Source of the DNA: Salipiger bermudensis
GTDB taxonomy: Bacteria; Pseudomonadota; Alphaproteobacteria; Rhodobacterales; Rhodobacteraceae
DNA length: 64,000 nucleotides
Direction of reading: 5' to 3'
NCBI RefSeq assembly: GCF_019801965.1
Contig: NZ_JAHVIA010000003.1
Location: 186,001-250,000 of the forward strand
Below the pieces are notes generated by a model. It saw nothing but the letters and a program-made list of their open reading frames with translations. It ran no database searches and was not told the DNA's origin. Positions 1 through 64,000 of the stretch are shown in pieces. How positions within the stretch are numbered: position 1 is the first letter of the stretch; every line of letters starts with the position of its first letter. The position numbers and the translations under genes were made by a program.

Positions 1-440
1 ACGCTGGTGTTCGGGTAGTCGAGCAGCGAGCGGCCCACGGTGCGGATGTCGGCCTGCAGGTCGGTGCGCAGCGTGTCGCTGTCGAAGCCGAACAGGATGT
101 CCTGCGGCATGGTCACGATCAGGCGGTCGCCGGTGTTGCGGATGCCGACATCGTTGCCGAGCTGCTGGCGCAGTTCCGCTTCCTGCTTGTCGAGCTGGTT
201 GCCGATAACGCCGCCGGCGATGGCGCCCGCAGCCGCCCCGACCAAGGTGTTCTTGACGGCATCGTCATTGTTGCCACCGATGATGCGGCCCGCGGCAGCG
301 CCGCCGAGCGCGCCGAGAAGGACGCCCTGGTTGGTGTTCCGGTTGGGGTTGTTCTCGTCGAACATCTGGCCTTCGGAACAGGCGCTCAGCCCCATCACGG
401 CGGCGAGGGAAAGAAGAATGGACGTCTTGGCCCGGATCAT
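1..440 (-). CDS. OmpA-family outer-membrane lipoprotein, glycine-zipper type (partial, 3' end off window)
   Basis: Only the first 146 codons lie in the window; the gene runs off the left edge. The start codon at 440 is followed by a lipoprotein signal (residues 1-20) with lipobox LSAC and Cys21 as the lipidated residue. Residues 41-81 are a glycine-zipper segment rich in GxxxG and AAAG steps, and from about residue 106 the sequence RLIVTMPQDILFGFDSDTL marks the start of an OmpA-like peptidoglycan-binding domain. This matches the YiaD/Pal-like class of lipoproteins that anchor the outer membrane to the cell wall. The truncated domain prevents checking the peptidoglycan-binding residues. Confidence 0.85.
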   Translation of the reverse strand, partial: MIRAKTSILLSLAAVMGLSACSEGQMFDENNPNRNTNQGVLLGALGGAAAGRIIGGNNDDAVKNTLVGAAAGAIAGGVIGNQLDKQEAELRQQLGNDVGIRNTGDRLIVTMPQDILFGFDSDTLRTDLQADIRTVGRSLLDYPNTS

Positions 441-592
441 GGTGTGCCTCTTGATCGTTATGGCCCCCACGTCGCGGGGGCGCTCCTCCTGAATTATAGA
501 GCGACCATGCAACGGACCAACAGCGCTGTCACGGGGGTGTCGGCGGGTCTTCGCCCATTCCGCGCCTCACTTCACGGTGATGCAACCGCCTG

Positions 593-1429
593 TCACGCCT
601 CAAGACGGGCCGCCTCCCATGCGAGGATGGCGCGTTTGACCGGCAGGCCCCAGTGATAGCCGCCAAGCCCGCCGGACTTGCGAAGCGCCCGGTGGCAGGG
701 GATCAGCAGCGAGATCGGGTTGCGTCCGACCGCCGTACCCACCGCGCGCACCGCCTTCGGGCTGCCGACCGCCTGCGCGATCTCGGAATAGGTGGTGACA
801 TGGCCCGAGGGCACCCGCATCAGGGCCTCCCAGACCTTGATCTGGAACGGCGCGCCCATGAGGAAAAGCGGCACCTCGCCGCCGCCCTGCCCGAACGCCG
901 CCGCGACCCAGGGCTCCAGCGCCGCCACATCCTCGACATAGGCCGCCTCCGGCCAGCGGCCGCGCAGGTCGGCCATGGTGGCGTCGTCGCCGGCCTCGGA
1001 GGCGAAGCCGATGCCGCAGAGGCCCCTGTCGGTGCCCATCACCAGCGCCCGGCCGAAGGGGCTGTCGAACCAGCCCCAGCGGATCGTCAGCCCCTCGCCG
1101 CCGCGCCCGTATGCGCCGGGGCTCATCGCCTCCCAGCGCAGGAACAGGTCGTGCAACCGTCCGCCACCCGAGAGCCCGGTGGCATGCGCCGTCTCGAGCG
1201 TGGTGAAGCGCTCGGAGAGCAGCGCCTTGGCGTGGCCGAGCGTCAGGTATTGCTGGAAACGCTTGGGCGAGACCCCGGCCCAGCGCGAGAACAGGCGCTG
1301 GAAATGCGCCGGGCTCATGCCCATGCCCGCCGCCAGCTCCTCGAGCGTGGCCTGCGGCCCCGCCGCGTCGACCAACTCGATGGCGCGGCGCATGACCTCG
1401 TAGTGATACCCTTGCGACATCTCCGACAT
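593..1429 (-). CDS. Ada-type AraC regulator fused to methylated-DNA--protein-cysteine methyltransferase
   Basis: A 278-residue fusion of an AraC-type helix-turn-helix domain (about residues 9-108, with LEELAAGMGMSPAHFQRLF) and an O6-methylguanine-DNA methyltransferase domain (about 115-276). The acceptor Cys is in the PCHR motif near residue 245, with the usual upstream VPSGHVTTYSEIA recognition helix. It should repair O6-alkylguanine and may activate its own or other repair genes. Unlike E. coli Ada it lacks the N-terminal zinc/Cys38 methyl-phosphotriester domain, so how it would sense damage as a regulator is unclear. The start at 1429 has GGAG seven bases upstream; an alternative ATG at 1420 has poor spacing. 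Confidence 0.9.
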   Translation of the reverse strand: MSEMSQGYHYEVMRRAIELVDAAGPQATLEELAAGMGMSPAHFQRLFSRWAGVSPKRFQQYLTLGHAKALLSERFTTLETAHATGLSGGGRLHDLFLRWEAMSPGAYGRGGEGLTIRWGWFDSPFGRALVMGTDRGLCGIGFASEAGDDATMADLRGRWPEAAYVEDVAALEPWVAAAFGQGGGEVPLFLMGAPFQIKVWEALMRVPSGHVTTYSEIAQAVGSPKAVRAVGTAVGRNPISLLIPCHRALRKSGGLGGYHWGLPVKRAILAWEAARLEA

Positions 1430-1479
1430 GACCCGGCTCCCATATTGCCGGCCAAGGCTACGCCGCGACGCGCGGCTGT

Positions 1480-1516
1480 GCGACCCGGTTCCTGCGCTTT
1501 CAGGAGACCGGGTCGC
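1480..1516. terminator. Strong hairpin between an uncharacterised gene and the Ada-type gene
   Basis: Bases 1480-1489 (GCGACCCGGT) pair perfectly with 1507-1516. Inside this, 1490-1494 (TCCTG) pairs with 1501-1505, leaving G1506 bulged and loop CGCTTT. It lies 34 nt after the stop of the minus-strand gene at 1550 and 51 nt before the Ada-type start. There is no T-tract on either strand, so termination is plausible but unproven; it could also be a 3'-end-protecting structure. Confidence 0.5.
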
Positions 1517-1549
1517 GACCGGGATGGGAGGCCCCGGTATCTGCGAGTG

Positions 1550-2665
1550 TCAGTACTCGTCGGAGGTCAGCACCTCGGCGTCATCGCCCACGTTGGCCAC
1601 CTTCTCGAGCGTGTTGATCGAGACATGCGGCCAGCCGATCAGGCCCGGAATGCCGTCGCGGCGGGGGAAGAAATCGAGCATGACCACCTGCAGATACTGC
1701 ATCACCAGCTTGGGCTCGTCGCCGACGCCCGGCTCGTCGAGCTCCATGATCCAGAAGGTCGATTTCATCGAGGTGGCGTTGGCGTGCTTGACGATAAACG
1801 GAATGTTAAGGATTCCGGCCGCCTCGGTGGCGCTGGTTGTCATGTCGAGCCGGGTGGTCTTCTTCACCTTGTCGGGCGCCGGCTGTGCGCCGCGCAGCAG
1901 CTCTTCGGGATGCACCGGGTTGAAGCCCGGAAAGCCCGGTGTCCCCGCGGGGACGGTTCCGAAGAACGGATTGTCGTGGAAATGCTTGTAGGGCCCGAGA
2001 TAGAGGCTTTCGAGCGGCTTCAGCAGGTCGTCCTCGCCGCCGGCCGTATCGTCGCGCGGCAACAGCACGCCCTCCGGGAAGCCGTTGACCGAAGGGATGT
2101 CGGGTGGGCCCTCGAAGATGTCGACCGCCGCGTCGAAGCGGCCCATTGCCAGCAGCGAGTCGCCATGCGGCACGGTGCCCAGCCGGGCGATGTTGATGCC
2201 GTCGGTGGTGTGGTTGGTCATGAACAGGAAGAGGCCGGGCTCGTGGTGGATCGCCGCGCCGGGATCGGCGAGCTTGTCGGTCTCGAGGTCGGGGCCGCTC
2301 TTGGGAAACTCGTCCACCGCCACCTGCTCGACCAGCTGCTGGTAGTCCAGTGCCACCACCAGTTGATCAAGGTCGGTGAGCCCGCCGGCATCGCGCTGGA
2401 TGCCGCGGTTGGGCGCGCCCTTGTCGGCGGTGAAGAATTGCAGCGTCTCGCGGTAATGGTTGACCATCAGCCGGTAGTTGAACCCGGCGGGCGGCGGAGC
2501 GGTGACGAATGGCAGGGCGATGCAGTTCCAGCCGAACGGCACATCGGCATTGGTGTTCTTCCAGATCCCGGGCAAGAGCTTTAGCGGTCCGAGCTCATCG
2601 TCAAAGGGTTTGGCGATCTCGATATGGCGAGTCTTGGCACGGCTCACGGCCTCTGCGTTCAACAT
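1550..2665 (-). CDS. Uncharacterised 371-residue protein, possibly heme-binding beta-barrel related
   Basis: A single 371-residue cytosolic-looking protein with no signal peptide or membrane segment. Near the N-terminus (about residues 26-38) it has LGPLKLLPGIWKN, which resembles the opening strand of nitrobindin/THAP4-like heme-binding barrels (GPL..L.GxW). The rest is not a short barrel: it is rich in Pro, Gly and Asp, with few Cys, and I do not recognise further motifs. It is transcribed alone, divergent from nth across a 240-nt AT-richer gap. The heme suggestion rests on one short motif and is weak; the reading frame itself is convincing because codon use matches its neighbours. Confidence 0.75.
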   Translation of the reverse strand: MLNAEAVSRAKTRHIEIAKPFDDELGPLKLLPGIWKNTNADVPFGWNCIALPFVTAPPPAGFNYRLMVNHYRETLQFFTADKGAPNRGIQRDAGGLTDLDQLVVALDYQQLVEQVAVDEFPKSGPDLETDKLADPGAAIHHEPGLFLFMTNHTTDGINIARLGTVPHGDSLLAMGRFDAAVDIFEGPPDIPSVNGFPEGVLLPRDDTAGGEDDLLKPLESLYLGPYKHFHDNPFFGTVPAGTPGFPGFNPVHPEELLRGAQPAPDKVKKTTRLDMTTSATEAAGILNIPFIVKHANATSMKSTFWIMELDEPGVGDEPKLVMQYLQVVMLDFFPRRDGIPGLIGWPHVSINTLEKVANVGDDAEVLTSDEY

Positions 2666-2905
2666 GGCTTCGATCCTTAAATGAAATTCAACGCAAGAAA
2701 TCAGCGGCGGGCGGGCTGAAAACCTGAGCCGCCGCCAAGCGTGTTTGTATCATAAAAATACAATTTCAGATAGATGCACCACAACTCGAAAGTGTGTCAG
2801 GCGGTTTCAACTTCGCTCACTCCGGTTTCCCGGCGCCATGACGCCGCGCCGACTGGCAGCGCAAACGGCTTGCCGCAGCGGGAAAAGCGTTTCATATCCG
2901 GGGGC

Positions 2906-3550
2906 ATGGCCAAGCAGCTCGATTATCATACCCTGCGCGAGATCTTCACCCGCTTCCACGAGGCGGAGCCCGAACCCAAGGGCGAACTCGACCACGTCAA
3001 CGCCTATACGCTGGTGGTGGCGGTGGCGCTCTCGGCGCAGGCCACCGATGCCGGCGTCAACAAGGCGACGCGCGAGCTCTTCAAGATCGCCGACACGCCC
3101 GAGAAGATGCTCGCGCTCGGCGAAGAGGGCGTGATCGAGCATATCAAGACCATCGGCCTCTATCGCAACAAGGCCAAGAACGTCATCAAGCTGTCGAAGA
3201 TCCTGCACGAGCAGTATGGCGGCGAGGTGCCCTGTTCGCGCGCCGCGCTCGAGAGCCTGCCCGGCGTCGGGCGCAAGACCGCCAACGTGGTATTAAACAT
3301 GTGGTGGCATTACCCGGCGCAGGCGGTGGACACCCATATCTTCCGCGTCGGCAACCGCTCGGGGATCTGCCCCGGCAAGGACGTGGTGGCCGTCGAGCGC
3401 GCCATCGAAGACAATATTCCCGTGGATTTCCAGCAGCATGCGCATCACTGGCTGATCCTGCACGGGCGCTACACCTGTGTCGCGCGCAAGCCCAAGTGCC
3501 AGGCCTGCCTGATCCGCGACCTCTGCCAGTTCGAGGACAAGACCGTATGA
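2906..3550 (+). CDS. nth: Endonuclease III (DNA glycosylase/AP lyase)
   Basis: A 214-residue base-excision repair enzyme for oxidised pyrimidines. The helix-hairpin-helix LPGVGRKTANVV carries catalytic Lys124, and Asp142 sits in VDTHIFRV. The C-terminal [4Fe-4S] ligands are Cys191, 198, 201 and 207 (C-x6-C-x2-C-x5-C), all intact. A longer frame is open upstream from 2774, but homology begins at MAKQLDYH and the upstream residues are not protein-like, so 2906 is preferred even though no strong Shine-Dalgarno is visible. The TGA overlaps the ATG of the following kinase gene (ATGA at 3547-3550), implying translational coupling. Confidence 0.95.
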   Translation: MAKQLDYHTLREIFTRFHEAEPEPKGELDHVNAYTLVVAVALSAQATDAGVNKATRELFKIADTPEKMLALGEEGVIEHIKTIGLYRNKAKNVIKLSKILHEQYGGEVPCSRAALESLPGVGRKTANVVLNMWWHYPAQAVDTHIFRVGNRSGICPGKDVVAVERAIEDNIPVDFQQHAHHWLILHGRYTCVARKPKCQACLIRDLCQFEDKTV

Positions 3551-4560
3551 CCCTGACCCCGCAGCATCCGACCAAGAAGTACCAGGTTCTTGGCATCGGC
3601 AACGCCATCGTCGACGTGCTGACCCGCTCCGATGACAGCTTCCTCGAGATGATGGGGATCGAGAAGGGCATCATGCAGCTGGTCGAGCGCGAGCGCGCCG
3701 AGCAGCTCTACGGCGCCATGGAAAACCGCGTGCAGGCCGCCGGCGGCTCGGTGGCCAACACGCTGGCGGGGCTGGGCAATCTCGGCCTGCGCACCGGCTT
3801 CTTCGGGCGCGTGCGCGACGATGCGCTGGGGCGCTTCTACGCCGACGCGATGGAGAAGGGCGGCACAGATTTCGTCAACCCGCCGGTGCCGGGCGGCGAG
3901 CTGCCGACCTCGCGCTCGATGATCTTCGTCTCGCCCGACGGCGAGCGCTCGATGAACACCTATCTCGGCATCTCCGCCGAGCTCGGCCCCGAGGACGTGG
4001 CCGAGGAGATCGCCGGCCAGGCCGACATCATCTTCCTCGAGGGCTATCTCTTCGACAAGCCGAAGGGCAAGGAAGCGTTCCTGCGCGCCGCCCGCACCTG
4101 CCGCAAGGCCGGCGGCCTCGCCGGCATCGCGATCTCGGACCCGTTCTGCGTCGAGCGGCACCGCGAGGATTTCCTGCGCCTGATCGCCAATGAGATGGAC
4201 TACGTCATCGGCAACGAGGCCGAGATCCGCTCGCTCTACCAGGACGACCATCTCGACAAGGATCTGGCGCGGGTCGCCGAGGTCTGCCCGCTGGTGGTCT
4301 GCACCCGCTCGGGCGATGGCGTCAGCATCATGCGCAACGGCGAGCGCACCGACGTGCCGGTCGACAAGGTGGTTCCGGTCGACGCCACCGGCGCGGGCGA
4401 CCAGTTTGCCGCCGGCTTTCTCTATGGCCTCGCCACCGGCGCCGACATGGAAACCGCCGGACGCATGGGCACCGTGGCCGCCACCGAGGTCATCAGCCAC
4501 ATGGGGCCGCGCCCCGAGGCCGATCTCAAGGCGCTTTTCCGCAAGAACAATCTGATCTGA
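3547..4560 (+). CDS. PfkB-family sugar/nucleoside kinase, adenosine-kinase-like
   Basis: A 337-residue ribokinase-fold enzyme. The N-terminal GIGNAIVDV and GGSVANTLAGL (66-76) are substrate-side motifs of the adenosine kinase branch. The PfkB signature DATGAGDQFAAGF near residues 279-291 contains the catalytic base Asp285 and the anion hole GAGD. It should phosphorylate a nucleoside or sugar with ATP; adenosine kinase is the usual family annotation, but the substrate is not proven by sequence. The start overlaps the nth stop by 4 nt, so the longer frame open from 3301 is an artefact. Confidence 0.9.
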   Translation: MTLTPQHPTKKYQVLGIGNAIVDVLTRSDDSFLEMMGIEKGIMQLVERERAEQLYGAMENRVQAAGGSVANTLAGLGNLGLRTGFFGRVRDDALGRFYADAMEKGGTDFVNPPVPGGELPTSRSMIFVSPDGERSMNTYLGISAELGPEDVAEEIAGQADIIFLEGYLFDKPKGKEAFLRAARTCRKAGGLAGIAISDPFCVERHREDFLRLIANEMDYVIGNEAEIRSLYQDDHLDKDLARVAEVCPLVVCTRSGDGVSIMRNGERTDVPVDKVVPVDATGAGDQFAAGFLYGLATGADMETAGRMGTVAATEVISHMGPRPEADLKALFRKNNLI

Positions 4561-4659
4561 CTCGCTTTTCACGCGGGGTTCACGCTGTTGACCTTCGTCG
4601 GAACAACTTAAGGGTGTATCATCGCGCTATTGGAAAAATCCATTAGAGCGAGATTTGCC

Positions 4660-5886
4660 ATGTTCATCATCCTGCGTGACGAGAACGCCCCGCGCCGCAG
4701 CCGCTTGCCGCGGCCGGTCTCGCCCCCCGCAGCGCCCAACTTCGGCACCGCCGGGTTCGACGCAGGAACGATGGCCGACGCCCCGCCCGCGCCGAAGCTC
4801 GAAAGCGCCGAGCTCAATGCCAGGGACCTGCGCGAGATCAGCCGCGATCCGACGGTCACCGCGGTGGCGCGGGGGATGCCGACACGGCTGATCGAACCGC
4901 AGCCGCTCGACGAGGTCCGCAGCGAAGACGCCGAACCGAGCTGGGGCATCGCCGCCGTCGGGGCCGAGAGCTCCGGCTTCACCGGTGCGGGTGTGCGCGT
5001 GGCGGTGCTCGACACCGGCATCGATACGGGCCACCCCGCCTTCGATGGTGTCACGCTCAAGACCCGAGATTTCGCCGGATCGGGCATCGAGGATGCCAAC
5101 GGGCACGGCACCCATTGCGCCGGCACGGTGTTCGGCCGCGATGTCGAGGGCACCCGCATCGGGGTGGCGCGAGGCGTCACCGATGCGCTGATCGGCAAGG
5201 TTCTCGGCGATGACGGCAGCGGCTCCTCGGACATGCTGTTCCGGGCGATCAAATGGGCCTCGGATGAGCAGGCGCAGGTGATCTCGATGTCGCTCGGCTT
5301 CGATTTCCCGGGCCTCGTCGAGGAGTTGATCGGGCAGGGCTGGCCCGAGATCCTGGCCGGCTCCGCCGCGCTCGAGGCCTATCGCATGAACCTGCGCATG
5401 TTCGACGCGCTGATGGACATGCTGCGCGCGCAGGCGGCGTTTTCCGGCGGGACGGTGGTCTGTGCCGCCGCCGGCAACGAGAGCCGCCGCAACATCGATC
5501 CGAATTTCGAGGTCTCCGCCTCGCTGCCCGCCGCCGCCTTCGGCGTGGTCTCTGTGGGCGCGCTGGGACAGGGCGCCGGCGGGCTGACCATCGCCAGCTT
5601 CTCGAACAGCAACCCGACCGTTTCCGCCCCCGGGGTCAACGTGATCTCGGCGGCGACGGGCGGCGGGCTGCGCCCGCTCAACGGCACCTCGATGGCCTGC
5701 CCGCACGTGGCCGGCATCGCCGCCCTCTGGTGGGAGGCGCAGCGCGCCTCGGGCAGCCCGGCCTTTGCCGGCGCGGTGCAGGCCCGGCTGATGGCCAGCT
5801 GCACCACCGCGCCGATCGACCCGGCAACCGATGGTCTGGATCGCGGGCAGGGACTGGTTCAGGCCCCCGCCATGGCCATCGGCTGA
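4660..5886 (+). CDS. S8 family subtilisin-like serine peptidase
   Basis: About 408 residues. The catalytic triad is present: Asp118 in VAVLDTGID, His149 in NGHGTHCAGTV and Ser344 in NGTSMACPHVAG, with the oxyanion Asn273 in AAAGNES. The N-terminus, including a Pro-rich stretch (residues 11-28), is not a signal peptide, so the protein may be cytosolic or exported by another route; no autotransporter domain follows. The ATG at 4660 has AGAGCGAG seven bases upstream and is preferred over a TTG at 4630. It is followed closely by the convergent polA gene. Confidence 0.9.
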   Translation: MFIILRDENAPRRSRLPRPVSPPAAPNFGTAGFDAGTMADAPPAPKLESAELNARDLREISRDPTVTAVARGMPTRLIEPQPLDEVRSEDAEPSWGIAAVGAESSGFTGAGVRVAVLDTGIDTGHPAFDGVTLKTRDFAGSGIEDANGHGTHCAGTVFGRDVEGTRIGVARGVTDALIGKVLGDDGSGSSDMLFRAIKWASDEQAQVISMSLGFDFPGLVEELIGQGWPEILAGSAALEAYRMNLRMFDALMDMLRAQAAFSGGTVVCAAAGNESRRNIDPNFEVSASLPAAAFGVVSVGALGQGAGGLTIASFSNSNPTVSAPGVNVISAATGGGLRPLNGTSMACPHVAGIAALWWEAQRASGSPAFAGAVQARLMASCTTAPIDPATDGLDRGQGLVQAPAMAIG

Positions 5887-5902
5887 GACGCTCCGCCGCC
5901 GC

Positions 5903-8710
5903 CTAGTGGGCCTCGGCCCAGCTCTTGCCCTGCCCGGCATCGACCACCAGCGGCACGTCGAGCTTCACCACCGGCTCCGCGGCGCCCTCCATGACGGCGC
6001 GGGCGGCGGCGATGAGATCCTCCTCGGCGCCCTGCTCGACCTCGAAGATCAATTCGTCATGCACCTGCAGCAGCATGGTGGCGGGCAGATTGGCGATGGC
6101 GTCGGGCATGCGGATCATTGCGCGCCGGATGATGTCGGCGGCGGTGCCCTGGATCGGCGCATTGATCGCGGCGCGCTTGGCAAAGCCGGCGCGCGGCCCC
6201 TTGGCGGCGATCTCGGGGGTGTGGATCACCCGACCGAACAGCGTCTCGACGCGCTTGTGCTCCTTGGCGAAGGCCACGGTGTCGTCCATGTAGGTGCGGA
6301 TCCCCGGGAAGCGTTCGAAATAGCGGTCGATGAAGCCCTGCGCCTCGGCGCGCGGGATGCGCAGGTTGCGCGCCAGACCGAAGCCCGAGATGCCGTAGAT
6401 GACGCCGAAGTTGATCGCCTTGGCCTGCCGGCGGATCTCGGAGGTCATCTCCTCCATCGGCACGTTGAACATCTCCGACGCGGTCATGGCGTGGATGTCC
6501 TGGCCGTCGCGGAAAGCCTGCTTGAGCGCATCAATCTCGGCCATGTGGGCGAGGATGCGCAGCTCGATCTGGGAATAGTCGAGCGCCACGATGGTCTTGC
6601 CCTCAGGCGCGACGAAGGCCTCGCGGATGCGCCGCCCCTCCTCCGAGCGCACCGGGATGTTCTGCAGGTTGGGATCTGTCGAAGCGAGGCGCCCGGTGTT
6701 GGCGCCCGAGATCACGTAGGAGGTATGGACCCGGCCGGTCTCCTTGTTGATGTGCTCCTGCAGCGCGTCGGTATAGGTGGATTTCAGCTTCGAGAGCTGC
6801 CGCCAGTCGAGCACCCGCGCCGGCAGCTCGTGCTCCGTCGCCAGATCTTCGAGCACGTCGGCCCCGGTGGCATAGGCGCCGGTCTTGCCCTTCTTGCCGC
6901 CCTCGAGCCCCATCTTGTCGAAGAGGATCTCGCCCAGCTGCTTCGGGCTGCCCACGTTGAAGCTCTCGCCGGCCAGCTCGTGGATCTCGGCCTCGAGCGC
7001 CGCCATCTTCTGGCTGAACGCGTTCGACATGCGCGAGAGCGTGTCACGGTCGACCTGCACCCCCGCGATCTCCATCTCGGCCAGCACCGGCACCAGCGGG
7101 CGCTCCATGGTCTCGTAGACCCGGGTGACATGGTTGCGGTGCAGCTGCGGCTTCAGCAGGGTCCAGAGCCGGAGCGTGATGTCGGCATCCTCGGCGGCGT
7201 ATTTCACCGCGTCCTCGATCGGCACCTGGTCGAAGGTCTTCATCTTCTTGCCCGAGCCCAGCAGCTCCTTGATCGGGATCGGCGTGTGCGACAGGTAGCG
7301 CTCCGAGAGCGCGTCCATGCCATGGCCATGCAGGCCCGCGTTCATCGCGTAGGACATCAGCATGGTGTCATCGATCGGCGCGATGCGGACGCCGTAGCGA
7401 GCGAAGATCTTGGCGTCGTATTTCATGTTCTGCCCGATCTTCATCACCGCCGGGTCCTCGAGCAGCGGCTTGAGGAGATCGAGCGCCTCCTGCATCGGCA
7501 TCTGCCCTTCGGCCAGTTCGCCATCGCCGAACAGATCGCCCTCGCTGTCGCCGCGATGCGCCAGCGGGATGTAGCAGGCCTCACCCGGCAGGGTGCAGAG
7601 CGAGATGCCGACGAGATCGCAGGCCATCTCGTTGAGCCCGGTGGTCTCGGTGTCGACCGCGACCCAGCCATGCTGATGCGCCGCGGCGATGAAGGGCGCC
7701 AGATCCTCGGCGGATTTCACCCAGATGTATTTGTCCGGCTCGATGGCCGGCATCTCCGGCGCGCCGGCCTCGGGCGGGTTGGCGCCCTCGGGGGTGGTGT
7801 CGGGGATCACCGGCGCCTCGGCATCGAGCTGGTCGGCGATGCGCTTGGTTAGGCTGCGGAATTCCATCTCGGCGAGGAAACCGAGAAGCACCTCCGGATC
7901 GGGGTCCCTGACCTCGAGATCGTCGAGGCCAAATTCCAGCGGCGTCTCCTCGTCGAGCTGCACGAGGCGCTTCGACAGCTCGATCTGCTCGCGCTTCTCG
8001 ATCAGCGTCTGGCGCCGCTTCGGCTGCTTGATCTCCCCGGCCCGGTCGAGCAGCTCCTCGAGCGAGCCAAACTCGTTGATCAGCAGCGCGGCCGTCTTGA
8101 TGCCGATGCCCGGCGCCCCGGGCACGTTGTCGACCGAGTCGCCCGCCAGCGCCTGAACGTCGACCACGCGCTCGGGATAGACGCCGAACTTCTCGAACAC
8201 GCCGTCGCGGTCGATGCGGCGGTTCTTCATCGCGTCGAGCATCTCGACCCCGTCGCCCACGAGCTGCATCAGGTCCTTGTCGGAGCTGATGATCGTCACC
8301 CGCCCGCCGGCCTCGCGCGCCTGACGCGCAAGGGTGGCGATGATGTCATCGGCCTCATAACCCTCGAGCTCCTTGCAGGCGATGTTGAACGCCTCGGTGG
8401 CCCGCCGGGTCAGCGGGATCTGCGGCCGCAGATCCTCGGGCATCGCCTCGCGGTTGGCTTTGTAGAGATCGTAGAGATCGTTGCGGAAGGTGTGGCTGCC
8501 CTTGTCGAAGATCACCGCCACATGGGTCGGCGCATCGGGGCCGGCGCTGTCCTCGACGTATTTCTGCAGCATGTTGCAGAAGCCCGACACCGCGCCAATC
8601 GGCAGCCCGTCGGACTTGCGCGTGAGCGGCGGCAGGGCGTGATAGGCCCGGAAGATGAAAGCCGATCCGTCGATCAGATGCAGGTGGCAGCCCTTGCCGA
8701 ACTGGGTCAT
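5903..8710 (-). CDS. polA: DNA polymerase I
   Basis: A 935-residue family A polymerase with all three activities. The N-terminal 5'-nuclease has DGSAFIFRAYHA, EADDIIATLA and DKDLMQLV, then the helix-hairpin-helix PGAPGIGIKTA. The 3'-5' exonuclease is intact: VAVDTETTG (Exo I), IGQNMKYDAKIF (Exo II) and YAAEDADIT (Exo III), so proofreading is expected. Polymerase motifs A (LDYSQIELRILAH), B (RRQAKAINFGVIYG) and C (LQVHDELIFEV) are complete. It is a single-gene unit. Start 8710 is chosen for the upstream AAGGGAGA and because homology begins at MTQFGKGCHLHLIDG; the frame stays open further upstream without homology. Confidence 0.97.
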   Translation of the reverse strand: MTQFGKGCHLHLIDGSAFIFRAYHALPPLTRKSDGLPIGAVSGFCNMLQKYVEDSAGPDAPTHVAVIFDKGSHTFRNDLYDLYKANREAMPEDLRPQIPLTRRATEAFNIACKELEGYEADDIIATLARQAREAGGRVTIISSDKDLMQLVGDGVEMLDAMKNRRIDRDGVFEKFGVYPERVVDVQALAGDSVDNVPGAPGIGIKTAALLINEFGSLEELLDRAGEIKQPKRRQTLIEKREQIELSKRLVQLDEETPLEFGLDDLEVRDPDPEVLLGFLAEMEFRSLTKRIADQLDAEAPVIPDTTPEGANPPEAGAPEMPAIEPDKYIWVKSAEDLAPFIAAAHQHGWVAVDTETTGLNEMACDLVGISLCTLPGEACYIPLAHRGDSEGDLFGDGELAEGQMPMQEALDLLKPLLEDPAVMKIGQNMKYDAKIFARYGVRIAPIDDTMLMSYAMNAGLHGHGMDALSERYLSHTPIPIKELLGSGKKMKTFDQVPIEDAVKYAAEDADITLRLWTLLKPQLHRNHVTRVYETMERPLVPVLAEMEIAGVQVDRDTLSRMSNAFSQKMAALEAEIHELAGESFNVGSPKQLGEILFDKMGLEGGKKGKTGAYATGADVLEDLATEHELPARVLDWRQLSKLKSTYTDALQEHINKETGRVHTSYVISGANTGRLASTDPNLQNIPVRSEEGRRIREAFVAPEGKTIVALDYSQIELRILAHMAEIDALKQAFRDGQDIHAMTASEMFNVPMEEMTSEIRRQAKAINFGVIYGISGFGLARNLRIPRAEAQGFIDRYFERFPGIRTYMDDTVAFAKEHKRVETLFGRVIHTPEIAAKGPRAGFAKRAAINAPIQGTAADIIRRAMIRMPDAIANLPATMLLQVHDELIFEVEQGAEEDLIAAARAVMEGAAEPVVKLDVPLVVDAGQGKSWAEAH

Positions 8711-8847
8711 GGTCGCGTCTCCCTTGGCCGTGCGCCCGCTTGGTTTGCCACGGGCGCGGCCCGGCTTCCAGCGGTTATACGGCTTCGCCACGGCGTGGAG
8801 GGGGCAAGGCCCTGTCGTACTGTGGGCGCGCATGTCAGGGAGGATGT

Positions 8848-8912
8848 GGGGGCCAGCCCCCTCTTGGCCCGTTGGGCCAATTCACCCCCGAGGTATTTTC
8901 GAACCAGAGAAG
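8848..8912 (-). repeat. Intergenic repeat copy 1 with two hairpins
   Basis: Read on the minus strand it starts CTTCTCTGGTTCGAAAATAC and runs into CGGGG. It then holds two hairpins: 8864-8870 (TTGGCCC) pairs with 8874-8880 over loop GTT, and 8848-8852 (GGGGG) pairs with 8857-8861. It lies in the 353-nt gap between polA and mbfA and belongs to the dispersed family also present near 17.4, 40.8, 40.9 and 43.9 kb. Apart from this copy and copy 2 the gap (8711-9063) holds nothing I can identify. Confidence 0.6.
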
Positions 8913-8933
8913 GCAAGGGTGCGGCGCTCCTGT

Positions 8934-8972
8934 CTTCTCTTCGTCGAAAATACTCCCGCCGGAGGCAGGCGG
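8934..8972 (+). repeat. Intergenic repeat copy 2, inverted relative to copy 1
   Basis: It starts CTTCTCTTCGTCGAAAATAC followed by TCCCGCC, with a short stem between 8956-8960 (CCGCC) and 8968-8972 (GGCGG). It faces copy 1 head to head with 21 nt between their CTTCTCT boxes, so the pair forms a long imperfect inverted repeat. Same family as the other dispersed copies. Confidence 0.55.
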
Positions 8973-9063
8973 ATGCCAACCGCCCGCGCGAGATCGGGCA
9001 AGGGCGCAGCCGATCTCACGCAGCGGCGAGGACGCCCGCAAGGGCGGAAGAGCGGCGCCCGGT

Positions 9064-10038
9064 TCAACCGCTGCCGATCAGCACGCCCGCCGCCAGCACC
9101 AGCGCGCCGCCCAGGACCACCTGCATCGAGGCGCGCAGAAAGGGCGTCTCCATGTACCTGTTCTGGATCCACGCGATCGCCCAGAGCTCGATGAAGACGA
9201 TGATCCAGGCGATGCTCGTCGCGGTCCAGAAATGCGGAATCAGGTAGGGCAGCGCGTGGCCCAACCCGCCCACCGTGGTCATCACCCCCGAGGCGATGCC
9301 GCGCTTCAGCGGCGAGCCGCGCCCGGACAGCTCGCCATCGTCCGACGCCGCCTCGGTGAAGCCCATCGATATCCCCGCCCCGACCGAGGCCGCGAGGCCG
9401 ACGAGGAACGTCGTCCAGGTGTCCTGCGTGGCGAAGGCGGTGGCGAAGATCGGCGCCAGGGTCGAGACCGAGCCATCCATCAGCCCCGCCAGACCCGGCT
9501 GCACCCAGGTCAGCACGAACTGCCGATGCGCCAGCCGGTCCTCGTCGCTGCGCGCATCGGCGTCGAGATGCTCTGCCGTCAGCGCGGCGGCGCGGGTCTC
9601 GTGACCGGCCTCGGCGGCGGCGAGATCGCCGAGCAGCTTGCGCGTGCCCGCATCGGTGCTGCGCTTGGCCGCCTCGAGATAGAACCGCTCGGCATCGCGC
9701 TCCATCATCTCCGCCTCTTCGCGGATGCGCTCGAGTCCGAGATTCTGCATCAGCCAGACCGGCCGGCGGGCATAGTACCCCGCGACGTGTTCGCGCCGGA
9801 TCAGCGGAATCACCTCTCCGAAGCGCATCCGGTGCGCCGCGATCAGCGCCTTGCGGTGACCGTCCTCCTCGAGGGCCATGCCGTCGAACACCTGCGCCGT
9901 ATCGGGATAGTCCGCGCGCAGCATCTCGGCATAGCTGCGATAGATGCGGGCGTCGTCCTCCTCGGAGGAAATCGCCAGCGCGAGCACTTCCTGCTCGCTG
10001 AGATCCTTGAATTGGCGACGTTGGGTGAAGAAACGCAT
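9064..10038 (-). CDS. mbfA: Membrane-bound ferritin / iron exporter MbfA (erythrin-VIT1 type)
   Basis: A 324-residue fusion. Residues 1 to about 155 are a rubrerythrin/ferritin-like four-helix domain with iron-binding carboxylates (SSEEDDARIYRSYAE, ALEEDGHRK, EEAEMMERDAERFY, AAAEAGHE). Residues about 170-324 are a VIT1/CCC1-type transporter domain with several membrane helices. Proteins of this build export iron from the cytosol in Agrobacterium and Bradyrhizobium and are repressed by Irr at low iron. Consistent with that, an Irr-type palindrome lies 13-31 nt upstream of the start. It is a single-gene unit divergent from the tetR gene. Confidence 0.93.
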   Translation of the reverse strand: MRFFTQRRQFKDLSEQEVLALAISSEEDDARIYRSYAEMLRADYPDTAQVFDGMALEEDGHRKALIAAHRMRFGEVIPLIRREHVAGYYARRPVWLMQNLGLERIREEAEMMERDAERFYLEAAKRSTDAGTRKLLGDLAAAEAGHETRAAALTAEHLDADARSDEDRLAHRQFVLTWVQPGLAGLMDGSVSTLAPIFATAFATQDTWTTFLVGLAASVGAGISMGFTEAASDDGELSGRGSPLKRGIASGVMTTVGGLGHALPYLIPHFWTATSIAWIIVFIELWAIAWIQNRYMETPFLRASMQVVLGGALVLAAGVLIGSG

Positions 10039-10050
10039 GGGGCAACCTCA

Positions 10051-10069
10051 GTTTGGAATGATTCTAAAC
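10051..10069. promoter_or_regulatory. Iron control element (Irr box) upstream of mbfA
   Basis: GTTTGGAATGATTCTAAAC is a 19-nt palindrome with one mismatched pair (its reverse complement is GTTTAGAATCATTCCAAAC). It resembles the ICE/Irr box of alphaproteobacteria, a TTTAGAA-type inverted repeat. Its position just before mbfA, a known Irr target, supports repression of iron export when heme or iron is scarce. Confidence 0.8.
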
Positions 10070-10180
10070 TAACGCAAGCGCGCCCGGATGCAACGTCCTT
10101 CGCTCTGCCGGCTAATGCGCCGATTGCCGCAGCCCCTGGAGCGCGGGAGGGGCGGCGGATCGCGCCACGCTTGCCGGATC

Positions 10181-10196
10181 TAAACCGGCCGGTCTA
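10181..10196. promoter_or_regulatory. Candidate TetR operator
   Basis: TAAACCGGCCGGTCTA is a 16-nt palindrome with one mismatched pair around a perfect ACCGGCCGGT core. It sits 28 nt before the tetR start, where an autoregulatory operator is expected. The -10/-35 elements it would cover are not clear. Confidence 0.55.
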
Positions 10197-10224
10197 TGAT
10201 CCAGATCACCAGAGGAGAGTGTTC

Positions 10225-10848
10225 ATGCCGGGGAATGCGGCGAGCGTCCGGCGCGGGCGCAAATATGACCAGGTCCTGAACGGCGCGCGCGAGATCTTCC
10301 TGCGCGACGGGTTCGAGGGGGCCAGTGTCGACGAGATCGCCAGAACCGCCGGCGTGTCCAAGGCCACGCTCTACAGCTACTTCCCCGACAAGCGCCTGCT
10401 CTTCATGGAGATGGCCACCGCCCAGTGCCAGGCGCAGGCGGACGCGGTTCTGCTGGCGCTCGATCCAAGCCAGCCGCCCAGGATCGTGCTGCGCTATATC
10501 GGCCACAGCGTTCTCGGCTTTCTGCTGTCGGAGATGGGCCTGCGGGTGTTTCGGATCTGCGTCGCCGAGGCCGACCGCTTCCCCGAGCTCGGAGCCCAGT
10601 TTTACGAATGCGGCCCGGTGCTGGTGCGAAACGAGTTGAAATCCTACCTCGCCACCGCGATGGCGCGCGGCGAAGTCGAGATCGACGATCTGGGGCTTGC
10701 CGCAGATCAGTTCATCGAGCTCTGCAAGGCGGATCTCTGGATCAAGCGGCTGTTCGGGATCCGCGATGACTTCTCCGAAGACGAGATCGCCCATGTCGTG
10801 GATGCGGCGGTCGAGACCTTCCTCGCGCGGTGCGGCCCGTCGAACTGA
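10225..10848 (+). CDS. TetR/AcrR family transcriptional regulator
   Basis: A 207-residue one-component repressor. The N-terminal helix-turn-helix is ILNGAREIFL-type, with GASVDEIARTAGVSKATLYSYF (about residues 32-54), the classic TetR recognition helix ending. The C-terminal domain is the AefR-like type seen in regulators of efflux pumps and fatty-acid genes. AGAGGAGAG precedes the ATG at 10225; a much longer open frame extends upstream to 8740 but is not coding. The next gene begins 13 nt after its stop and encodes a GyrI-like ligand-binding protein, so the two probably form one transcript. Confidence 0.92.
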   Translation: MPGNAASVRRGRKYDQVLNGAREIFLRDGFEGASVDEIARTAGVSKATLYSYFPDKRLLFMEMATAQCQAQADAVLLALDPSQPPRIVLRYIGHSVLGFLLSEMGLRVFRICVAEADRFPELGAQFYECGPVLVRNELKSYLATAMARGEVEIDDLGLAADQFIELCKADLWIKRLFGIRDDFSEDEIAHVVDAAVETFLARCGPSN

Positions 10849-10861
10849 GATCGGAGCGCCC

Positions 10862-11350
10862 GTGACACCGGCCTTTGCCTTCGCAAACGTCACAATCCGC
10901 GAGCTGTCCCCGGTGCCGGTCGCGATGCTGTCGCATGTCGGGCACCCCGCGGGCATCGCCGCGAGCGTCGAGCGCTTCATCGCCCTGAGAAAGGCTGCGG
11001 GGCTGCGCCCGCCCGAGAGCGCCACCTACAATGTCTACCGGATCGGCCCGTCCGACGCGGCGCCCGAGCGCTTCCGGATGGATCTCTGCGCGGGCACAAA
11101 CGGGCGCAGGGAAGTGCTCGAAGGGCTCACGCTTGGCGAGATTCCCGGCGGCCGCCGCGCGGTGCTGCGCGTCACCGGGCCCGAGGCGCTGCTCGAGGCA
11201 GCGATCCCCTGGCTGCGGCGCGACTGGTTCGTGAGAAGCGGCGAGACGCTCGGCGATTTCCCGGCCTATTGCCAGCGCGTCGCCATGCCGCCGCAGGTCC
11301 GGGCGACCGCGATGGTCAGCGATCTCTTCCTGCCGCTCAGGCCGCGCTAG
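10862..11350 (+). CDS. GyrI-like / AraC-effector-binding domain protein
   Basis: A 162-residue free-standing small-molecule-binding domain: IRELSPVPVAMLSHVGHPAGI opens the fold, followed by YNVYRIGPSD and FRMDLCAG. This resembles the GyrI-like superfamily that binds hydrophobic drugs or inhibits gyrase. It starts with GTG at 10862, with CGGAG upstream, 13 nt after the tetR stop. Coupling with a TetR regulator suggests a drug- or metabolite-responsive unit, but the ligand cannot be read from sequence. Its TAG overlaps the stop of the convergent NYN gene. Confidence 0.8.
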   Translation: MTPAFAFANVTIRELSPVPVAMLSHVGHPAGIAASVERFIALRKAAGLRPPESATYNVYRIGPSDAAPERFRMDLCAGTNGRREVLEGLTLGEIPGGRRAVLRVTGPEALLEAAIPWLRRDWFVRSGETLGDFPAYCQRVAMPPQVRATAMVSDLFLPLRPR

Positions 11351-12057
11351 TCGAGCCGGCGCACCAGCAGCTGATTGCCCGGGCCGCGCTTGGTCTCGAA
11401 AACCTTGAGCTCCGACACCAGGTCCGAGAGCTTGCGCTTGCCGTAGCTGCGGGTGTCGAAATCCGGGTTCGCCGCGGTGATGAACTGGCCGAGCTGGCCC
11501 AGCGTGTACCAGTCATCCTCCTGCTCGATGGCATCCATCGCGGTGAAGATGAGGTTGCGCGCCTCCTCGAGCTTGCCGGCGGCGCGCGGCGCGCGGTCGC
11601 CGCTTTTGCGCTCCGGCGCACCATCGAGGTTTTCGAGGAAGATGAAGCGCTTGCAGGCCTTGCGGAAGGCATCCGGCGTTTTCTGCATGCCCATGCCGTA
11701 GACGTCGAGCCCCTGCTCGCGGATGCGGCTGGCGAGGCGGGTGAAATCGCTGTCGGAGCTGACCACCACGAAGCCGTCGAAGCGGCCGGTATGCATCAGG
11801 TCCATGGCGTCGATTACCAGCGAGATATCCGACGAGTTCTTGCCCACGGTGTTGGCCGGCGAGTGGTGCGGCACGAGGCCAAACTCGGCCGAGATCTTCG
11901 ACCAGCCCGAGATCTGCTGGCTGGCAAAATCGCCGTAGACGCGCCGCACGCTGGCCTCGCCCAGCGAGGCGATCTCGTCGAAGATCGCCTTGGCGTATTT
12001 CGGCGAGGTGTTGTCGGCGTCGATCAGGACGGCGAGCAGGCGGGTGTCTTCGGCCAC
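11347..12057 (-). CDS. NYN domain protein (LabA/DUF88-like, PIN-fold RNase)
   Basis: 236 residues. The NYN domain carries the acidic residues of the PIN-like fold: VLIDADN (10-16), SDISLVIDAMDLM near 75-90 and VVVSSDSDFTRLA near 97-109. A C-terminal winged-helix-like segment (about 165-236, DDWYTLGQLGQFI) resembles the OST-HTH/LOTUS module often paired with NYN in bacteria. It likely acts on RNA; the substrate is unknown. It ends in a CTAG shared with the convergent gene and is preceded by the acetyltransferase gene 17 nt upstream, suggesting one transcript with that gene and the ion channel. Confidence 0.88.
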   Translation of the reverse strand: MAEDTRLLAVLIDADNTSPKYAKAIFDEIASLGEASVRRVYGDFASQQISGWSKISAEFGLVPHHSPANTVGKNSSDISLVIDAMDLMHTGRFDGFVVVSSDSDFTRLASRIREQGLDVYGMGMQKTPDAFRKACKRFIFLENLDGAPERKSGDRAPRAAGKLEEARNLIFTAMDAIEQEDDWYTLGQLGQFITAANPDFDTRSYGKRKLSDLVSELKVFETKRGPGNQLLVRRLD

Positions 12058-12074
12058 GGGAAAGGCTCCTGAAA

Positions 12075-12575
12075 TCAGTCCGTTTCGAGGGCCTTATACA
12101 TGACCAGCGCGTCGACATAACCCTTTTCCGGGTGATGGAAGGCGCCCGGCAGGCGGCCCGCGATGTCGAAGCCGGCGCGCTGCCAGATCTCCACCGCGCG
12201 GCTGTTGCTGGAGACCACGAAATTGAACTGCATGGCGCGGAAGCCCAGCGCCTTGGCGGTCTCGAGCGCATGGGCCAGCATGGCGCGGGCGATGCCCCTG
12301 CCGGCCTGCGCCGGGTCGGTGGCGAAGCCGCAATTGCAGACATGGCTACCGCCGCCCTTCTGGTTGCGCACGATGTAGTAGCTGCCCGCCACCGCGCCGT
12401 CGATCAGCGCCGAGAACACCCGGCGCTCGGGGCCGCACCAATAGGCCAGCGCATCATCGCGCGGGATGTCGGGGTCGATCGCATAGGTCTCGCCGGCCCG
12501 GAACACCGGCTCGAGGATGCGCCACAGCGCGGCCTTATCTTCCTGGGCATAAGGGCGGATCGCCACGTCGATCAT
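12075..12575 (-). CDS. GNAT family N-acetyltransferase
   Basis: A 166-residue GNAT-fold enzyme. The acetyl-CoA pyrophosphate loop is AQAGRGIARAM (the Q/RxxGxG/A motif) and is followed by the helix LAHALETAKALGF and the C-terminal NFVVSSNSRAVEIWQRAGF typical of this family. The acceptor is unknown. The ATG at 12575 shares its A with the TGA of the upstream ion-channel gene, so the two are translationally coupled and a longer frame to 12626 is disregarded. Confidence 0.9.
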   Translation of the reverse strand: MIDVAIRPYAQEDKAALWRILEPVFRAGETYAIDPDIPRDDALAYWCGPERRVFSALIDGAVAGSYYIVRNQKGGGSHVCNCGFATDPAQAGRGIARAMLAHALETAKALGFRAMQFNFVVSSNSRAVEIWQRAGFDIAGRLPGAFHHPEKGYVDALVMYKALETD

Positions 12576-13345
12576 CAATACTCGCCTTCGGTTTCGATGT
12601 GGATGACGGTGCCGCAATGCTTGCAATGCACCGCATCGGCATCATGCAGCGACAGCCCGCAGGTGCCGCAGGTCTCGCGCACCTTGGCGGGGCGGAACAG
12701 CACCTGCGCCAGCCGCAGGAACAGGGTCACGCCGCAGATCATCACCACCACGGAGATCATCCGCCCCAGCGAGCCTGTGAGGGTGATGTCGCCGAAGCCG
12801 GTGGTGGTGAGCGCGGTCACGGTGAAATAGAGCGCGTCGGCGTAGTTCTCGATCTGGGGGTTGGTGCGGTACTGGGTGGCATAGACCAGCCCGGTCATCA
12901 CGAAGATGAAGACCATCAGGTTGAGCGTCGCGCTGAACACGTCCTGGTAGCGGCGGAAGAACGGGAAATCCTCCCGCAGCCGCCGGAACAGCTGGTAAGT
13001 GTGCAGGAAACGCAGCGTCCGCACCACGCGCAGGAAGCCCAGGCCCTCGCCCGCCAGCGGCGCGAGGAAGGAGCCGATCGAGACGATGTCGGCCAGCGTC
13101 ACCGGGCGGATCAGGAAGCGCAACTTCTGCGGTTCGATGGACATCCTCGCGAGGAAATCCGCGAGGAACACCACCCCGAAGAGCATGTCGACCGTCTCGA
13201 CGACGCGGCCGTGATTGCTGAAGGAGGTGGCGACCACGTAGAGGATCGTGCCGATATCGAAGGCCAGGACGCCGTAGCGAAAGCGGTGCGCCCGGTCGCT
13301 GTCGCCCTCGTAGAGCTCTCGCAATGTCTCGAGCGCCTTGGCCAT
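12575..13345 (-). CDS. Voltage-sensor-type potassium channel with C-terminal zinc ribbon
   Basis: 256 residues. It has four N-terminal membrane helices with an S4-like positively charged helix (FLRVVRTLRFLHTYQLFRRL, about 105-124), then a pore domain with selectivity filter TTTGFGDI (180-187), a GFG variant of GYG. The C-terminus is a zinc ribbon, C-x2-C-x11-C-x2-C (Cys226, 229, 241, 244), an unusual cytosolic add-on. It likely conducts K+ across the inner membrane. The start at 13345 has AAGGA ten bases upstream; an ATG at 13384 would add 13 residues but has no Shine-Dalgarno. It heads a likely three-gene unit with the acetyltransferase and NYN genes. Confidence 0.85.
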   Translation of the reverse strand: MAKALETLRELYEGDSDRAHRFRYGVLAFDIGTILYVVATSFSNHGRVVETVDMLFGVVFLADFLARMSIEPQKLRFLIRPVTLADIVSIGSFLAPLAGEGLGFLRVVRTLRFLHTYQLFRRLREDFPFFRRYQDVFSATLNLMVFIFVMTGLVYATQYRTNPQIENYADALYFTVTALTTTGFGDITLTGSLGRMISVVVMICGVTLFLRLAQVLFRPAKVRETCGTCGLSLHDADAVHCKHCGTVIHIETEGEY

Positions 13346-13475
13346 GCCATTCAGATCCTTGCTGTCTTTCTCCGCTATACCCATTGGGGCGGGCGCGGGG
13401 CAAGGCTCGCGGTCGATTGCCGCCGCCGGCGCAGGGCGCGCTGGCGACGGGGAGTCGTGGCATCAGGCTGAGGGA

Positions 13476-16040
13476 TCAGAACCGCTCGAGCAGGCGTTCG
13501 AGGTAGTCGAGCTCTTCCTGCGGGCGCTCGCCCTCGCCGGACCGGCGGCGGATCTCGTCGAGCAGCTCGCGGGCACGGCGGTAGACGTCTTCGTCCTGCA
13601 CCATGTTCTCGTCGGTGCCGATATTGCCGTTGGCGCCGGCATTGCGGCCCAGCGGGTCGCGCTGCTGACCGGGATTGCCGCCCTGCTGCTGGCCCTGCTG
13701 GCCGGGGTTCTGCTGCTGTTGCTGCGCCATCGCCTCGCCAAGGCTGCGCATGCCCTCGCGCAGCGCCTCCATGGCTTGGGACTGGTTGTCGATGGCGCCA
13801 GCGAGATCATCCTGCCGGAGCGACTCCTCGGCCCCGTCCATGGCCTCCTCGGCCCGGCGCAGCGCATCGCGCGCGGCCTCGCCGGGCTCGGTCCCGGCGC
13901 CGGGCAGGTTCTGGCGCTGGCGGTTCAGCTCGTCGCGCAGCTGCTGCTGGCGGTTGGCGAGGCTGTCTTCGAGCGACTGCTCTCCACCCTGCCCCTGCTG
14001 GCCCTGCTGTTCGCCCTGCCCTTGCCCCTGCTGCTGGCCGCCCTGACCCTGCTGGCCCTGCTGCTGACCTTGCTGGCCCTGTTGGCCTTGCTGACCCTGC
14101 TGACCGGGGTTGAACTGCTCCTGCAGCTGGCGGAACGCCTCGTCCGACAGGCCCTGCTGTTCGCGCAGCGTCTCGCCGAGCCCTTCCATCGCCTGCTCGC
14201 CCGGCGACTGGCCCTGCTGGCCCTGCGTCACCTGCATGTTCTCCATCAGCTCCTGAAGCTGGCGCAGCGCCTCCTGCGCCTCGGCCATGCGGCCCTGCTC
14301 CATCAGCTCCTGGATCCGGTCCATCATGCGCTGCAGGTCGTTCTGGCTCATCTCCATGCTGTCTTGCGACTGCGCCATCTCGGGATTCTGCTCGGCCTGC
14401 TGCTGCGCCTGCCGCGACAGCTGCCGGAGGTAATCGTCGGTGGCCTCGCGCAGCTCCTGCATCAGCTCGGCGATCTCCTGATCGGAGGCGCCGTTCTTCA
14501 TCGCCTCCGAAAGCCGCTCCTGCGCGCGCTGCAGCCGCTCGAGCGCCGAGGCCAGATCGCCCTCCTCGAGGATGATTGCCAGATCCCACATCGCCTTGGC
14601 GATCTCGGCCTGCTGTTCGTCGCCCATCGACGGCCCCGCCGCCTCGAGCTGGCGCAGGATGGCGCGCAGCCGCAGGTACGGCACCGCCGAGCGGAACACG
14701 TCGTCGGGCAGGTGGCTGACGGCACGGATGATGCGGCTGATCTCGGGGATGTTGTCGCGGGTCCAGAGCAGCGCCCGGCGCTGCTCGATCACCGCCGCCG
14801 CCATCGGATCGAAAAAGCGCCTCCCCGGCAGGGTGATGGTCTCGACCTCGGCCTGCCCGGTCTGGCCGGCCTCGTCCTCGACGCTGATCGTCAGGCGCAC
14901 CGGCAGGTTGGCCCAGGGATGCTCGGAGAAATTCTCGACCAGCGTCTCTGTAAATTCGGCCCGGTCGCCGGCGATGGGCATCGGCAGCGGCACCTCGATG
15001 GCCGGGCGCGGCTCGGGCTCGGCGGCGAGCAGGTAGTCGCGCGCGACCTCGCCCAACGCCAGCTCGATGCGCGCGCTGCCCGCGACCACGCCGTAATCGT
15101 CGCTGGCGGCGAAGGGGATCTGCGCGTCGCCCTCGTAGCTCGATTCGATCTCGCCCTCGCGGCGCACGCTGGGGGCGGCATCGGCGGTGACGCTCACCTC
15201 CCAGGCCCGACCTCCCGGGCCGTCGATGGCCAGCCGCCCGGATTGCAGCACGGCGAAATCCTGCGCCGTCTCCTGCGCCGCCTCGGGCGAGACCGCACGG
15301 CCCGAGACGCTCTCGTCGACCGACAGCGCCCCCACTTCGCCATACATGCGCAGCGTGATCTGCGCGCCCTCGGGCACGCTCAGACCGGGCGCGGTGATGT
15401 CGTTGAGATAGACCGACGGCAGGCGGGTGTAGCCCGGCGGCTCCATCCAGCCCTCCCACGCGGGCCCGGCGGCGAGATCGACGCCGCTCGGCCCCATCGC
15501 CGTCACCGAGGAGACGCGCAGGAACGAGCCGAAGACCAGCGCCGCGGCGAAGGCCAAGAGCGCCACGTAGCGCAGCGCGAAGGGATCGGCCCTGGCGACC
15601 CGCAGATCCGGCTCCACCGCCCGGGCCTCGGCCAGCCGGGCGCGCATCCGCGCCTGGTGCGCCTGCCAGACCGCCTGCGAGCCCATGTCGCCCGCCCCGA
15701 TGGCCTGGTCGTCGAGCGCCGCCTGGATCGGGTTGCCGCGCAGGCTGCCGTCGAGCCGCGCCATGGCCTCGGCCTTGGTCGGCCAGACCAGCATTCGCGC
15801 CCCGCGCCAGATCGCCCAGCCCACGGCAGCCAAGAAGACCACGGCCGCGACCCAGACCCACTCCACCGTGACGAGGTCCTGCACGCCCAGCATCAACAGT
15901 CCCAGCGCCGCGATCAGCAGCGACCAGAGCGGCCAGAAGGCACGCGTGATGCGCTCCGCGCCCATGCCCCAGAGGGTCAGACGCAGCGGCCACTTGATGG
16001 GTTTCAGGATGTCCGGCGGCGGTGTTCCCGTCTCGGGCAT
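13476..16040 (-). CDS. TIGR02302 family (DUF4175) membrane protein
   Basis: 854 residues. Two N-terminal membrane helices (about 35-78) and a third near 155-172 are followed by a large periplasmic region. The C-terminal third is strongly low-complexity: predicted coiled coil, then runs built from GQQ and GQQGQ units, then a conserved end (DEDVYRRARELLDEIRRRS). This matches TIGR02302, an alphaproteobacterial family of unknown function often encoded beside lysA and argH, as here. The gene starts 37 nt after the lysA stop on the same strand. Envelope or cell-wall involvement is an inference from topology and neighbours only. Confidence 0.9.
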   Translation of the reverse strand: MPETGTPPPDILKPIKWPLRLTLWGMGAERITRAFWPLWSLLIAALGLLMLGVQDLVTVEWVWVAAVVFLAAVGWAIWRGARMLVWPTKAEAMARLDGSLRGNPIQAALDDQAIGAGDMGSQAVWQAHQARMRARLAEARAVEPDLRVARADPFALRYVALLAFAAALVFGSFLRVSSVTAMGPSGVDLAAGPAWEGWMEPPGYTRLPSVYLNDITAPGLSVPEGAQITLRMYGEVGALSVDESVSGRAVSPEAAQETAQDFAVLQSGRLAIDGPGGRAWEVSVTADAAPSVRREGEIESSYEGDAQIPFAASDDYGVVAGSARIELALGEVARDYLLAAEPEPRPAIEVPLPMPIAGDRAEFTETLVENFSEHPWANLPVRLTISVEDEAGQTGQAEVETITLPGRRFFDPMAAAVIEQRRALLWTRDNIPEISRIIRAVSHLPDDVFRSAVPYLRLRAILRQLEAAGPSMGDEQQAEIAKAMWDLAIILEEGDLASALERLQRAQERLSEAMKNGASDQEIAELMQELREATDDYLRQLSRQAQQQAEQNPEMAQSQDSMEMSQNDLQRMMDRIQELMEQGRMAEAQEALRQLQELMENMQVTQGQQGQSPGEQAMEGLGETLREQQGLSDEAFRQLQEQFNPGQQGQQGQQGQQGQQQGQQGQGGQQQGQGQGEQQGQQGQGGEQSLEDSLANRQQQLRDELNRQRQNLPGAGTEPGEAARDALRRAEEAMDGAEESLRQDDLAGAIDNQSQAMEALREGMRSLGEAMAQQQQQNPGQQGQQQGGNPGQQRDPLGRNAGANGNIGTDENMVQDEDVYRRARELLDEIRRRSGEGERPQEELDYLERLLERF

Positions 16041-16077
16041 GAAGGTCTCCTGCGGTCCCGGCCGCAGGAGGAATGCC

Positions 16078-17343
16078 CTACAGCCACTCGGGCAGGCTAT
16101 CGCGGTTTATGATTTCCTCAAAGCTCGGTCTCCGGCGAATGACGGCGAATTGATCACCTTTCACCAGCACTTCGGGGATCAGTGCCCGCGTATTGTACTC
16201 GCTCGACATCACCGCGCCATAGGCGCCCGCCGAGCGGAAGGCGACGAGATCGCCCGCCCCCAGCGCCGGCATCATCCGGCCCTTGGCGAAGGTGTCGCCG
16301 GATTCGCAGACCGGGCCGACGATGTCGAACGCGGCCTGCTCGGCGCCGGCCTCCGGCTCGATCACCGGCACGATGTCGTGATGCGCCTCGTACATGGCCG
16401 GGCGGATCAGGTCGTTCATCGCGGCGTCGAGGATCAGGAAGTTCCGCCCCTCGCCTTCCTTGAGGTAGATCACCTCGGAGACGAGGATGCCGGCATTGCC
16501 GGCGATCAGCCGACCCGGCTCGATCTCGATCTCGCAGCCCAGGTGGCCGAGCTCGCGCTCGATCATCGCGCCGTATTCGACCGGCAGCGGCGGTGCCTCG
16601 TTGCTGCGGGTGTAGGGAATCCCGAGGCCGCCGCCGAGATCAAGCCGCGAAATCTCGTGCCCGTCGGCGCGCAGCGCCTCGGTGAGCTCGGCGACCTTGC
16701 GATAGGCCATGGCGAAGGGCTCGAGCTCGGTGAGCTGCGAGCCGATATGCACGTCGATGCCGATCACCTTAAGCCCGGGCAGGGCGGCGGCCTCGGCATA
16801 GACCGCGCGGGCCTTGGCGATCGGAATGCCGAACTTGTTCTCGCTCTTGCCGGTGGCGATCTTGGCGTGGGTCCTGGCGTCGACATCCGGGTTCACCCGC
16901 ACGGTGACCGGCGCCACGACGCCCATCGCCGAGGCCACCTCCGAGATCACCCGCATCTCGGGCTCGCTCTCGATGTTGAACTGGCGGATGCCGCCCTCGA
17001 GCGCGGTGCGGATCTCTTCGCGGGTCTTGCCGACGCCGGAGAACACGATGCGCTCGCCGGGCACGCCGGCGGCCCTGGCGCGGGCGTATTCGCCGCCCGA
17101 GACCACGTCCATCCCGGCCCCGGCCTCGGCCAGCGTCTTCAGGATGGCCTGGTTCGAGGCCGCCTTCATGGCGTAGCAGACGAGATGCGGCCCCCAGGCC
17201 AGCGCCTCGTCGAAGAGGCGGAAATGGCGCAGCAGCGTGGCGGTGGAATAGACATAGACCGGCGTGCCGACCGCGGCGGCGATCTCGGCCACCGGCACGT
17301 CCTCGGCATAGAGCTGCCCGTCACGATAGAGAAAATGGTCCAT
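16078..17343 (-). CDS. lysA: Diaminopimelate decarboxylase
   Basis: A 421-residue fold type III PLP enzyme catalysing the last step of lysine synthesis (meso-diaminopimelate to L-lysine plus CO2). The PLP-binding Lys60 is in CYAMKAASNQ. The phosphate-binding loop LDLGGGLGIPY, the EPGRLIAGNAG motif and the C-terminal catalytic Cys in GPVCESGDTF are present. AGGAGG lies upstream of the ATG at 17343, which excludes the longer frame to 17373. It follows the argH-lipoprotein-DUF2834 group, separated by a 343-nt gap that holds two repeats. Confidence 0.96.
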   Translation of the reverse strand: MDHFLYRDGQLYAEDVPVAEIAAAVGTPVYVYSTATLLRHFRLFDEALAWGPHLVCYAMKAASNQAILKTLAEAGAGMDVVSGGEYARARAAGVPGERIVFSGVGKTREEIRTALEGGIRQFNIESEPEMRVISEVASAMGVVAPVTVRVNPDVDARTHAKIATGKSENKFGIPIAKARAVYAEAAALPGLKVIGIDVHIGSQLTELEPFAMAYRKVAELTEALRADGHEISRLDLGGGLGIPYTRSNEAPPLPVEYGAMIERELGHLGCEIEIEPGRLIAGNAGILVSEVIYLKEGEGRNFLILDAAMNDLIRPAMYEAHHDIVPVIEPEAGAEQAAFDIVGPVCESGDTFAKGRMMPALGAGDLVAFRSAGAYGAVMSSEYNTRALIPEVLVKGDQFAVIRRRPSFEEIINRDSLPEWL

Positions 17344-17448
17344 ACCGGCCTCCTGCGCTACAGGCGCCGCCATAGCGCAGCCCCGGCGCTTTCACCAGCC
17401 CCCGCGACCACTGCGCGCAAACCGACGGCACCGCCCTGACGCCCCCGT

Positions 17449-17473
17449 CTTCTCTACGTCCCAAATACTCAAA
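17449..17473 (+). repeat. Intergenic repeat copy 3 (short form)
   Basis: A 25-nt box beginning CTTCTCTACGT and ending CAAATACTCAAA. It differs from copy 4 at one base. It lies in the 343-nt gap between lysA (start 17343) and the DUF2834 gene; apart from copies 3 and 4 the gap holds C-rich sequence without recognisable features. Confidence 0.7.
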
Positions 17474-17536
17474 CCCCTGCCCGCGCCACATGCGCACCGC
17501 CGACCAGACGCCGGACCCGAGACGCCCCATCCCCAG

Positions 17537-17561
17537 CTTCTCTACGTTCCAAATACTCAAA
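17537..17561 (+). repeat. Intergenic repeat copy 4 (short form)
   Basis: The same 25-nt box as copy 3, 88 nt away in the same orientation, identical at 24 of 25 positions. Compared with copy 7 near 43.9 kb it also differs at only one position. Confidence 0.7.
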
Positions 17562-17686
17562 AACGCGCCGCCTCCACGCGCCCCCCCTCCGGCAAACGCG
17601 TCAGACCATCCACAGGCCCCCGCGCCGGTGGCCAAAGGCCGCCGGCAAGACGACCTGCGCGCGCCCCGCGGGCGCGCACCGCCTGT

Positions 17687-18004
17687 TCAGACGGGCCGGG
17701 AGCGGAGCCAGAGATAGAGCGGCAGACCGCAGCTCACGCCGATGAGGAAGGTGGCCGGGATCGCCCAAAGCGCCTCCCAGTTGCGCCGCACCGCGACTTC
17801 GGCCAGCACCCAGAGCGTCAGGACCACGGCGCTGATCACCAGATCCCAGGCCAGCCCGGTCACGGCGGCATTGGCAAACCACGCCTCGATCATCCCGCTG
17901 AGCGACCAGCCGTTCCGCGCCAGCCAGCCAACGAAATACACCATCGGGTGCACCGCGCCCCAGAGCGCCAGCGCCAGCCAGAGATGGCGCAGCCGCAGGC
18001 TCAC
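17687..18004 (-). CDS. DUF2834 small membrane protein
   Basis: 105 residues with three predicted membrane helices (about 5-25, 43-65, 75-98), matching the DUF2834 pattern: an N-terminal G-x-x-x-P motif helix, FAN-x-x-x-x-x-x-W-D in the middle and a C-terminal GVSCGLPLYLWLR. Function unknown. It starts with GTG at 18004, and this GTGA overlaps the stop of the lipoprotein gene, so it is read by coupling. The nearest upstream in-frame ATG would run back through the lipoprotein and argH, so GTG is the only sensible start. Confidence 0.8.
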   Translation of the reverse strand: MSLRLRHLWLALALWGAVHPMVYFVGWLARNGWSLSGMIEAWFANAAVTGLAWDLVISAVVLTLWVLAEVAVRRNWEALWAIPATFLIGVSCGLPLYLWLRSRPV

Positions 18005-18153
18005 CGCTTGGCGATTCCCACCGAGGCCGAGCCCGAGATCGAGATGCCCGTCGGCGGCGTCTCGTCCTTCGGCTCGGGCGTGATCGGCGCGCCATCGGCG
18101 CCGCAGGCGGCGAGCAGGGCGACAAGCCCGAAGCTCAGGACGAGGCGTGTCAC
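18001..18153 (-). CDS. Tiny lipoprotein between argH and DUF2834 gene
   Basis: 50 residues from a GTG start at 18153 that overlaps the argH TGA (GTGA), ending in a TGA that overlaps the next GTG. Residues 1-16 form a lipoprotein signal with lipobox LAAC and lipidated Cys17. The mature 34 residues are Pro/Thr/Ser-rich and unstructured. Small lipoproteins at this position next to argH and lysA are common in Rhodobacterales and resemble LptM-like lysA-linked lipoproteins in size and place, though I see no further sequence support. Easily missed by length cut-offs. Confidence 0.8.
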
Positions 18154-19541
18154 GCGAGGATCTCCTTCCAGCGGGCGACCTGCTCGCGCACGCGGGCAGG
18201 GGCGGTGCCGCCATGGCTCAGGCGGCTCGCCACCGAGTTATGCACACCCAGCACGTCATAGATACCCTCGGTGATCGCGGAGCTCACAGATTGCATCTCC
18301 GAAAGCGACAGGTCCGGCAGGTCGCAGCCCTTGCCCTCGGCCATCGCCACCAGCGATCCGGTGACGTGATGCGCCTCGCGGAACGGCAGGCCGGTCTCGC
18401 GCACCAGCCAGTCGGCGAGGTCGGTCGCAGTGGAGAAGCCGGCGGAGGCGGCGGCCTCGAGGTTCTCGACATTGGCCGACATGTCCTTGACCATGCCTTC
18501 CATCGCGGCGAGCGCCAGCATCAGGTTGTCGGCGGCGTCGAAGACCTGTTCCTTGTCTTCCTGCATGTCCTTGGAATAGGCCAGCGGCAGCCCCTTCATC
18601 ACCGTCATCAGCGCCACGTTGGCGCCGAAGATGCGGCCGATCTTGGCGCGGATCAGCTCGGCGGCGTCGGGGTTCTTCTTCTGCGGCATGATCGAGGAGC
18701 CGGTGGAGAACCGGTCCGACAGCGCCACGAAGCGGAACTGCGCCGAAGACCAGATCACCAGCTCCTCGGCAAAACGCGAGAGGTGCATGGCCGAGATGCT
18801 GGCGGTGCTCAGGAACTCGAGCGCGAAATCGCGATCAGAGACGGCGTCGAGCGAGTTGGCGGTCGGGCGGTCGAAGCCCAGCGCCTCCGCCGTCATGTGG
18901 CGGTCGATGGCAAAGCCGGTGCCGGCCAGCGCCGCCGAGCCCAGCGGGCATTCGTTCATCCGCTTGCGGGCGTCGCGCACGCGGCTCAGGTCGCGGGCGA
19001 ACATCTCGACATAGGCCATCATGTGATGGCCCCAGGTCACCGGCTGCGCGGTCTGCAGGTGGGTGAAGCCCGGCATGACCCACTCGGCGCCGGCATCGGC
19101 CTGATCGACCAGCGCGCGGATCAGCGCCAGAAGGCCGCTCTCGAAGGCGTCGAACTGGTCGCGCACCCAGAGCTTGAAGTCGGTCGCCACCTGGTCGTTG
19201 CGCGAGCGCGCGGTGTGCAGCCGGCCCGCCGGCTCGCCGACGATCTCCTTGAGCCGGGCTTCCACGTTCATGTGGATGTCTTCCAGCGCGGTGGAGAAGG
19301 TGAACCGCCCCTCCTCGATCTCTGACAGTACCGTGAGCAGACCTTCCCGAATGGTCTCGGCATCGCTATCACTGATGATGCCCGTGGCGGCCAGCATGGC
19401 GGCATGGGCCCGAGATCCGGCGATATCCTGCGCCGCGAGTCGCTTGTCGAACCCGATCGAGGCGTTGATCGCCTCCATGATCGCGTCGGGACCAGCGGCA
19501 AAGCGGCCGCCCCACATCTGGTTCGAGGACTTGTCGGACAT
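18150..19541 (-). CDS. argH: Argininosuccinate lyase
   Basis: 463 residues of the fumarase/aspartase superfamily, catalysing argininosuccinate cleavage to arginine and fumarate, the last step of arginine synthesis. Diagnostic motifs: [11 protein letters not shown] near the N-terminus, [13 protein letters not shown] (substrate loop), [13 protein letters not shown] (catalytic His) and the signature [12 protein letters not shown] with the catalytic Ser loop. Start 19541 is supported by CGGAG upstream and the family N-terminus [14 protein letters not shown]. It heads an overlapping three-gene chain and is divergent from tlpA with only 21 nt between the starts. Confidence 0.97.
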
Positions 19542-19562
19542 GGCATCACTCCGGGAGGGATC

Positions 19563-20123
19563 ATGAGAAAACTGGCGCTTGCGCTCCTCTATACCGCCAC
19601 CGCGGCGCTTGCAAATCCGGCGCTCGCCGACACCAGTGCCGCCGAGGCGCTGCGCGACGGCGACATGAAGAAGCTCACCTTCCATTCCGAGGCCAAGCCG
19701 TCCGGAACGGCGGCGTTCGAGACCTTCGAGGGCGCGCCTCTCAAGCTCTCGGACTGGCAGGGCAAATGGCTGCTGGTGAACTTCTGGGCGACATGGTGCG
19801 CCCCCTGCCGCAAGGAGATGCCGGCGCTGGCGGCGCTGCAGGACGAGCTGGGCGGCGAGCGCTTCGAGGTCGTGACCATCGCCACCGGGCGCAACCCGCC
19901 GGTCGCGATGCAGGAATTCTTCGAGGAGATCGGCGTCGACAGCCTGCCGCTGCACCGCGATCCGGGCTCGGTGCTGGCGCGCGAGATGGGCGTGCTCGGC
20001 CTGCCGATCACAGTGATCCTGAACCCCGAGGGCGAAGAGGTCGCGCGGCTGCGCGGCGATGCCGACTGGGCGTCCGAGAGCGCGCGGGCGGTTATCTCCG
20101 CGCTGATCGGCCCCGAGAGCTGA
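19563..20123 (+). CDS. TlpA-like periplasmic thiol:disulfide reductase
   Basis: 186 residues. An N-terminal signal peptide (about 1-22, ending NPALA) is followed by a thioredoxin fold with active site WCAPC in [17 protein letters not shown] and a cis-Pro loop [10 protein letters not shown]. It probably reduces disulfides in exported apocytochromes or similar periplasmic targets. GGGAGGGA precedes the ATG at 19563. The gene is divergent from argH across a very short interval, so promoters must overlap coding sequence or each other. Confidence 0.92.
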
Positions 20124-20199
20124 TGCCGGCAAGCTGATCCCGGCCAGGCCCGTCTCGCCGTGAGGCATTGCAGGGCCAAAGATCGTGCGACGCGGCTTT

Positions 20200-20225
20200 G
20201 CGGGGCAGGCGCCTGCCCGCCCCGC
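20200..20225. terminator. Hairpin between convergent tlpA and an exported-protein gene
   Basis: GCGGGGC at 20200-20206 pairs with GCCCCGC at 20219-20225, with more G-C pairing inside. It lies about 77 nt after the tlpA stop and 65 nt past the stop of the convergent gene, so it could end both transcripts. No T-tract on either side. Confidence 0.4.
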
Positions 20226-20289
20226 ACCTTACGTCGATACCTGGACGCCCCCTCACGGGCGCATCCGGACTGTCACGGCGCCACGCCTT

Positions 20290-20832
20290 TCAGCGCAGCG
20301 TCATCAGGATCCGTCGCGACAGCGTGCTGCGGCCGCTCCGGTGATCCTTCTGCCATCCCGTCCTGGCGACGCCGAGCGGATCGAGCTCGAGCGCGCCGGT
20401 GGAGACCAGCCCGTCGAGCCCCCATTCCGTCCAGGCCAGGCCCAGAACCGTCTCCCGGGTCGCCCGTCTGCGGGTCTCCCGGAAGCCGTCGGAATGAAGG
20501 ATCACGTAGCTGCATGTCCCCAGTGTGCGGGCACAGCGGTGCGGTTCAAACTCGGTGACCTGCCCTTCGGCTGTCACGCTGCGCACCACCTCGCCCCGGT
20601 CATTGGTGTAGTAGCTGCCCTGATAGACCGGCGCAGTGCCCTTGCCCTTGTAGGTATCGAACCGGAACAGACCGCCCTCACGGCCCTGCGCCACATGCGA
20701 CAGGACCACACCGCCCTGCTCTTCCATCACCATCACCGACCCCGGCGCCATGCGCCCGGTCTGCCAGGCGATATCCCCCGGCAGCGGTGTGGCGGCCAGA
20801 ACGGCCACGATGGACAAGACGAGAGCACGCAT
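20290..20832 (-). CDS. Uncharacterised exported protein
   Basis: 180 residues. The first 18 or so form a signal peptide (MRALVLSIVAVLAATPLPG). The mature part, with YYTNDRGEVVRSVTAEG and a two-Cys segment (RCARTLGTCSYVILHSDG), suggests a small beta-rich periplasmic protein with one disulfide. I do not recognise the family. The start at 20832 is chosen because the longer frame to 20985 adds residues unlike a signal. It is flanked by a terminator-like hairpin and by a 231-nt gap on its upstream side. Confidence 0.65.
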   Translation of the reverse strand: MRALVLSIVAVLAATPLPGDIAWQTGRMAPGSVMVMEEQGGVVLSHVAQGREGGLFRFDTYKGKGTAPVYQGSYYTNDRGEVVRSVTAEGQVTEFEPHRCARTLGTCSYVILHSDGFRETRRRATRETVLGLAWTEWGLDGLVSTGALELDPLGVARTGWQKDHRSGRSTLSRRILMTLR

Positions 20833-20991
20833 TGGCGTCCTACTCCGGTTCAGCGGCCCCCACCGCAGCTCCGAGAATTTGACGAAAATCAGACGCTTGG
20901 CAAGCGCGTGACACTTTTTCGCCTCAAACCACTCATTCTGGCAAACAATCCCGTCGGCACTTTCGGAATCGTTTCTGACCCGCACCGGAAT

Positions 20992-21006
20992 ACCCGCAAC
21001 GCGGGT
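20992..21006. terminator. Short hairpin after the VOC gene
   Basis: ACCCGC (20992-20997) and GCGGGT (21001-21006) pair over loop AAC, 58 nt past the stop of the minus-strand VOC gene. No T-tract; weak evidence. Confidence 0.3.
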
Positions 21007-21063
21007 CGCGCAGACCTGCGGCCAGCGCCGAGTATGCCCGCATTTACGCGCCGAATCCGGCCG

Positions 21064-21471
21064 TCAGTCTGCCACCTGGTGCACTTCGATGATGTTGCCG
21101 TCGGGGTCGTAGAAGAAGATCTGTCGCCAGCCCTTCACCGCCGCGTGGCCCCAATCGGCATAGGGCACGCCCTCGGCCTCGAGATGCGCCTTGAAGGCGT
21201 CGAGATCGTCGGTGCGATAGGCGATGTGGCCGCGCACCAGCGGGTTCACCACCTGCCCGGTCTTGAAGCCGGCCATCACGTCCTTCTCGGCCAGATGGAC
21301 CTGCACCGCGCCATCCCAGACGAAGCCCACGTCGCCGGCATAGCCCTTGCCCTTCTCGAGCGCCGGGAGATCATCCTCGGCCGCGTCGAGGCACAGGATC
21401 CGGCGATAGAACTCGGTCATCTCGCCGACCTTCTCGGTCGAGAAATTGATGTGGTGCAGCTTGAGCTTCAT
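21064..21471 (-). CDS. VOC (glyoxalase/bleomycin resistance) family protein
   Basis: 135 residues with the paired beta-alpha-beta-beta-beta fold of the vicinal oxygen chelate superfamily. LHHINFSTEKVGEMTEFYRRIL supplies the first metal-side His, GHIAYRTDDLDAFKAHLE the second module and FFYDPDGNIIEVHQV the closing Glu. Possible roles are isomerase, dioxygenase or lyase on a small metabolite; the substrate cannot be read. Start 21471 (MKLKLHHIN) matches the family N-terminus. It lies 54 nt downstream of the extensin-like gene on the same strand. Confidence 0.88.
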   Translation of the reverse strand: MKLKLHHINFSTEKVGEMTEFYRRILCLDAAEDDLPALEKGKGYAGDVGFVWDGAVQVHLAEKDVMAGFKTGQVVNPLVRGHIAYRTDDLDAFKAHLEAEGVPYADWGHAAVKGWRQIFFYDPDGNIIEVHQVAD

Positions 21472-21525
21472 GTGTCGTCCTCCCGGGGCCAGCCTGCGTC
21501 GGGCGCGGCGGGAGAGCAAGCCGTG

Positions 21526-22461
21526 TCAGCGGCAGTAGGAGCCGCTGCGGTGGCGGGCCGTGTCGAAATGCAGGTGATCGCGGTGATAGCCGTCCGAGCC
21601 CGGGCCGAGCACCGTGCCAAAGCGGCCGCAGGCGGTCTTGTGCATCTGGCGCAGCGCGCGCCCCTTGGCGCCACCGCCCCAGTCACGCAGCACGCTGATC
21701 TCGGAGCCGTCCCGCAGCAAGACGCCCGAGATGTCGATGGCCCGGCCCTTGCCATGCTCGCTGATCTTGCCGCCGGGGCGGTTGTTCCGGGTGCGGCAAG
21801 CGTAATGCGCCGCCACGCGAAGCCCCTCGACCCCGCCGCCCTGGCTGCCGACGGCAGGCTTCAGCCCCTGCTCGATCCAGCGCTTCAGCGTCTTGGCGGT
21901 GGTGCAATCCATCAACGCCTGCTGGCTCAGCCTGACCCCTGCCACCGAGCGCAGCTTTACCGCGTTCTCGATGCCGCAGGCGGCGATCCGGCCGGGCACG
22001 TAGCCCATAGCCTGCCCCTGTATGGCGAGATCGCCGCAGACCGCGCCGCGGGCGCGCTCCTGCCGCCGCGCCATGGCTTTCTCGACCATCGCCTTGGGGC
22101 GCAAGAGTGGCCGCAGCGACAGCGCGATGGCCTGCGGCGAGCGCGCGGCAAAGGCCTTGGCTCGGGCGATGCCGGCGGCGGCGTCCTCCGGCACGAAGCC
22201 CGGCACGCCGGCGGCGCGCAGATCCTGCGCCAGCCCTTCTTCGAAGGCGGCGGCCATCTCGGAGGGGCGCTCCTCGGGGCGGCGGCGCGACAGCGTGCCA
22301 TCGGGCGCGGCGCTGACGATGAAGGCGGAGGCGGGGATCGGGGCGGGCTGCGGCGCCGCATCGCGCGCCAGTGGGCGCAGCGAGGTTTCGGGAGGAGAGG
22401 CAGGGGCCTGCGACGCAAGTGCCAGAAGACAGATCAGCGTCCAGAGCCCCCGCATGCTCAT
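21526..22461 (-). CDS. Extensin-like (extensin C-terminal domain) exported protein
   Basis: 311 residues. A signal peptide (about 1-22) and a Pro/Ala-rich linker lead to a C-terminal extensin-like domain (about 125-311) with conserved Cys pairs (AVCGDLAIQG, ACGIENAV, MDCTTAKTL, YACRTRNN) and the histidine motifs ISEHGKGRAIDISG and GYHRDHLHFDTA. The latter resemble the metal-binding sites of D,D-/L,D-carboxypeptidase-like (Hedgehog/DD-peptidase) folds, hinting at peptidoglycan hydrolysis. It starts at 22461 with an ATGA overlap on tyrA; an ATG two codons later is a possible alternative. Confidence 0.88.
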   Translation of the reverse strand: MSMRGLWTLICLLALASQAPASPPETSLRPLARDAAPQPAPIPASAFIVSAAPDGTLSRRRPEERPSEMAAAFEEGLAQDLRAAGVPGFVPEDAAAGIARAKAFAARSPQAIALSLRPLLRPKAMVEKAMARRQERARGAVCGDLAIQGQAMGYVPGRIAACGIENAVKLRSVAGVRLSQQALMDCTTAKTLKRWIEQGLKPAVGSQGGGVEGLRVAAHYACRTRNNRPGGKISEHGKGRAIDISGVLLRDGSEISVLRDWGGGAKGRALRQMHKTACGRFGTVLGPGSDGYHRDHLHFDTARHRSGSYCR

Positions 22462-23366
22462 TCCTTCCGAATCCGGCCGAAATCCGGTGCGTCGGTGTCC
22501 TGCCCGGCCTGCAGGATGCCGCGCCGGATCTCGCGCGTATGGGTGAAATAGTCGAACAGCGTGTCACCGTCGCCGGTGCGGATCGCCCGCTGCAGTGCGA
22601 AGAGCTCTTCGGTGAAGCGCCCGAGGATCTCGAGCGAGGCTTCCTTGTTGGTCAGGAACACGTCGCGCCACATGGTCGGATCGGAGGCGGCGATGCGGGT
22701 GAAATCCCGGAAACCGGCGGCGGAGAACTTGATCACCTCCTGGTCCGAGACCCGGCGCAGGTCGTCGGCGACGCCCACCATCGTGTAGGCGATGAGGTGC
22801 GGAACGTGGCTCACCACAGCGCAGACCAGATCGTGATGGGCCGCTTCCATGCGCTGGGTGTTGGCGCCCAGCGCCTGCCAATAGGTCTCGAGCGCGGCGG
22901 TCGCCTCTTCCGAGGCATCCTCGGGGACGATCAGGCACCAGCGGTTGTCGTAGAGGGAGGCGAAGCCCGATTCGGGGCCGGAATGCTCGGTGCCCGCCAT
23001 CGGGTGGGCGGGGACGAAATGCACGCCCTCGGGAATATGCGGGCCGACCGCCTCGATCACCGCCTTCTTGACCGAGCCGACATCGGTGACGGTGGCGCCG
23101 GGCTTGAGATGCGGCGCGATGGCCTCGGCCACCCGGCCCATCGCCCCCACGGGAACCGCCAGCACGATCAGGTCGGCATCCTTGACCGCCTCTTCGGCGC
23201 TGTCGCAGACCGTGTCGCACAGGCCGATGCGGCGCGCGGTCTCGCGGGTCTCGCTGCTGCGGGCATAGCCCGAGACATGCGTCGCCATCCCGGCCCGCTT
23301 CATCGCCCAGTACATCGACGAGGCGATCAGGCCGAGACCGATCAGGGCGACCTTGCCGTAGCTCAT
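22458..23366 (-). CDS. Prephenate/arogenate dehydrogenase family protein
   Basis: 302 residues. The NAD(P)-binding Rossmann motif is [13 protein letters not shown] (G-x-G-x-x-A; the third Gly is replaced by Ala). The dehydrogenase core has [40 protein letters not shown] (substrate loop) and SHVPHLIAY. It should form the tyrosine precursor from prephenate or arogenate. Translation starts in an ATGA overlap with hisC, whose product also transaminates aromatic intermediates in many bacteria. The next gene likewise overlaps by ATGA, making a three-gene coupled chain. Confidence 0.92.
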
Positions 23367-24448
23367 CGCGCGCCTGCCTTGAACAGCCCGATGCAATGCG
23401 CCACCCGGCGGCACGAGGCCTCGTCGCCCACGGTGATGCGCAGCGCGGCGGGCAGCTTGTAGCCGGTCACACGTCGCACGATGATGCCCTGGCTCTGCAG
23501 GTAGGTGTCGCAGGCGGCGGCCTCGTCGGGGCTGGTGAAGCGGGCCAGCACGAAATTCGCGGTCGAGGCATCCGACGGCACGCCATGCTCGGCCAGCGCC
23601 TCGGCCAGCCAGGCGCGCAGGCGGGTGTTGTCCTCGCGGCTCTTCTCCACATGCGCGGTGTCGCGGATCGCCGCCTCGGCAGCCACCAGCGCCACGTTCG
23701 ACAGGTTGAAGGGCTGGCGGATGCGGGCCAGCACGTCGATGATCTCTTTCGGGCCGTAGCCCCAGCCGACGCGCATCCCGCCCAGCCCGTAGAGCTTGGA
23801 GAAGGTGCGGGTCATCACCACGTTGCCACGCGACTCGACGAGCTGCGCGCCACCGTCATAGCCCTCGACATATTCGGCATAGGCGCCGTCGAGCACGAGG
23901 ATCGCCTGCGGCGGCAAGTTCTCGGCCAGCCGCTCGATCTCGGCCAGCCCGATCATCGTGCCGGTCGGGTTGTTGGGGTTGGCGATGAACACCAGCTTGG
24001 TGCGCTCGTTGCAGGCCGCGAGGATGTTGTCGACCGACACCACGCGCTCGGTCTCGGCCACCTCGACCGGCGTCGCGCCGACGGCGTGGGCGAGGATCTT
24101 GTACATGGCGAAGCCGTGCTCGGTGTGGATCACCTCGTCGCCCTCGCCGGCATAGGCGTGGCAGAGGATTTGCAGCACCTCGTCGGAACCGACGCCGCAG
24201 ATGATGCGCTCGGCATCGAGCCCGTGCACCTCGGCGATGGCGGCGCGCAGTTCGGCATGGTCGGTCGAGGGGTAGCGATGCATCTCGTGGACGACGCGCT
24301 TCACCGCCTCCTGCGCGGCGGGAGAGGGCCCGAACGGGTTCTCGTTCGAGCTCAGCTTGACGACGTTCGACACGCCCGCGACGCTGGATTTGCCGCCCTC
24401 GTAGAGCGCGATTTCCATGATCCCGGGCTGCGGTTCGATACCAGCCAT
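23363..24448 (-). CDS. hisC: Histidinol-phosphate aminotransferase
   Basis: A 361-residue fold type I PLP aminotransferase. Motifs: [13 protein letters not shown] (substrate entry), [10 protein letters not shown] (Asn pair), VLDGAYAEY (Asp/Tyr to the pyridine ring), [17 protein letters not shown] (Schiff-base Lys) and a C-terminal LRITVGD (substrate Arg). It makes histidinol phosphate in histidine synthesis; its fusion of expression with tyrA suggests it also serves tyrosine/phenylalanine formation. First gene of the hisC-tyrA-extensin chain. Confidence 0.94.
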
Positions 24449-24533
24449 GATGCCACCTTACAGATACTGCCGCGCCCTTCTAGCCCGCGCCTTGCGGCAT
24501 TGCCAGCCTAGACCAGCCCCACCGCTGGAGCCG

Positions 24534-24557
24534 AAGAATTTTCGTCCGAAAATTCTT
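24534..24557. terminator. Perfect 11-bp palindrome between pncB and hisC
   Basis: AAGAATTTTCG (24534-24544) and CGAAAATTCTT (24547-24557) are perfect reverse complements over a 2-nt centre TC. It lies 13 nt past the stop of pncB (minus strand) and 85 nt before the hisC start. The A/T-rich outer arms and position suggest a transcription terminator or a repeated intergenic palindrome; a truncated look-alike (CGAAAATTCTCG) is at 52996. Confidence 0.6.
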
Positions 24558-24569
24558 GTGCGCCGGGGC

Positions 24570-25859
24570 TCAGACCACGACGTCGCGGCGCTCCTGCTCG
24601 CCGACCTCGAAGACCCGCTTGTAGCGCGCGATCTCGCTCTCGGGCCCCATCGCCTTGTTGGGATTGTCCGACAGCTTCACCGTGGGCTTGCCGTTGGCGC
24701 TCACCGCCTTGCAGACGAGGCTGAACGGCGCCAACCGGTCATCCGGCGTCAGGCCGCGGAAATCATTGGTCAGCAGGGTGCCCCAGCCGAAGGAAACCCG
24801 CACCCGGCCGGCAAACTGCTTGTAGAGCTCGAGGATCTTCTCCTCGTCGAGCCCGTCGGAGAAGATCACCAGCTTCTGGGTCGGATCCTCGCCGCGTTTC
24901 TTCCACCAGTCGATGGCGATCTCGGCGCCGCGCGCGGGATCGCCGCTGTCGATGCGGATGCCGGTCCAGCCCGCCAGCCAGTCCGGCGCGCGCTCGAGGA
25001 AGCCCTCGGTGCCATAGGTGTCGGGGAGGATGATGCGCAGGTTGCCTTCGTGCTCCTGATGCCAGTCGGCCAAGACGTCGTAGGGCGCACGCGCCAGCGC
25101 GGCGTCGTCCTCGGCCAGCGCGGCATAGACCATAGGCAGTTCGTGGGCATTGGTGCCGATGGCCTCGAGATCGCGGTTCTTGGCGATCAGGCAGTTCGAG
25201 GTGCCGGTGAAGCGATCGCCCAGCCCCTCGGTCATCGCCTGCACGCACCAGTCCTGCCAGAGGAAGCTGTGGCGCCGGCGGGTGCCGAAATCGGCGATCT
25301 TCACGCCGGGCTGCTCGCGCAGGCGCTCGATCTTCTCCCAGAGCTTGGTGGCGGCGCGGGCGTAGAGCACCTGGAGCTCGAACTTCTTCATGTCGTCGAG
25401 CACGGCGCGGCTGCGCAGCTCCATCAGCACCGCCAGCGCCGGGATCTCCCACAGCATGACCTCGGGCCAGGAGCCCTCGAAGGTCAGCTCGTACTGGTCG
25501 CCGACGCGCTCGAGGAAATAGGGCGGCAGGCGCAGCTTCTCGAACCACTCCATGAAATCCGGGCGGAACATCTGGCGCTTGCCGTAGAAGGTGTTGCCGC
25601 GCAGCCAGGTGCTCTCGCCACGGGTCAGCGACAGCGAGCGGATGTGGTCGAGCTGCTCGCGCAACTCGCCCTCGTCGATCAGCTTGGCGAGCGGAACGTG
25701 GTGCGAGCGATTGATCAGGCTGAAGGTCACCTGCACGTCGGGTCGGTTGTGAAACACCGACTGGCACATCAGCAACTTGTAGAAATCGGTGTCGATCAAC
25801 GAGCGGACGATCGGGTCGATCTTCCACTTGTGGTTCCAGACTCGGGTGGCGATTTCCAC
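24570..25859 (-). CDS. pncB: Nicotinate phosphoribosyltransferase
   Basis: 429 residues. It converts nicotinic acid and PRPP to nicotinate mononucleotide in NAD salvage. Recognisable segments: LIDTDFYKLLMCQSVF at the N-terminus, FGTRRRHSFLWQDW (regulatory/catalytic His region), GTSNCLIAKN, IRIDSGDPARGAEIA and KLVIFSDGLDEEK (phosphate loops of the type II PRTase fold). Length is normal. pncA lies 99 nt upstream on the same strand, so both salvage enzymes are probably co-expressed; nadE is elsewhere in the window at 57-58.6 kb. Confidence 0.95.
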   Translation of the reverse strand: MEIATRVWNHKWKIDPIVRSLIDTDFYKLLMCQSVFHNRPDVQVTFSLINRSHHVPLAKLIDEGELREQLDHIRSLSLTRGESTWLRGNTFYGKRQMFRPDFMEWFEKLRLPPYFLERVGDQYELTFEGSWPEVMLWEIPALAVLMELRSRAVLDDMKKFELQVLYARAATKLWEKIERLREQPGVKIADFGTRRRHSFLWQDWCVQAMTEGLGDRFTGTSNCLIAKNRDLEAIGTNAHELPMVYAALAEDDAALARAPYDVLADWHQEHEGNLRIILPDTYGTEGFLERAPDWLAGWTGIRIDSGDPARGAEIAIDWWKKRGEDPTQKLVIFSDGLDEEKILELYKQFAGRVRVSFGWGTLLTNDFRGLTPDDRLAPFSLVCKAVSANGKPTVKLSDNPNKAMGPESEIARYKRVFEVGEQERRDVVV

Positions 25860-25958
25860 TGGCGGTTCCTCATGCGCAACGTCGATGCCCCTGATACGCC
25901 ATCCGCGCCAAGGGGTCCAAGCGCTTTCTCGAAAGGGTTTTTTCGCGCCCGGGCCGGA

Positions 25959-26552
25959 TCAGGCCAGCGTCACGCCCGCCGCCGTCATTCCCTCACGCGC
26001 TGCCGCCAGAGAGCCGTCGAGGTCGATGCCCCGGCAGGCGGCCTCGTGGACCGTCACCTCAAAGCCCAGCTTCGCCGCATCCACGGCCGAGAAATTGACG
26101 CAGAAATCGGTCGCCAGCCCGACCAGCGTCAGTCGGCTGATGCCGCGCGTGCGCAGGTAGCCCTCGAGCCCGGTGGGCGTGGTCTGGTCATTCTCGAAGA
26201 AGGCCGAGTAGCTGTCGATCCCGGCGCGGAAGCCCTTGCGGATGATCAGCTCGGCGCGATCGGTGTCGAGCCCGGGGTGGAAGGCGGCGCCCGGGCTGCC
26301 CTGCACGCAATGGTCGGGCCAGAGCACCTGCGGCCCGTAGGGCATCTCGATCATCTCGAGCGGCGCCTTGCCGTCGTGCTGACTGGCGAAGGAGGAATGC
26401 CCCGCCGGGTGCCAGTCCTGGGTCAGGATCACCGCGTCGAAATCGGCCATCATGGCGTTGATCTTTGCCACGATCTCGTCACCGCCGGCCACCGCCAGCG
26501 CGCCCCCGGGGCAGAAATCGTTCTGGACGTCGATGATGACGAGCGCGTGCAT
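25959..26552 (-). CDS. pncA: Nicotinamidase
   Basis: A 197-residue isochorismatase-fold amidase hydrolysing nicotinamide to nicotinate. The catalytic triad is visible: Asp in VIIDVQNDFCPGG, Lys in IIRKGFRAG and Cys in GLATDFCVNFSA. Metal ligands sit in TQDWHPAGHSSF (Asp, His, His). The start at 26552 (MHALVIIDVQ) is favoured over the frame extending to 26609. It lies between the symporter gene and pncB on one strand and supplies the substrate for PncB. Confidence 0.95.
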   Translation of the reverse strand: MHALVIIDVQNDFCPGGALAVAGGDEIVAKINAMMADFDAVILTQDWHPAGHSSFASQHDGKAPLEMIEMPYGPQVLWPDHCVQGSPGAAFHPGLDTDRAELIIRKGFRAGIDSYSAFFENDQTTPTGLEGYLRTRGISRLTLVGLATDFCVNFSAVDAAKLGFEVTVHEAACRGIDLDGSLAAAREGMTAAGVTLA

Positions 26553-26624
26553 GGCAGAGCCTCCTGATCGCTTTCGGCAGACCCTGACCCCGCCCGGAGG
26601 CGGGGTCAAGGCGAGGCTACGCGC

Positions 26625-28067
26625 TCACTCCGCCGCCTTGCGCGAAGGGGCGTCAGGCCAGGCGGTGTGATCGACGTCGAGATCCGGGAACTGCGCCGGA
26701 TCGAAGACCGGCCGCGACACGCCCGCATCCACCTGGGCGCGGAAATCGCGGATCAGGCGCAGCGCGATCGGGAACATCATCATCAGCGCCAGCAGGTTGA
26801 CGATGGCGAGGATGCCCATCAGCGGATCGGAGAAGTTGAACACCACCGTCGCCCCCGGCGCGGTGGCCCCGAGGAAGACGATGCCGATGATGGCGATGCG
26901 CAGGATCTGCAGCGCCATCGGCTTCTCGGTCATGAAGGTCAGCGCGTTCTCGCCGAGGTAGTAGTTGTACATGATCGAGCTGAACGAGAAGAGCAGGATC
27001 GCGAAGGTCAGGAAATACTGCGCCCAGTTGCCGACGTGATGCACCATGCTCTGCTGGGTCAGCGCCACGCCGTCCACGCCCTCGGCGCCGGGCTGGTAGA
27101 CATCGCCGAGCAGGATGACGAATGCGGTGCAGGAGCAGATGATGATGGTGTCGATGAACACCGAGAAGCTCTGGGTGATGCCCTGGCTCACCGGGTGCAG
27201 GTTGTAGGCGGTGGCGGCCACGTTGGGCGCGGAGCCAAGACCGGCCTCGTTGGAGAACAGCCCCCGGCGCAGACCATTGGCCAGCGCCGCCCCCATGCCG
27301 CCCGCGACGGCCTCGCGGAAGCCGAAGGCGTTGGCGACGATGTCGATGATCACCGCCGGCAGGCTGGTGATGTTGAGCACGATGATCAGCAGCGCCATGC
27401 CGATATAGCCGATCGCCATCACCGGGATGATCACGTCGGCGGCCTTGGCGATGCGGTGGATGCCGCCATAGACGATGACCGCCGTCAGGATCGCCAGCAC
27501 CGCGCCGGTGGCGACCCGCGGGATGCCCATGCTGTCGGCGGCGGCGCCGGCCACGGTGTTGCCCTGGAAGGCGTTGAAGCCGATGGCGAAGGAGGCGATC
27601 AGGCAGACCGCGTAGATCGCCGCCAGCCAGCGGTAATGGCTGCCGAGACCATGGATGATCGAGCGTGCCGGGCCGCCACGATAATCGCCGCTGGGTCCGG
27701 TGCGCTTGAAGACCTGCGCCAGCGTCGCCTCGATCAGGCCCGAGGCCATGCCCACGAGCGCGATCACCCACATCCAGAACACCGCGCCGGGGCCGCCGGC
27801 GGTGATCGCCACCGCCACGCCGGCGATGTTGCCGCCGCCCACTCTGCCCCCGACCGAAACAAACAGCGCCTCGCGGGCGCTGATGTGGGACGGATCGTTG
27901 GTGTCGCTGCCCGAGGTCAGCACGCCGAACATCCGCTTGAAGAATCGGAACTGCACGAACCCGCTCGCCGCGGTGAAGAACACGCCGAGGATCACAAGGA
28001 AGGGCACCAGCGCCCAACCCCAGGTCAGATCATTGATTGCATTGAATATCGTATCCAGAAACCCCAT
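26625..28067 (-). CDS. Alanine or glycine:cation symporter (AGCS family)
   Basis: 480 residues with about ten membrane helices. The N-terminus [22 protein letters not shown] and the signature [18 protein letters not shown] match the sodium:alanine symporter family, which takes up alanine or glycine with Na+. AAGGA sits eight bases upstream of the ATG at 28067; a GTG two codons earlier is less likely. It is 72 nt before pncA on the same strand, but a functional link is not obvious. Confidence 0.92.
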
Positions 28068-28286
28068 CAGCACGATCCTTCATCTGTTCTGGCCACACAA
28101 CGTGAAGGAGAACCCCCACAGCCAGACCCTACGCCTTTGACGGTCGCGCCCGAAAGCGAAAAGCGCCCTGTTTGCGCCAGTTTCCCCATAAGAAACGGCA
28201 GCTTGACCGATCCCGGGCGCTCTGGCGCGGGGCGCGCCATCCTGTCCGCTTGCGCGTGGCGCGGGCTTGGGCCTATGTCTCCGCCC

Positions 28287-29216
28287 ATGTTTACCGTCTG
28301 CGCCCTCTACCACTTCACCCGCTTCGATGCCCCCGACGCCCTGCGCGCGCCACTGCTCGAGCTCTGCCGCGCCGAGCAGGTCACCGGCACGCTGTTGCTG
28401 GCCGGCGAAGGCATCAATGGTACCATCGCCGGGCCGCGCGCCGGCATCGACGCGGTGCTGGCGCATATCCGCGCCCTGCCCGGCTGCGAGGGGCTCGAGT
28501 GGAAGCTCTCGAGCGCACAGGAACGGCCGTTTGCCCGCATGAAGGTGCGGCTGAAGCGCGAGATCGTGACGATGGGCCAGGCCGATGTCGATCCGCGCGC
28601 GCAGGTCGGCCACTATGTCGAGCCCGCCGACTGGAACGCGCTGATCCGCTCGCCCGACGTGGCGGTGATCGACACCCGCAACGATTACGAGGTCGCCATC
28701 GGCACCTTCGAGGGCGCGGTGGACCCGCAGACCGAGAGCTTCCGCGATTTCCCCGCCTGGTGGGAGGCCAACAAGGAGCGCTTTCACAACAAGCGCATCG
28801 CGATGTTCTGCACCGGCGGCATCCGCTGCGAGAAATCCACCAACTGGCTGATGGGCCAGGGGGTCGAGGAGGTCTATCACCTCAAGGGCGGGATCCTGAA
28901 ATACCTCGAGGAGGTGCCGGCGGAGGACAGCAGCTGGCAGGGCAGCTGCTTCGTCTTCGACGGGCGAGTCTCGGTCGAGCACGGTCTTCGCGAGGGGCCG
29001 CACCTGCTCTGCCACGCCTGCCGCCGCCCCATCCTGCCCGAGGATCGCGACCGCCCCGAATACGAGCACGGCGTCTCCTGCCATCTCTGCATCAACGAGA
29101 CCTCGGAGGAGGACAAGGCGCGCTTCCGCGAGCGCCAGAAGCAGATCGCGCTGGCCCGTGCCCGCGGGGAGCGCCACCTGCACGCCGATGTGCCCGAGAA
29201 CGATCCCGAGCTCTGA
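28287..29216 (+). CDS. trhO: tRNA uridine(34) hydroxylase, rhodanese-like
   Basis: 309 residues. An N-terminal acylphosphatase-like domain (ALYHFTRF...[16 protein letters not shown]) is followed by a rhodanese domain with catalytic Cys in [16 protein letters not shown] and a C-terminal Cys-rich tail ([10 protein letters not shown] and VSCHLCINE). This is the YceA/TrhO build, which hydroxylates U34 of tRNAs. The frame is open far upstream because it is antisense to the symporter gene; 28287 is chosen from the family N-terminus [10 protein letters not shown], although no good Shine-Dalgarno precedes it. Confidence 0.93.
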
Positions 29217-29232
29217 TCGCGCGCGGCCTTTG

Positions 29233-29372
29233 CGGCTCTGGCAGCTCTACCGCGTCGGCCCACTCTGGTAGCCCTGCCGCGTCCGGCGCCTCTGGCGGCA
29301 CTGATGGCTCGGGCGGTTTTGGCACTGCTGGCGGCTCTGGCACCGCGGGCGGCTCTGCCGGTTCTGGCGCGG
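29233..29372. repeat. Degenerate GGCTCTGGC-type tandem repeat between trhO and fliP
   Basis: The gap between the convergent trhO and fliP stops is filled with imperfect short repeats of GGCTCTGGC/GGCGGCTCTGGC type (for example around 29232, 29330 and 29350). Translated on the plus strand it gives a Gly/Ser/Ala-rich string, on the minus strand a Pro/Glu-rich one, but no start or family supports coding. It looks like a simple-sequence expansion. Confidence 0.5.
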
Positions 29373-30098
29373 CTAGAAGTAGCTGCGCACCAGCGCTCCA
29401 GCGAGCAGCGACCAGCCATCGGCGATGACGAAGAAGGCCAGCTTGAACGGCAGCGACACGATCGCCGGCGGCACCATCATCATGCCCATCGACATTAGGA
29501 TCGCCGCCACCACGAGGTCGATGATCAGGAAGGGCAGGAAGATCAGGAAGCCGACCTGGAAGGCACGGGCGATCTCGGACAGCATGAAGCTGGGGATCAG
29601 CAGCGACAGAGGCGCCTCGGGCCGCAGCGTCTCGCCCCGGGCATCCGGGCGCAGATCGGCGATGCTCGCGAAGGTATCATCATCGGTGCGTCCGGCCATG
29701 AAGCCGCGGAACGGCACCAGCGTGCGCTCCACCCCCTCCTCGACGCTGATCTCCTCGTCGATCAGCGGCCTGAGCCCATCCTGCCAGGCGGCGGTGAAGG
29801 TCGGCTCCATGACGAAATAGGTGAGGAACAGCGCCAGGCTGACGATCAGCATGTTGGGTGGCGACTGCTGCAGCCCCACCGCCTGCCGCAGGATCGCGAA
29901 GACGGTGACGAGGAAGGGGAAGCAAGTCACCATGATGGCGATGCCGGGCGCCAGGCTCAGCAGGGTGATCAGCGCGATAAGCTGGATCGAGGTCGCGGTG
30001 AGCGAGCCGCCCTCGCCGAGATCGAGCCGCAGCTCCTGCGCGGCGGCACCCGTGGCCAGGATCATCAGGATCAACGCCGTGAGAGCCGTGCGCCGCAT
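29373..30098 (-). CDS. fliP: Flagellar type III export protein FliP
   Basis: 241 residues. A cleavable signal peptide (about 1-20) precedes four membrane helices with the family segments IALITLLSLAPGIAIMVTCF, QQSPPNMLIVSLALFLTYF and PFLIIDLVVAAILMSMGMMMVPP. FliP forms the core of the export gate in the inner membrane inside the basal body. It is the last gene of the fliF-fliH-fliN-fliP chain. The other gate genes (fliQ, fliR, flhA, flhB) are not in this window. Confidence 0.96.
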   Translation of the reverse strand: MRRTALTALILMILATGAAAQELRLDLGEGGSLTATSIQLIALITLLSLAPGIAIMVTCFPFLVTVFAILRQAVGLQQSPPNMLIVSLALFLTYFVMEPTFTAAWQDGLRPLIDEEISVEEGVERTLVPFRGFMAGRTDDDTFASIADLRPDARGETLRPEAPLSLLIPSFMLSEIARAFQVGFLIFLPFLIIDLVVAAILMSMGMMMVPPAIVSLPFKLAFFVIADGWSLLAGALVRSYF

Positions 30099-30101
30099 CG
30101 G

Positions 30102-30389
30102 TCAGCTCGGGCTCCGGAAGTCCACGACCTCTGTGAGACGCACCGCGAGCTGGCCGTTCTCGCCACCATCGACCACCTCAAGCGCACCGATGCCGATCAG
30201 CCGGTCACCGACATAGAGCTCGACCGGATCCTCGAGCCGCTTGTCCAGCGTCAGCACCGAGCCGGCGCCCAGCTTCAGCAGATCACGCACAAGGGGGCGG
30301 GCGCGGCCCACCGAGACAGTGATCTCGATCGGCACCGCGGTGAAGGGAGTGGCGGCCTCCGGCCGCGTGCTATCGGTCTGCTCAGCCAT
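30102..30389 (-). CDS. fliN: Flagellar motor switch protein FliN
   Basis: 95 residues, essentially one SPOA domain: VPIEITVSVGRARPLVRDLLKLGAGSVLTL opens it and LYVGDRLIGIGALEVVDG closes it. FliN forms part of the cytosolic C-ring and torque/switch complex. Its start overlaps the end of the fliH-like gene by 8 nt, and fliP begins 3 nt after its stop, so the chain is tightly coupled. The short N-terminus is normal for alphaproteobacterial FliN. Confidence 0.95.
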   Translation of the reverse strand: MAEQTDSTRPEAATPFTAVPIEITVSVGRARPLVRDLLKLGAGSVLTLDKRLEDPVELYVGDRLIGIGALEVVDGGENGQLAVRLTEVVDFRSPS

Positions 30390-30984
30390 GGGCCGCCTTC
30401 CTCCGGTTGTCCTGCACGAATGCCTGCACCGCCTCGCTCACCTCCTGTACGAGCCCGCCGAGATCGACCTGCGTTTCGCTCTCGCTAAAGCGGATATCGG
30501 CCTGCCCCTCCGCCAGCGTCGGGTCCTCCACCAGGGAGAGCGGGAAGCCGAACTCCATCTCGATCAGCGGCGCCACCGAGGTGGACGCCCCGGGGGCCAC
30601 GGCAATCACCACGTCGAGCCGCCCGATCTCGGCCGCCATGGCGCGCAGCTGCTCGGCAAGATGCAGGCCCAGCGTCTCCTGCAGGGACGCCGGCAGCAGC
30701 TTGGCGACGACCTCCTCGAGCAGCGGCGAGATGCCGTTCAGAACCTGTCTGCAGGCTTCATGATAGGTGAAGGACAGGTCCTGCAGGTTCTGGGCAAAAT
30801 CGCTGGCGATGCGCAGCTGATCGTCGCTCTGCGCATTGATTGCGTCATCCCAGCCGGCGCGGTAGCCGCCATCGAACCCTTCGAGCTTGGCGGCCTCCAG
30901 CGCGCTCTCGTCGTGCAGCCCGGCAACCGGCGCGCGCGCGGGCGCGACGCCGAAATCCTCGAGAAACTCCGCCAGCCCAGTCAT
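30382..30984 (-). CDS. fliH: FliH-like flagellar assembly protein
   Basis: 200 residues, cytosolic, with an acidic helical N-terminal half (GYRAGWDDAI...DFAQNLQDLSFTYHEACRQVL) and a C-terminal alpha/beta part (LAEQLRAMAAEIGRLDVVIAVAPG). Sequence similarity to FliH is low, but the place between fliF and fliN and the build fit the FliH/YscL stator that regulates the export ATPase FliI. It starts in an ATGA overlap with fliF. The symbol is assigned from position as much as sequence. Confidence 0.78.
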   Translation of the reverse strand: MTGLAEFLEDFGVAPARAPVAGLHDESALEAAKLEGFDGGYRAGWDDAINAQSDDQLRIASDFAQNLQDLSFTYHEACRQVLNGISPLLEEVVAKLLPASLQETLGLHLAEQLRAMAAEIGRLDVVIAVAPGASTSVAPLIEMEFGFPLSLVEDPTLAEGQADIRFSESETQVDLGGLVQEVSEAVQAFVQDNRRKAAHG

Positions 30985-32630
30985 CTCGCCTCCTCCGTCC
31001 GGTCTTCGCCCTCGTCGAGCCAGCTGCGCAGGATCTCGACCGTCTCGCTCTTGCGCTCCTCGATCAGGCTGCGCAGGCGATCGACCGGATCCTCCTCGGC
31101 CGGGCTGTCGAAATCGACCATGCCCATGCCACCGAAGCCGCCGTCACCCCCCAGCGCCGGCAACCCGCCGAAATCGCCGCTGCCATCGTCGATCTCGCCA
31201 TCGAGCGCGGAACCCGCCTCGAAGCCCTCCGCGCCGCCCCCGCCGGGCAGTGCCAACGCGCCGCCAGCCGCGCCGGGCAGGGCCGCCTGCGCAGGGGCGG
31301 TGAGGATCGGGCGCACCACGAAGAGCCCGAGGATCAGCGCCACCACGGCCAACACTCCGATCTGGATCAGAGTCATCGGATCGAGCGGCATGCTGAACCA
31401 TCCCGGCTCCAGCGGGCCGGTGCCAAGCCCCTCGGGGCGCTCGAAGGGCATCGAGCGGATGGTGATCTCATCGCCGCGCTCCTCCTCGAAGCCCACGGCG
31501 GAAGCCACCAGGTCACGCAGCGCCGCAAGCTCTTCGTCCGGCAGCGGCGAGAATTGCTCGGTGCCATCGGCGCCGGGCGCCAGCGTGCCATTGACCAGCA
31601 CCGCCACGGTCAGCCGCTTGATGGCCCCCGGCGCGCGGGTCACCTCGCGCATGGTTTCGGAGACCTCGTAATTCACCCGCTCGCGGGTCTCGCTGCTCTG
31701 GCTCTGCGAATTGCCGCCGCCGCCAGCATCGCCCTCCGGGAGGTTCGAGGCGACGGTGACATCGCCGCCACCGCTATCCTGCGAGGTGCTGCTCTCTTCC
31801 TCGGTATCGGTGGAGATCACCACGCGCCCCTCGGGATCGAACTGGCGCTGGCGGATGGTCTCGCTCTCGGTCACCGTGTCGACGCTGACCTCGACCACGG
31901 CATTGCCGAGGCCGACCCGCGCCTCCACGAGCCGTTGCACGCGGTCGCGCAGCAGCGCCGCGCGATCCTCCGCCGTGGGGCCGGCGCCGGGCTCGTCCTC
32001 CGCGCCGATGAGCCCGCCCTTGCCGTCGATCACCGCCACGTCCTCGGGCATCAGCCCGGGCACCGCGGAGGCGACGAGATATTTCAGCGCCCGCGCCTGT
32101 ACCGGCGACAGCACGTCGCCATTGGTGGTGACGGAGATCGAGGCCGATGGCGAGACGTCGCGCTGAAACGGATTCGCAGTGGAATTGGCGATGTGCACCC
32201 GCGCGGTGGCGATCATCGGACTGGCGACGATGGTGCGCGCCAGCTCGCCCTCCTTGGCGCGCCAATAGGCGGCGTCGAACATCTGAGAGGTGGTGCCGAA
32301 GCCGGACAGCCCGTCGAGCAGCTCGTAGCCCTGGTTGGAATTGGCGGGCAAGCCCTCGCTCGCCAGGGTCATGCGCAGCGAATCGCGCTGCATGTCGGGC
32401 ACGAGGATGGCGCCGCCGCGCACCTCGTAGGGGATGCCGCGCGCTTCCAGCGCCGCCACCACCTCGCCCGCGGCCCCCTGTTCGAGCCCGGCATAGAGCA
32501 GCGCCATCGATGGCTGCGAGGCCATGCGGCCCATCGTCAGGACCGCCGCGATCGTGGCCAGCGTCGCCACGATGACCATCAGCCGCTGGCGCCCCGCGAG
32601 AGACCCCCAGATTGTCGCGAGCTGCTGCAA
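30981..32630 (-). CDS. fliF: Flagellar MS-ring protein FliF
   Basis: 549 residues. An N-terminal membrane helix (about 17-37), periplasmic ring-building motifs (ALYAGLEQGAAGEVVAALEARGI, ASEGLPANSNQGYELLDG), a Gly/Ser-rich spacer, a second membrane helix (about 428-450) and an acidic C-terminal FliG-binding tail are all present. It forms the MS ring, the base of the motor. The reading frame starts with TTG. TTG at 32630 has GGAGG exactly six bases upstream, while the TTG at 32636 touches it, so 32630 is preferred. Divergent from fliL across 115 nt. Confidence 0.94.
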   Translation of the reverse strand: MQQLATIWGSLAGRQRLMVIVATLATIAAVLTMGRMASQPSMALLYAGLEQGAAGEVVAALEARGIPYEVRGGAILVPDMQRDSLRMTLASEGLPANSNQGYELLDGLSGFGTTSQMFDAAYWRAKEGELARTIVASPMIATARVHIANSTANPFQRDVSPSASISVTTNGDVLSPVQARALKYLVASAVPGLMPEDVAVIDGKGGLIGAEDEPGAGPTAEDRAALLRDRVQRLVEARVGLGNAVVEVSVDTVTESETIRQRQFDPEGRVVISTDTEEESSTSQDSGGGDVTVASNLPEGDAGGGGNSQSQSSETRERVNYEVSETMREVTRAPGAIKRLTVAVLVNGTLAPGADGTEQFSPLPDEELAALRDLVASAVGFEEERGDEITIRSMPFERPEGLGTGPLEPGWFSMPLDPMTLIQIGVLAVVALILGLFVVRPILTAPAQAALPGAAGGALALPGGGGAEGFEAGSALDGEIDDGSGDFGGLPALGGDGGFGGMGMVDFDSPAEEDPVDRLRSLIEERKSETVEILRSWLDEGEDRTEEAR

Positions 32631-32745
32631 GACCAACCTCCGTTCCGACCGTTCTGCCCGGTAGCCGCATCAATGGAGCATCAGACTTAACAATCGGTTA
32701 GTTTCTGTATGGCTATATCGGCGGCGAATGAACGAGAGGTCCGCC

Positions 32746-33288
32746 ATGACCGATGCCACGGCCGACGCCCCCGCCGAGGACGAGGGTACGCCGCCAAAGA
32801 AAGGGTCGAAACTGCCGCTGCTGATCGGGCTGGTCCTGGCGCTTGCCGGGGGTGGCGGCGGCTTTCTCGCCGCGTGGTCGGGCCTGCTGCCCTTCGGGGG
32901 CGGCCACGCGCCGTCCGAAGCGGGCGACGGCGATTCGGGGCATGGCGACGGGCATGGCAGCGATCCGCCGCTGCCGATGCCTGACACCAATGTCGCCTTT
33001 GTCGAGCTGCCGCCGCTGACCATCTCGATGGGAACGATGGCGAATCTGCACCATCTGAGGTTTCGCGCCAGCCTCGAGGTGCCGCCGCAATATGCCGCCG
33101 AGGTGGAGACGCTCTCGCCACGGGTGATCGACGTATTGAACAGCTACCTTCGGGCGCTGCGGCCGGAGGATATCGAGGCGCCGGGCGCATTGATCCGGCT
33201 GCGCTCGCAGATGCTTCGGCGGCTGCAGATGGTCGCCGGCGAAGACCGCGTGCGCGACCTGCTGGTGCTGGAATTCGTGCTCAACTGA
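32746..33288 (+). CDS. fliL: Flagellar basal body-associated protein FliL
   Basis: 180 residues. A charged N-terminus, one membrane helix (about 22-42, LPLLIGLVLALAGGGGGFLA), an acidic His/Asp/Gly-rich linker and the FliL domain with FVELPPLTISMGTMANLHHLRFRASLEV fit the family. FliL rings surround the stator units and support motility. The start at 32746 has GAGAGG six bases upstream; an ATG at 32728 would add six residues without such support. First gene of the three-gene plus-strand flagellar unit. Confidence 0.93.
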   Translation: MTDATADAPAEDEGTPPKKGSKLPLLIGLVLALAGGGGGFLAAWSGLLPFGGGHAPSEAGDGDSGHGDGHGSDPPLPMPDTNVAFVELPPLTISMGTMANLHHLRFRASLEVPPQYAAEVETLSPRVIDVLNSYLRALRPEDIEAPGALIRLRSQMLRRLQMVAGEDRVRDLLVLEFVLN

Positions 33289-33300
33289 CGGGGGACCGGA

Positions 33301-33651
33301 ATGAACCTGATCGCCGACATCCTTCTCGCCGCCGGCGCGCTGGGCGCAGGCTTCTACTGTTTCGTCCTGTCGCGCCGCCTGTCGCGATTCACCGATCTCG
33401 AAAGCGGTGTCGGCGGAGCGGTGGCGGTGCTGTCGGCGCAGGTGGATGACCTGACCCGCACGCTCGGCGCCGCACAGACGACGGCGGGAGAGGAGACCGC
33501 GCAGCTCGAGGCCCTCACCAAGCGGGCGGAGGAGGCCGGGAAGCGGCTCGAGCTGATGCTGGCCTCGCTGCATGACCTCCCCGAACAGCCGCCGCCCGCC
33601 AAGGCCGAGTCGGAGTCGAGATTCGTTCGCCATCCCGGAGCATCACGATGA
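33301..33651 (+). CDS. Small flagellar-locus membrane protein, function unknown
   Basis: 116 residues. A single N-terminal membrane helix (about 5-24) is followed by a predicted coiled coil (about 35-90, rich in Leu/Glu/Ala heptads) and a Pro-rich tail. No enzyme motif. It sits 12 nt after fliL and overlaps motE by 4 nt, a position at which Rhodobacterales flagellar loci usually carry an unnamed protein. A role in motor assembly is inferred from context only. Confidence 0.8.
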   Translation: MNLIADILLAAGALGAGFYCFVLSRRLSRFTDLESGVGGAVAVLSAQVDDLTRTLGAAQTTAGEETAQLEALTKRAEEAGKRLELMLASLHDLPEQPPPAKAESESRFVRHPGASR

Positions 33652-34304
33652 GATCGTTGCTGCGCAGATCGAAGCCCGCACGCCGCAAGCGGGGCATCGG
33701 GGTCCTCGCGGTCATCGGCGGGCTGCTCATCGCGTCAGCCCTGGCCAGGATCGGCATGCAGGCCGGGGCGGCGCTTGCCCTCGAAGACCCCGCGGCAGCC
33801 AGCCACGAGGCCACCGCACAGGAGACAGGCCAGGCGCATTCGCCCCCGGCGCATACCGAGGGCCCGGAGAGTACGCCGGATCACGGCGCCGCCGATACCG
33901 ATCTCACGCCGATCCTCGAGGCGCTGAAGGCGCGCGAAGCGCGCGTCGCGAAGCGCGAATCGGATCTGCGGGCGCGCATGCAGGCGCTCTCCGTCGCCGA
34001 AGCCGAGATCGATCGCCGGATGCGCGCCATGGAGGAGGCCGAGCGCCGGCTGCGCGAAACCCTGGCGCTGGCCAAGACCGCGGCAGAAGATGATGTCGCC
34101 CAGCTGACGCAGGTCTACGCCACGATGAAGCCGAAGCAGGCCGCGGCGCTCTTCGAGGAGATGGAGCCGGATTTCGCGGCTGGCTTCCTTGGGCGGATGC
34201 GGCCAGACGCGGCGGCGGCGATCATGGCCGGTCTCAGCCCGCAGAAGGCCTATACGATCAGCGTCATGTTGGCCGGACGGAATGCCGGCGCGCCCCGGGA
34301 ATGA
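33648..34304 (+). CDS. MotE-like flagellar motility chaperone
   Basis: 218 residues. A membrane helix (about 18-38), an acidic/His-rich linker, a coiled coil (about 85-145, KAREARVAKRESDLRARMQAL...) and a C-terminal MgtE-N-like domain (VYATMKPKQAAALFEEMEPDFAAGFLGRMRPDAAAAIM) are the MotE build. MotE helps MotC/MotB and the stator in alphaproteobacteria. It begins in an ATGA overlap with the preceding gene. Its TGA lies six bases before the convergent trxC stop. Confidence 0.88.
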   Translation: MRSLLRRSKPARRKRGIGVLAVIGGLLIASALARIGMQAGAALALEDPAAASHEATAQETGQAHSPPAHTEGPESTPDHGAADTDLTPILEALKAREARVAKRESDLRARMQALSVAEAEIDRRMRAMEEAERRLRETLALAKTAAEDDVAQLTQVYATMKPKQAAALFEEMEPDFAAGFLGRMRPDAAAAIMAGLSPQKAYTISVMLAGRNAGAPRE

Positions 34305-34310
34305 ATCGCC

Positions 34311-34736
34311 TCAGCCCACCCGTCCGGCGAAGGCCGCGATCTCGGAGGCCGGCAGCGCGCCCGACTGCCGCGCCGCCTCGCGGCCCTTGCTGAACCCGAT
34401 CATCGTGGGAATTCCCCTGATGCCAAAGGCACTTGCCGCCGCAGGCTCGGCCTCTGTGTTGAGCTTCACAAGCCGCGCGCGGCCCTTGACGCCCTGCGCC
34501 GCCTTGGAGAATTCCGGCGCCATCATCCGGCACGGGCCGCACCACGGGGCCCAGAAATCCACCACCAGCGGCAGACCGTCGGTCCGGATTGCCTTTGCCA
34601 GCGTCGCCGCATCGATCTCATGCGCCTTGCCGTCGATCAGCGCCGCGCCGCAGGTGCCGCATTTCGGGCCCGCCGAAAGCCGATCCTCCGGCACCCGGTT
34701 TGCCTGACCGCATTCAAAACAGACCAGTTTGACCAT
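34311..34736 (-). CDS. trxC: Thioredoxin 2 (TrxC), zinc-ribbon type
   Basis: 141 residues. An N-terminal zinc ribbon with CxxC pairs (Cys6/Cys9 and CGTC near 26-29) precedes a thioredoxin domain with active site WCGPC (DFWAPWCGPCRMMAPEF) and cis-Pro loop GIRGIPTMIGF. It reduces cytosolic disulfides and is usually induced by oxidative stress. GGAG six bases before the ATG at 34736 favours this start over an ATG at 34754. Confidence 0.94.
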   Translation of the reverse strand: MVKLVCFECGQANRVPEDRLSAGPKCGTCGAALIDGKAHEIDAATLAKAIRTDGLPLVVDFWAPWCGPCRMMAPEFSKAAQGVKGRARLVKLNTEAEPAAASAFGIRGIPTMIGFSKGREAARQSGALPASEIAAFAGRVG

Positions 34737-34879
34737 CCCGCTCTCCACAGTCATATTCCATGATCATCATATGTGGTCCCCACGCCATTGTGACAATCCC
34801 CCGTGGAAACACGGCATTGCTTTCACGTTGAAGGTGATGAGAATGAATGCGCTGTCCAAATGAGGTCCGAGTCTTGCCC

Positions 34880-35440
34880 ATGATCACCCGTCGCAAATTC
34901 GTCGCCAGCGCCGCCGCCGGCACCGCTCTCGCCGCCGCAGCGCCCGCCCTCGCCTTCGAGGTCGATCCGAAATTCCGGCCCCAGCAGGTCGGCATCAAGA
35001 ACACGCTGTCGCCGGGGCAGATCCTGATCCTGCCGCGCGCGCATTTCCTGTATTACGTCACCGCACCGGGTCAGGCGATCCGCTACGGCGTCGGCGTCGG
35101 CCGCGCCGGTCTGGAATTCACCGGCGACGCGATCATCCAGGTCAAGAAGGAATGGCCGACCTGGCGCCCCACCGACGAGATGATCCAGCGCGAGCCGTCG
35201 ACCTACAGCAAGTTCGTCAACAACGACTACGTGCAGCCGGGCGGCCCGAGCAATCCGCTCGGAGCGCGCGCGCTCTACCTCTTCCAGAATGGCCGCGACA
35301 CCTTCTTCCGCATCCACGGCACCACGGCGCCGGAATCGATCGGTCGCTCGGTGTCGAACGGCTGCATCCGGATGCTGAACGAACACGTCATCGATCTTTA
35401 CAACCGTGTTCCTGTGGGAACCCCGGTCACCGTGCTCTGA
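34880..35440 (+). CDS. L,D-transpeptidase (YkuD domain), Tat-exported
   Basis: 186 residues. The N-terminus MITRRKFVASAAAGTALAAA is a twin-arginine-type signal (TRRKF) ending at ALAF. The YkuD domain contains the catalytic pair His146 (RIHGTT) and Cys162 in RSVSNGCIRM. Such enzymes form 3-3 peptidoglycan crosslinks or attach outer-membrane proteins to the wall. Start 34880 is chosen because the signal begins there; an upstream ATG at 34847 adds non-signal residues. A strong terminator follows 29 nt after the stop. Confidence 0.93.
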   Translation: MITRRKFVASAAAGTALAAAAPALAFEVDPKFRPQQVGIKNTLSPGQILILPRAHFLYYVTAPGQAIRYGVGVGRAGLEFTGDAIIQVKKEWPTWRPTDEMIQREPSTYSKFVNNDYVQPGGPSNPLGARALYLFQNGRDTFFRIHGTTAPESIGRSVSNGCIRMLNEHVIDLYNRVPVGTPVTVL

Positions 35441-35468
35441 CCAAGACCAACCGACTGACAGATAAAGC

Positions 35469-35505
35469 AAAGCCGGCGCGCCACCCAGTGCGCCGGCTTT
35501 CTTTT
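35469..35505 (+). terminator. Rho-independent terminator after the L,D-transpeptidase gene
   Basis: AAAGCCGGCGC (35469-35479) pairs perfectly with GCGCCGGCTTT (35490-35500) over a 10-nt loop, followed by CTTTT. A classic intrinsic terminator. Confidence 0.88.
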
Positions 35506-35650
35506 ACCCACCAAATGAGACACGCATAGGTTGCAAATGTTGCGAGAATTGGTCCGGTATGGCCGTGGGCCGGCCACATTCCCGCCGGATTCGAAGCGCT
35601 AGATACCCCCATAGACGACGTAACCAGCACCACATTTTAAGGAGTGTCAG

Positions 35651-35854
35651 ATGGCGGTTATTGCAATTCTCTTGGGCAGCGTTTTTGGCCTGATCGGAGC
35701 CCTCACCAGCTGGCTCGCCTTCGACGTCTCCTTCGGTTCCGCCGTCCTGCTCTACTTCGCAACCGCGCTCAGCTTCGGCCTGCTGCCGGTGATCGCGACC
35801 GCGCTCCGCGGCAACGACGACACCCGCGCCCTTGCCGCGAGCCCGGCACAGTAA
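35651..35854 (+). CDS. Small membrane protein, function unknown
   Basis: 67 residues with two predicted membrane helices (about 3-24 and 30-51) and a short polar C-terminus. TAAGGAGTG lies directly upstream of the ATG at 35651 at good spacing, which strongly supports translation. It is a stand-alone gene between a terminator and the convergent arylesterase gene. No family is recognised; it may be a membrane-stress or transporter-modulating peptide, but that is a guess. Confidence 0.78.
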   Translation: MAVIAILLGSVFGLIGALTSWLAFDVSFGSAVLLYFATALSFGLLPVIATALRGNDDTRALAASPAQ

Positions 35855-35882
35855 GCCCTCTTCTCCGTGCGTCGGGCGGCGC

Positions 35883-36569
35883 TCAGTCGCCGCTCTGGAT
35901 GCGCGAGATCAGCTCTTCGACCGACGGCCCCATCGCCTCGACGATCAGAGCCACCCCTTCGGCGTTCGGATGAATGCCGTCCCCCTGCATCATCCCCGCC
36001 GCGTCCTGCGGCGTGCCGCCCTCGGGCAGGATGCCTCGGAAGAAATCCGGATAATACAGCGTGTCATAGGTCTCGGCGAGCTCGGGATAGATCGCGTCGA
36101 ACGTGGCCTTGTAGTCGGCCCCGTAATTGCCCGGCGCAGTCATGCCCACCAGCAAGACCTCGATTTCCTTCGCCTCCGCGACCTCCAGAATCCCCTCGAG
36201 ATTGGCCCGCGAGGTCTCGGGCGGCAGGCCGCGCAGCAGATCGTTGCCGCCAAGCGCCACGATCATGCCCTCGATTTCCGGCGTCAGAGACCACTCCACG
36301 CGCGACAGGCCACCGGCGGTGGTGTCGCCCGACACGCCGCCATTGACCAGCCGGACGTCATGGCCACGCTCCGCCAGCCAGGCCCGCATCTGCGGCACGA
36401 AGCCCTCGTCCTCGATCAGACCGTAGCCCTGCGTGAGGCTGTCGCCCAGCGCCAGAAGGTGCACCGTCTCGGCCGCCGCGGGCAGCGCCGGGGCTCCGCA
36501 GAAGACAACCAGTCCCGCCAGCGCCTTGTTGCGCCACGCGGGGAACCCATATGTAAGCGAACGCATCAT
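35883..36569 (-). CDS. Arylesterase / multifunctional lysophospholipase (TesA-like, GDSL)
   Basis: 228 residues. A signal peptide (about 1-33) leads to an SGNH-hydrolase domain: block I LALGDSLTQGYG (Ser44), block II LVNGGVSGDTT, block III VALGGNDLLRG and block V GDGIHPNAEG (Asp197, His200). It hydrolyses esters or thioesters in the periplasm. It is divergent from the ABC-ATPase/FtsX-permease pair, the same neighbourhood as E. coli tesA-ybbA-ybbP, which supports a shared ancestral module. Confidence 0.93.
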   Translation of the reverse strand: MMRSLTYGFPAWRNKALAGLVVFCGAPALPAAAETVHLLALGDSLTQGYGLIEDEGFVPQMRAWLAERGHDVRLVNGGVSGDTTAGGLSRVEWSLTPEIEGMIVALGGNDLLRGLPPETSRANLEGILEVAEAKEIEVLLVGMTAPGNYGADYKATFDAIYPELAETYDTLYYPDFFRGILPEGGTPQDAAGMMQGDGIHPNAEGVALIVEAMGPSVEELISRIQSGD

Positions 36570-36586
36570 TTTCCGGACGCTCCTTC

Positions 36587-37279
36587 ATGCCTGATCCCGT
36601 CATTGCCCTGAAAGATGTCACACTCAGCCTGCGCGGCAATGCCGGAATGGTGGAAATCCTCCACGGCATCTCGCTGGAGGTGGCCAAGGGCGAGACGCTG
36701 GCGCTGATCGGACCCTCGGGTAGCGGCAAATCCTCGCTGCTGATGGTGATGGGCGGGCTCGAGAGCGCCAGCTCGGGCACCGTCTCGGTGCTGGGCAGCG
36801 ACCTGACCGCGATGGACGAAGACCGCATGGCGCGCTTTCGCCGCGATCACATGGGCGTGGTGTTCCAGAGCTTCAACCTGATCCCGACCATGACCGCGCT
36901 GGAAAACGTCGCCACGCCGCTGGAGCTGGCCGGCGACCGCGAGGCCTTTGCCAAGGCCGAGGCGGAGCTCGAGGCGGTCGGCCTTGGCCACCGCGCCGAT
37001 CACTACCCGGCGCAGATGTCGGGCGGCGAGCAGCAGCGCGTGGCGCTGGCCCGCGCCTCCGCGCCGCGCCCGGATGTGCTGCTTGCCGACGAGCCCACCG
37101 GCAATCTCGACGGCAAGAACGGCGACGCGATCATGGATCTGCTCTTTGGCCTGCGCGACCGCCACGGCGCCACGCTGGTGCTCGTCACCCACTCCAACAC
37201 TCTCGCGCAGCGTTGCGACCGGGTGGTGCGGCTGACCGACGGCACCGTCGCCGGCGAGGTGGCGAGGGCCGCCGAATGA
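36587..37279 (+). CDS. ABC transporter ATP-binding protein (YbbA/LolD-like)
   Basis: 230 residues. Walker A GPSGSGKSS, Q-loop VFQSFNLIPTM, signature MSGGEQQRVALARA, Walker B VLLADEPTGNLD and the H-loop VTHSNT are all intact. It powers a MacB/LolCDE-type system, probably with the FtsX-type permease whose start overlaps its stop by ATGA. Such systems move lipoproteins or hydrophobic molecules or perform mechanotransmission; the cargo here is unknown. Confidence 0.95.
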   Translation: MPDPVIALKDVTLSLRGNAGMVEILHGISLEVAKGETLALIGPSGSGKSSLLMVMGGLESASSGTVSVLGSDLTAMDEDRMARFRRDHMGVVFQSFNLIPTMTALENVATPLELAGDREAFAKAEAELEAVGLGHRADHYPAQMSGGEQQRVALARASAPRPDVLLADEPTGNLDGKNGDAIMDLLFGLRDRHGATLVLVTHSNTLAQRCDRVVRLTDGTVAGEVARAAE

Positions 37280-39801
37280 GCCTTGCCATCTCGGCCCGCT
37301 TCGCCCGCCGCGAGCTGCGCGGCGGCCTGCGCGGCTTCCGCATCTTCCTCGCCTGCCTGACCCTCGGCGTCGCCGCGATTGCGGGTGTCGGCTCGGTGCG
37401 CTCGGCGATCCAGGCCGGGCTTGCCGATCAGGGTGCCATCCTGCTCGGCGGCGACGCGCAGGCGGAATTCACCTACCGCTTCGCCTCCGAGGAAGAGCTG
37501 GCCTGGCTCGAAGGCGTCTCGACGGCGCTCTCCGAGATTACCGATTTCCGCTCCATGGCGGTGGCCGAGACCGTGTCCGGCCCCGAGCGCGGGCTGACGC
37601 AGGTGAAATCGGTTGACGATGCCTATCCGCTGCTGGGCGAGATGGTGCTCGACCCTCCGATGCCGCTGGCGCAGGCGCTCGATGGCGGCGATTTCCCCGG
37701 CGCGGTGATGGCGCCGGTGCTGGCCGATCGGCTGGGCCTCGTCCCCGGCGACAGCTTCCGCCTCGGCACCCAGGACTTTACCCTAAGCGCCATCATCGTC
37801 ACCGAGCCCGACGATGCCGGCGACGGCTTCGGCCTCGGCCCCCGCACGCTGGTGCGGACCTCCGATCTCGAGGGCTCCGGCCTGCTCGCCCCCGGCTCGC
37901 TCTACGAGACCGAGTACCGCATGCTGCTGCCCGAGGGCGCCGATCTCGACGCGCTCAAGGCGCAGGCCGAGGACCGTTTCCGCGACACCGGCATCCGCTG
38001 GCGCGATTCCCGCAACGGCGCGCCGGGGGTGGCGCGGTTCGTCGACCGGCTGGGCAGCTTCCTCGTGCTGGTCGGGCTCTCCGGCCTCGCGGTCGGTGGC
38101 ATCGGGGTCTCTGCGGCGGTGCGCTCCTACCTCGCGCGAAAGACGCCGGTGATCGCGACGCTGCGCACCCTCGGTGCCAGCCGCGGCGTGATCTTCCAGA
38201 CCTATTTCCTGCAGATCGGCGCGCTCAGCCTGCTCGGCATCGCGCTCGGCCTGATCCTCGGCGCCGGCGTACCGCTGATCTTCGCCCCGCTCATCACCCA
38301 GTCGCTGCCAATCCCGGTGCTCTTCACGCTCTATCCCGGCCCGCTGCTCGAGGCTGCGATCTACGGCGTGCTGACGGCGCTGCTCTTCACCCTCTGGCCG
38401 CTGGCCCGCACCGAGGAGGTCCGCGCCGCCGCCCTGTTCCGCGACGCGCTCGACAGCGCCCGCGCTCTGCCCGCCGCGCGCTACCTCGTGGCCACCGCCC
38501 TGCTGGTCGCGCTGCTCGTGGGCGTGGCGATGCTGTTCTCCGGCGATCCCCGCATCACCCTTTGGACCGCCGGCGGCATCCTCGGCGCGCTGCTGATCCT
38601 CGCCCTTGCCGCCACCGGCATTCGCGCGCTGGCCCGCCGCGCCACCGGCGCCGCCCGCGGCCGTCCGGTCTGGCGCTGGGCGCTTGGCGCCATCGGCGGC
38701 CCGCGCGAGACCGCGGCCTCGGTGGTTCTGTCGCTCGGGCTGGGCCTCTCGGTGCTCGCCGCCATCGGCCAGATCGACGGCAACCTGCGCGCCGCGATCA
38801 ACCGCGACCTTCCCGAGATCGCGCCGTCCTATTTCTTCGTCGACATCCAGCCGAACCAGATCGACGGCTATCTCGCGCGTCTCGAGGGCGATGAAGCCGT
38901 GAGCCGCATCGACACCGCGCCGATGCTGCGCGGCGTGATCACCGAGATCAACGGCGTGGACGCGCAACAGGTGGCCGGAGATCACTGGGTGGTCCGCGGC
39001 GACCGCGGCATCACCTACGCCGCGCAACCGGACGCGCGCACCATCATCACCGAAGGCGAGTGGTGGCCCGAGGGATATGACGGCCCGCCGCAGATCAGCT
39101 TCGCCCGCGAGGAGGCCGAGGAGATCGGCCTTTCCCTGGGCGACGAGATCACCTTCAACGTGCTCGGCCGCGACATCACCGCCACGATCACCAGCTTCCG
39201 CGACGTGGATTTCTCCACCGCCGGCATCGGTTTCGTGATGACGCTGAACCCCGCCGCCCTGCAGGGCGCGCCGCACACCTTCATCTCCACGGTCTATGCC
39301 GAGCCCGAGGCCGAGGCGCAGATCCTGCGCGATCTCGCCTCCGCCTATCCCAACATCACCGCGATCCGCGTGAAGGACGCCATCGACCGCGTGGCCGAGC
39401 TGCTCGAGGGCGTCGGCAGCGCCATCCGCTGGGGCGCCGCGGCGACGCTGCTCACCGGCTTCCTCGTGCTGATCGGCGCGGCGGCGGCGGGAGAGGGCGC
39501 GCGCACCTACGAGGCGGCGGTGCTCAAGACGCTGGGCGCCAGCCGGGCCCGCATCCTGCAGAGCTTCGCCCTGCGCTCGGCGCTTCTGGGCGCCGGCGCC
39601 GGCATCGTGGCGCTCGGCGCCGGCATCCTCGGCGGCTGGGCGATCAGCCGCTTCATCATGGAGACCGATTTCGCGGTGATGTGGCCCTCGGCGCTCGGCA
39701 TCATCGCCGGCGGCGTCATCGCCACGCTGCTGGCCGGGCTCGGCTTCGCCTGGCGGCCACTTTCCGCCCGTCCTGCCCGGGTCCTGCGGGCGCGCGAATA
39801 G
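37276..39801 (+). CDS. FtsX-like ABC transporter permease (YbbP-like)
   Basis: 841 residues with about ten membrane helices in two FtsX repeats: FIFLACLTLGVAAIAGVGSV at the N-terminus, a large periplasmic loop, the FtsX core LVLVGLSGLAVGGIGVSAAV near 275, a central cluster of helices, a second periplasmic loop and the last FtsX core LLTGFLVLIGAAAAGEGART near 735. It pairs with the preceding ATPase (ATGA overlap at 37276-37279). The frame is also open from 37213, but that part lies inside the ATPase gene. Confidence 0.93.
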   Translation: MSLAISARFARRELRGGLRGFRIFLACLTLGVAAIAGVGSVRSAIQAGLADQGAILLGGDAQAEFTYRFASEEELAWLEGVSTALSEITDFRSMAVAETVSGPERGLTQVKSVDDAYPLLGEMVLDPPMPLAQALDGGDFPGAVMAPVLADRLGLVPGDSFRLGTQDFTLSAIIVTEPDDAGDGFGLGPRTLVRTSDLEGSGLLAPGSLYETEYRMLLPEGADLDALKAQAEDRFRDTGIRWRDSRNGAPGVARFVDRLGSFLVLVGLSGLAVGGIGVSAAVRSYLARKTPVIATLRTLGASRGVIFQTYFLQIGALSLLGIALGLILGAGVPLIFAPLITQSLPIPVLFTLYPGPLLEAAIYGVLTALLFTLWPLARTEEVRAAALFRDALDSARALPAARYLVATALLVALLVGVAMLFSGDPRITLWTAGGILGALLILALAATGIRALARRATGAARGRPVWRWALGAIGGPRETAASVVLSLGLGLSVLAAIGQIDGNLRAAINRDLPEIAPSYFFVDIQPNQIDGYLARLEGDEAVSRIDTAPMLRGVITEINGVDAQQVAGDHWVVRGDRGITYAAQPDARTIITEGEWWPEGYDGPPQISFAREEAEEIGLSLGDEITFNVLGRDITATITSFRDVDFSTAGIGFVMTLNPAALQGAPHTFISTVYAEPEAEAQILRDLASAYPNITAIRVKDAIDRVAELLEGVGSAIRWGAAATLLTGFLVLIGAAAAGEGARTYEAAVLKTLGASRARILQSFALRSALLGAGAGIVALGAGILGGWAISRFIMETDFAVMWPSALGIIAGGVIATLLAGLGFAWRPLSARPARVLRARE

Positions 39802-39871
39802 GCAGCCTTGCACCCCGGCGCAGCCGCTGGCAAAGCCCGACACACACCCTGGCTGACCAAGGACCCGAGCG

Positions 39872-40747
39872 ATGAGCGACACCCTCCCGATGCCGGTCTC
39901 GACCCTGAGCAAGGCGCAGCGCAGTTCGATCCTCAACCTCGTGCGCCGCGCCGCCCGGGCCGAGATCCTGCCCCGCTTCCGCAATCTCGAGAGCGGCGAG
40001 ATCGACCAGAAGAAGAACCACCAGGACCTGGTGACAGAGGCCGACCGCGCCGCCGAGCGGATGATCGCCCGCGGCCTGCTGGCGATGTTTCCCAACGCGC
40101 TGATCGTCGGCGAGGAAAACGTCGCCGCCCACCCCGAGGTGCTCGACAAGGTGGCCGGCGCCGAGCTCGCCTTCACCATCGATCCGGTCGACGGCACCTG
40201 GAACTACGCCCACGGTCTGACAACCTTCGGAGTCATCGTCTCGGCGCTGCGCTTCGGCACCCCGGTCTTCGGCCTGATCTACGATCCGGTGATGGACGAC
40301 GTGGTGCTGGGCGAGGCCGGCGGCCCGGCGGAGCTGGTCATGCCCACCAGGCGCAAGCGCCGCACCCTCTCGGTCTCCGACGGCGGCCCGGTCCAGGAGC
40401 TGCAGGGCTACCTGCCGCTCTACATGCTGCCCACCGACAAACAGGCCGAGATGGCCGCCCTCCTGCCCCGCTTCGAGCGTGTTCTGTCGCTGCGCTGCTC
40501 GGCCCACGAGATGCGCATGCTGGCGCAGGGCCACGTGGATTTCGTGCTCTCCGCCGGGCTCACCCCCTGGGATCACGCCGCGGGCGCCCTGCTCTGCCAG
40601 TTGGCCGGCGGCCATGTCGCCATGCTCGACGGCTCCGAGTACAACGCCGCAAAGCGCGACGGCTACCTGCTCTGCGCCTCTGACCCCGCCACCTGGGGCC
40701 GCATCCGCGACACCTTCGCCTTCCTCCTCGACCTGCCCGCCCCCTGA
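39872..40747 (+). CDS. Inositol monophosphatase family phosphatase
   Basis: 291 residues. The Mg2+-binding motifs of the family are present: EADRAAERMI, GEEN (metal-site Glu), DPVDGTWNYAHGLTTFG (a DPxDGTxN variant with Trp in place of the usual Thr/Ala) and WDHAAGALLCQLAGG at the C-terminus. Possible substrates are inositol phosphates, histidinol phosphate or PAP; I do not assign one. It lies 70 nt after the FtsX permease on the same strand and ends before two hairpin repeats. Confidence 0.88.
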   Translation: MSDTLPMPVSTLSKAQRSSILNLVRRAARAEILPRFRNLESGEIDQKKNHQDLVTEADRAAERMIARGLLAMFPNALIVGEENVAAHPEVLDKVAGAELAFTIDPVDGTWNYAHGLTTFGVIVSALRFGTPVFGLIYDPVMDDVVLGEAGGPAELVMPTRRKRRTLSVSDGGPVQELQGYLPLYMLPTDKQAEMAALLPRFERVLSLRCSAHEMRMLAQGHVDFVLSAGLTPWDHAAGALLCQLAGGHVAMLDGSEYNAAKRDGYLLCASDPATWGRIRDTFAFLLDLPAP

Positions 40748-40772
40748 CCGGGCCCACCAGAGACCGGCGCCC

Positions 40773-40832
40773 CTGCTTCTTCTGGCCCAAAATATCCCGG
40801 GGAGCGCGAGGGGCTGGCCCCTCGCTCCGGCG
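40773..40832 (+). repeat. Intergenic repeat copy 5 (long form with hairpin)
   Basis: A 60-nt unit starting CTGCTTCTTCTGGCCCAAAA and ending with a hairpin: CGAGGGG (40807-40813), loop CTGG, CCCCTCG (40818-40824), extended by GGAG/CTCC outside. It is 92% identical to copy 6. Placed between the stops of the convergent phosphatase and gcvP genes, it may act as a terminator for both. Confidence 0.75.
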
Positions 40833-40923
40833 CCCGAAACCCCACGCCACCGCCCGGGCAAACGCCCCTCCCGACGGGCCGCCAACGAAAAGGCCCCGCC
40901 CTCCCAACCGGCGAGCGGGGCCG

Positions 40924-40983
40924 CTGCTTCTTCTGGCCGGAAATATCCCGGGGAGCGTGAGGGGCTGGCCCCTCACTCAGGCG
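40924..40983 (+). repeat. Intergenic repeat copy 6 (long form with hairpin)
   Basis: Aligned to copy 5 with 55 of 60 bases identical. Two of the five differences are paired: C40807-G40824 in copy 5 becomes T40958-A40975 here, keeping the stem TGAGGGG/CCCCTCA. It lies just before the gcvP stop. The stretch 40748-40993 is filled mainly by copies 5 and 6. Confidence 0.75.
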
Positions 40984-40993
40984 CTCTCACACC

Positions 40994-43840
<2,847 letters not shown>

Positions 43841-43882
43841 CTCTCACCTCTTGCAGCGCGGCGGACAGGGCGCACCGCTGTG

Positions 43883-43907
43883 CTTCTCTACGTTTCAAAT
43901 ACTCAAA
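43883..43907 (+). repeat. Intergenic repeat copy 7 (short form)
   Basis: The same 25-nt box as copies 3 and 4 (CTTCTCTACGT then CAAATACTCAAA), one base different from copy 4. It lies in the gcvH-gcvP gap, 43 nt upstream of the gcvP start, in the same relation to its downstream minus-strand gene as copies 3 and 4 have to lysA. Confidence 0.7.
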
Positions 43908-44007
43908 ATCCGGCCACGCCCGTCCCGCGCAGAGGCCGGGACGGGGGCAGGATCTCGTCTTTCGGGCAGCCGTGCCAGCCGTCGCCAGGGACGGCCGGCG
44001 CGCGGCA

Positions 44008-44367
44008 TCAGCCCACGAACTTCTTGTAGGCGGCTTCGTCCATCAGCTCGTCGAGCACCGAGAGATCCTCGATCTTGAGCTTGAAGAACCAGGCGTCGCC
44101 CTCCGGGTCCTCGTTGACCTTGCCGGGATCGTCGACCAGCGCCTCGTTGACCTCGACGATCTCGCCATCGACGGGCGCAAGGATGTCGGAGGCGGCCTTG
44201 ACCGACTCGATCACCACCACCTCGTCATCCTTGCTGACCGTGGTGCCGGCCTCGGGCAGTTCGACGAAGACCACGTCGCCAAGCTGCTCGGCGGCGTGGC
44301 TGGTGATGCCCACCACGACAAGATCGTCCTCGACGCGCAGCCATTCATGTTCTTCGGTGAATTTCAT
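44008..44367 (-). CDS. gcvH: Glycine cleavage system H protein
   Basis: A 119-residue lipoyl carrier. [22 protein letters not shown] is the conserved N-terminus; the lipoylated Lys is in [10 protein letters not shown], followed by [13 protein letters not shown]. It shuttles the aminomethyl group between P- and T-proteins. It starts 18 nt after the gcvT stop on the same strand. Confidence 0.97.
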
Positions 44368-44385
44368 CTCGCTGGATCCCTCTTG

Positions 44386-45513
44386 TCAGCGCTTGTAGCT
44401 TTGTTTCACGTGCGGCAGCGTCACCACCTCGACAGGCAGACGCTTGCCGCGCACCTCTCCGTAAAGACGCGTGCCCGGCGTGGCCCGTTCCGAGGGAACA
44501 TACCCCATCGCCACCGGGCCGCCCACCGTCGGGCCGAAGCCGCCAGAGGTGATGCGCCCGACCGGCGCGCCGCCGGTCTCGTTTTCGAAAAGCTTGATCC
44601 CCTCGCGCATCGGCGCGCGGCCCTCGGGCTTCAGCCCGACGCGGACGCTCGGCGCGCCGCTGGCGATCTCGGGGAGGATAATGTCGGCGCCGGGGAAGCC
44701 CCCCGCACGCTCGCCATCGGCGCGCCGGACCTTCTGGATCGCCCAGAGCAGGTTGCCCGCCGCCGGCGTGGTGGTGGTGTCGATGTCGTGGCCATAGAGG
44801 CAGAGCCCGGCCTCGAGCCGCAGCGAATCCCGCGCGCCGAGCCCGATCGCATCGACCGCCTCCTGCGCCAGCAGCGCCTCGGCCAGAGCCACCGCCGCGC
44901 CTTCCGGCACCGAGATCTCGTAGCCGTCCTCGCCGGTATAGCCCGAGCGCGAGACCCAGGCCTCGACACCCATGAGCTCGACGGTGGCGACATCCATGAA
45001 GCGCATCTCCGCCACCGCCGGGTTCAGCGCGGCGAGCGCCGCTTCGGCGCCTGGCCCCTGCAGCGCCAGCAGCGCGCGGTCCTCGATATACTCGATCGAG
45101 ACGCCCTTCGGCTCGAGCCCGGCGCGCAGTCGCGCGACATCGGTCTCCTTGCAGGCGGCGTTGACCACGAGGAACAGGTGATCGCCGCGATTGGCGATCA
45201 TCAGGTCATCCTCGATGCCGCCCTGATCGTTGGTGAACAGCCCGTAGCGCTGCCGGCCCTCGGCCAGCGCTGCGACCGACACCGGCACCAGCGTCTCAAG
45301 CGCCAGCGCCACAGCCTTGGGATCGTCGCCGCGCAGGATCACCTGCCCCATGTGGCTCACATCGAAGAGCCCGGCGGCTGCACGCGTGTGCAGGTGCTCT
45401 TTCATCACGCCGAGTTTGTACTGAACCGGCATATCGTAACCGGCAAACGGCACCATCTTCGCGCCAAGCGCGAGGTGCAGGTCGTAAAGTGGCGTGCGTT
45501 TCAGCTCGTCCAT
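44386..45513 (-). CDS. gcvT: Aminomethyltransferase (glycine cleavage T protein)
   Basis: 375 residues. LYDLHLALGAKMVPFAGYDMPVQY opens it; the folate-binding region has DVSHMGQVILRG and SRSGYTGEDGYEI, with the C-terminal barrel ending GTRLYGEVRGKRLPVEV. It moves the methylene unit to tetrahydrofolate and releases ammonia. It is the first gene of the gcv operon, preceded by a tandem glycine riboswitch in its leader. Confidence 0.96.
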   Translation of the reverse strand: MDELKRTPLYDLHLALGAKMVPFAGYDMPVQYKLGVMKEHLHTRAAAGLFDVSHMGQVILRGDDPKAVALALETLVPVSVAALAEGRQRYGLFTNDQGGIEDDLMIANRGDHLFLVVNAACKETDVARLRAGLEPKGVSIEYIEDRALLALQGPGAEAALAALNPAVAEMRFMDVATVELMGVEAWVSRSGYTGEDGYEISVPEGAAVALAEALLAQEAVDAIGLGARDSLRLEAGLCLYGHDIDTTTTPAAGNLLWAIQKVRRADGERAGGFPGADIILPEIASGAPSVRVGLKPEGRAPMREGIKLFENETGGAPVGRITSGGFGPTVGGPVAMGYVPSERATPGTRLYGEVRGKRLPVEVVTLPHVKQSYKR

Positions 45514-45597
45514 GCGCTCTCACATCCCTCTGGCCCGGATGTGGCGCGTGGCGCAGCCCCGGACATTCCGTCACGCGGGCCGATCCCGCGCGTGAAA

Positions 45598-45755
45598 TGC
45601 CCCCTCTGTCCGTTAGCCTGAGATCGTTATCCCTTCGGCGGGCGCGGTCCCCCGCGCCACTCTCCAGAGTTCTGTCACCGCAAAGGTCCGTGGGCCTGAG
45701 AGTTTCCGGGGCGGTTGCTCCTTCGGCACCGGCGATGCCGGTTCTCCCTCTGCGA
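45598..45755 (-). ncRNA. Tandem glycine riboswitch in the gcvT leader
   Basis: Reading the minus strand, aptamer I shows GCCGAAGGAGCAA (about 45728-45716), AACTCTCAGGC (about 45704-45694) and GACAGAACTCTGGAGAG (about 45676-45660). Aptamer II follows with GCCGAAGGGATAACG, ATCTCAGGCTAACGGACAG (about 45639-45605). These are the conserved core elements of the gcvT-type glycine riboswitch. A G/C-rich hairpin at 45571-45595 (TCACGCGGG with CCCGCGCGTGA) may be the expression platform. Expected effect: gcv expression rises with glycine. Confidence 0.93.
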
Positions 45756-45778
45756 TGGCACTCAAGCTACGATGTTTG

Positions 45779-46258
45779 TCACTGGGCTGCAAGGACCGGG
45801 TCGACCTTGGCCATCGCACAGCGCCCCTCGGGGGCGAGAATGTCCATCAGCGGAGCATTGTCGCAGATCAGCGTGTCGAGGGTGATCGGGTCGAGCGTGG
45901 CGTAGAAGGCATTGGCCGCGTCGCTGAGCGCGATCTTCAGCCGGCAGGCCTCGGTCAGCGGGCAGGTGTTGTCGACATCGGCGAAGCACTCGGCCAGCGG
46001 CACCGGCGCCTCGAGCGCGCGGAACACGTCGCCGACGCGGATCTGCTCGGCCGGGCGCGCCAGCTCGAGCCCGCCGTTGCGGCCGCGCTGGGTGTGCAGG
46101 TAGCCCAGCTGCGCGAGCTGGTTGATGACCTGCGCGAGATGGTTTTCGGAGGCGTTGCATCGCTTGGCGATCTCGGATTTGGTCACCAGACGACCGGCGT
46201 TGGCCGCGCAATGCATCAGGACACGAACGGCGATGTTGGTTCTTTTTGTGACGCGCAC
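45779..46258 (-). CDS. nsrR: Rrf2 family iron-sulfur regulator, NsrR-like
   Basis: 159 residues. The winged helix (IAKRCNASENHLAQVINQLAQLGYL, about 30-54) is followed by the wing RGRNGGLELARP. Three cysteines Cys91, Cys99 and Cys105 (CFADVDNTC then ACRLK) are placed to bind an Fe-S cluster. The tail LSDAANAFYATLDPITLDTL resembles NsrR more than IscR; the Cys spacing also resembles RirA. As NsrR it would repress nitric-oxide-response genes until its cluster is nitrosylated. It lies 24 nt upstream of the riboswitch, same strand, with divergent transcription of the GGCT-like gene. Confidence 0.82.
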   Translation of the reverse strand: MRVTKRTNIAVRVLMHCAANAGRLVTKSEIAKRCNASENHLAQVINQLAQLGYLHTQRGRNGGLELARPAEQIRVGDVFRALEAPVPLAECFADVDNTCPLTEACRLKIALSDAANAFYATLDPITLDTLICDNAPLMDILAPEGRCAMAKVDPVLAAQ

Positions 46259-46316
46259 AGCCCGTCCTCCATGTTCAAAGGATGCGGGAGTTATACATGA
46301 TTAAGGAAATATCGAT

Positions 46317-46330
46317 TTGACATACATCAA
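46317..46330. promoter_or_regulatory. FNR/Dnr-type box between nsrR and the GGCT-like gene
   Basis: TTGACATACATCAA matches TTGAT-N4-ATCAA with one mismatch. It lies 59 nt before the nsrR start and 22 nt before the start of the plus-strand gene. FNR, FnrL or Dnr-type regulators act at such sites under low oxygen or NO, fitting control of nsrR. It also contains TTGACA, so a plain -35 element is an alternative reading. Confidence 0.5.
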
Positions 46331-46351
46331 TCCGGGACCGGCAAAACTAGT

Positions 46352-46918
46352 ATGAGCAGCGCTTTTTTCTTCGGTTACGGCTCGCTTGTGAACCGCCTGA
46401 CCCATGGCTTCACCCCGGCCCACACCGCCCGCGCCCGCGGCTGGCGCCGGGCCTGGCGCTGGACCGAGGCGCGCGAGGTCGCCTATCTCACCGCGATCCC
46501 CGACCCGGGCTGCGAGATCGAGGGGCTGATCGCGCCGGTGCCGCCGGATGGCTGGGCGGCGCTCGACCTGCGCGAACATGCCTATGACCGGCTCGATGCG
46601 CTGCACAGCGTCAGCCACGCCGCTCCCAGCGTCGAGCAGCTGGCGATCTACGCCATCCCCCCGGAGCGCATCTTCCCGCCCGATGCCCACCACCCGGTGC
46701 TGCTGAGCTATCTCGACGTCGTGGTTCAGGGCTACCTGGCCGAGTTCGGAGCCGGGGGCGCCGACCGCTTCTTCGCCACCACCACCGGCTGGGAGGCCCC
46801 AATCCTCGATGACCGCGCCGCGCCGCGCTACCCGCGCGCCCAGGCGCTCAGCGATGAAGAACGGCGCTTCGTCGATGACCGGCTGGCCGGGCTCGGGGCA
46901 CGGAAGGTGGCGGCGTGA
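46352..46918 (+). CDS. Gamma-glutamylcyclotransferase-like protein
   Basis: 188 residues. FFFGYGSLVNRL (residues 5-16) is the GGCT-fold entry loop, then ARGWRRAWRW and the acidic block LDLREHAYDRLDAL in the position of the catalytic Glu. Such proteins open or cyclise gamma-glutamyl peptides, or act in gamma-glutamylamine turnover. The stop overlaps the GTGATG start region of the following DUF2254 gene, suggesting one transcript. Confidence 0.82.
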   Translation: MSSAFFFGYGSLVNRLTHGFTPAHTARARGWRRAWRWTEAREVAYLTAIPDPGCEIEGLIAPVPPDGWAALDLREHAYDRLDALHSVSHAAPSVEQLAIYAIPPERIFPPDAHHPVLLSYLDVVVQGYLAEFGAGGADRFFATTTGWEAPILDDRAAPRYPRAQALSDEERRFVDDRLAGLGARKVAA

Positions 46919-48144
46919 TGATCTCGAAGACCCTGCTGCTGCTGCGCCGGGTGGCGCGCAACCTCACCGCGCGGGTGCTGTTCGGCGCCGTGCTGGCCTT
47001 TGCGATGGCGTTCCTGTCGCCGCTGTTCGAGCCGCTGCTGCCCGATGAATGGGAGATCAAGATCGGCCCCGATGCGGTGATCCCGATCCTCAACATCCTT
47101 GCCACGACGATGCTGACAGTGACCACCTTTTCGCTCTCGGTGATGGTCCAGGCCTACCAGGCCGCCGCCAGCCAGGCGACGCCACGCGCCTACCGGCTGC
47201 ACCTCTCCGACACCACGACCCACACCGTCCTGGCGGTGTTCACCGGGGCGTTCCTCTACGCGCTGACCGCTCTGGTGATGTTCCGCGCCGGGCTCTATCC
47301 AGACAATGCCGCGGTGATGATCCTCGGGGTGACGGTGCTGGTGATCGTGGCGATCATCGTCTCGATCCTGCGCTGGATCGAGCATCTGAGCACGCTGGGC
47401 AGCATGGACGACACCCTCCAGATGGTCGACCGGCAGGCCCGCGAGCCGCTCTACAACGCGCTCAAGCGCCCCGCCCTCGGCGGGCTGCCGGTGGCGCCGG
47501 ATGCCGAGATCCCCGACGCCGCCTGGCCGCTGCCCGCGCCGTCGAGCGGCTACCTGCAATTCGTCAACATGGAGGCGCTGAACGATGCGCTGGCCGAGGC
47601 CGGCGCCTCGATCACCCTGCGCATCTCGCCCGGCGCGCATCTGTTGAAGGGCGCGCCGCTCGGCTGGGTGCTGGGCGAGGTCGAGGACCGCGACGCGCTG
47701 ACGAACTGCTTCACCTTCGGAGAGATTCGCACCGCCGAACAGGATGCGCGCTTCGGCGTGGTGGTGTTGAACGAGACGGCGGTGCGGGCGCTGTCGCCGG
47801 GGATCAACGATCCGGGCACCGCGGTCGACGTGGTGCATCGTCTTGCGCGGCTGTTCTCCGAGGCGGAGCCGCCGAAGGCGCAGCCGCCGCAATTTCCGCG
47901 CATTGAGGCACCTGCCCTGACTGCGACGCAGCTGATGGAAGACGGGTTCGAGCCGCTGATCCGCGCCGGGGCCGGCCACCCGGAGGTGATCGGCACGGTC
48001 CTGGATACGCTGGGCGCGCTCGAGCACGCCGAGTGGCGCGACCTGGCGCAGGCGGCACGGCGCACCCGCGCCTACGCGCTGCACCACGCGCAGGAGAGCA
48101 TCGAGGTGAAGGAGGATCGCGACGCGCTGGCGCGTCGCGTCTGA
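46918..48144 (+). CDS. DUF2254 membrane protein
   Basis: 408 residues. Four predicted membrane helices in the first half (about 18-37, 57-80, 102-122, 130-150) are followed by a soluble C-terminal domain. VLFGAVLAFAMAF, MLTVTTFSLSVMVQAYQAA and ATPRAYRLHLSD match DUF2254, a family of unknown function. AAGGTGG lies upstream; a GTG one codon earlier overlaps the preceding stop and is also possible. The convergent gltX ends 3 nt after its stop. Confidence 0.86.
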   Translation: MISKTLLLLRRVARNLTARVLFGAVLAFAMAFLSPLFEPLLPDEWEIKIGPDAVIPILNILATTMLTVTTFSLSVMVQAYQAAASQATPRAYRLHLSDTTTHTVLAVFTGAFLYALTALVMFRAGLYPDNAAVMILGVTVLVIVAIIVSILRWIEHLSTLGSMDDTLQMVDRQAREPLYNALKRPALGGLPVAPDAEIPDAAWPLPAPSSGYLQFVNMEALNDALAEAGASITLRISPGAHLLKGAPLGWVLGEVEDRDALTNCFTFGEIRTAEQDARFGVVVLNETAVRALSPGINDPGTAVDVVHRLARLFSEAEPPKAQPPQFPRIEAPALTATQLMEDGFEPLIRAGAGHPEVIGTVLDTLGALEHAEWRDLAQAARRTRAYALHHAQESIEVKEDRDALARRV

Positions 48145-48147
48145 GGC

Positions 48148-49485
48148 TCAGCCCTTGGCGAGCTTGCGCGCCGGGATGGTCTGCAAGAGCGGCAGAACGT
48201 CAGCCATCTCGGGGCCGCGCTCACGGCCCGTCAGCGCCTTGCGCAGCGGCATGAACAGGCCCTTGCCCTTGCGGCCTGTCTGCTCCTTCACCGCCTTGGT
48301 CCATTCGCCCCAGCTGTCCTGAGTGAGCGGGCCCTCGGGGAGGATCGCCATCGCCTCGGCGATGAATTCGCGGTCCTCGTCGGCGATCAGCGGCTCGGCG
48401 CCATCTCGGAACATCGCCCACCAGCCGGCAAGATCCTTGCGGGTCTCGATGTTCTCGCGCGTGACGCTCCAGAACAGCTCGGCCTTGTCCGCCGGCACGC
48501 CCAGCGCCGCGATCTCGTCGGCCACCGCGGAGAGCGGCAGACCGTGCAGCTTGCGGGCGGTCAGCGGGTAGAGATCCTGCACGTCGAACTTGGTCGGCGC
48601 GGCGCCGAACTGCGACAGCTCGAAGCCCTCGGCGATCTCCTCGAGCGACAGGCGCAGTTCCACCGGCTGGCTCGAGCCGAGCCGCGCCATCAGCGACAGC
48701 AGCGCCTCCGGCTCGATGCCGCTCTCGCGCAGGTCGCGGATCGACAGCACGCCGAGGCGCTTGGAGAGCGACTCACCCTGCGGGCCGGTCAGCAGCGAGT
48801 GGTGGGCAAAGCTCGGGACGTTGCCGCCGAGCGCGTTGATGATCTGGATCTGGGTCGCGGTGTTGGTGACGTGGTCGGAGCCGCGCACCACGTGGGTGAC
48901 GCCCATCTCGGTATCGTCGACCACCGAGGCCAGCGTGTAGAGGATCTGGCCGTCGCCGCGGATCAGCACCGGGTCGGAGACCGAGGCGGCGTCGATCGAG
49001 ATGTCGCCGAGGATGCCGTCGGTCCACTCGATGCGCTCCTGATCGAGCTTGAAGCGCCAGACGCCATCGCCGCGCTCGGCCCGCATCGCGGCCTTCTCGT
49101 CTTCGGAAAGCGCAAGCGCTGCACGGTCATAGACCGGCGGCTTGCCCATGTTGAGCTGCTTTTTGCGCTTCAGGTCGAGCTCGGTCGGGGTCTCCCATGC
49201 CTCGTAGAAGCGGCCGATCTCGCGCAGCTGGTCGGCGGCGGCATGGTAGCGGTCGAGCCGCTCGCTCTGTCGCTCGGTGCGATCCCATGTCAGGCCCAGC
49301 CACTCGAGGTCGCGCTTGATGCCGTCGACATACTCTTCCTTGCTGCGCTCGGGATCGGTGTCGTCGATGCGCAGAATGAAGGTGCCGCCGGCTTTGCGGG
49401 CGATCAGGTAGTTGAACAGTGCCGTGCGAAGGTTGCCCACATGGATGTGGCCGGTGGGCGAAGGGGCAAAACGGGTGACGGTCAT
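48148..49485 (-). CDS. gltX: Glutamate--tRNA ligase
   Basis: A 445-residue class Ib synthetase. PSPTGHIHVGN carries the HIGH-type motif, RIDDTDPERSKEEYVDG follows, and the KMSKS-type loop is SLSKRLG. Alphaproteobacteria often keep two GluRS-like enzymes, one able to charge tRNA-Gln for later amidation; whether this is the main or second copy cannot be told from the window. Start 49485 (MTVTRFAPSP) matches the family; the frame extends upstream into the divergent kinase region without homology. Confidence 0.95.
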   Translation of the reverse strand: MTVTRFAPSPTGHIHVGNLRTALFNYLIARKAGGTFILRIDDTDPERSKEEYVDGIKRDLEWLGLTWDRTERQSERLDRYHAAADQLREIGRFYEAWETPTELDLKRKKQLNMGKPPVYDRAALALSEDEKAAMRAERGDGVWRFKLDQERIEWTDGILGDISIDAASVSDPVLIRGDGQILYTLASVVDDTEMGVTHVVRGSDHVTNTATQIQIINALGGNVPSFAHHSLLTGPQGESLSKRLGVLSIRDLRESGIEPEALLSLMARLGSSQPVELRLSLEEIAEGFELSQFGAAPTKFDVQDLYPLTARKLHGLPLSAVADEIAALGVPADKAELFWSVTRENIETRKDLAGWWAMFRDGAEPLIADEDREFIAEAMAILPEGPLTQDSWGEWTKAVKEQTGRKGKGLFMPLRKALTGRERGPEMADVLPLLQTIPARKLAKG

Positions 49486-49585
49486 GGGAGGCTCCTGCTT
49501 ACGCGGACGGCACTTCCCACAAGCGCGCTCATTTGTCCAGTTCGAGGCTCTTGGCGAACCGCCGGTTGAGTGACATGGTGCCGCC

Positions 49586-50539
49586 ATGAACGATATTCTG
49601 ACCGTCACGCTGAACCCCGCGCTCGACCTGACGACGACCGCAGATCGCGTCGTCGCCGGACCCAAGCTGCGCTGCGATCCGTTCACCGTGGATCCCGGGG
49701 GCGGCGGCATCAACGTGGCCCGCGTGGTGGCCGCCCTCGGCGGGCAGGCCCGCGCCTTCGTGGCGCTGGCGGGGCCCAGCGGCATGCGGCTCGAGGCGGC
49801 GATGGCCGACCAGGGCATCCCGCTGGTGCGGATGCAGGCGCCGGGCGAGACCCGCGAGAGCCTCGCGGTGCATGACCGCGAGACCGGCCAGCAATACCGC
49901 TTCGTCATGCCCGGCCCGCTGTGGTCGGAGGAGCAGGTGACGGAAGCGCTCGACGCCATCGCGGTCTCGGTGCCGGAAGGCGGCATCGTGGTTCTGAGCG
50001 GCAGCCAGCCGCCGGGCGTGTCGGTCGAGTTCGCGACACAGCTCTGCAAGGCGCTCGAGGCGCGCAACGCGCTGGTGATCGTCGACACCTCGGGCCCGGC
50101 GCTGGAATATCTCGCCAAGGGCACCACCCCAGCCCCGGCCGTACTGCGCATGGACACCGAGGAGGCCGAGGGGCTGGCGGGCCGTCCGCTGGTGACGCGT
50201 CTCGAGTCGGCGCAATTCGCCGCCGAGTTGGTGGCGCGCGGCGCCGCCGAGCGGGTCATCGTGGCGCGCGGCGCCGATGGCTCGGTGATGGCGGGGCCCG
50301 ACGGGCTGGTGCAGGTGAGCGCCGCGAATGTCTCGGTGGTCTCCGCCGTCGGCGCGGGCGACAGCTTTGTCGGCGCCTTCGCCTACGGCCTCGCCTCTGG
50401 GATGAGCGGCCCGGACGCGCTGGCGCTCGGCGCGGCGGCGGCCAGCGCCACCGTCACGACGCCGGCGACGGCGCTGTGCACCCACGAGATGGTCATGAGC
50501 TACCTGCCGCAATGCGGTGCGAGCCAGATCACAGAGTAA
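49586..50539 (+). CDS. PfkB-family hexose/fructose-1-phosphate kinase
   Basis: 317 residues of the LacC/FruK branch. DPGGGGINVARVVAALGG (sugar-binding glycines) and SAVGAGDSFVGAFAYGL (PfkB signature with catalytic Asp in GAGD) are intact. VTLNPALDLTT opens it, as in 1-phosphofructokinase and tagatose-6-phosphate kinase. No PTS genes are nearby, so the substrate may be fructose 6-phosphate or another sugar phosphate. It is divergent from gltX with 100 nt between. Confidence 0.9.
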   Translation: MNDILTVTLNPALDLTTTADRVVAGPKLRCDPFTVDPGGGGINVARVVAALGGQARAFVALAGPSGMRLEAAMADQGIPLVRMQAPGETRESLAVHDRETGQQYRFVMPGPLWSEEQVTEALDAIAVSVPEGGIVVLSGSQPPGVSVEFATQLCKALEARNALVIVDTSGPALEYLAKGTTPAPAVLRMDTEEAEGLAGRPLVTRLESAQFAAELVARGAAERVIVARGADGSVMAGPDGLVQVSAANVSVVSAVGAGDSFVGAFAYGLASGMSGPDALALGAAAASATVTTPATALCTHEMVMSYLPQCGASQITE

Positions 50540-50542
50540 GCC

Positions 50543-50562
50543 CCCGGCGCCGCCGCGCCGGG
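50543..50562. terminator. Hairpin between convergent pfkB-type and DUF6976-like genes
   Basis: CCCGGCGC (50543-50550) and GCGCCGGG (50555-50562) pair perfectly over loop CGCC, 3 nt after one stop and 10 nt after the other. No clear T-tract. Likely a shared terminator. Confidence 0.6.
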
Positions 50563-50572
50563 CGGCGTTCGC

Positions 50573-51571
50573 TCACGCCACGGCGGCGGCTTCCGCCGCC
50601 TGGATGTTGAGCCGGACCATGGTCTGGTTCAGCAGCATGTAGGCGATCTCGCCGAAGGTGGCGGGGCCGGTGAAGCTGCCGGTCTTCTTGGCCTCGAGCT
50701 CGCCATAGATGTAATTCAGGATGCAGTTGCACGACAGCTCGCGGCTGCCCTCGCCCTGCGCGCGGGCGGCGAATTCCGAGGCGTAATCGCCCGGCAGCTT
50801 CGCGATGCGATAGCTCACCCCCTCGATCACCGGGGCGTAGAAACTCACCGGCTTGCCCGGCTCGACCGACTGGAACGAGACGTTGATCATCGCACCGGCG
50901 AAATTCGCCACCATCGGGCAGCGCGTGTCGACGCCCTGCTCGGTCAGGTAGCTCGCAAGCTCTACCTCCTGACCGTTGACCAGCGCGGTGCTGGCCGAAA
51001 AGCCCGTCTTGGCGAAGCGGATCTCATCGGCGCTCTGGTCGGGTTCGAAGAGGTTCAGAATGTCGATATCCGCGACCCGGTCGGCGCGCAGTTTCACGTG
51101 AAGCAGCATCGCGCCCTCCTCGAAGGCCATGCCGCGCGCGCCGTCGAACACCTTGGGCCTTGCGGTCTCGAGATCGTCGAGATGCACGCCGGTCACCCAG
51201 CCCATCAGCGGCTGGTCGAACACGCCGGAATAGCCGCTGCCGTGAATGGCGAACGCCTCATGCGCCTTGCTGAAGGCGGGGATCAGGATCACCGAGAGCC
51301 CGTTGTCGTAGCGGTTCATCGTCAGGCTCGGGAGATCCTCGCCGGCATAGAGCACCGGGCGCGCCTCCTCGGCGGCCTCGATCTCGGTCACGAAGAGGTT
51401 ATCGCGGTCCACCCGGCCACCCGTATCGGTCATGAAATAGACCGAGGTGCCGCCGATCCAGCAGCCCTTGGGCAGCTGCGACAGCGCCGCCTCGGATCCC
51501 GCGATCACCAGCACCTTAGCGGCCTCGATCAGGGCCGCAGCCTCGGCCACGCTCATCATTGCATTCTTCAT
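50573..51571 (-). CDS. Uncharacterised protein, DUF6976-like
   Basis: 332 residues, no signal peptide or membrane helix. MKNAMMSVAEAAALIEAAKVLVIAGSE-type opening (a hydrophobic strand after a helix), a Gly-rich CWIGGTSVYFMTDTGG near residues 37-52, and a C-terminal segment with SCNCILNYIYGEL. The pattern fits a conserved hypothetical family that I recall as DUF6976, but no activity is known to me. A small gene encoding 69 residues lies 11 nt upstream on the same strand and is probably co-transcribed. Confidence 0.7.
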   Translation of the reverse strand: MKNAMMSVAEAAALIEAAKVLVIAGSEAALSQLPKGCWIGGTSVYFMTDTGGRVDRDNLFVTEIEAAEEARPVLYAGEDLPSLTMNRYDNGLSVILIPAFSKAHEAFAIHGSGYSGVFDQPLMGWVTGVHLDDLETARPKVFDGARGMAFEEGAMLLHVKLRADRVADIDILNLFEPDQSADEIRFAKTGFSASTALVNGQEVELASYLTEQGVDTRCPMVANFAGAMINVSFQSVEPGKPVSFYAPVIEGVSYRIAKLPGDYASEFAARAQGEGSRELSCNCILNYIYGELEAKKTGSFTGPATFGEIAYMLLNQTMVRLNIQAAEAAAVA

Positions 51572-51582
51572 GGCCTGTCCTT

Positions 51583-51792
51583 TCAGAAGAGGGCGATGTC
51601 CTTCGCTGCAAAGGTGTTTTTCTCGAAATACTCGCGCAGCTCGACGATCTTGGGGCCCAGCGATCCGGGCCGTGCCTTGACCTCGCGCCGCATCCGCGTG
51701 ACCAACAGCTTGGTCGCGAGCACGGCGCCGGACAGATCGGTCTCGGAGGTGAGGACGCGGCGCCAGCAAGGGTTGGATGTGTCGGGAATCAT
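51583..51792 (-). CDS. Small conserved-looking protein upstream of the DUF6976-like gene
   Basis: 69 residues, strongly basic in the middle (LLVTRMRREVKARPG) and acidic at the end, with one Cys (NPCWRRVLT). A GGAG six bases before the ATG at 51792 supports this start; an ATG at 51798 is too close to it. It ends 11 nt before the DUF6976-like start. No family recognised; a partner or regulator of the following gene is a reasonable guess only. Confidence 0.65.
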   Translation of the reverse strand: MIPDTSNPCWRRVLTSETDLSGAVLATKLLVTRMRREVKARPGSLGPKIVELREYFEKNTFAAKDIALF

Positions 51793-51915
51793 CGGCATCT
51801 CCGTCTTGGGGTGCCGTTGACTAGCGTCTCGGGTGTTAACAACCCGCAAAGCGCGCTCTGGCAAGACGGCGATGAAGATCTATTTCCGAGGCATCAACAG
51901 GAGGGAGTCCAAGAC

Positions 51916-52842
51916 ATGACGGAAAAGATGAGTTTCACCCGCCGCAGCGCTCTTGCCGGTGCCGCCGCCCTGCCGCTGGCCGCCGCCAGCGCCGGTGGCG
52001 CGCGCGCCCAGGCATCGCAGCAGGGCGCGATGGTGCCCAAGGTGAACCGGATCATGCTCGGCGATTTCGAGGTCACCGCGCTGATGGCCGGCACCGCCAC
52101 GCGCGAGGATCCACAATCGATCTTTGGGCTCAACGCCTCCGAGGAGGAGTTTGCCGAAGCCGCCGAGTCCGCCAACATTCCCACCGACAAGGCGCAGTTC
52201 TTCTTCACGCCGACACTGGTCAACACCGGCAGCGAGCTGATCCTATTCGACACCGGCCTGAACCCCGACGGCATCGTCGCGGCGGTCGAGGCGGCGGGCT
52301 ACGGGGCCGGCGATGTCAGCCACGTGGTCATCACCCACATGCACGGCGATCACGTCGGCGGCCTGACCGGCGGTGACGGCCCGACCTTCGCCAATGCCCA
52401 GCACGTCACCGGGCAGGCGGAGTACGACCACTGGTCCGGCGTCGCTAATGAGACCTTCACCAACAAGGTGCAGCCTCTGGCCGAGCAGTTCAGCTTCATC
52501 GGGAACGGTGAGAGCATCGCCTCCGGCATCACCTCGGTGATGACCCCGGGCCACACGCCCGGCCACATGAGCTACATGCTGGAAAGCGGCGGCAAGCAGC
52601 TGATGCTGATCGCCGACCTCGCCAACCACTACGTCTTCTCGCTAGCCCATCCCGATTGGGAGGTGAGCTTCGACAGCGACAAGGGGGCCGCCGCGCAGAC
52701 CCGCCGCAAGACGCTCGACATGCTCGCCACCGACAAGATCCCGTTCATCGGCTACCACATGCCGTTCCCGGCGCTTGGCTATGCCGAGGCCCGCGACGAC
52801 GGCTTCCAATACGTGCCGCACAGCTACCAGCTGATGCTCTGA
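51916..52842 (+). CDS. Tat-exported metallo-beta-lactamase-fold hydrolase
   Basis: 308 residues. A twin-arginine signal (FTRRSALAGAAALPLAAAS) is followed by an MBL domain. Metal motifs: THMHGDHVGGL (HxHxDH), a further His in GHTPGHMSYML and Asp in LIADLANHYV. The protein acts in the periplasm; lactonase, sulfatase or beta-lactamase-type hydrolysis are all possible. It is divergent from the DUF6976 pair (124 nt between starts) and followed by a strong hairpin. Confidence 0.9.
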   Translation: MTEKMSFTRRSALAGAAALPLAAASAGGARAQASQQGAMVPKVNRIMLGDFEVTALMAGTATREDPQSIFGLNASEEEFAEAAESANIPTDKAQFFFTPTLVNTGSELILFDTGLNPDGIVAAVEAAGYGAGDVSHVVITHMHGDHVGGLTGGDGPTFANAQHVTGQAEYDHWSGVANETFTNKVQPLAEQFSFIGNGESIASGITSVMTPGHTPGHMSYMLESGGKQLMLIADLANHYVFSLAHPDWEVSFDSDKGAAAQTRRKTLDMLATDKIPFIGYHMPFPALGYAEARDDGFQYVPHSYQLML

Positions 52843-52849
52843 CAGCCCT

Positions 52850-52883
52850 CCGCCGCGGCCGATTTTGCGGCCGCGGCGGCTTT
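52850..52883 (+). terminator. Terminator after the exported metallohydrolase gene
   Basis: CCGCCGCGGCCG (52850-52861) pairs perfectly with CGGCCGCGGCGG (52868-52879) over loop ATTTTG, followed by CTTT. The stretch from here to 53228 holds no identifiable gene; a partial copy of the AAGAATTTTCG palindrome lies near 52996. Confidence 0.75.
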
Positions 52884-53228
52884 GACCCGCGTTCTCCCGC
52901 CAAGGCGCGAGTCCCACGTTTGGCCGACGTGCGTCTGCACCAGCCGGCACGCCGCGCCCTGAGGCCCGGCGCCCTCCGCACCTCCGCTCCCCGAAAATTC
53001 TCGCGTATCGACAGGCGGTTCCGCGACTTGCGTGGTCGTTTGCCTACAAGCAAGATCCCGCAGCCTTGAAGCAATCCGCGCAGGTGCCGAAAGTGCCGGT
53101 CCATCTCAGCCTGATATTAACTAACACACTGACATTAAAGCATCATTCCGAGGCCACTTTTGCGCCTCATCAATAGGTTGGTGTCAGACTCAACAAATTC
53201 TGAGATTCGATCATCGGAGCCGTTCGCC

Positions 53229-53987
53229 GTGCTTGCCATACTTCTTCAGGGGATCCTCGAGACCCAAACCAACTTCATCGCTGCCGCCGCCGGTGTCTGC
53301 GTGATCACCGCGGGCATGCTCGTTCTGCTGATGCGCAACAGCGACTACGCCACCCTCAGCCAGCGCTACGTGGTGGCGGTCTGGGTCGCGCTCGTTGCCG
53401 GTGTCGGTGTCTGGACCACCCATTTCGTCGCCATGATCGGCTATCGCCCGGACGCGGCGCTGACCTATGACCTGTCGCTCACCACGATCTCGATCCTCGT
53501 CGGCATCACCCTGGTCGGGCTGCCGATCGCCGCCAGCCTCTTTGTCGAGAGCGAGCATCGCCGCGTCGGCCTCGGGGTGACCGCCGGGCTCGGCGTCGCG
53601 GCCATGCACCTGACCGGCATGTCGGCGCTGGAGAACTGCCTTGCGATCTACAACCCGCTGACCCTGCTCATCGGCATCGCGGCCGGCATCGCCGGCTTCG
53701 TGCTCGCAATGCTGCAGGAGGGCGACGACATGCGCGCGCAGCTGCGCAAAGGGCTCGGCATGGTGTCGGGCGTCTGCGCGCTGCACTTCATCGCCATGGG
53801 CAGCGTTTCGATCGACCTGCTCGAAGGCATCGCCAACGGCGTCGGCGGCGCCTCGCTGTCGACCATGGTGGCCAGCATCTCGCTTGCCGTCTTCGCGATC
53901 TCGGTCATCGGCACCCTGAGCTATCGTCGATCGCTGGCGATGCGCCGTGCAGGCTACTGGACCGAGGGCGATCTGGGTCGCTTCTGA
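53229..53987 (+). CDS. Stand-alone MHYT-domain membrane sensor
   Basis: 252 residues with about seven membrane helices. Three MHYT-type motifs (M-x-x-H/T-x-x-x-M in each): THFVAMIGYR, AAMHLTGMSA and ALHFIAMGSVSI. This domain is thought to sense oxygen, CO or NO through a copper or other metal. Unlike most MHYT proteins it has no GGDEF/EAL or kinase output here. Start GTG at 53229 has GGAG at 8-nt spacing; a longer frame from 53160 begins at TTG without one. Confidence 0.85.
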   Translation: MLAILLQGILETQTNFIAAAAGVCVITAGMLVLLMRNSDYATLSQRYVVAVWVALVAGVGVWTTHFVAMIGYRPDAALTYDLSLTTISILVGITLVGLPIAASLFVESEHRRVGLGVTAGLGVAAMHLTGMSALENCLAIYNPLTLLIGIAAGIAGFVLAMLQEGDDMRAQLRKGLGMVSGVCALHFIAMGSVSIDLLEGIANGVGGASLSTMVASISLAVFAISVIGTLSYRRSLAMRRAGYWTEGDLGRF

Positions 53988-53992
53988 GCGCC

Positions 53993-54544
53993 CTAGCGGA
54001 AGGCCGGACCGTGCGCCCAGATGGTCATCGAGTGGCGCTCGCCGGCCTCGACCGGGGTCACCCGGTGCAGCAGGTAGGACGGGAACAGCGTGGCACTGCC
54101 GCGCGACCGCTCCGCCTCGATCACATGCGCCGAGGGCATGACCTCGAGCGCACCACCGCGATAGGCCTCCGGCTCAGAGAGCTGCACCACCATGGTGAGC
54201 TTGCGGCGCGCGGCGAGGCGCCCGTCCCCGACATCGGAATGCCAGCTGAAATGGCCCTGCCGCTCGGCGCCGTAGCGCGCCACCTGCGCGCTCTCGTCGA
54301 AGGCATCGAGATCGAAGCCGTAGACCGCGCGGTTGGCCTGCCGCACCAGCTCGATGATCTTCTCCATCACCCACTCGGCGCCCGCGACATCGTCAAGCCA
54401 GACCAGGTCCGCGCGGCGCAGGTTGTGATCCTGGTTGCGGCCCACGAGCCGCGCGTCGGCGCTCTCGGCGCTGCGCGCGAGATCGATGATGCGGTCGCAA
54501 TCGATCTCGGAGAAGGCGGCGGGGATGCGATGAACGGCGAGCAT
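53993..54544 (-). CDS. 2-oxoglutarate/Fe(II)-dependent hydroxylase (PKHD/PiuC-like)
   Basis: 183 residues, a single double-stranded beta-helix oxygenase domain. Iron ligands are His102 and Asp104 in WHSDVG and His160 in LLHRVTPV, with a 2OG-binding Arg about ten residues later (ERHSMTIW). PiuC-type enzymes often sit with TonB iron-uptake genes, but none is near. Stop to stop with the MHYT gene, 5 nt apart. Confidence 0.88.
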   Translation of the reverse strand: MLAVHRIPAAFSEIDCDRIIDLARSAESADARLVGRNQDHNLRRADLVWLDDVAGAEWVMEKIIELVRQANRAVYGFDLDAFDESAQVARYGAERQGHFSWHSDVGDGRLAARRKLTMVVQLSEPEAYRGGALEVMPSAHVIEAERSRGSATLFPSYLLHRVTPVEAGERHSMTIWAHGPAFR

Positions 54545-54670
54545 GGGCGGGGCCTCTGGCTGAACGAGCGCTTGCTCTAGCGCGCTTCACCCGGCTTTCT
54601 GCGCCATTCGCGACACCGGCGGCGAAATGCGACCTTTTCCTCTCGCGCCACGCGCGCCATATCGAAGCGC

Positions 54671-55060
54671 ATGAGCAGAACCGATCTCGCCGCCTTCGAA
54701 GCCATGGCCCAGCGCGCCATCGAGAGCTTTCCCGACCCCTTCCGCCGGAGTGCAGCGGAGGTGCTGGTGGAGGTCGTCGACTGGCCGCCCGAGGGGGTGC
54801 TGGCCGAGATGGAGATCGACGACCCGCTCGAGCTGACGGGGCTATACGAGGGCATCCCGCTGACCGAGCGCTCGGTGAGCGATCCCTCCCCCTGGCCCGA
54901 CCGGGTCTGGCTGTTCCGCGAGCCGATCCTTGCGGAATGGCGCGACCGCGGGGACATCGAGCTCGAGGACCTGGTGATCCACGTCACGGTGCACGAGTTC
55001 GCGCATCATTTCGGCTGGTCGGATGACGACATCGCCACGATTGATCGGTGGTGGGAGTAG
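54671..55060 (+). CDS. Metallopeptidase family protein (zincin-like, PF06262-type)
   Basis: 129 residues. HEFAHHFGWSDDDI (108-121) holds the HExxH metal site (His108, Glu109, His112) and a likely third acidic ligand in SDDD. The acidic N-terminal half and the short length fit the DUF1025/zincin_1 family of cytosolic predicted proteases. Its stop lies 7 nt from the stop of the convergent nuclease-like gene. Confidence 0.88.
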   Translation: MSRTDLAAFEAMAQRAIESFPDPFRRSAAEVLVEVVDWPPEGVLAEMEIDDPLELTGLYEGIPLTERSVSDPSPWPDRVWLFREPILAEWRDRGDIELEDLVIHVTVHEFAHHFGWSDDDIATIDRWWE

Positions 55061-55067
55061 CCGAAAC

Positions 55068-55679
55068 TCACCCCCAGCTCGAGGGCTTCTCCACGCGGTC
55101 GCGCCCCAAATACAGCCACAACACCCCCATTTCAGACGCACGTTCGCGGGACTCTTGTAGCGCCCACTCGGTCATCCGTTCTTCTTCATCTGGGGCCGTG
55201 TCTACCACGAGCATGACCGGGGTCATATCAGAGCCCCTCGCAATGATCTCTTCCTTGTGAGCCGCAAGCTTTTCGATATCGCGACATATTTCAGCGCGAC
55301 CCAGTCGATTAAGGTGACGCTCGGAAGCCTTGACCTCGATTGCGACGAGCATCTCCCGCATCGTGTGCTCGGGGTTACGCCGTCGCCAATCTGCCCCAAC
55401 AGTCGGTTTGAACAGAACGATATCTGGGATCGGCTCGAAACCACCACGATAATCCACGTGCTTTCTGAGGTCAGCCTTTCGAAACACTTCGCTTGCAACG
55501 TTTGTGATCCACTGCTTGACGTTCATACCGATCTGCCCACGCGGCCCACCGGAACTTCTCAAACAATGATAGATCATAGCTTGGTAGTGCAGCTCTCCAC
55601 CGAGACATGCTCGGCATTCCTCAACAATCATCGGCCATGCGTCACGCAGAAGCGCGATGGCCTCGTCAGAGGTATTCAA
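55068..55679 (-). CDS. Orphan PD-(D/E)XK nuclease-like protein
   Basis: 203 residues. A nuclease-type core is visible: PDIVLF (Asp86), then about 28 residues on IEVKAS (Glu115, Lys117), with an acidic residue in the first helix (GGELHYQAMIYHCLR). This is the PD-(D/E)XK pattern of restriction-like endonucleases, though the fold is not proven. It starts with TTG at 55679, GGAG seven bases upstream. Base composition is AT-richer than the neighbours, and it stands alone with no methylase, helicase or toxin partner. Confidence 0.72.
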   Translation of the reverse strand: MNTSDEAIALLRDAWPMIVEECRACLGGELHYQAMIYHCLRSSGGPRGQIGMNVKQWITNVASEVFRKADLRKHVDYRGGFEPIPDIVLFKPTVGADWRRRNPEHTMREMLVAIEVKASERHLNRLGRAEICRDIEKLAAHKEEIIARGSDMTPVMLVVDTAPDEEERMTEWALQESRERASEMGVLWLYLGRDRVEKPSSWG

Positions 55680-55906
55680 TCCTAAACTCCCAGCCTATTC
55701 TACGTACGATTATCTCGTATAATCATAGCCTTGGCCAGAAGTTCGACTGGCATAATCGAAGCCAAGGTCTGCGAAGACAGGTAAAAGCCAGAAATTCAGC
55801 AGGACTACTGAAGGAGCTTGTACGAAGAGGAAAATTGCGGAACGAGCTTCAACCTTCGTGAAACTTTAACCCCGGCATAATTTAACCTTGGTGTAACCCT
55901 ACCCGG
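55680..55906. other. AT-richer intergenic stretch with two inverted repeats
   Basis: Between the orphan nuclease-like gene and the glycosyltransferase gene. GATTAT (55708-55713) and ATAATC (55719-55724) form a 6-bp inverted repeat over CTCGT just upstream of the nuclease start. A larger nested hairpin runs 55729-55767: CCTTGGC pairs with GCCAAGG, and inside it TTCGA pairs with TCGAA. Near 55860-55900 TTTAACC recurs with CGG. No gene is convincing here. Confidence 0.5.
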
Positions 55907-56947
55907 TCAGCCTTCGTTGATCAGCGCCTGCATCCGCTGCACGAAGCGCTGCGGCCCGAGCTCTCCGAGCGCGGTTTCGCGGGCGCCCTGCCCCAGCCGC
56001 CGGCGCAGGTCGGCATCCTCGATCAGCCGCACCAGCGCTGCCTCGACCGTCGCCGGATCATTGGGATCGCAGAGCAGGCCGTTCTCGCCCTCGCGGATAT
56101 AGCCCGCCGAGCCAGCCTCCGTAGAGATGACCGGCACGCAGCCATAGGCCATCGATTCCGCCGGCGCGAAGCCCAGCGGCTCGTCGAAGCTCGGCAGGAT
56201 GCAGATGTCGGAAGAGGCGTAGAGCCCCGGCATCTCGGCGAAGGGGATAAGGCCGCGCATCTCGATCCAGCCCTCGGCCTCAGCCTCGGCACGCAGCAAT
56301 TCACCGTGCGCGCGGTCCTCGGGCGTGTCGAGAACGCGCTCCGAGCCGATCAGGATCAGCCGAGCCGCGCCGGCGCGCCCGGCGGCGCGCATGCCGTCAA
56401 TCACCAGGTGCTGCATCTTGCGCTTTTGCCCGAGCTTGGCGACGCAAAGCACGGTGACCGGCCCCTCACCCTTGCGCTCGGGCATCGGCGGCGGCGGGTC
56501 GCCCACCACGGGCCAGGGCAGGTAGCGCGCCCAGCGGTCGGGGCGGGTCTCGCCCAGCCCCTTCGTCGCGGTCACCCGACGGATCGGCAGGCCCTTGCGC
56601 CAGAGGTAGAAGCGGCGCGAAAACGGCTCGTGCCGGTGATAGGGGTGCAAGTCATAGGACCAGAGCGCGGTGCCGTGGCGCCGCCCGACCTTGGCTGCCG
56701 AGAAGCGCAGCTTGGCGCTGTTGCGCAGGAAGGCGATGTCGGGCTTCAGCTCGGACCACGCCGCCTCCAGCGCCGCGATGTCGCCAGCATCGCGGAACAC
56801 CTGCGGCTCGATATAGCTGTGATCCTCGGCCCCGCCCGAGCTCGACCCCCAGACCGCCACCTTCGCGCCCGCATCGGTCAGCGCCCGAACCGCGAAAGCG
56901 AGGTTGGTGTGGAAGCGCGGAACGACGAAGAGGATGGTGGCTTTCAT
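55907..56947 (-). CDS. Glycosyltransferase (GT4/GT-B type)
   Basis: 346 residues with two Rossmann-like halves. The C-terminal domain has ILPSFDEPLGFAPAESMAYGCVPVIST, holding the E-x7-E nucleotide-sugar site of GT4 enzymes. No membrane helix. It should transfer a sugar from an NDP-sugar to a lipid, glycan or small molecule. Start 56947 (MKATILFVVPRFH) matches the family; it lies 4 nt after the nadE stop. The next gene downstream is the orphan nuclease-like gene after an AT-rich gap. Confidence 0.85.
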   Translation of the reverse strand: MKATILFVVPRFHTNLAFAVRALTDAGAKVAVWGSSSGGAEDHSYIEPQVFRDAGDIAALEAAWSELKPDIAFLRNSAKLRFSAAKVGRRHGTALWSYDLHPYHRHEPFSRRFYLWRKGLPIRRVTATKGLGETRPDRWARYLPWPVVGDPPPPMPERKGEGPVTVLCVAKLGQKRKMQHLVIDGMRAAGRAGAARLILIGSERVLDTPEDRAHGELLRAEAEAEGWIEMRGLIPFAEMPGLYASSDICILPSFDEPLGFAPAESMAYGCVPVISTEAGSAGYIREGENGLLCDPNDPATVEAALVRLIEDADLRRRLGQGARETALGELGPQRFVQRMQALINEG

Positions 56948-56951
56948 GGGA

Positions 56952-58610
56952 TCAGCTCGGGTCGCGCCAGCGGTTGACGATGGGATAGCGCCGGTCGAGC
57001 CAGAAGGCCCGCTTCGACAGGCGCGCGCCGGGGGCCGATTGGAAGCGTTTGTATTCCGAGATGTAGAGCAGGTGCTCGACCTTCTTGGCATCGGCCCGGT
57101 CATATCCCGCCGCGACGCAATCGGCGATCGAGCCGTCGTCATCGACGAGGATCTGCAGGATCCCGTCGAGCACCGGGTAGTCGGGCAGAGAGTCGCTGTC
57201 CTTCTGGTCGGGGCGCAGCTCGGCCGAGGGCGGCTTGGAGATGATCCGCTCGGGGATCGGTGCCGCCTCGGGCCCCATCATCCACGGCCGCGGGTTGGCG
57301 TTGCGCCAGCGGCAGATATCGAAGACACGGGTCTTGTAGAGATCCTTGATCGGGTTGTAGCCGCCCGCCATGTCGCCATAGATCGTGGCATAGCCCACCG
57401 CGACCTCCGACTTGTTGCCGGTGGTCAGCAGCATCTCGCCGAACTTGTTCGACATCGCCATCAGCAGCAGCCCGCGCAGGCGCGACTGGATGTTCTCCTC
57501 GGTGAGATCGGCGGTCCGGCCCTCGAAGAGCGGCGCCAGCGTCTCGGTGATGGCGTCGCGGCCCGGGGTGATCGGCACGAAATCATAGTGACAGCCCAGC
57601 GCCTCGGCGCAGGCCTTTGCGTCCTCTAGCGAATGCTCGGAGGTGTATTCCGAGGGCAGCATGACGCAGCGCACGTTTTCCGGGCCCAGCGCATCCACCG
57701 CGATGGTCGCCACCAGCGCCGAGTCGACCCCGCCCGACATTCCCAGCAGCACCTTGCCGAAGCCGGTCTTGCGGCAATAGTCGCGCAGCGCCAGCACCAT
57801 GGCGTGGTAATCCTGCTCCATGGCGTCGGGATGGGTGGTGAAATCGCCCTCGAGCGCGCGCCAGCCATCCGCCGTCCGCTCGAGATCGACATGGGCGATG
57901 GCCGTCTCGAAGACCGGAAGCTGCAGCGCCACCGCACCGTGCGGGTTCAGCACGAAGGAGCCGCCGTCGAAGATCTGGTCGTCCTGCCCGCCCACCATGT
58001 TGAGGTAGATCAGCGGCAGCCCGGTCTCGACCACGCGGGCGATCATCTTGTTGAGCCGGGTCTCGTACTTGTTGCGGAAATAGGGCGAGCCGTTGGGGAC
58101 CAGCAGGAACTCGGCCCCGGTCTCGGCCAGCGTCTCGGCCACGTCCTCGTACCACGCGTCCTCGCAGATCGGCGAGCCGACCCTCGTGTTGCCCACCGCG
58201 TAGGGGCCGCCGATCGGGCCGCTGTCGAAGATCCGCAACTCGTCGAACACGTTGTAGTTGGGCAGGTGATGCTTGAAGACCTGCGTCACCATCTTGCCGC
58301 CGCGGCAGATGATATAGGCGTTGTAGAGCTCGGTGCCCTCGATCCAAGGGCAGCCGATGCCGAGGCTCGGGCCATCGGCACACTCTTCCGCCAGCGCCTT
58401 GACCGCCGCCATGCAGTCGAGCGTGAAGGCGTGCTTCATCGGCAGGTCCTGCGCGTTGTAGCCCGCGATGAACATCTCGGGCAGCGCCACCATGTCGGCC
58501 CCGGCGGCCTTGCCCTTCTCCCAGGCGTCCTTGGCCTGCGCGGCATTGCCGGCAAGGTCGCCCAGCGTCGGGTTCAGCTGCGCGATGGTCAGACGGAAGC
58601 GATCGGCCAT
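56952..58610 (-). CDS. nadE: Glutamine-hydrolysing NAD+ synthetase
   Basis: 552 residues. An N-terminal nitrilase-fold glutaminase (Glu in ALPEMFIAGYN, catalytic Cys in SPICEDAWYED) is joined to a C-terminal synthetase with the P-loop GMSGGVDSALV and later TGNKSEVAVGYATIYGDMAGG. It makes NAD from nicotinate adenine dinucleotide using glutamine. Together with pncA and pncB in this window it covers salvage entry and the final step, though nadD is not here. Confidence 0.95.
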   Translation of the reverse strand: MADRFRLTIAQLNPTLGDLAGNAAQAKDAWEKGKAAGADMVALPEMFIAGYNAQDLPMKHAFTLDCMAAVKALAEECADGPSLGIGCPWIEGTELYNAYIICRGGKMVTQVFKHHLPNYNVFDELRIFDSGPIGGPYAVGNTRVGSPICEDAWYEDVAETLAETGAEFLLVPNGSPYFRNKYETRLNKMIARVVETGLPLIYLNMVGGQDDQIFDGGSFVLNPHGAVALQLPVFETAIAHVDLERTADGWRALEGDFTTHPDAMEQDYHAMVLALRDYCRKTGFGKVLLGMSGGVDSALVATIAVDALGPENVRCVMLPSEYTSEHSLEDAKACAEALGCHYDFVPITPGRDAITETLAPLFEGRTADLTEENIQSRLRGLLLMAMSNKFGEMLLTTGNKSEVAVGYATIYGDMAGGYNPIKDLYKTRVFDICRWRNANPRPWMMGPEAAPIPERIISKPPSAELRPDQKDSDSLPDYPVLDGILQILVDDDGSIADCVAAGYDRADAKKVEHLLYISEYKRFQSAPGARLSKRAFWLDRRYPIVNRWRDPS

Positions 58611-58690
58611 GTGCCCTGTTCCTTTCAGTCACATCCTCGTGCCGACATAGCAGAACCACGCCGGAGGGAAAGCGGGCCGGGCAAAAGAGA

Positions 58691-58719
58691 TTGTCACCTA
58701 GCAGGGGCTTGGATACGGT
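58691..58719 (+). promoter_or_regulatory. Candidate promoter for the MORN protein gene
   Basis: TTGTCA (58691-58696) and TACGGT (58714-58719) are separated by 17 nt, 39 nt before the MORN-gene start. The -35 match is good, the -10 match moderate. Confidence 0.4.
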
Positions 58720-58758
58720 TCGGGCAGATCCGAGGGGCCATCCGGCAGGGGACAAGAC

Positions 58759-60297
58759 ATGACACGCGCAGGCAGAAAACTCGCTGCCGCCGCCGCCATT
58801 CTGGCGTTCGCCGGAACCGCGCTGGCGCAGGACAGCGACGAGATCATCACCAAGCAGTTCGACGATGGCGGGGTCTATGAAGGCACCTTCCAGGACGGGC
58901 TGCGCCACGGCACCGGCACCTACCGCCTGCCCAACGGCTTCGAGTATTCCGGCGACTGGGTCGAAGGCGAGATCACCGGCGACGGCACCGCCCGCTATCC
59001 CAGCGGCGCGGTCTACGAGGGCCAGTTTGCCAAGGGCAAGCCCGAGGGCGTCGGGCGCATCGTGCTGGGCGATGGCAGCGTCTACGAGGGCTCCTGGCTC
59101 GACGGCAAGATCACCGGCCGGGGCGTGATCCAATATGCCGGCGGCGCGCGTTACGAGGGCGCCTTCCGCAACGCGCTGCATCACGGGCGCGGCGTTATGA
59201 CGACGCCGGACGGCTACCGCTACGAGGGCGACTGGGTGAACGGCGTCGAGGAGGGCAACGCCACCATCACCTATCCCGACGGCTCGGTCTATGAAGGCCG
59301 CGTCGCCAACGGCAAGCGCTCGGGCCAGGGCACGCTCAAGATGGCCGACGGGCTGGTCTACGAGGGCATGTGGCGCGACGGCCAGCAGGATGGCCGCGGC
59401 AAGCTCAGCCTGCCCAATGGCGATGTCTACGAGGGCGAGTTGGTCGATGGCCGCCGCGAGGGCCAGGGCCAGGAGACCTATGCCAACGGCGATGTCTACG
59501 AGGGCGAATTCAACAACGACCAGCGCCAGGGCTATGGCAGCTTCACCGGCGCCGACGGCTACCGGCTCGAGGGCAACTGGGTGGCCGGCCAGATCGAGGG
59601 CGAGGGCCGCGTGGTCTATCCCGACGGCTCGGTCTATGAAGGCGAGATCCGCGGCGACCTCGCAAACGGGCGCGGCAAGACCACCTATCCCGACGGCTCG
59701 ACCTATGACGGCGACTGGGTCGATGGCGTGATCGAGGGCAACGGACGCGCAACCTATCCCAATGGCGTGATCTACGAAGGCGCGTTCAGCAACGCCCGCT
59801 ACAACGGCCAGGGCAAGATCACCTATCCCGACGGCTACACCTACGAAGGCGACTGGCAGGACAACCAGCGCCACGGCGAGGGCAAGGCCACCTATGCGGA
59901 CGGCGCCATCTATACCGGCGATTTCCGCGAGGATCAGCGCCACGGCCAGGGCGAGATCGTCATGCCCGACGGGTTCCGCTATGTCGGCCAGTGGATGAAC
60001 GGCACCTTCGAGGGCGAGGGCGTCGCCACCTATGCCAATGGCGATGTCTACGAAGGCAACTTCCAGGACGGCAAGCGTCAGGGCCAGGGCGTGCTGCGCT
60101 ATGCCAGCGGCGACGAAGCGTCGGGCAACTGGATCAACGGCGTCCTGACCACCGCGACCCCGGTTCAGGACCCGGAAGCCGAGGAAGAGACCCCGGAGGC
60201 CGGGACTCCCGAAGCCGAGGCCCCCGCGACCGCGACTCCCGAGGCCGGGAGTCCGGATACGGATCAGGCCGATACCCCGAGCGCCAATGATGGCTGA
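58759..60297 (+). CDS. Exported MORN-repeat protein
   Basis: 512 residues. A signal peptide (about 1-22, ending ALAQ) is followed by 18 clear MORN repeats plus one degenerate copy, each about 23 residues (69 bp), built on YEG-x-F/W-x-x-G-x-x-x-G-x-G. The last 50 residues are an acidic Pro/Thr/Ala tail. MORN repeats form an elongated beta-hairpin ribbon used for binding membranes or partners; in bacteria the function is rarely known. A GGGGACA-type site lies upstream. Confidence 0.9.
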   Translation: MTRAGRKLAAAAAILAFAGTALAQDSDEIITKQFDDGGVYEGTFQDGLRHGTGTYRLPNGFEYSGDWVEGEITGDGTARYPSGAVYEGQFAKGKPEGVGRIVLGDGSVYEGSWLDGKITGRGVIQYAGGARYEGAFRNALHHGRGVMTTPDGYRYEGDWVNGVEEGNATITYPDGSVYEGRVANGKRSGQGTLKMADGLVYEGMWRDGQQDGRGKLSLPNGDVYEGELVDGRREGQGQETYANGDVYEGEFNNDQRQGYGSFTGADGYRLEGNWVAGQIEGEGRVVYPDGSVYEGEIRGDLANGRGKTTYPDGSTYDGDWVDGVIEGNGRATYPNGVIYEGAFSNARYNGQGKITYPDGYTYEGDWQDNQRHGEGKATYADGAIYTGDFREDQRHGQGEIVMPDGFRYVGQWMNGTFEGEGVATYANGDVYEGNFQDGKRQGQGVLRYASGDEASGNWINGVLTTATPVQDPEAEEETPEAGTPEAEAPATATPEAGSPDTDQADTPSANDG

Positions 60298-60309
60298 GCC
60301 GCGGCCGCT

Positions 60310-60792
60310 CTAGCAGCGCGGCACCCCCATGCGGATGAGCTCTGCCCCGCTCAGGCTGACATAGCCATTGCTGACGAAGCGCGCCTCGGAGAGGAACCAG
60401 TCGCGCAGTGGTGCTGGATAGTGCTCGGCCATGCGGCGCGACCAGTAGTCGAAGCGATCCGGGCTGATCGGCTTGAACCGGTAATAGGGCCCGTGAAACC
60501 CGAACCGGGTATTCGAAGCCACGCAGACATCGCCGGCGCCGAGATAGAGCGTGCAGGAGGAGAGGCAGAAATTGCCGCGGATCTCGACCCGGACCCCCTG
60601 GCTCCGCAGCTGCCGGATCTCTGCCAGCCGGGGCTGCAGCCGGCCACCGCGATCATTGCCGACCACATGAACCGACGCGAGACGATGCGAGACCTGTGCG
60701 CCCGCCTCGGTCGGCGCGATGACCGCCCCGGCGAGCAAGGCAAGCAACGGCAGGACGGCGCAGAAGCACCGCGAGAAAGCGGTCCGGGACAT
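60310..60792 (-). CDS. Exported protein resembling ClpP-fold (COG3904-like) proteins
   Basis: 160 residues with a signal peptide (about 1-32). The conserved string NFCLSSCTLYLGAGDVCVAS, then TRFGFHGPYY, resembles COG3904-type periplasmic proteins that have a ClpP/crotonase fold with Ser and His in similar places. Whether it is an active peptidase is unproven. Start MSRTAFSRC at 60792 is preferred over an ATG at 60849 because it begins the signal peptide. Confidence 0.68.
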   Translation of the reverse strand: MSRTAFSRCFCAVLPLLALLAGAVIAPTEAGAQVSHRLASVHVVGNDRGGRLQPRLAEIRQLRSQGVRVEIRGNFCLSSCTLYLGAGDVCVASNTRFGFHGPYYRFKPISPDRFDYWSRRMAEHYPAPLRDWFLSEARFVSNGYVSLSGAELIRMGVPRC

Positions 60793-60946
60793 GCAGGAAG
60801 ATCCTTGTCGAGAGAGCATGGCGGCAAGGAACGGGATTCGCCCTAACACCCGGTTGAGAGGCGATTTTGTCTCTAATTATCGGTAAATCCGCGCCAGCAC
60901 GCGGCCCGCATTGACGCGCGCCGCGCTTCGCGCACAAGCTGATCCC

Positions 60947-61846
60947 ATGACCGACACCACCACAGCCCCCGCGTCCGAGACGCGGCCGAGCCGCGAAAAA
61001 CTCAGCATGCATGACTGGGTCGGCGCCCTCTGGGGCACGTGGCTGCGCATGGACGAGCGCAATCTCGGGCTGATCTCGGCCGGGGTGGCGTTCTACGCCT
61101 TCCTCTCGCTGTTTCCGGCGATCTCCGCAGTGATTGCGATCTGGGGCTACTGGGCCGATCCCGTGGCGATCTCGGAACAGATGGAGCTGATGCGCGAGAT
61201 GATGCCCGAGCAGGCCTACGTTCTGCTCGAGACCCAGATCACCCAGCTGATCTCGGCCAACCGCTCGACCCTGCAATGGGCCTCGATCATCTCCATCGTC
61301 GTGGCGCTCTGGTCCTCGCGCGCCTCGATCGCGGCGCTGATCCGCGGGCTCAATGCGGTCAGCGAGGCACCGCATCGCGAAAACGCCATCCGTCGCATCG
61401 CCGTGGCCTTCCTGCTCACCGTCCTGCTGGTCTTCGTCGCGCTGGTGGCCTTCGCCGCGGTCGTCATCCTGCCTGCCGCCATCGCCTTCATCGGCCTGCC
61501 GATGCATGTGGAGATCGCGGTGAGCGCGGTGAAGTGGCTGATCCTGCTGGCGGTTGTGTTCTTCGCCATCGCGCTGCTCTACCGCTACGGCCCCAACCGC
61601 CGTAGCCGGCGGATGCGCTGGTTTACCCCCGGCGCCCTACTGGCGCTGCTCTCATGGGCGGCGGGCTCGGTGCTGCTGACGATCTACATGCGCAATGTCG
61701 ACCGGCTGAACGAGGTCTACGGATCGCTCGGCGCCGTGGTGGCGCTGCTGCTCTGGTTCTATGTCAGCGCGCTGGTCACGCTGCTCGGCGCGCAGCTCAA
61801 TTCCGAGCTCGACAAGCGGCGCAGAAAGAGCGCTGAAATTTCTTAG
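60947..61846 (+). CDS. YihY/BrkB family membrane protein
   Basis: 299 residues with about six membrane helices. ISAGVAFYAFLSLFPAISAVI, LWSSRASIAALIRGLNAV and YRYGPNRRSRRMRWFTPGALLAL match the YihY (formerly RNase BN/BrkB) family, which is membrane-embedded and of debated function. Start 60947 is chosen because the family N-terminus fits MTDTTT-onward; a frame from 60911 is open. The TAG stop overlaps TAGAAT, a -10-like element, and the gene is followed by a structured C-rich region with a strong terminator. Confidence 0.9.
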   Translation: MTDTTTAPASETRPSREKLSMHDWVGALWGTWLRMDERNLGLISAGVAFYAFLSLFPAISAVIAIWGYWADPVAISEQMELMREMMPEQAYVLLETQITQLISANRSTLQWASIISIVVALWSSRASIAALIRGLNAVSEAPHRENAIRRIAVAFLLTVLLVFVALVAFAAVVILPAAIAFIGLPMHVEIAVSAVKWLILLAVVFFAIALLYRYGPNRRSRRMRWFTPGALLALLSWAAGSVLLTIYMRNVDRLNEVYGSLGAVVALLLWFYVSALVTLLGAQLNSELDKRRRKSAEIS

Positions 61847-61855
61847 AATTTTCCG

Positions 61856-62003
61856 GAACCCCGGTGGCCGGTCGACGTTCTGTTTGCAAGGACGCCCTGT
61901 TTCGTCCTGTCCCTTCGCGGGCCGCGTCCCTGTCCCGGACCTATCCCAAGCGGCCCGCACCTGTCCCCACCCCGCTCTCCCCCCGGAGAGCGGGGTTTTT
62001 CTT
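61856..62003 (+). ncRNA. Candidate C-rich small RNA or structured 3'UTR of the BrkB gene
   Basis: Between the BrkB stop and the terminator, hairpin 1 pairs GACG (61891-61894) with CGTC (61903-61906) and shows CCCTGTTT in its loop. Hairpin 2 pairs GCGGGCCGC (61917-61925) perfectly with GCGGCCCGC (61950-61958) and has an inner GTCC/GGAC stem with CTGTCCC in the loop. CCTGT occurs four times, three followed by C runs. A TAGAAT (61844-61849) could be a -10 element. Loop-exposed C-rich boxes resemble the anti-Shine-Dalgarno motifs of some alphaproteobacterial sRNAs. The boundaries are approximate. Confidence 0.42.
61970..62003 (+). terminator. Strong rho-independent terminator after the BrkB region
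   Basis: CCCCGCTCTCC (61970-61980) pairs perfectly with GGAGAGCGGGG (61985-61995) over loop CCCC and is followed by TTTTTCTT. One of the best terminators in the window. Confidence 0.93.
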
Positions 62004-62073
62004 GTCCGGCCGGCACCGCAAAACCGCCGGGCGGAGACCCGGCGGCGCGACGCGTGTCAATCGGATGGAACGG

Positions 62074-63126
62074 TCAGGCCTGCCCGAAGATCGGCTTGGA
62101 CGAGATCGAGGTATCGCCGAGGATGTCGAAGAGGCGCAGCAGGATCAGGGTCACCGGGATCGCGACGATGCCGCCCAGCGGGCCCCAGAACCAGAGCCAG
62201 AACACCAGCGACACGAAGATAAGGAACGGGTTGATCTGCACGTGCCGGCCGATCAGCGCGGGGGTGACGAATTGCGCCTCGGTCATGTTGCAGGCCAGGT
62301 AGATCGCCATCGGGGCGAAGGTCATCAGCCCGTCGTAATTGACCACGCCAGCCAGCAGCAGGCCCGCCGCCAGAGCCGCCGGCCCGAGGTAGAGCACGAA
62401 GTTCAGCAGCATCGCGGCGATACCCCAGACCACCGCGCCGGGCAGACCGAGCAGCATCAGCGCGGTGCCGACAGCAATGCCGAGCCCGGCATTGACGATC
62501 GAGATGGCGGCGAAATAGCGCGAGACCATCGATTCCGCGTCGCAGAACCGCTCGAGAAGTTTCGGCGTGTCCATCCCGGTGCCGATCTTGGCCGAGACGT
62601 AGCGATAGATCTCGTTGCGGGTCAGCAGGAAGAAGAACAGCCCACCGAGGAAGATCAGCATCTGCGCCAGGATCACCGGTGCCAGGAATACGGCGTCGGT
62701 CAGCCCCGGCATGTCGGTGGCTTCCTTCTCGCCGCTGCCGCTGCCAAGGGCGGCCTCGACCTCCTTGTTCATCTGGTCAAAGCCCTGAATGAGACCCTGA
62801 TATTCGATGAACAGCTTGCGGATCTCGTATTTGATCGAAGGCAGGCGATCGATCACCGTCGTGATGTAGGGCTCGACGAGATAGGCAAGCGCCCCGATGG
62901 CGAAGAAGATGCCGACGATCAACCCCATCGCCACGGCGCCGCGCGGCAGGCCCAGCCGTTCGAGCCGGTCCGCAAGCGGGGCGAATATCACCCCGGTCAC
63001 GATGGCCAGCGTCAGCGGCGCAAAGATGTCCTGGGCTACCTTGAGCCCGAAGAGCAGCACGCCAGACGCCATGATCACCGTCGAGACGCGCAGCACGGTG
63101 TCAGAGACGATGGCTGGCCTTTTCAT
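62074..63126 (-). CDS. AI-2E family transporter
   Basis: 350 residues with about eight membrane helices, including the typical VSRYFAAISIVNAGLGIAVG and a C-terminal FWLWFWGPLGGIVAIP run. The family is called AI-2E after one member, but many act as Na+/H+ or small-solute carriers. The start at 63126 (MKRPAIVSD) has AGAGGCGAGG upstream; the frame extends to 63324 without homology. Divergent from exoD with 197 nt between. Confidence 0.88.
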   Translation of the reverse strand: MKRPAIVSDTVLRVSTVIMASGVLLFGLKVAQDIFAPLTLAIVTGVIFAPLADRLERLGLPRGAVAMGLIVGIFFAIGALAYLVEPYITTVIDRLPSIKYEIRKLFIEYQGLIQGFDQMNKEVEAALGSGSGEKEATDMPGLTDAVFLAPVILAQMLIFLGGLFFFLLTRNEIYRYVSAKIGTGMDTPKLLERFCDAESMVSRYFAAISIVNAGLGIAVGTALMLLGLPGAVVWGIAAMLLNFVLYLGPAALAAGLLLAGVVNYDGLMTFAPMAIYLACNMTEAQFVTPALIGRHVQINPFLIFVSLVFWLWFWGPLGGIVAIPVTLILLRLFDILGDTSISSKPIFGQA

Positions 63127-63323
63127 GCGAGTAGAACCTCGCCTCTCTGGGCTTGGTTCCACACTCTGGACAAAATCGTTGCGGCCCCGCATCAGCGGGC
63201 AATCGCCCGCGCCCGCGCCGATGCCCGCCGAACCGTGGCCATGTGCTAAGATTGCCGCACGCTCCGGTGGAACCCGGTGCCGCACCGCGACGTTCGGGTT
63301 AGAGCCAGAAGGAAGACAAACCA

Positions 63324-63917
63324 ATGACCGCGCAGACCCGACATCAGCCGGTGGGCGACATCGTGGACCGCCTAGATGCCGTCGTCGAACGCGACGAGAT
63401 CCGGCTTCGCGATCTCTTCGAGGAGTTCGGTGAAAGCTCGTTTCTTCCGGCGCTTATGGTGCCGTCGCTGCTTGTTGTCTCGCCGCTCTCGGGGATCCCG
63501 CTGTTCTCGTCGGTCTGTGGACTGACCATTGCGTTCATCTCGGCTCAGATGCTGATCTCGCGACGCCATCTCTGGCTTCCCGACATGCTGATGAAGATGA
63601 AGATCGACGGCCCGAAGGCGCGGAAGGCGGTGCGGAAGCTGCGCGGCGGCAGCTCGTGGATCGACCGGCATTCCAAGAACCGGCTGCGCATCTTCACCTC
63701 CGCGCCGGCCCGCAAATGGCTGCAGCTGCTCTGCCTCCTCTGCGGGCTCGCCATGCCGTTTCTCGAGATCGTCCCGTTCTCATCCTCACTGCTCGGCGGC
63801 GCCGTGACGCTTCTGGCGACCGCGATGCTGGCACGTGACGGGCTCTTCGCCCTGCTGGGCAGCACCGTCATTGCCTGCGCCGTTCTGGTTCCCCTGAACG
63901 TTCTCGGGGTGATTTAG
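63324..63917 (+). CDS. exoD: Exopolysaccharide synthesis protein ExoD
   Basis: 197 residues with about four membrane helices. DIVDRLDAVVE and FGESSFLPALMVPSLLVVSPLSGIP match ExoD of rhizobia, an inner-membrane protein needed for normal exopolysaccharide and alkaline tolerance. GAAGGAAGACAAACC lies just before the ATG at 63324. The last 83 bases of the window (63918-64000) show no feature. Confidence 0.87.
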   Translation: MTAQTRHQPVGDIVDRLDAVVERDEIRLRDLFEEFGESSFLPALMVPSLLVVSPLSGIPLFSSVCGLTIAFISAQMLISRRHLWLPDMLMKMKIDGPKARKAVRKLRGGSSWIDRHSKNRLRIFTSAPARKWLQLLCLLCGLAMPFLEIVPFSSSLLGGAVTLLATAMLARDGLFALLGSTVIACAVLVPLNVLGVI

Positions 63918-64000
63918 AGCCTGTTCTTCAGAAAAGATCGGCACCACGATGTTCAGGGTAAGAACATCTTGGAAACCGACGGTCGGCGAACAGCCGAGGA

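Follow-up and report, generated by a model that had tools for sequence, protein, structure and literature searches.

What is the C-rich array of hairpins that follows brkB in Salipiger bermudensis? The array lies in a stretch of 64,000 nucleotides, called the window below. In this window, brkB encodes a YihY/BrkB family membrane protein (60947..61846, plus strand, stop codon 61844-61846; match to Pfam PF03631 of 206.6 bits for a cut-off of 33.7). Downstream, an AI-2E-family transporter gene is found on the minus strand (62077-63123), convergent with brkB, and the array stands between the two genes. On the other side of brkB, a conserved reading frame occurs on the opposite strand (60310-60849, minus); it has no Pfam match at E 0.001, and similar proteins are encoded at the same position in several Salipiger loci. 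From the letters of the window, an initial annotation had proposed that the array is a small RNA, either made on its own or processed from the brkB mRNA. The best reading of the array is an RNA gene located behind brkB. The arguments for this reading, and for the way in which such a gene might be controlled and might act, are presented here.

Organization and conservation of the RNA

The predicted small RNA gene covers about 115 nt of the plus strand (61887..62001). Both ends are predicted, the start being placed at a conserved CAAGG block 7 nt past a -10 element. Hairpin 1 (61889..61908) is formed by AGGACG (61889-61894) and CGTCCT (61903-61908), and its 3' arm is partly overlapped by a linker box, CCTGTCCCT (61906..61914). 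Hairpin 2 (61917..61958) has a 9-bp stem, GCGGGCCGC/GCGGCCCGC (61917-61925 with 61950-61958), a C-rich loop of 24 nt and, in the window sequence, an inner 4-bp stem. The unit is closed by an intrinsic terminator composed of a stem-loop and a T run (61969..61996). Its stem (61969-61980 with 61985-61996) surrounds a loop of 4 and is followed by TTTTTCT (61996-62002), the first T of which belongs to the stem. Exact CCTGTCCC boxes are found three times, in the linker (61906-61913), in the loop of hairpin 2 (61929-61936), where the box is the proposed target-pairing seed, and before the terminator (61960-61967). All the stems and boxes that had been described are present in the sequence, as is the terminator, the stem of which has 12 bp instead of the 11 first counted.

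Sequences 3' of brkB were compared in 20 Salipiger genomes (L011-L030), the genome of the window and 19 more, after reverse-complementing the minus-strand loci. BrkB homologues with 66-93% identity in named records all come from Salipiger; seven named Salipiger records (L071-L077) correspond to the same stretches as seven of the 20 and were left uncounted. A best BrkB match was found in each of the 20 genomes, and each has behind brkB an RNA-like unit, 108-118 nt long, which starts with CAAG, ends at the terminator and follows a common order: hairpin 1, a GUCCUGUCCC-type linker, hairpin 2, terminator. Mean pairwise identity is 92% in the 5' arm of hairpin 1 and 39% in its loop, 97% in the linker columns (GTCCCT), 65% and 75% in the two arms of hairpin 2 and 87% in the core of its loop; it is 37% in the spacer before the terminator and 58% in the terminator region. 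A terminator stem and a T-rich tail exist in all 20 sequences, with stem sequences that differ between species. The loop of hairpin 2 is long and C-rich, typically CCCUGUCCCGACUUCCCUC; CCTGTCCC is exact there in 19 of the 20 sequences and the remaining one reads CCTATCC, and CCTGTCCCG is present in 18. The initial annotation had drawn attention to C-rich loops in two hairpins. Conservation extends to the loop of hairpin 2 but not to that of hairpin 1, CCCTGTTT, which varies. Similarly, the extra boxes are real in the window, but the third one (61960) is restricted to the window and its two closest relatives; most species have two boxes and three species have three. No reading frame of the RNA is conserved among the 20 Salipiger: internal start codons open no shared frame, and two sequences, including that of the window, have no start codon at all inside the RNA.

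Fold, pairing and covariation

The segment 61887-62002 folds with a minimum free energy of -58.4 kcal/mol (z -6.5, equalled by 0 of 200 shuffles), part of which is supplied by the terminator. A wider segment (61847-62005) gives a z of -3.8, again with 0 of 200 shuffles equal, and six of the 20 sequences, folded along with their shuffles, give z values of -4.4 to -6.5, each with 0 of 200 as good. The structure thus exceeds chance, as had been supposed, and what is decisive is its presence at this position in all 20 Salipiger together with the covariation of hairpin 2. Hairpin 2 and the terminator recur in the predicted folds of all 20 sequences; the fold of hairpin 1 is shared by 18 and altered in L026 and L029. 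The inner 4-bp stem claimed for hairpin 2 is indeed predicted in the window sequence, but in that one alone, a 3-bp version being seen in three other species.

In the alignment used for covariation (A1), 96.3% of 300 cells are paired and 8 of 15 pairs show double changes, a number reached by 0 of 500 shuffles. The covariation score is 0.382, versus 0.238 for shuffles and 0.038-0.090 for slid partners; as the tested structure was predicted beforehand from the same alignment, it has an advantage over the slid versions. Covariation in relatives, a check suggested at the outset, is found in hairpin 2, where 7 of 9 pairs have double changes and 98.3% of cells are paired. Its nine pairs undergo 21 pair-state changes in total on the BrkB tree, so that the double-change counts do not stem from a single inherited change. 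In hairpin 1, only one of six pairs has a double change (93.3% of cells paired, innermost pair formed in 13 of 20). Because this hairpin hardly varies, covariation gives neither strong support nor strong refutation for it. The box in the loop of hairpin 2 has a mean unpaired probability of 0.82-0.98 in all 20 sequences, and the linker box a predicted unpaired fraction of 0.27-0.61 (17 sequences with exact CCTGTCCC there). The loop of hairpin 2 is hence better kept than its stem and is predicted to be unpaired, as is typical of a pairing seed.

A conserved EcfG-type promoter signature

Upstream of the RNA, the window contains a -35 element of the type used by the general stress sigma factor EcfG, GGAAC (61855..61859, plus strand), and a -10 element, CGTT (61876..61879, plus strand), separated by exactly 16 nt. 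GGAAC is identical in the 20 Salipiger and NGTT occurs at equal spacing in all of them (CGTT in 9, other NGTT in 11), the whole GGAAC-N16-NGTT motif being placed exactly 32 nt before CAAG in every case. Identity is 100% for GGAAC and for GTT, 39% for the 16-nt spacer and 35% for the 7 nt that follow. The distance to brkB varies, the promoter lying 10 to 117 nt past the end of the protein match. For comparison, the consensus described for the Caulobacter general stress sigma factor is GGAAC / CGTT with a spacing of 15-17 nt (PMC5869019). The full motif occurs at 72 sites in the window's genome, against 45 for the reversed pattern, which is weak alone; since the motif is common by chance, it is the phylogenetic footprint that counts. 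With this conserved promoter, a gene of its own under stress control becomes much more likely. TAGAAT, first taken for a possible -10 box, finds no support: it is absent from the 19 other species, and a scan for sigma-70-type promoters between 61700 and 62200 returned none.

The genome of the window encodes PhyR (362 bits, cut-off 240) together with NepR (57 bits, cut-off 25.7), a sigma factor of the EcfG type and a histidine kinase, whose match to PhyK stays below cut-off. The sigma factor scores 318.6 bits with a sigma factor equivalog (cut-off 270) and is identified as EcfG by the place of its gene behind nepR. GGAAC-N16-CGTT is also found upstream of the likely phyR start (L089 5610-5634, minus). 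This general stress response (GSR) locus is on contig 12 of the assembly and the small RNA on contig 3, far apart. Close to the RNA, GGAAC-N17-CGTT (63269-63294, plus strand) precedes the ExoD-family gene exoD (63324), and GGAAC-N16/17-CGTT precedes the ExoD start in four of the seven named Salipiger loci (L071, L072, L074, L076). Judging from these motifs, exoD is probably another EcfG target beside the small RNA gene.

Proposed mechanism and alternative readings

The signatures of a trans-acting base-pairing small RNA are present: a predicted promoter of its own, a terminator, a conserved unpaired seed and no reading frame. The early proposal of a small RNA with a C-rich loop is upheld by conservation throughout the genus, by the covariation of hairpin 2, by the unpaired loop and strong terminator and by the lack of a conserved frame. 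The locus is probably a stand-alone gene of the general stress response, EcfG-dependent, whose RNA would act in trans in a GsrN-like manner. The fold, the seed and the promoter signature are conserved; we infer that the gene is transcribed, that it depends on EcfG and that its product pairs with mRNAs. In this model, phosphorylated PhyR would, under stress, remove NepR from EcfG. RNA polymerase carrying EcfG would then start at GGAAC-N16-CGTT just behind brkB and stop at the intrinsic terminator. Three structures would form in the resulting transcript of about 115 nt: a short 5' hairpin, hairpin 2 with its C-rich loop on display (in most species CCCUGUCCCGACUUCCCUC) and the terminator. Pairing with G-rich GGGACAGG-type stretches near the starts of target mRNAs would involve the loop, probably along with the linker box, and would alter the translation or stability of those mRNAs.

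Several other readings may be envisaged. As the region in the window comes directly after the stop codon, and as brkB transcripts would likewise end at the terminator, the array might be the 3' UTR of brkB, its structures stabilising or ending the brkB mRNA and any small RNA being a processing product. However, GGAAC-N16-NGTT keeps a fixed distance to the RNA in 20 of 20 sequences and a variable one (10 to 117 nt) to the end of the brkB match, and the loop core is kept better than the stems, a feature that a simple stabiliser could do without. Such a 3' UTR is rather unlikely, and processing from the brkB mRNA loses its place as main source to the independent gene favoured by the conserved EcfG-type promoter.

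It is improbable, too, that the CUGUCC boxes of the loop and linker serve to sequester an RNA-binding regulator, in the manner of CsrB. The repetition of short identical boxes, present twice in most species and three times in three of them, would suit such a role, but one to three boxes are few and the third is not conserved. Moreover, the GACUUCCCUC half of the loop is also conserved, which suits antisense pairing better, and we know of no CUGUCC-binding protein. The convergence of brkB and the transporter gene at the RNA site could finally call for a simple barrier to transcription between them, with no regulator involved; for a barrier, the conserved C-rich loop and a promoter 32 nt upstream are superfluous, and this last idea has very little chance of being right.

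Distribution of the RNA

The RNA is in single copy in its own genome according to BLAST, and no copy was found in a plasmid collection, from which near records may be left out. BLAST detected it in 10 of 61 relatives, all within the 20 Salipiger, the other 10 Salipiger being reached via brkB only. In the BrkB loci of 10 other genera, such a promoter is found near brkB in none. A search with a covariance model (R1) covered 394 genomes of the family, about one per genus and two of them Salipiger, with strict filters and 9 candidates scored per genome. It gave two strong matches (E ~1e-22 and 1e-24), in Salipiger only, and six marginal ones (E 0.001-0.0084) where about four are expected by chance. 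A pattern combining the promoter and two boxes was found in two of the 394 genomes, both Salipiger. Within reach of these sequence searches (about one genome per genus, strict settings), the RNA is confined to Salipiger. In the 20 Salipiger genomes, a pattern of three CTGTCC boxes shows no enrichment (25 matches versus 46 for the control), which indicates no genus-wide class of multi-box RNAs.

In Rfam 15, the only match of the whole window to reach threshold is a glycine riboswitch aptamer located elsewhere (45674-45759, minus; 57.2 bits, gathering score 32), and three RNA-bearing loci (L012, L023, L025) have no match at gathering threshold. It had been remarked from the outset that no fitting family could be named, and the covariance models bear this out at their gathering thresholds. 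Sub-threshold matches to Pseudomon-1, Atu_C7, Bp1_781 and anti-hemB were rejected, as they rest largely on the terminator; that to Atu_C7 (RF02501), for instance, is weak and mainly due to it (18.2 bits, E 0.046, gathering score 45 bits). As read from its sequence, the locus is a stress-type small RNA gene previously unlisted in Rfam, of a kind already known. In the open-licence literature, no paper on a small RNA in Salipiger was found, searches with Pelagibaca or Citreicella returned only unrelated work, and none of the papers listed for BrkB or EcfG with small RNAs dealt with this RNA.

Candidate targets and a recG-linked element

Possible target sites were searched in the 20 Salipiger genomes with the pattern GGGACAGGN{2,12}ATG, that is GGGACAGG near an ATG, the reversed pattern being the control. 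There were 889 matches versus 160, a difference from which no conclusion is drawn since the control is unmatched for ATG or composition. Positions were retrieved for four of the 20 genomes other than that of the window (150 matches), and 41 matches were examined, picked for strings that recur between genomes or are short. Among these 41, a MepK-like gene is alone in carrying the site at its start in every one of the four genomes, a case picked post hoc and uncontrolled. CGGGACAGGCGC ends 6-9 nt before the ATG of this DUF882/Peptidase M15 (MepK/YcbK-like) gene, and the loop sequence CCUGUCCCG is complementary to the site over 9 nt in three genomes and 8 nt in the fourth (G002). Pseudorhodobacter turbinis has the same GGGACAGGCGC before its MepK-like gene, and two Paracoccus records have AGGACAGGCG at the start of theirs. 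No such RNA was found outside Salipiger in the family sample. The site thus also exists in genera where no such RNA was found, and it is not explained by the Salipiger RNA. The MepK-like GGGACAGG site is a candidate target of the RNA; it may also serve in ribosome binding, or be recognised by a different RNA, for instance the recG-linked element described below. Duplex energies of the whole RNA with these leaders, compared with letter-shuffled leaders, were set aside because they ignore accessibility (0 to 2 of 300 shuffles as low for three leaders, 26 of 300 for the fourth). In the four Salipiger genomes, the MepK-like leaders (L216-L219) strongly resemble each other over the roughly 70 nt that precede the start codon, with the pattern ATCTGGGGA...GGCAGG...CAACGAGGCG...ACAGGTACAGCGACT.AACGGGACAGGCGC. 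They have no credible Rfam match, the one sub-threshold match lying inside the coding region. It is possible that the leader is structured or regulated by a small RNA.

Behind recG in many Rhodobacteraceae, often after a small reading frame, another box-rich element is observed, in which TTTCTGCCTGCG and CTGTCC/CTGCCT boxes accompany a terminator of the form CCGCCGCC...GGCGG. In the window's own genome it is on the reverse strand of contig 7 (L160), some 250-480 nt past the recG match; other loci are L123, L127 and L130-L159. Of 32 loci, 16 have CCTGTCC no more than 550 nt from the recG match, and the terminator pattern was found in 23 of 33. Six loci (L160, L123, L131, L136, L147, L152) have no Rfam match, and RNAalifold, run on a rough alignment, supports the terminator only. 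The element is a candidate family-wide RNA on these sequence features. Two of the six marginal R1 matches (L123, L127) are located behind recG. As these matches draw mainly on the terminator and some of the boxes and do not include hairpin 2, the element is not called a homologue of the brkB-linked RNA.

Considering the same boxes in the recG element and the GGGACAGG site before the start codon of the MepK-like murein endopeptidase gene in three genera, it may be imagined that RNAs with CUGUCC boxes form a wider network in the Rhodobacteraceae and that the brkB-linked RNA is the part of it under stress control. In Salipiger, a new RNA would have been recruited by EcfG and would mask the same MepK-like ribosome-binding site, thereby slowing cell-wall opening under stress. 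Such a network is unlikely.

Comparison with known systems

CcsR1-4 are small RNAs with C-rich loops that belong to the same bacterial order and are linked to stress sigma factors. Their loop motif is CCUCCUCCC, and they are processed from the ccaF1 transcript. This motif is absent from the 20 aligned Salipiger sequences. The CcsRs are named for Rhodobacter sphaeroides in PMC8307010. EcpR1 of Sinorhizobium meliloti is likewise an alphaproteobacterial trans-acting small RNA induced by stress; it measures about 101 nt and pairs at ribosome-binding sites through a strongly conserved loop (PMC4414408). It differs by its loop, UCCGCCGCAUCU, by the position of its gene behind divK-pleD, by its stringent-response control and by its conservation in Rhizobiales (PMC4414408).

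The closest parallel is offered by GsrN of Caulobacter crescentus, which is transcribed from the same type of promoter (GGAAC / CGTT), measures about 100 nt, ends at an intrinsic terminator and exposes a C-rich loop (PMC5869019). That loop pairs with G-rich sites of mRNAs, such as the katG leader (PMC5869019). By analogy, the Salipiger RNA would probably work like GsrN, the two being compared by description and not by sequence. The C-rich loop of the Salipiger RNA is in hairpin 2 (about nt 43-62) and reads CCUGUCCCGACUUCCCUC, whereas that of GsrN is near the 5' end and has six tandem C's (PMC5869019). The Salipiger gene is located behind brkB and not beside the GSR locus, whereas genes of GsrN-like small RNAs are beside phyR-nepR-ecfG, with the exception of C. 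crescentus, where gsrN is also away from that locus (PMC5869019). As described in the same paper, BLASTn homologues of GsrN are confined to Caulobacteraceae and the rhizobial GsrN-like candidates were chosen by promoter and position; Rhodobacter occurs 0 times in its main text, which gives no example from that genus (PMC5869019). Given a loop in the second hairpin, a position not beside the GSR locus and a likeness by description alone, the RNA is not filed as GsrN.

According to one paper, the role of PhyR in Rhodobacterales had not been analysed before 2018 (PMC5830050). If expressed as predicted, the RNA would give the PhyR-NepR-EcfG response of this order a direct output at the post-transcriptional level. 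It would also be a second RNA with a C-rich loop, apparently unrelated to GsrN, under the same sigma factor, and it would become testable whether C-rich-loop RNAs arose repeatedly as the base-pairing arm of the general stress response.
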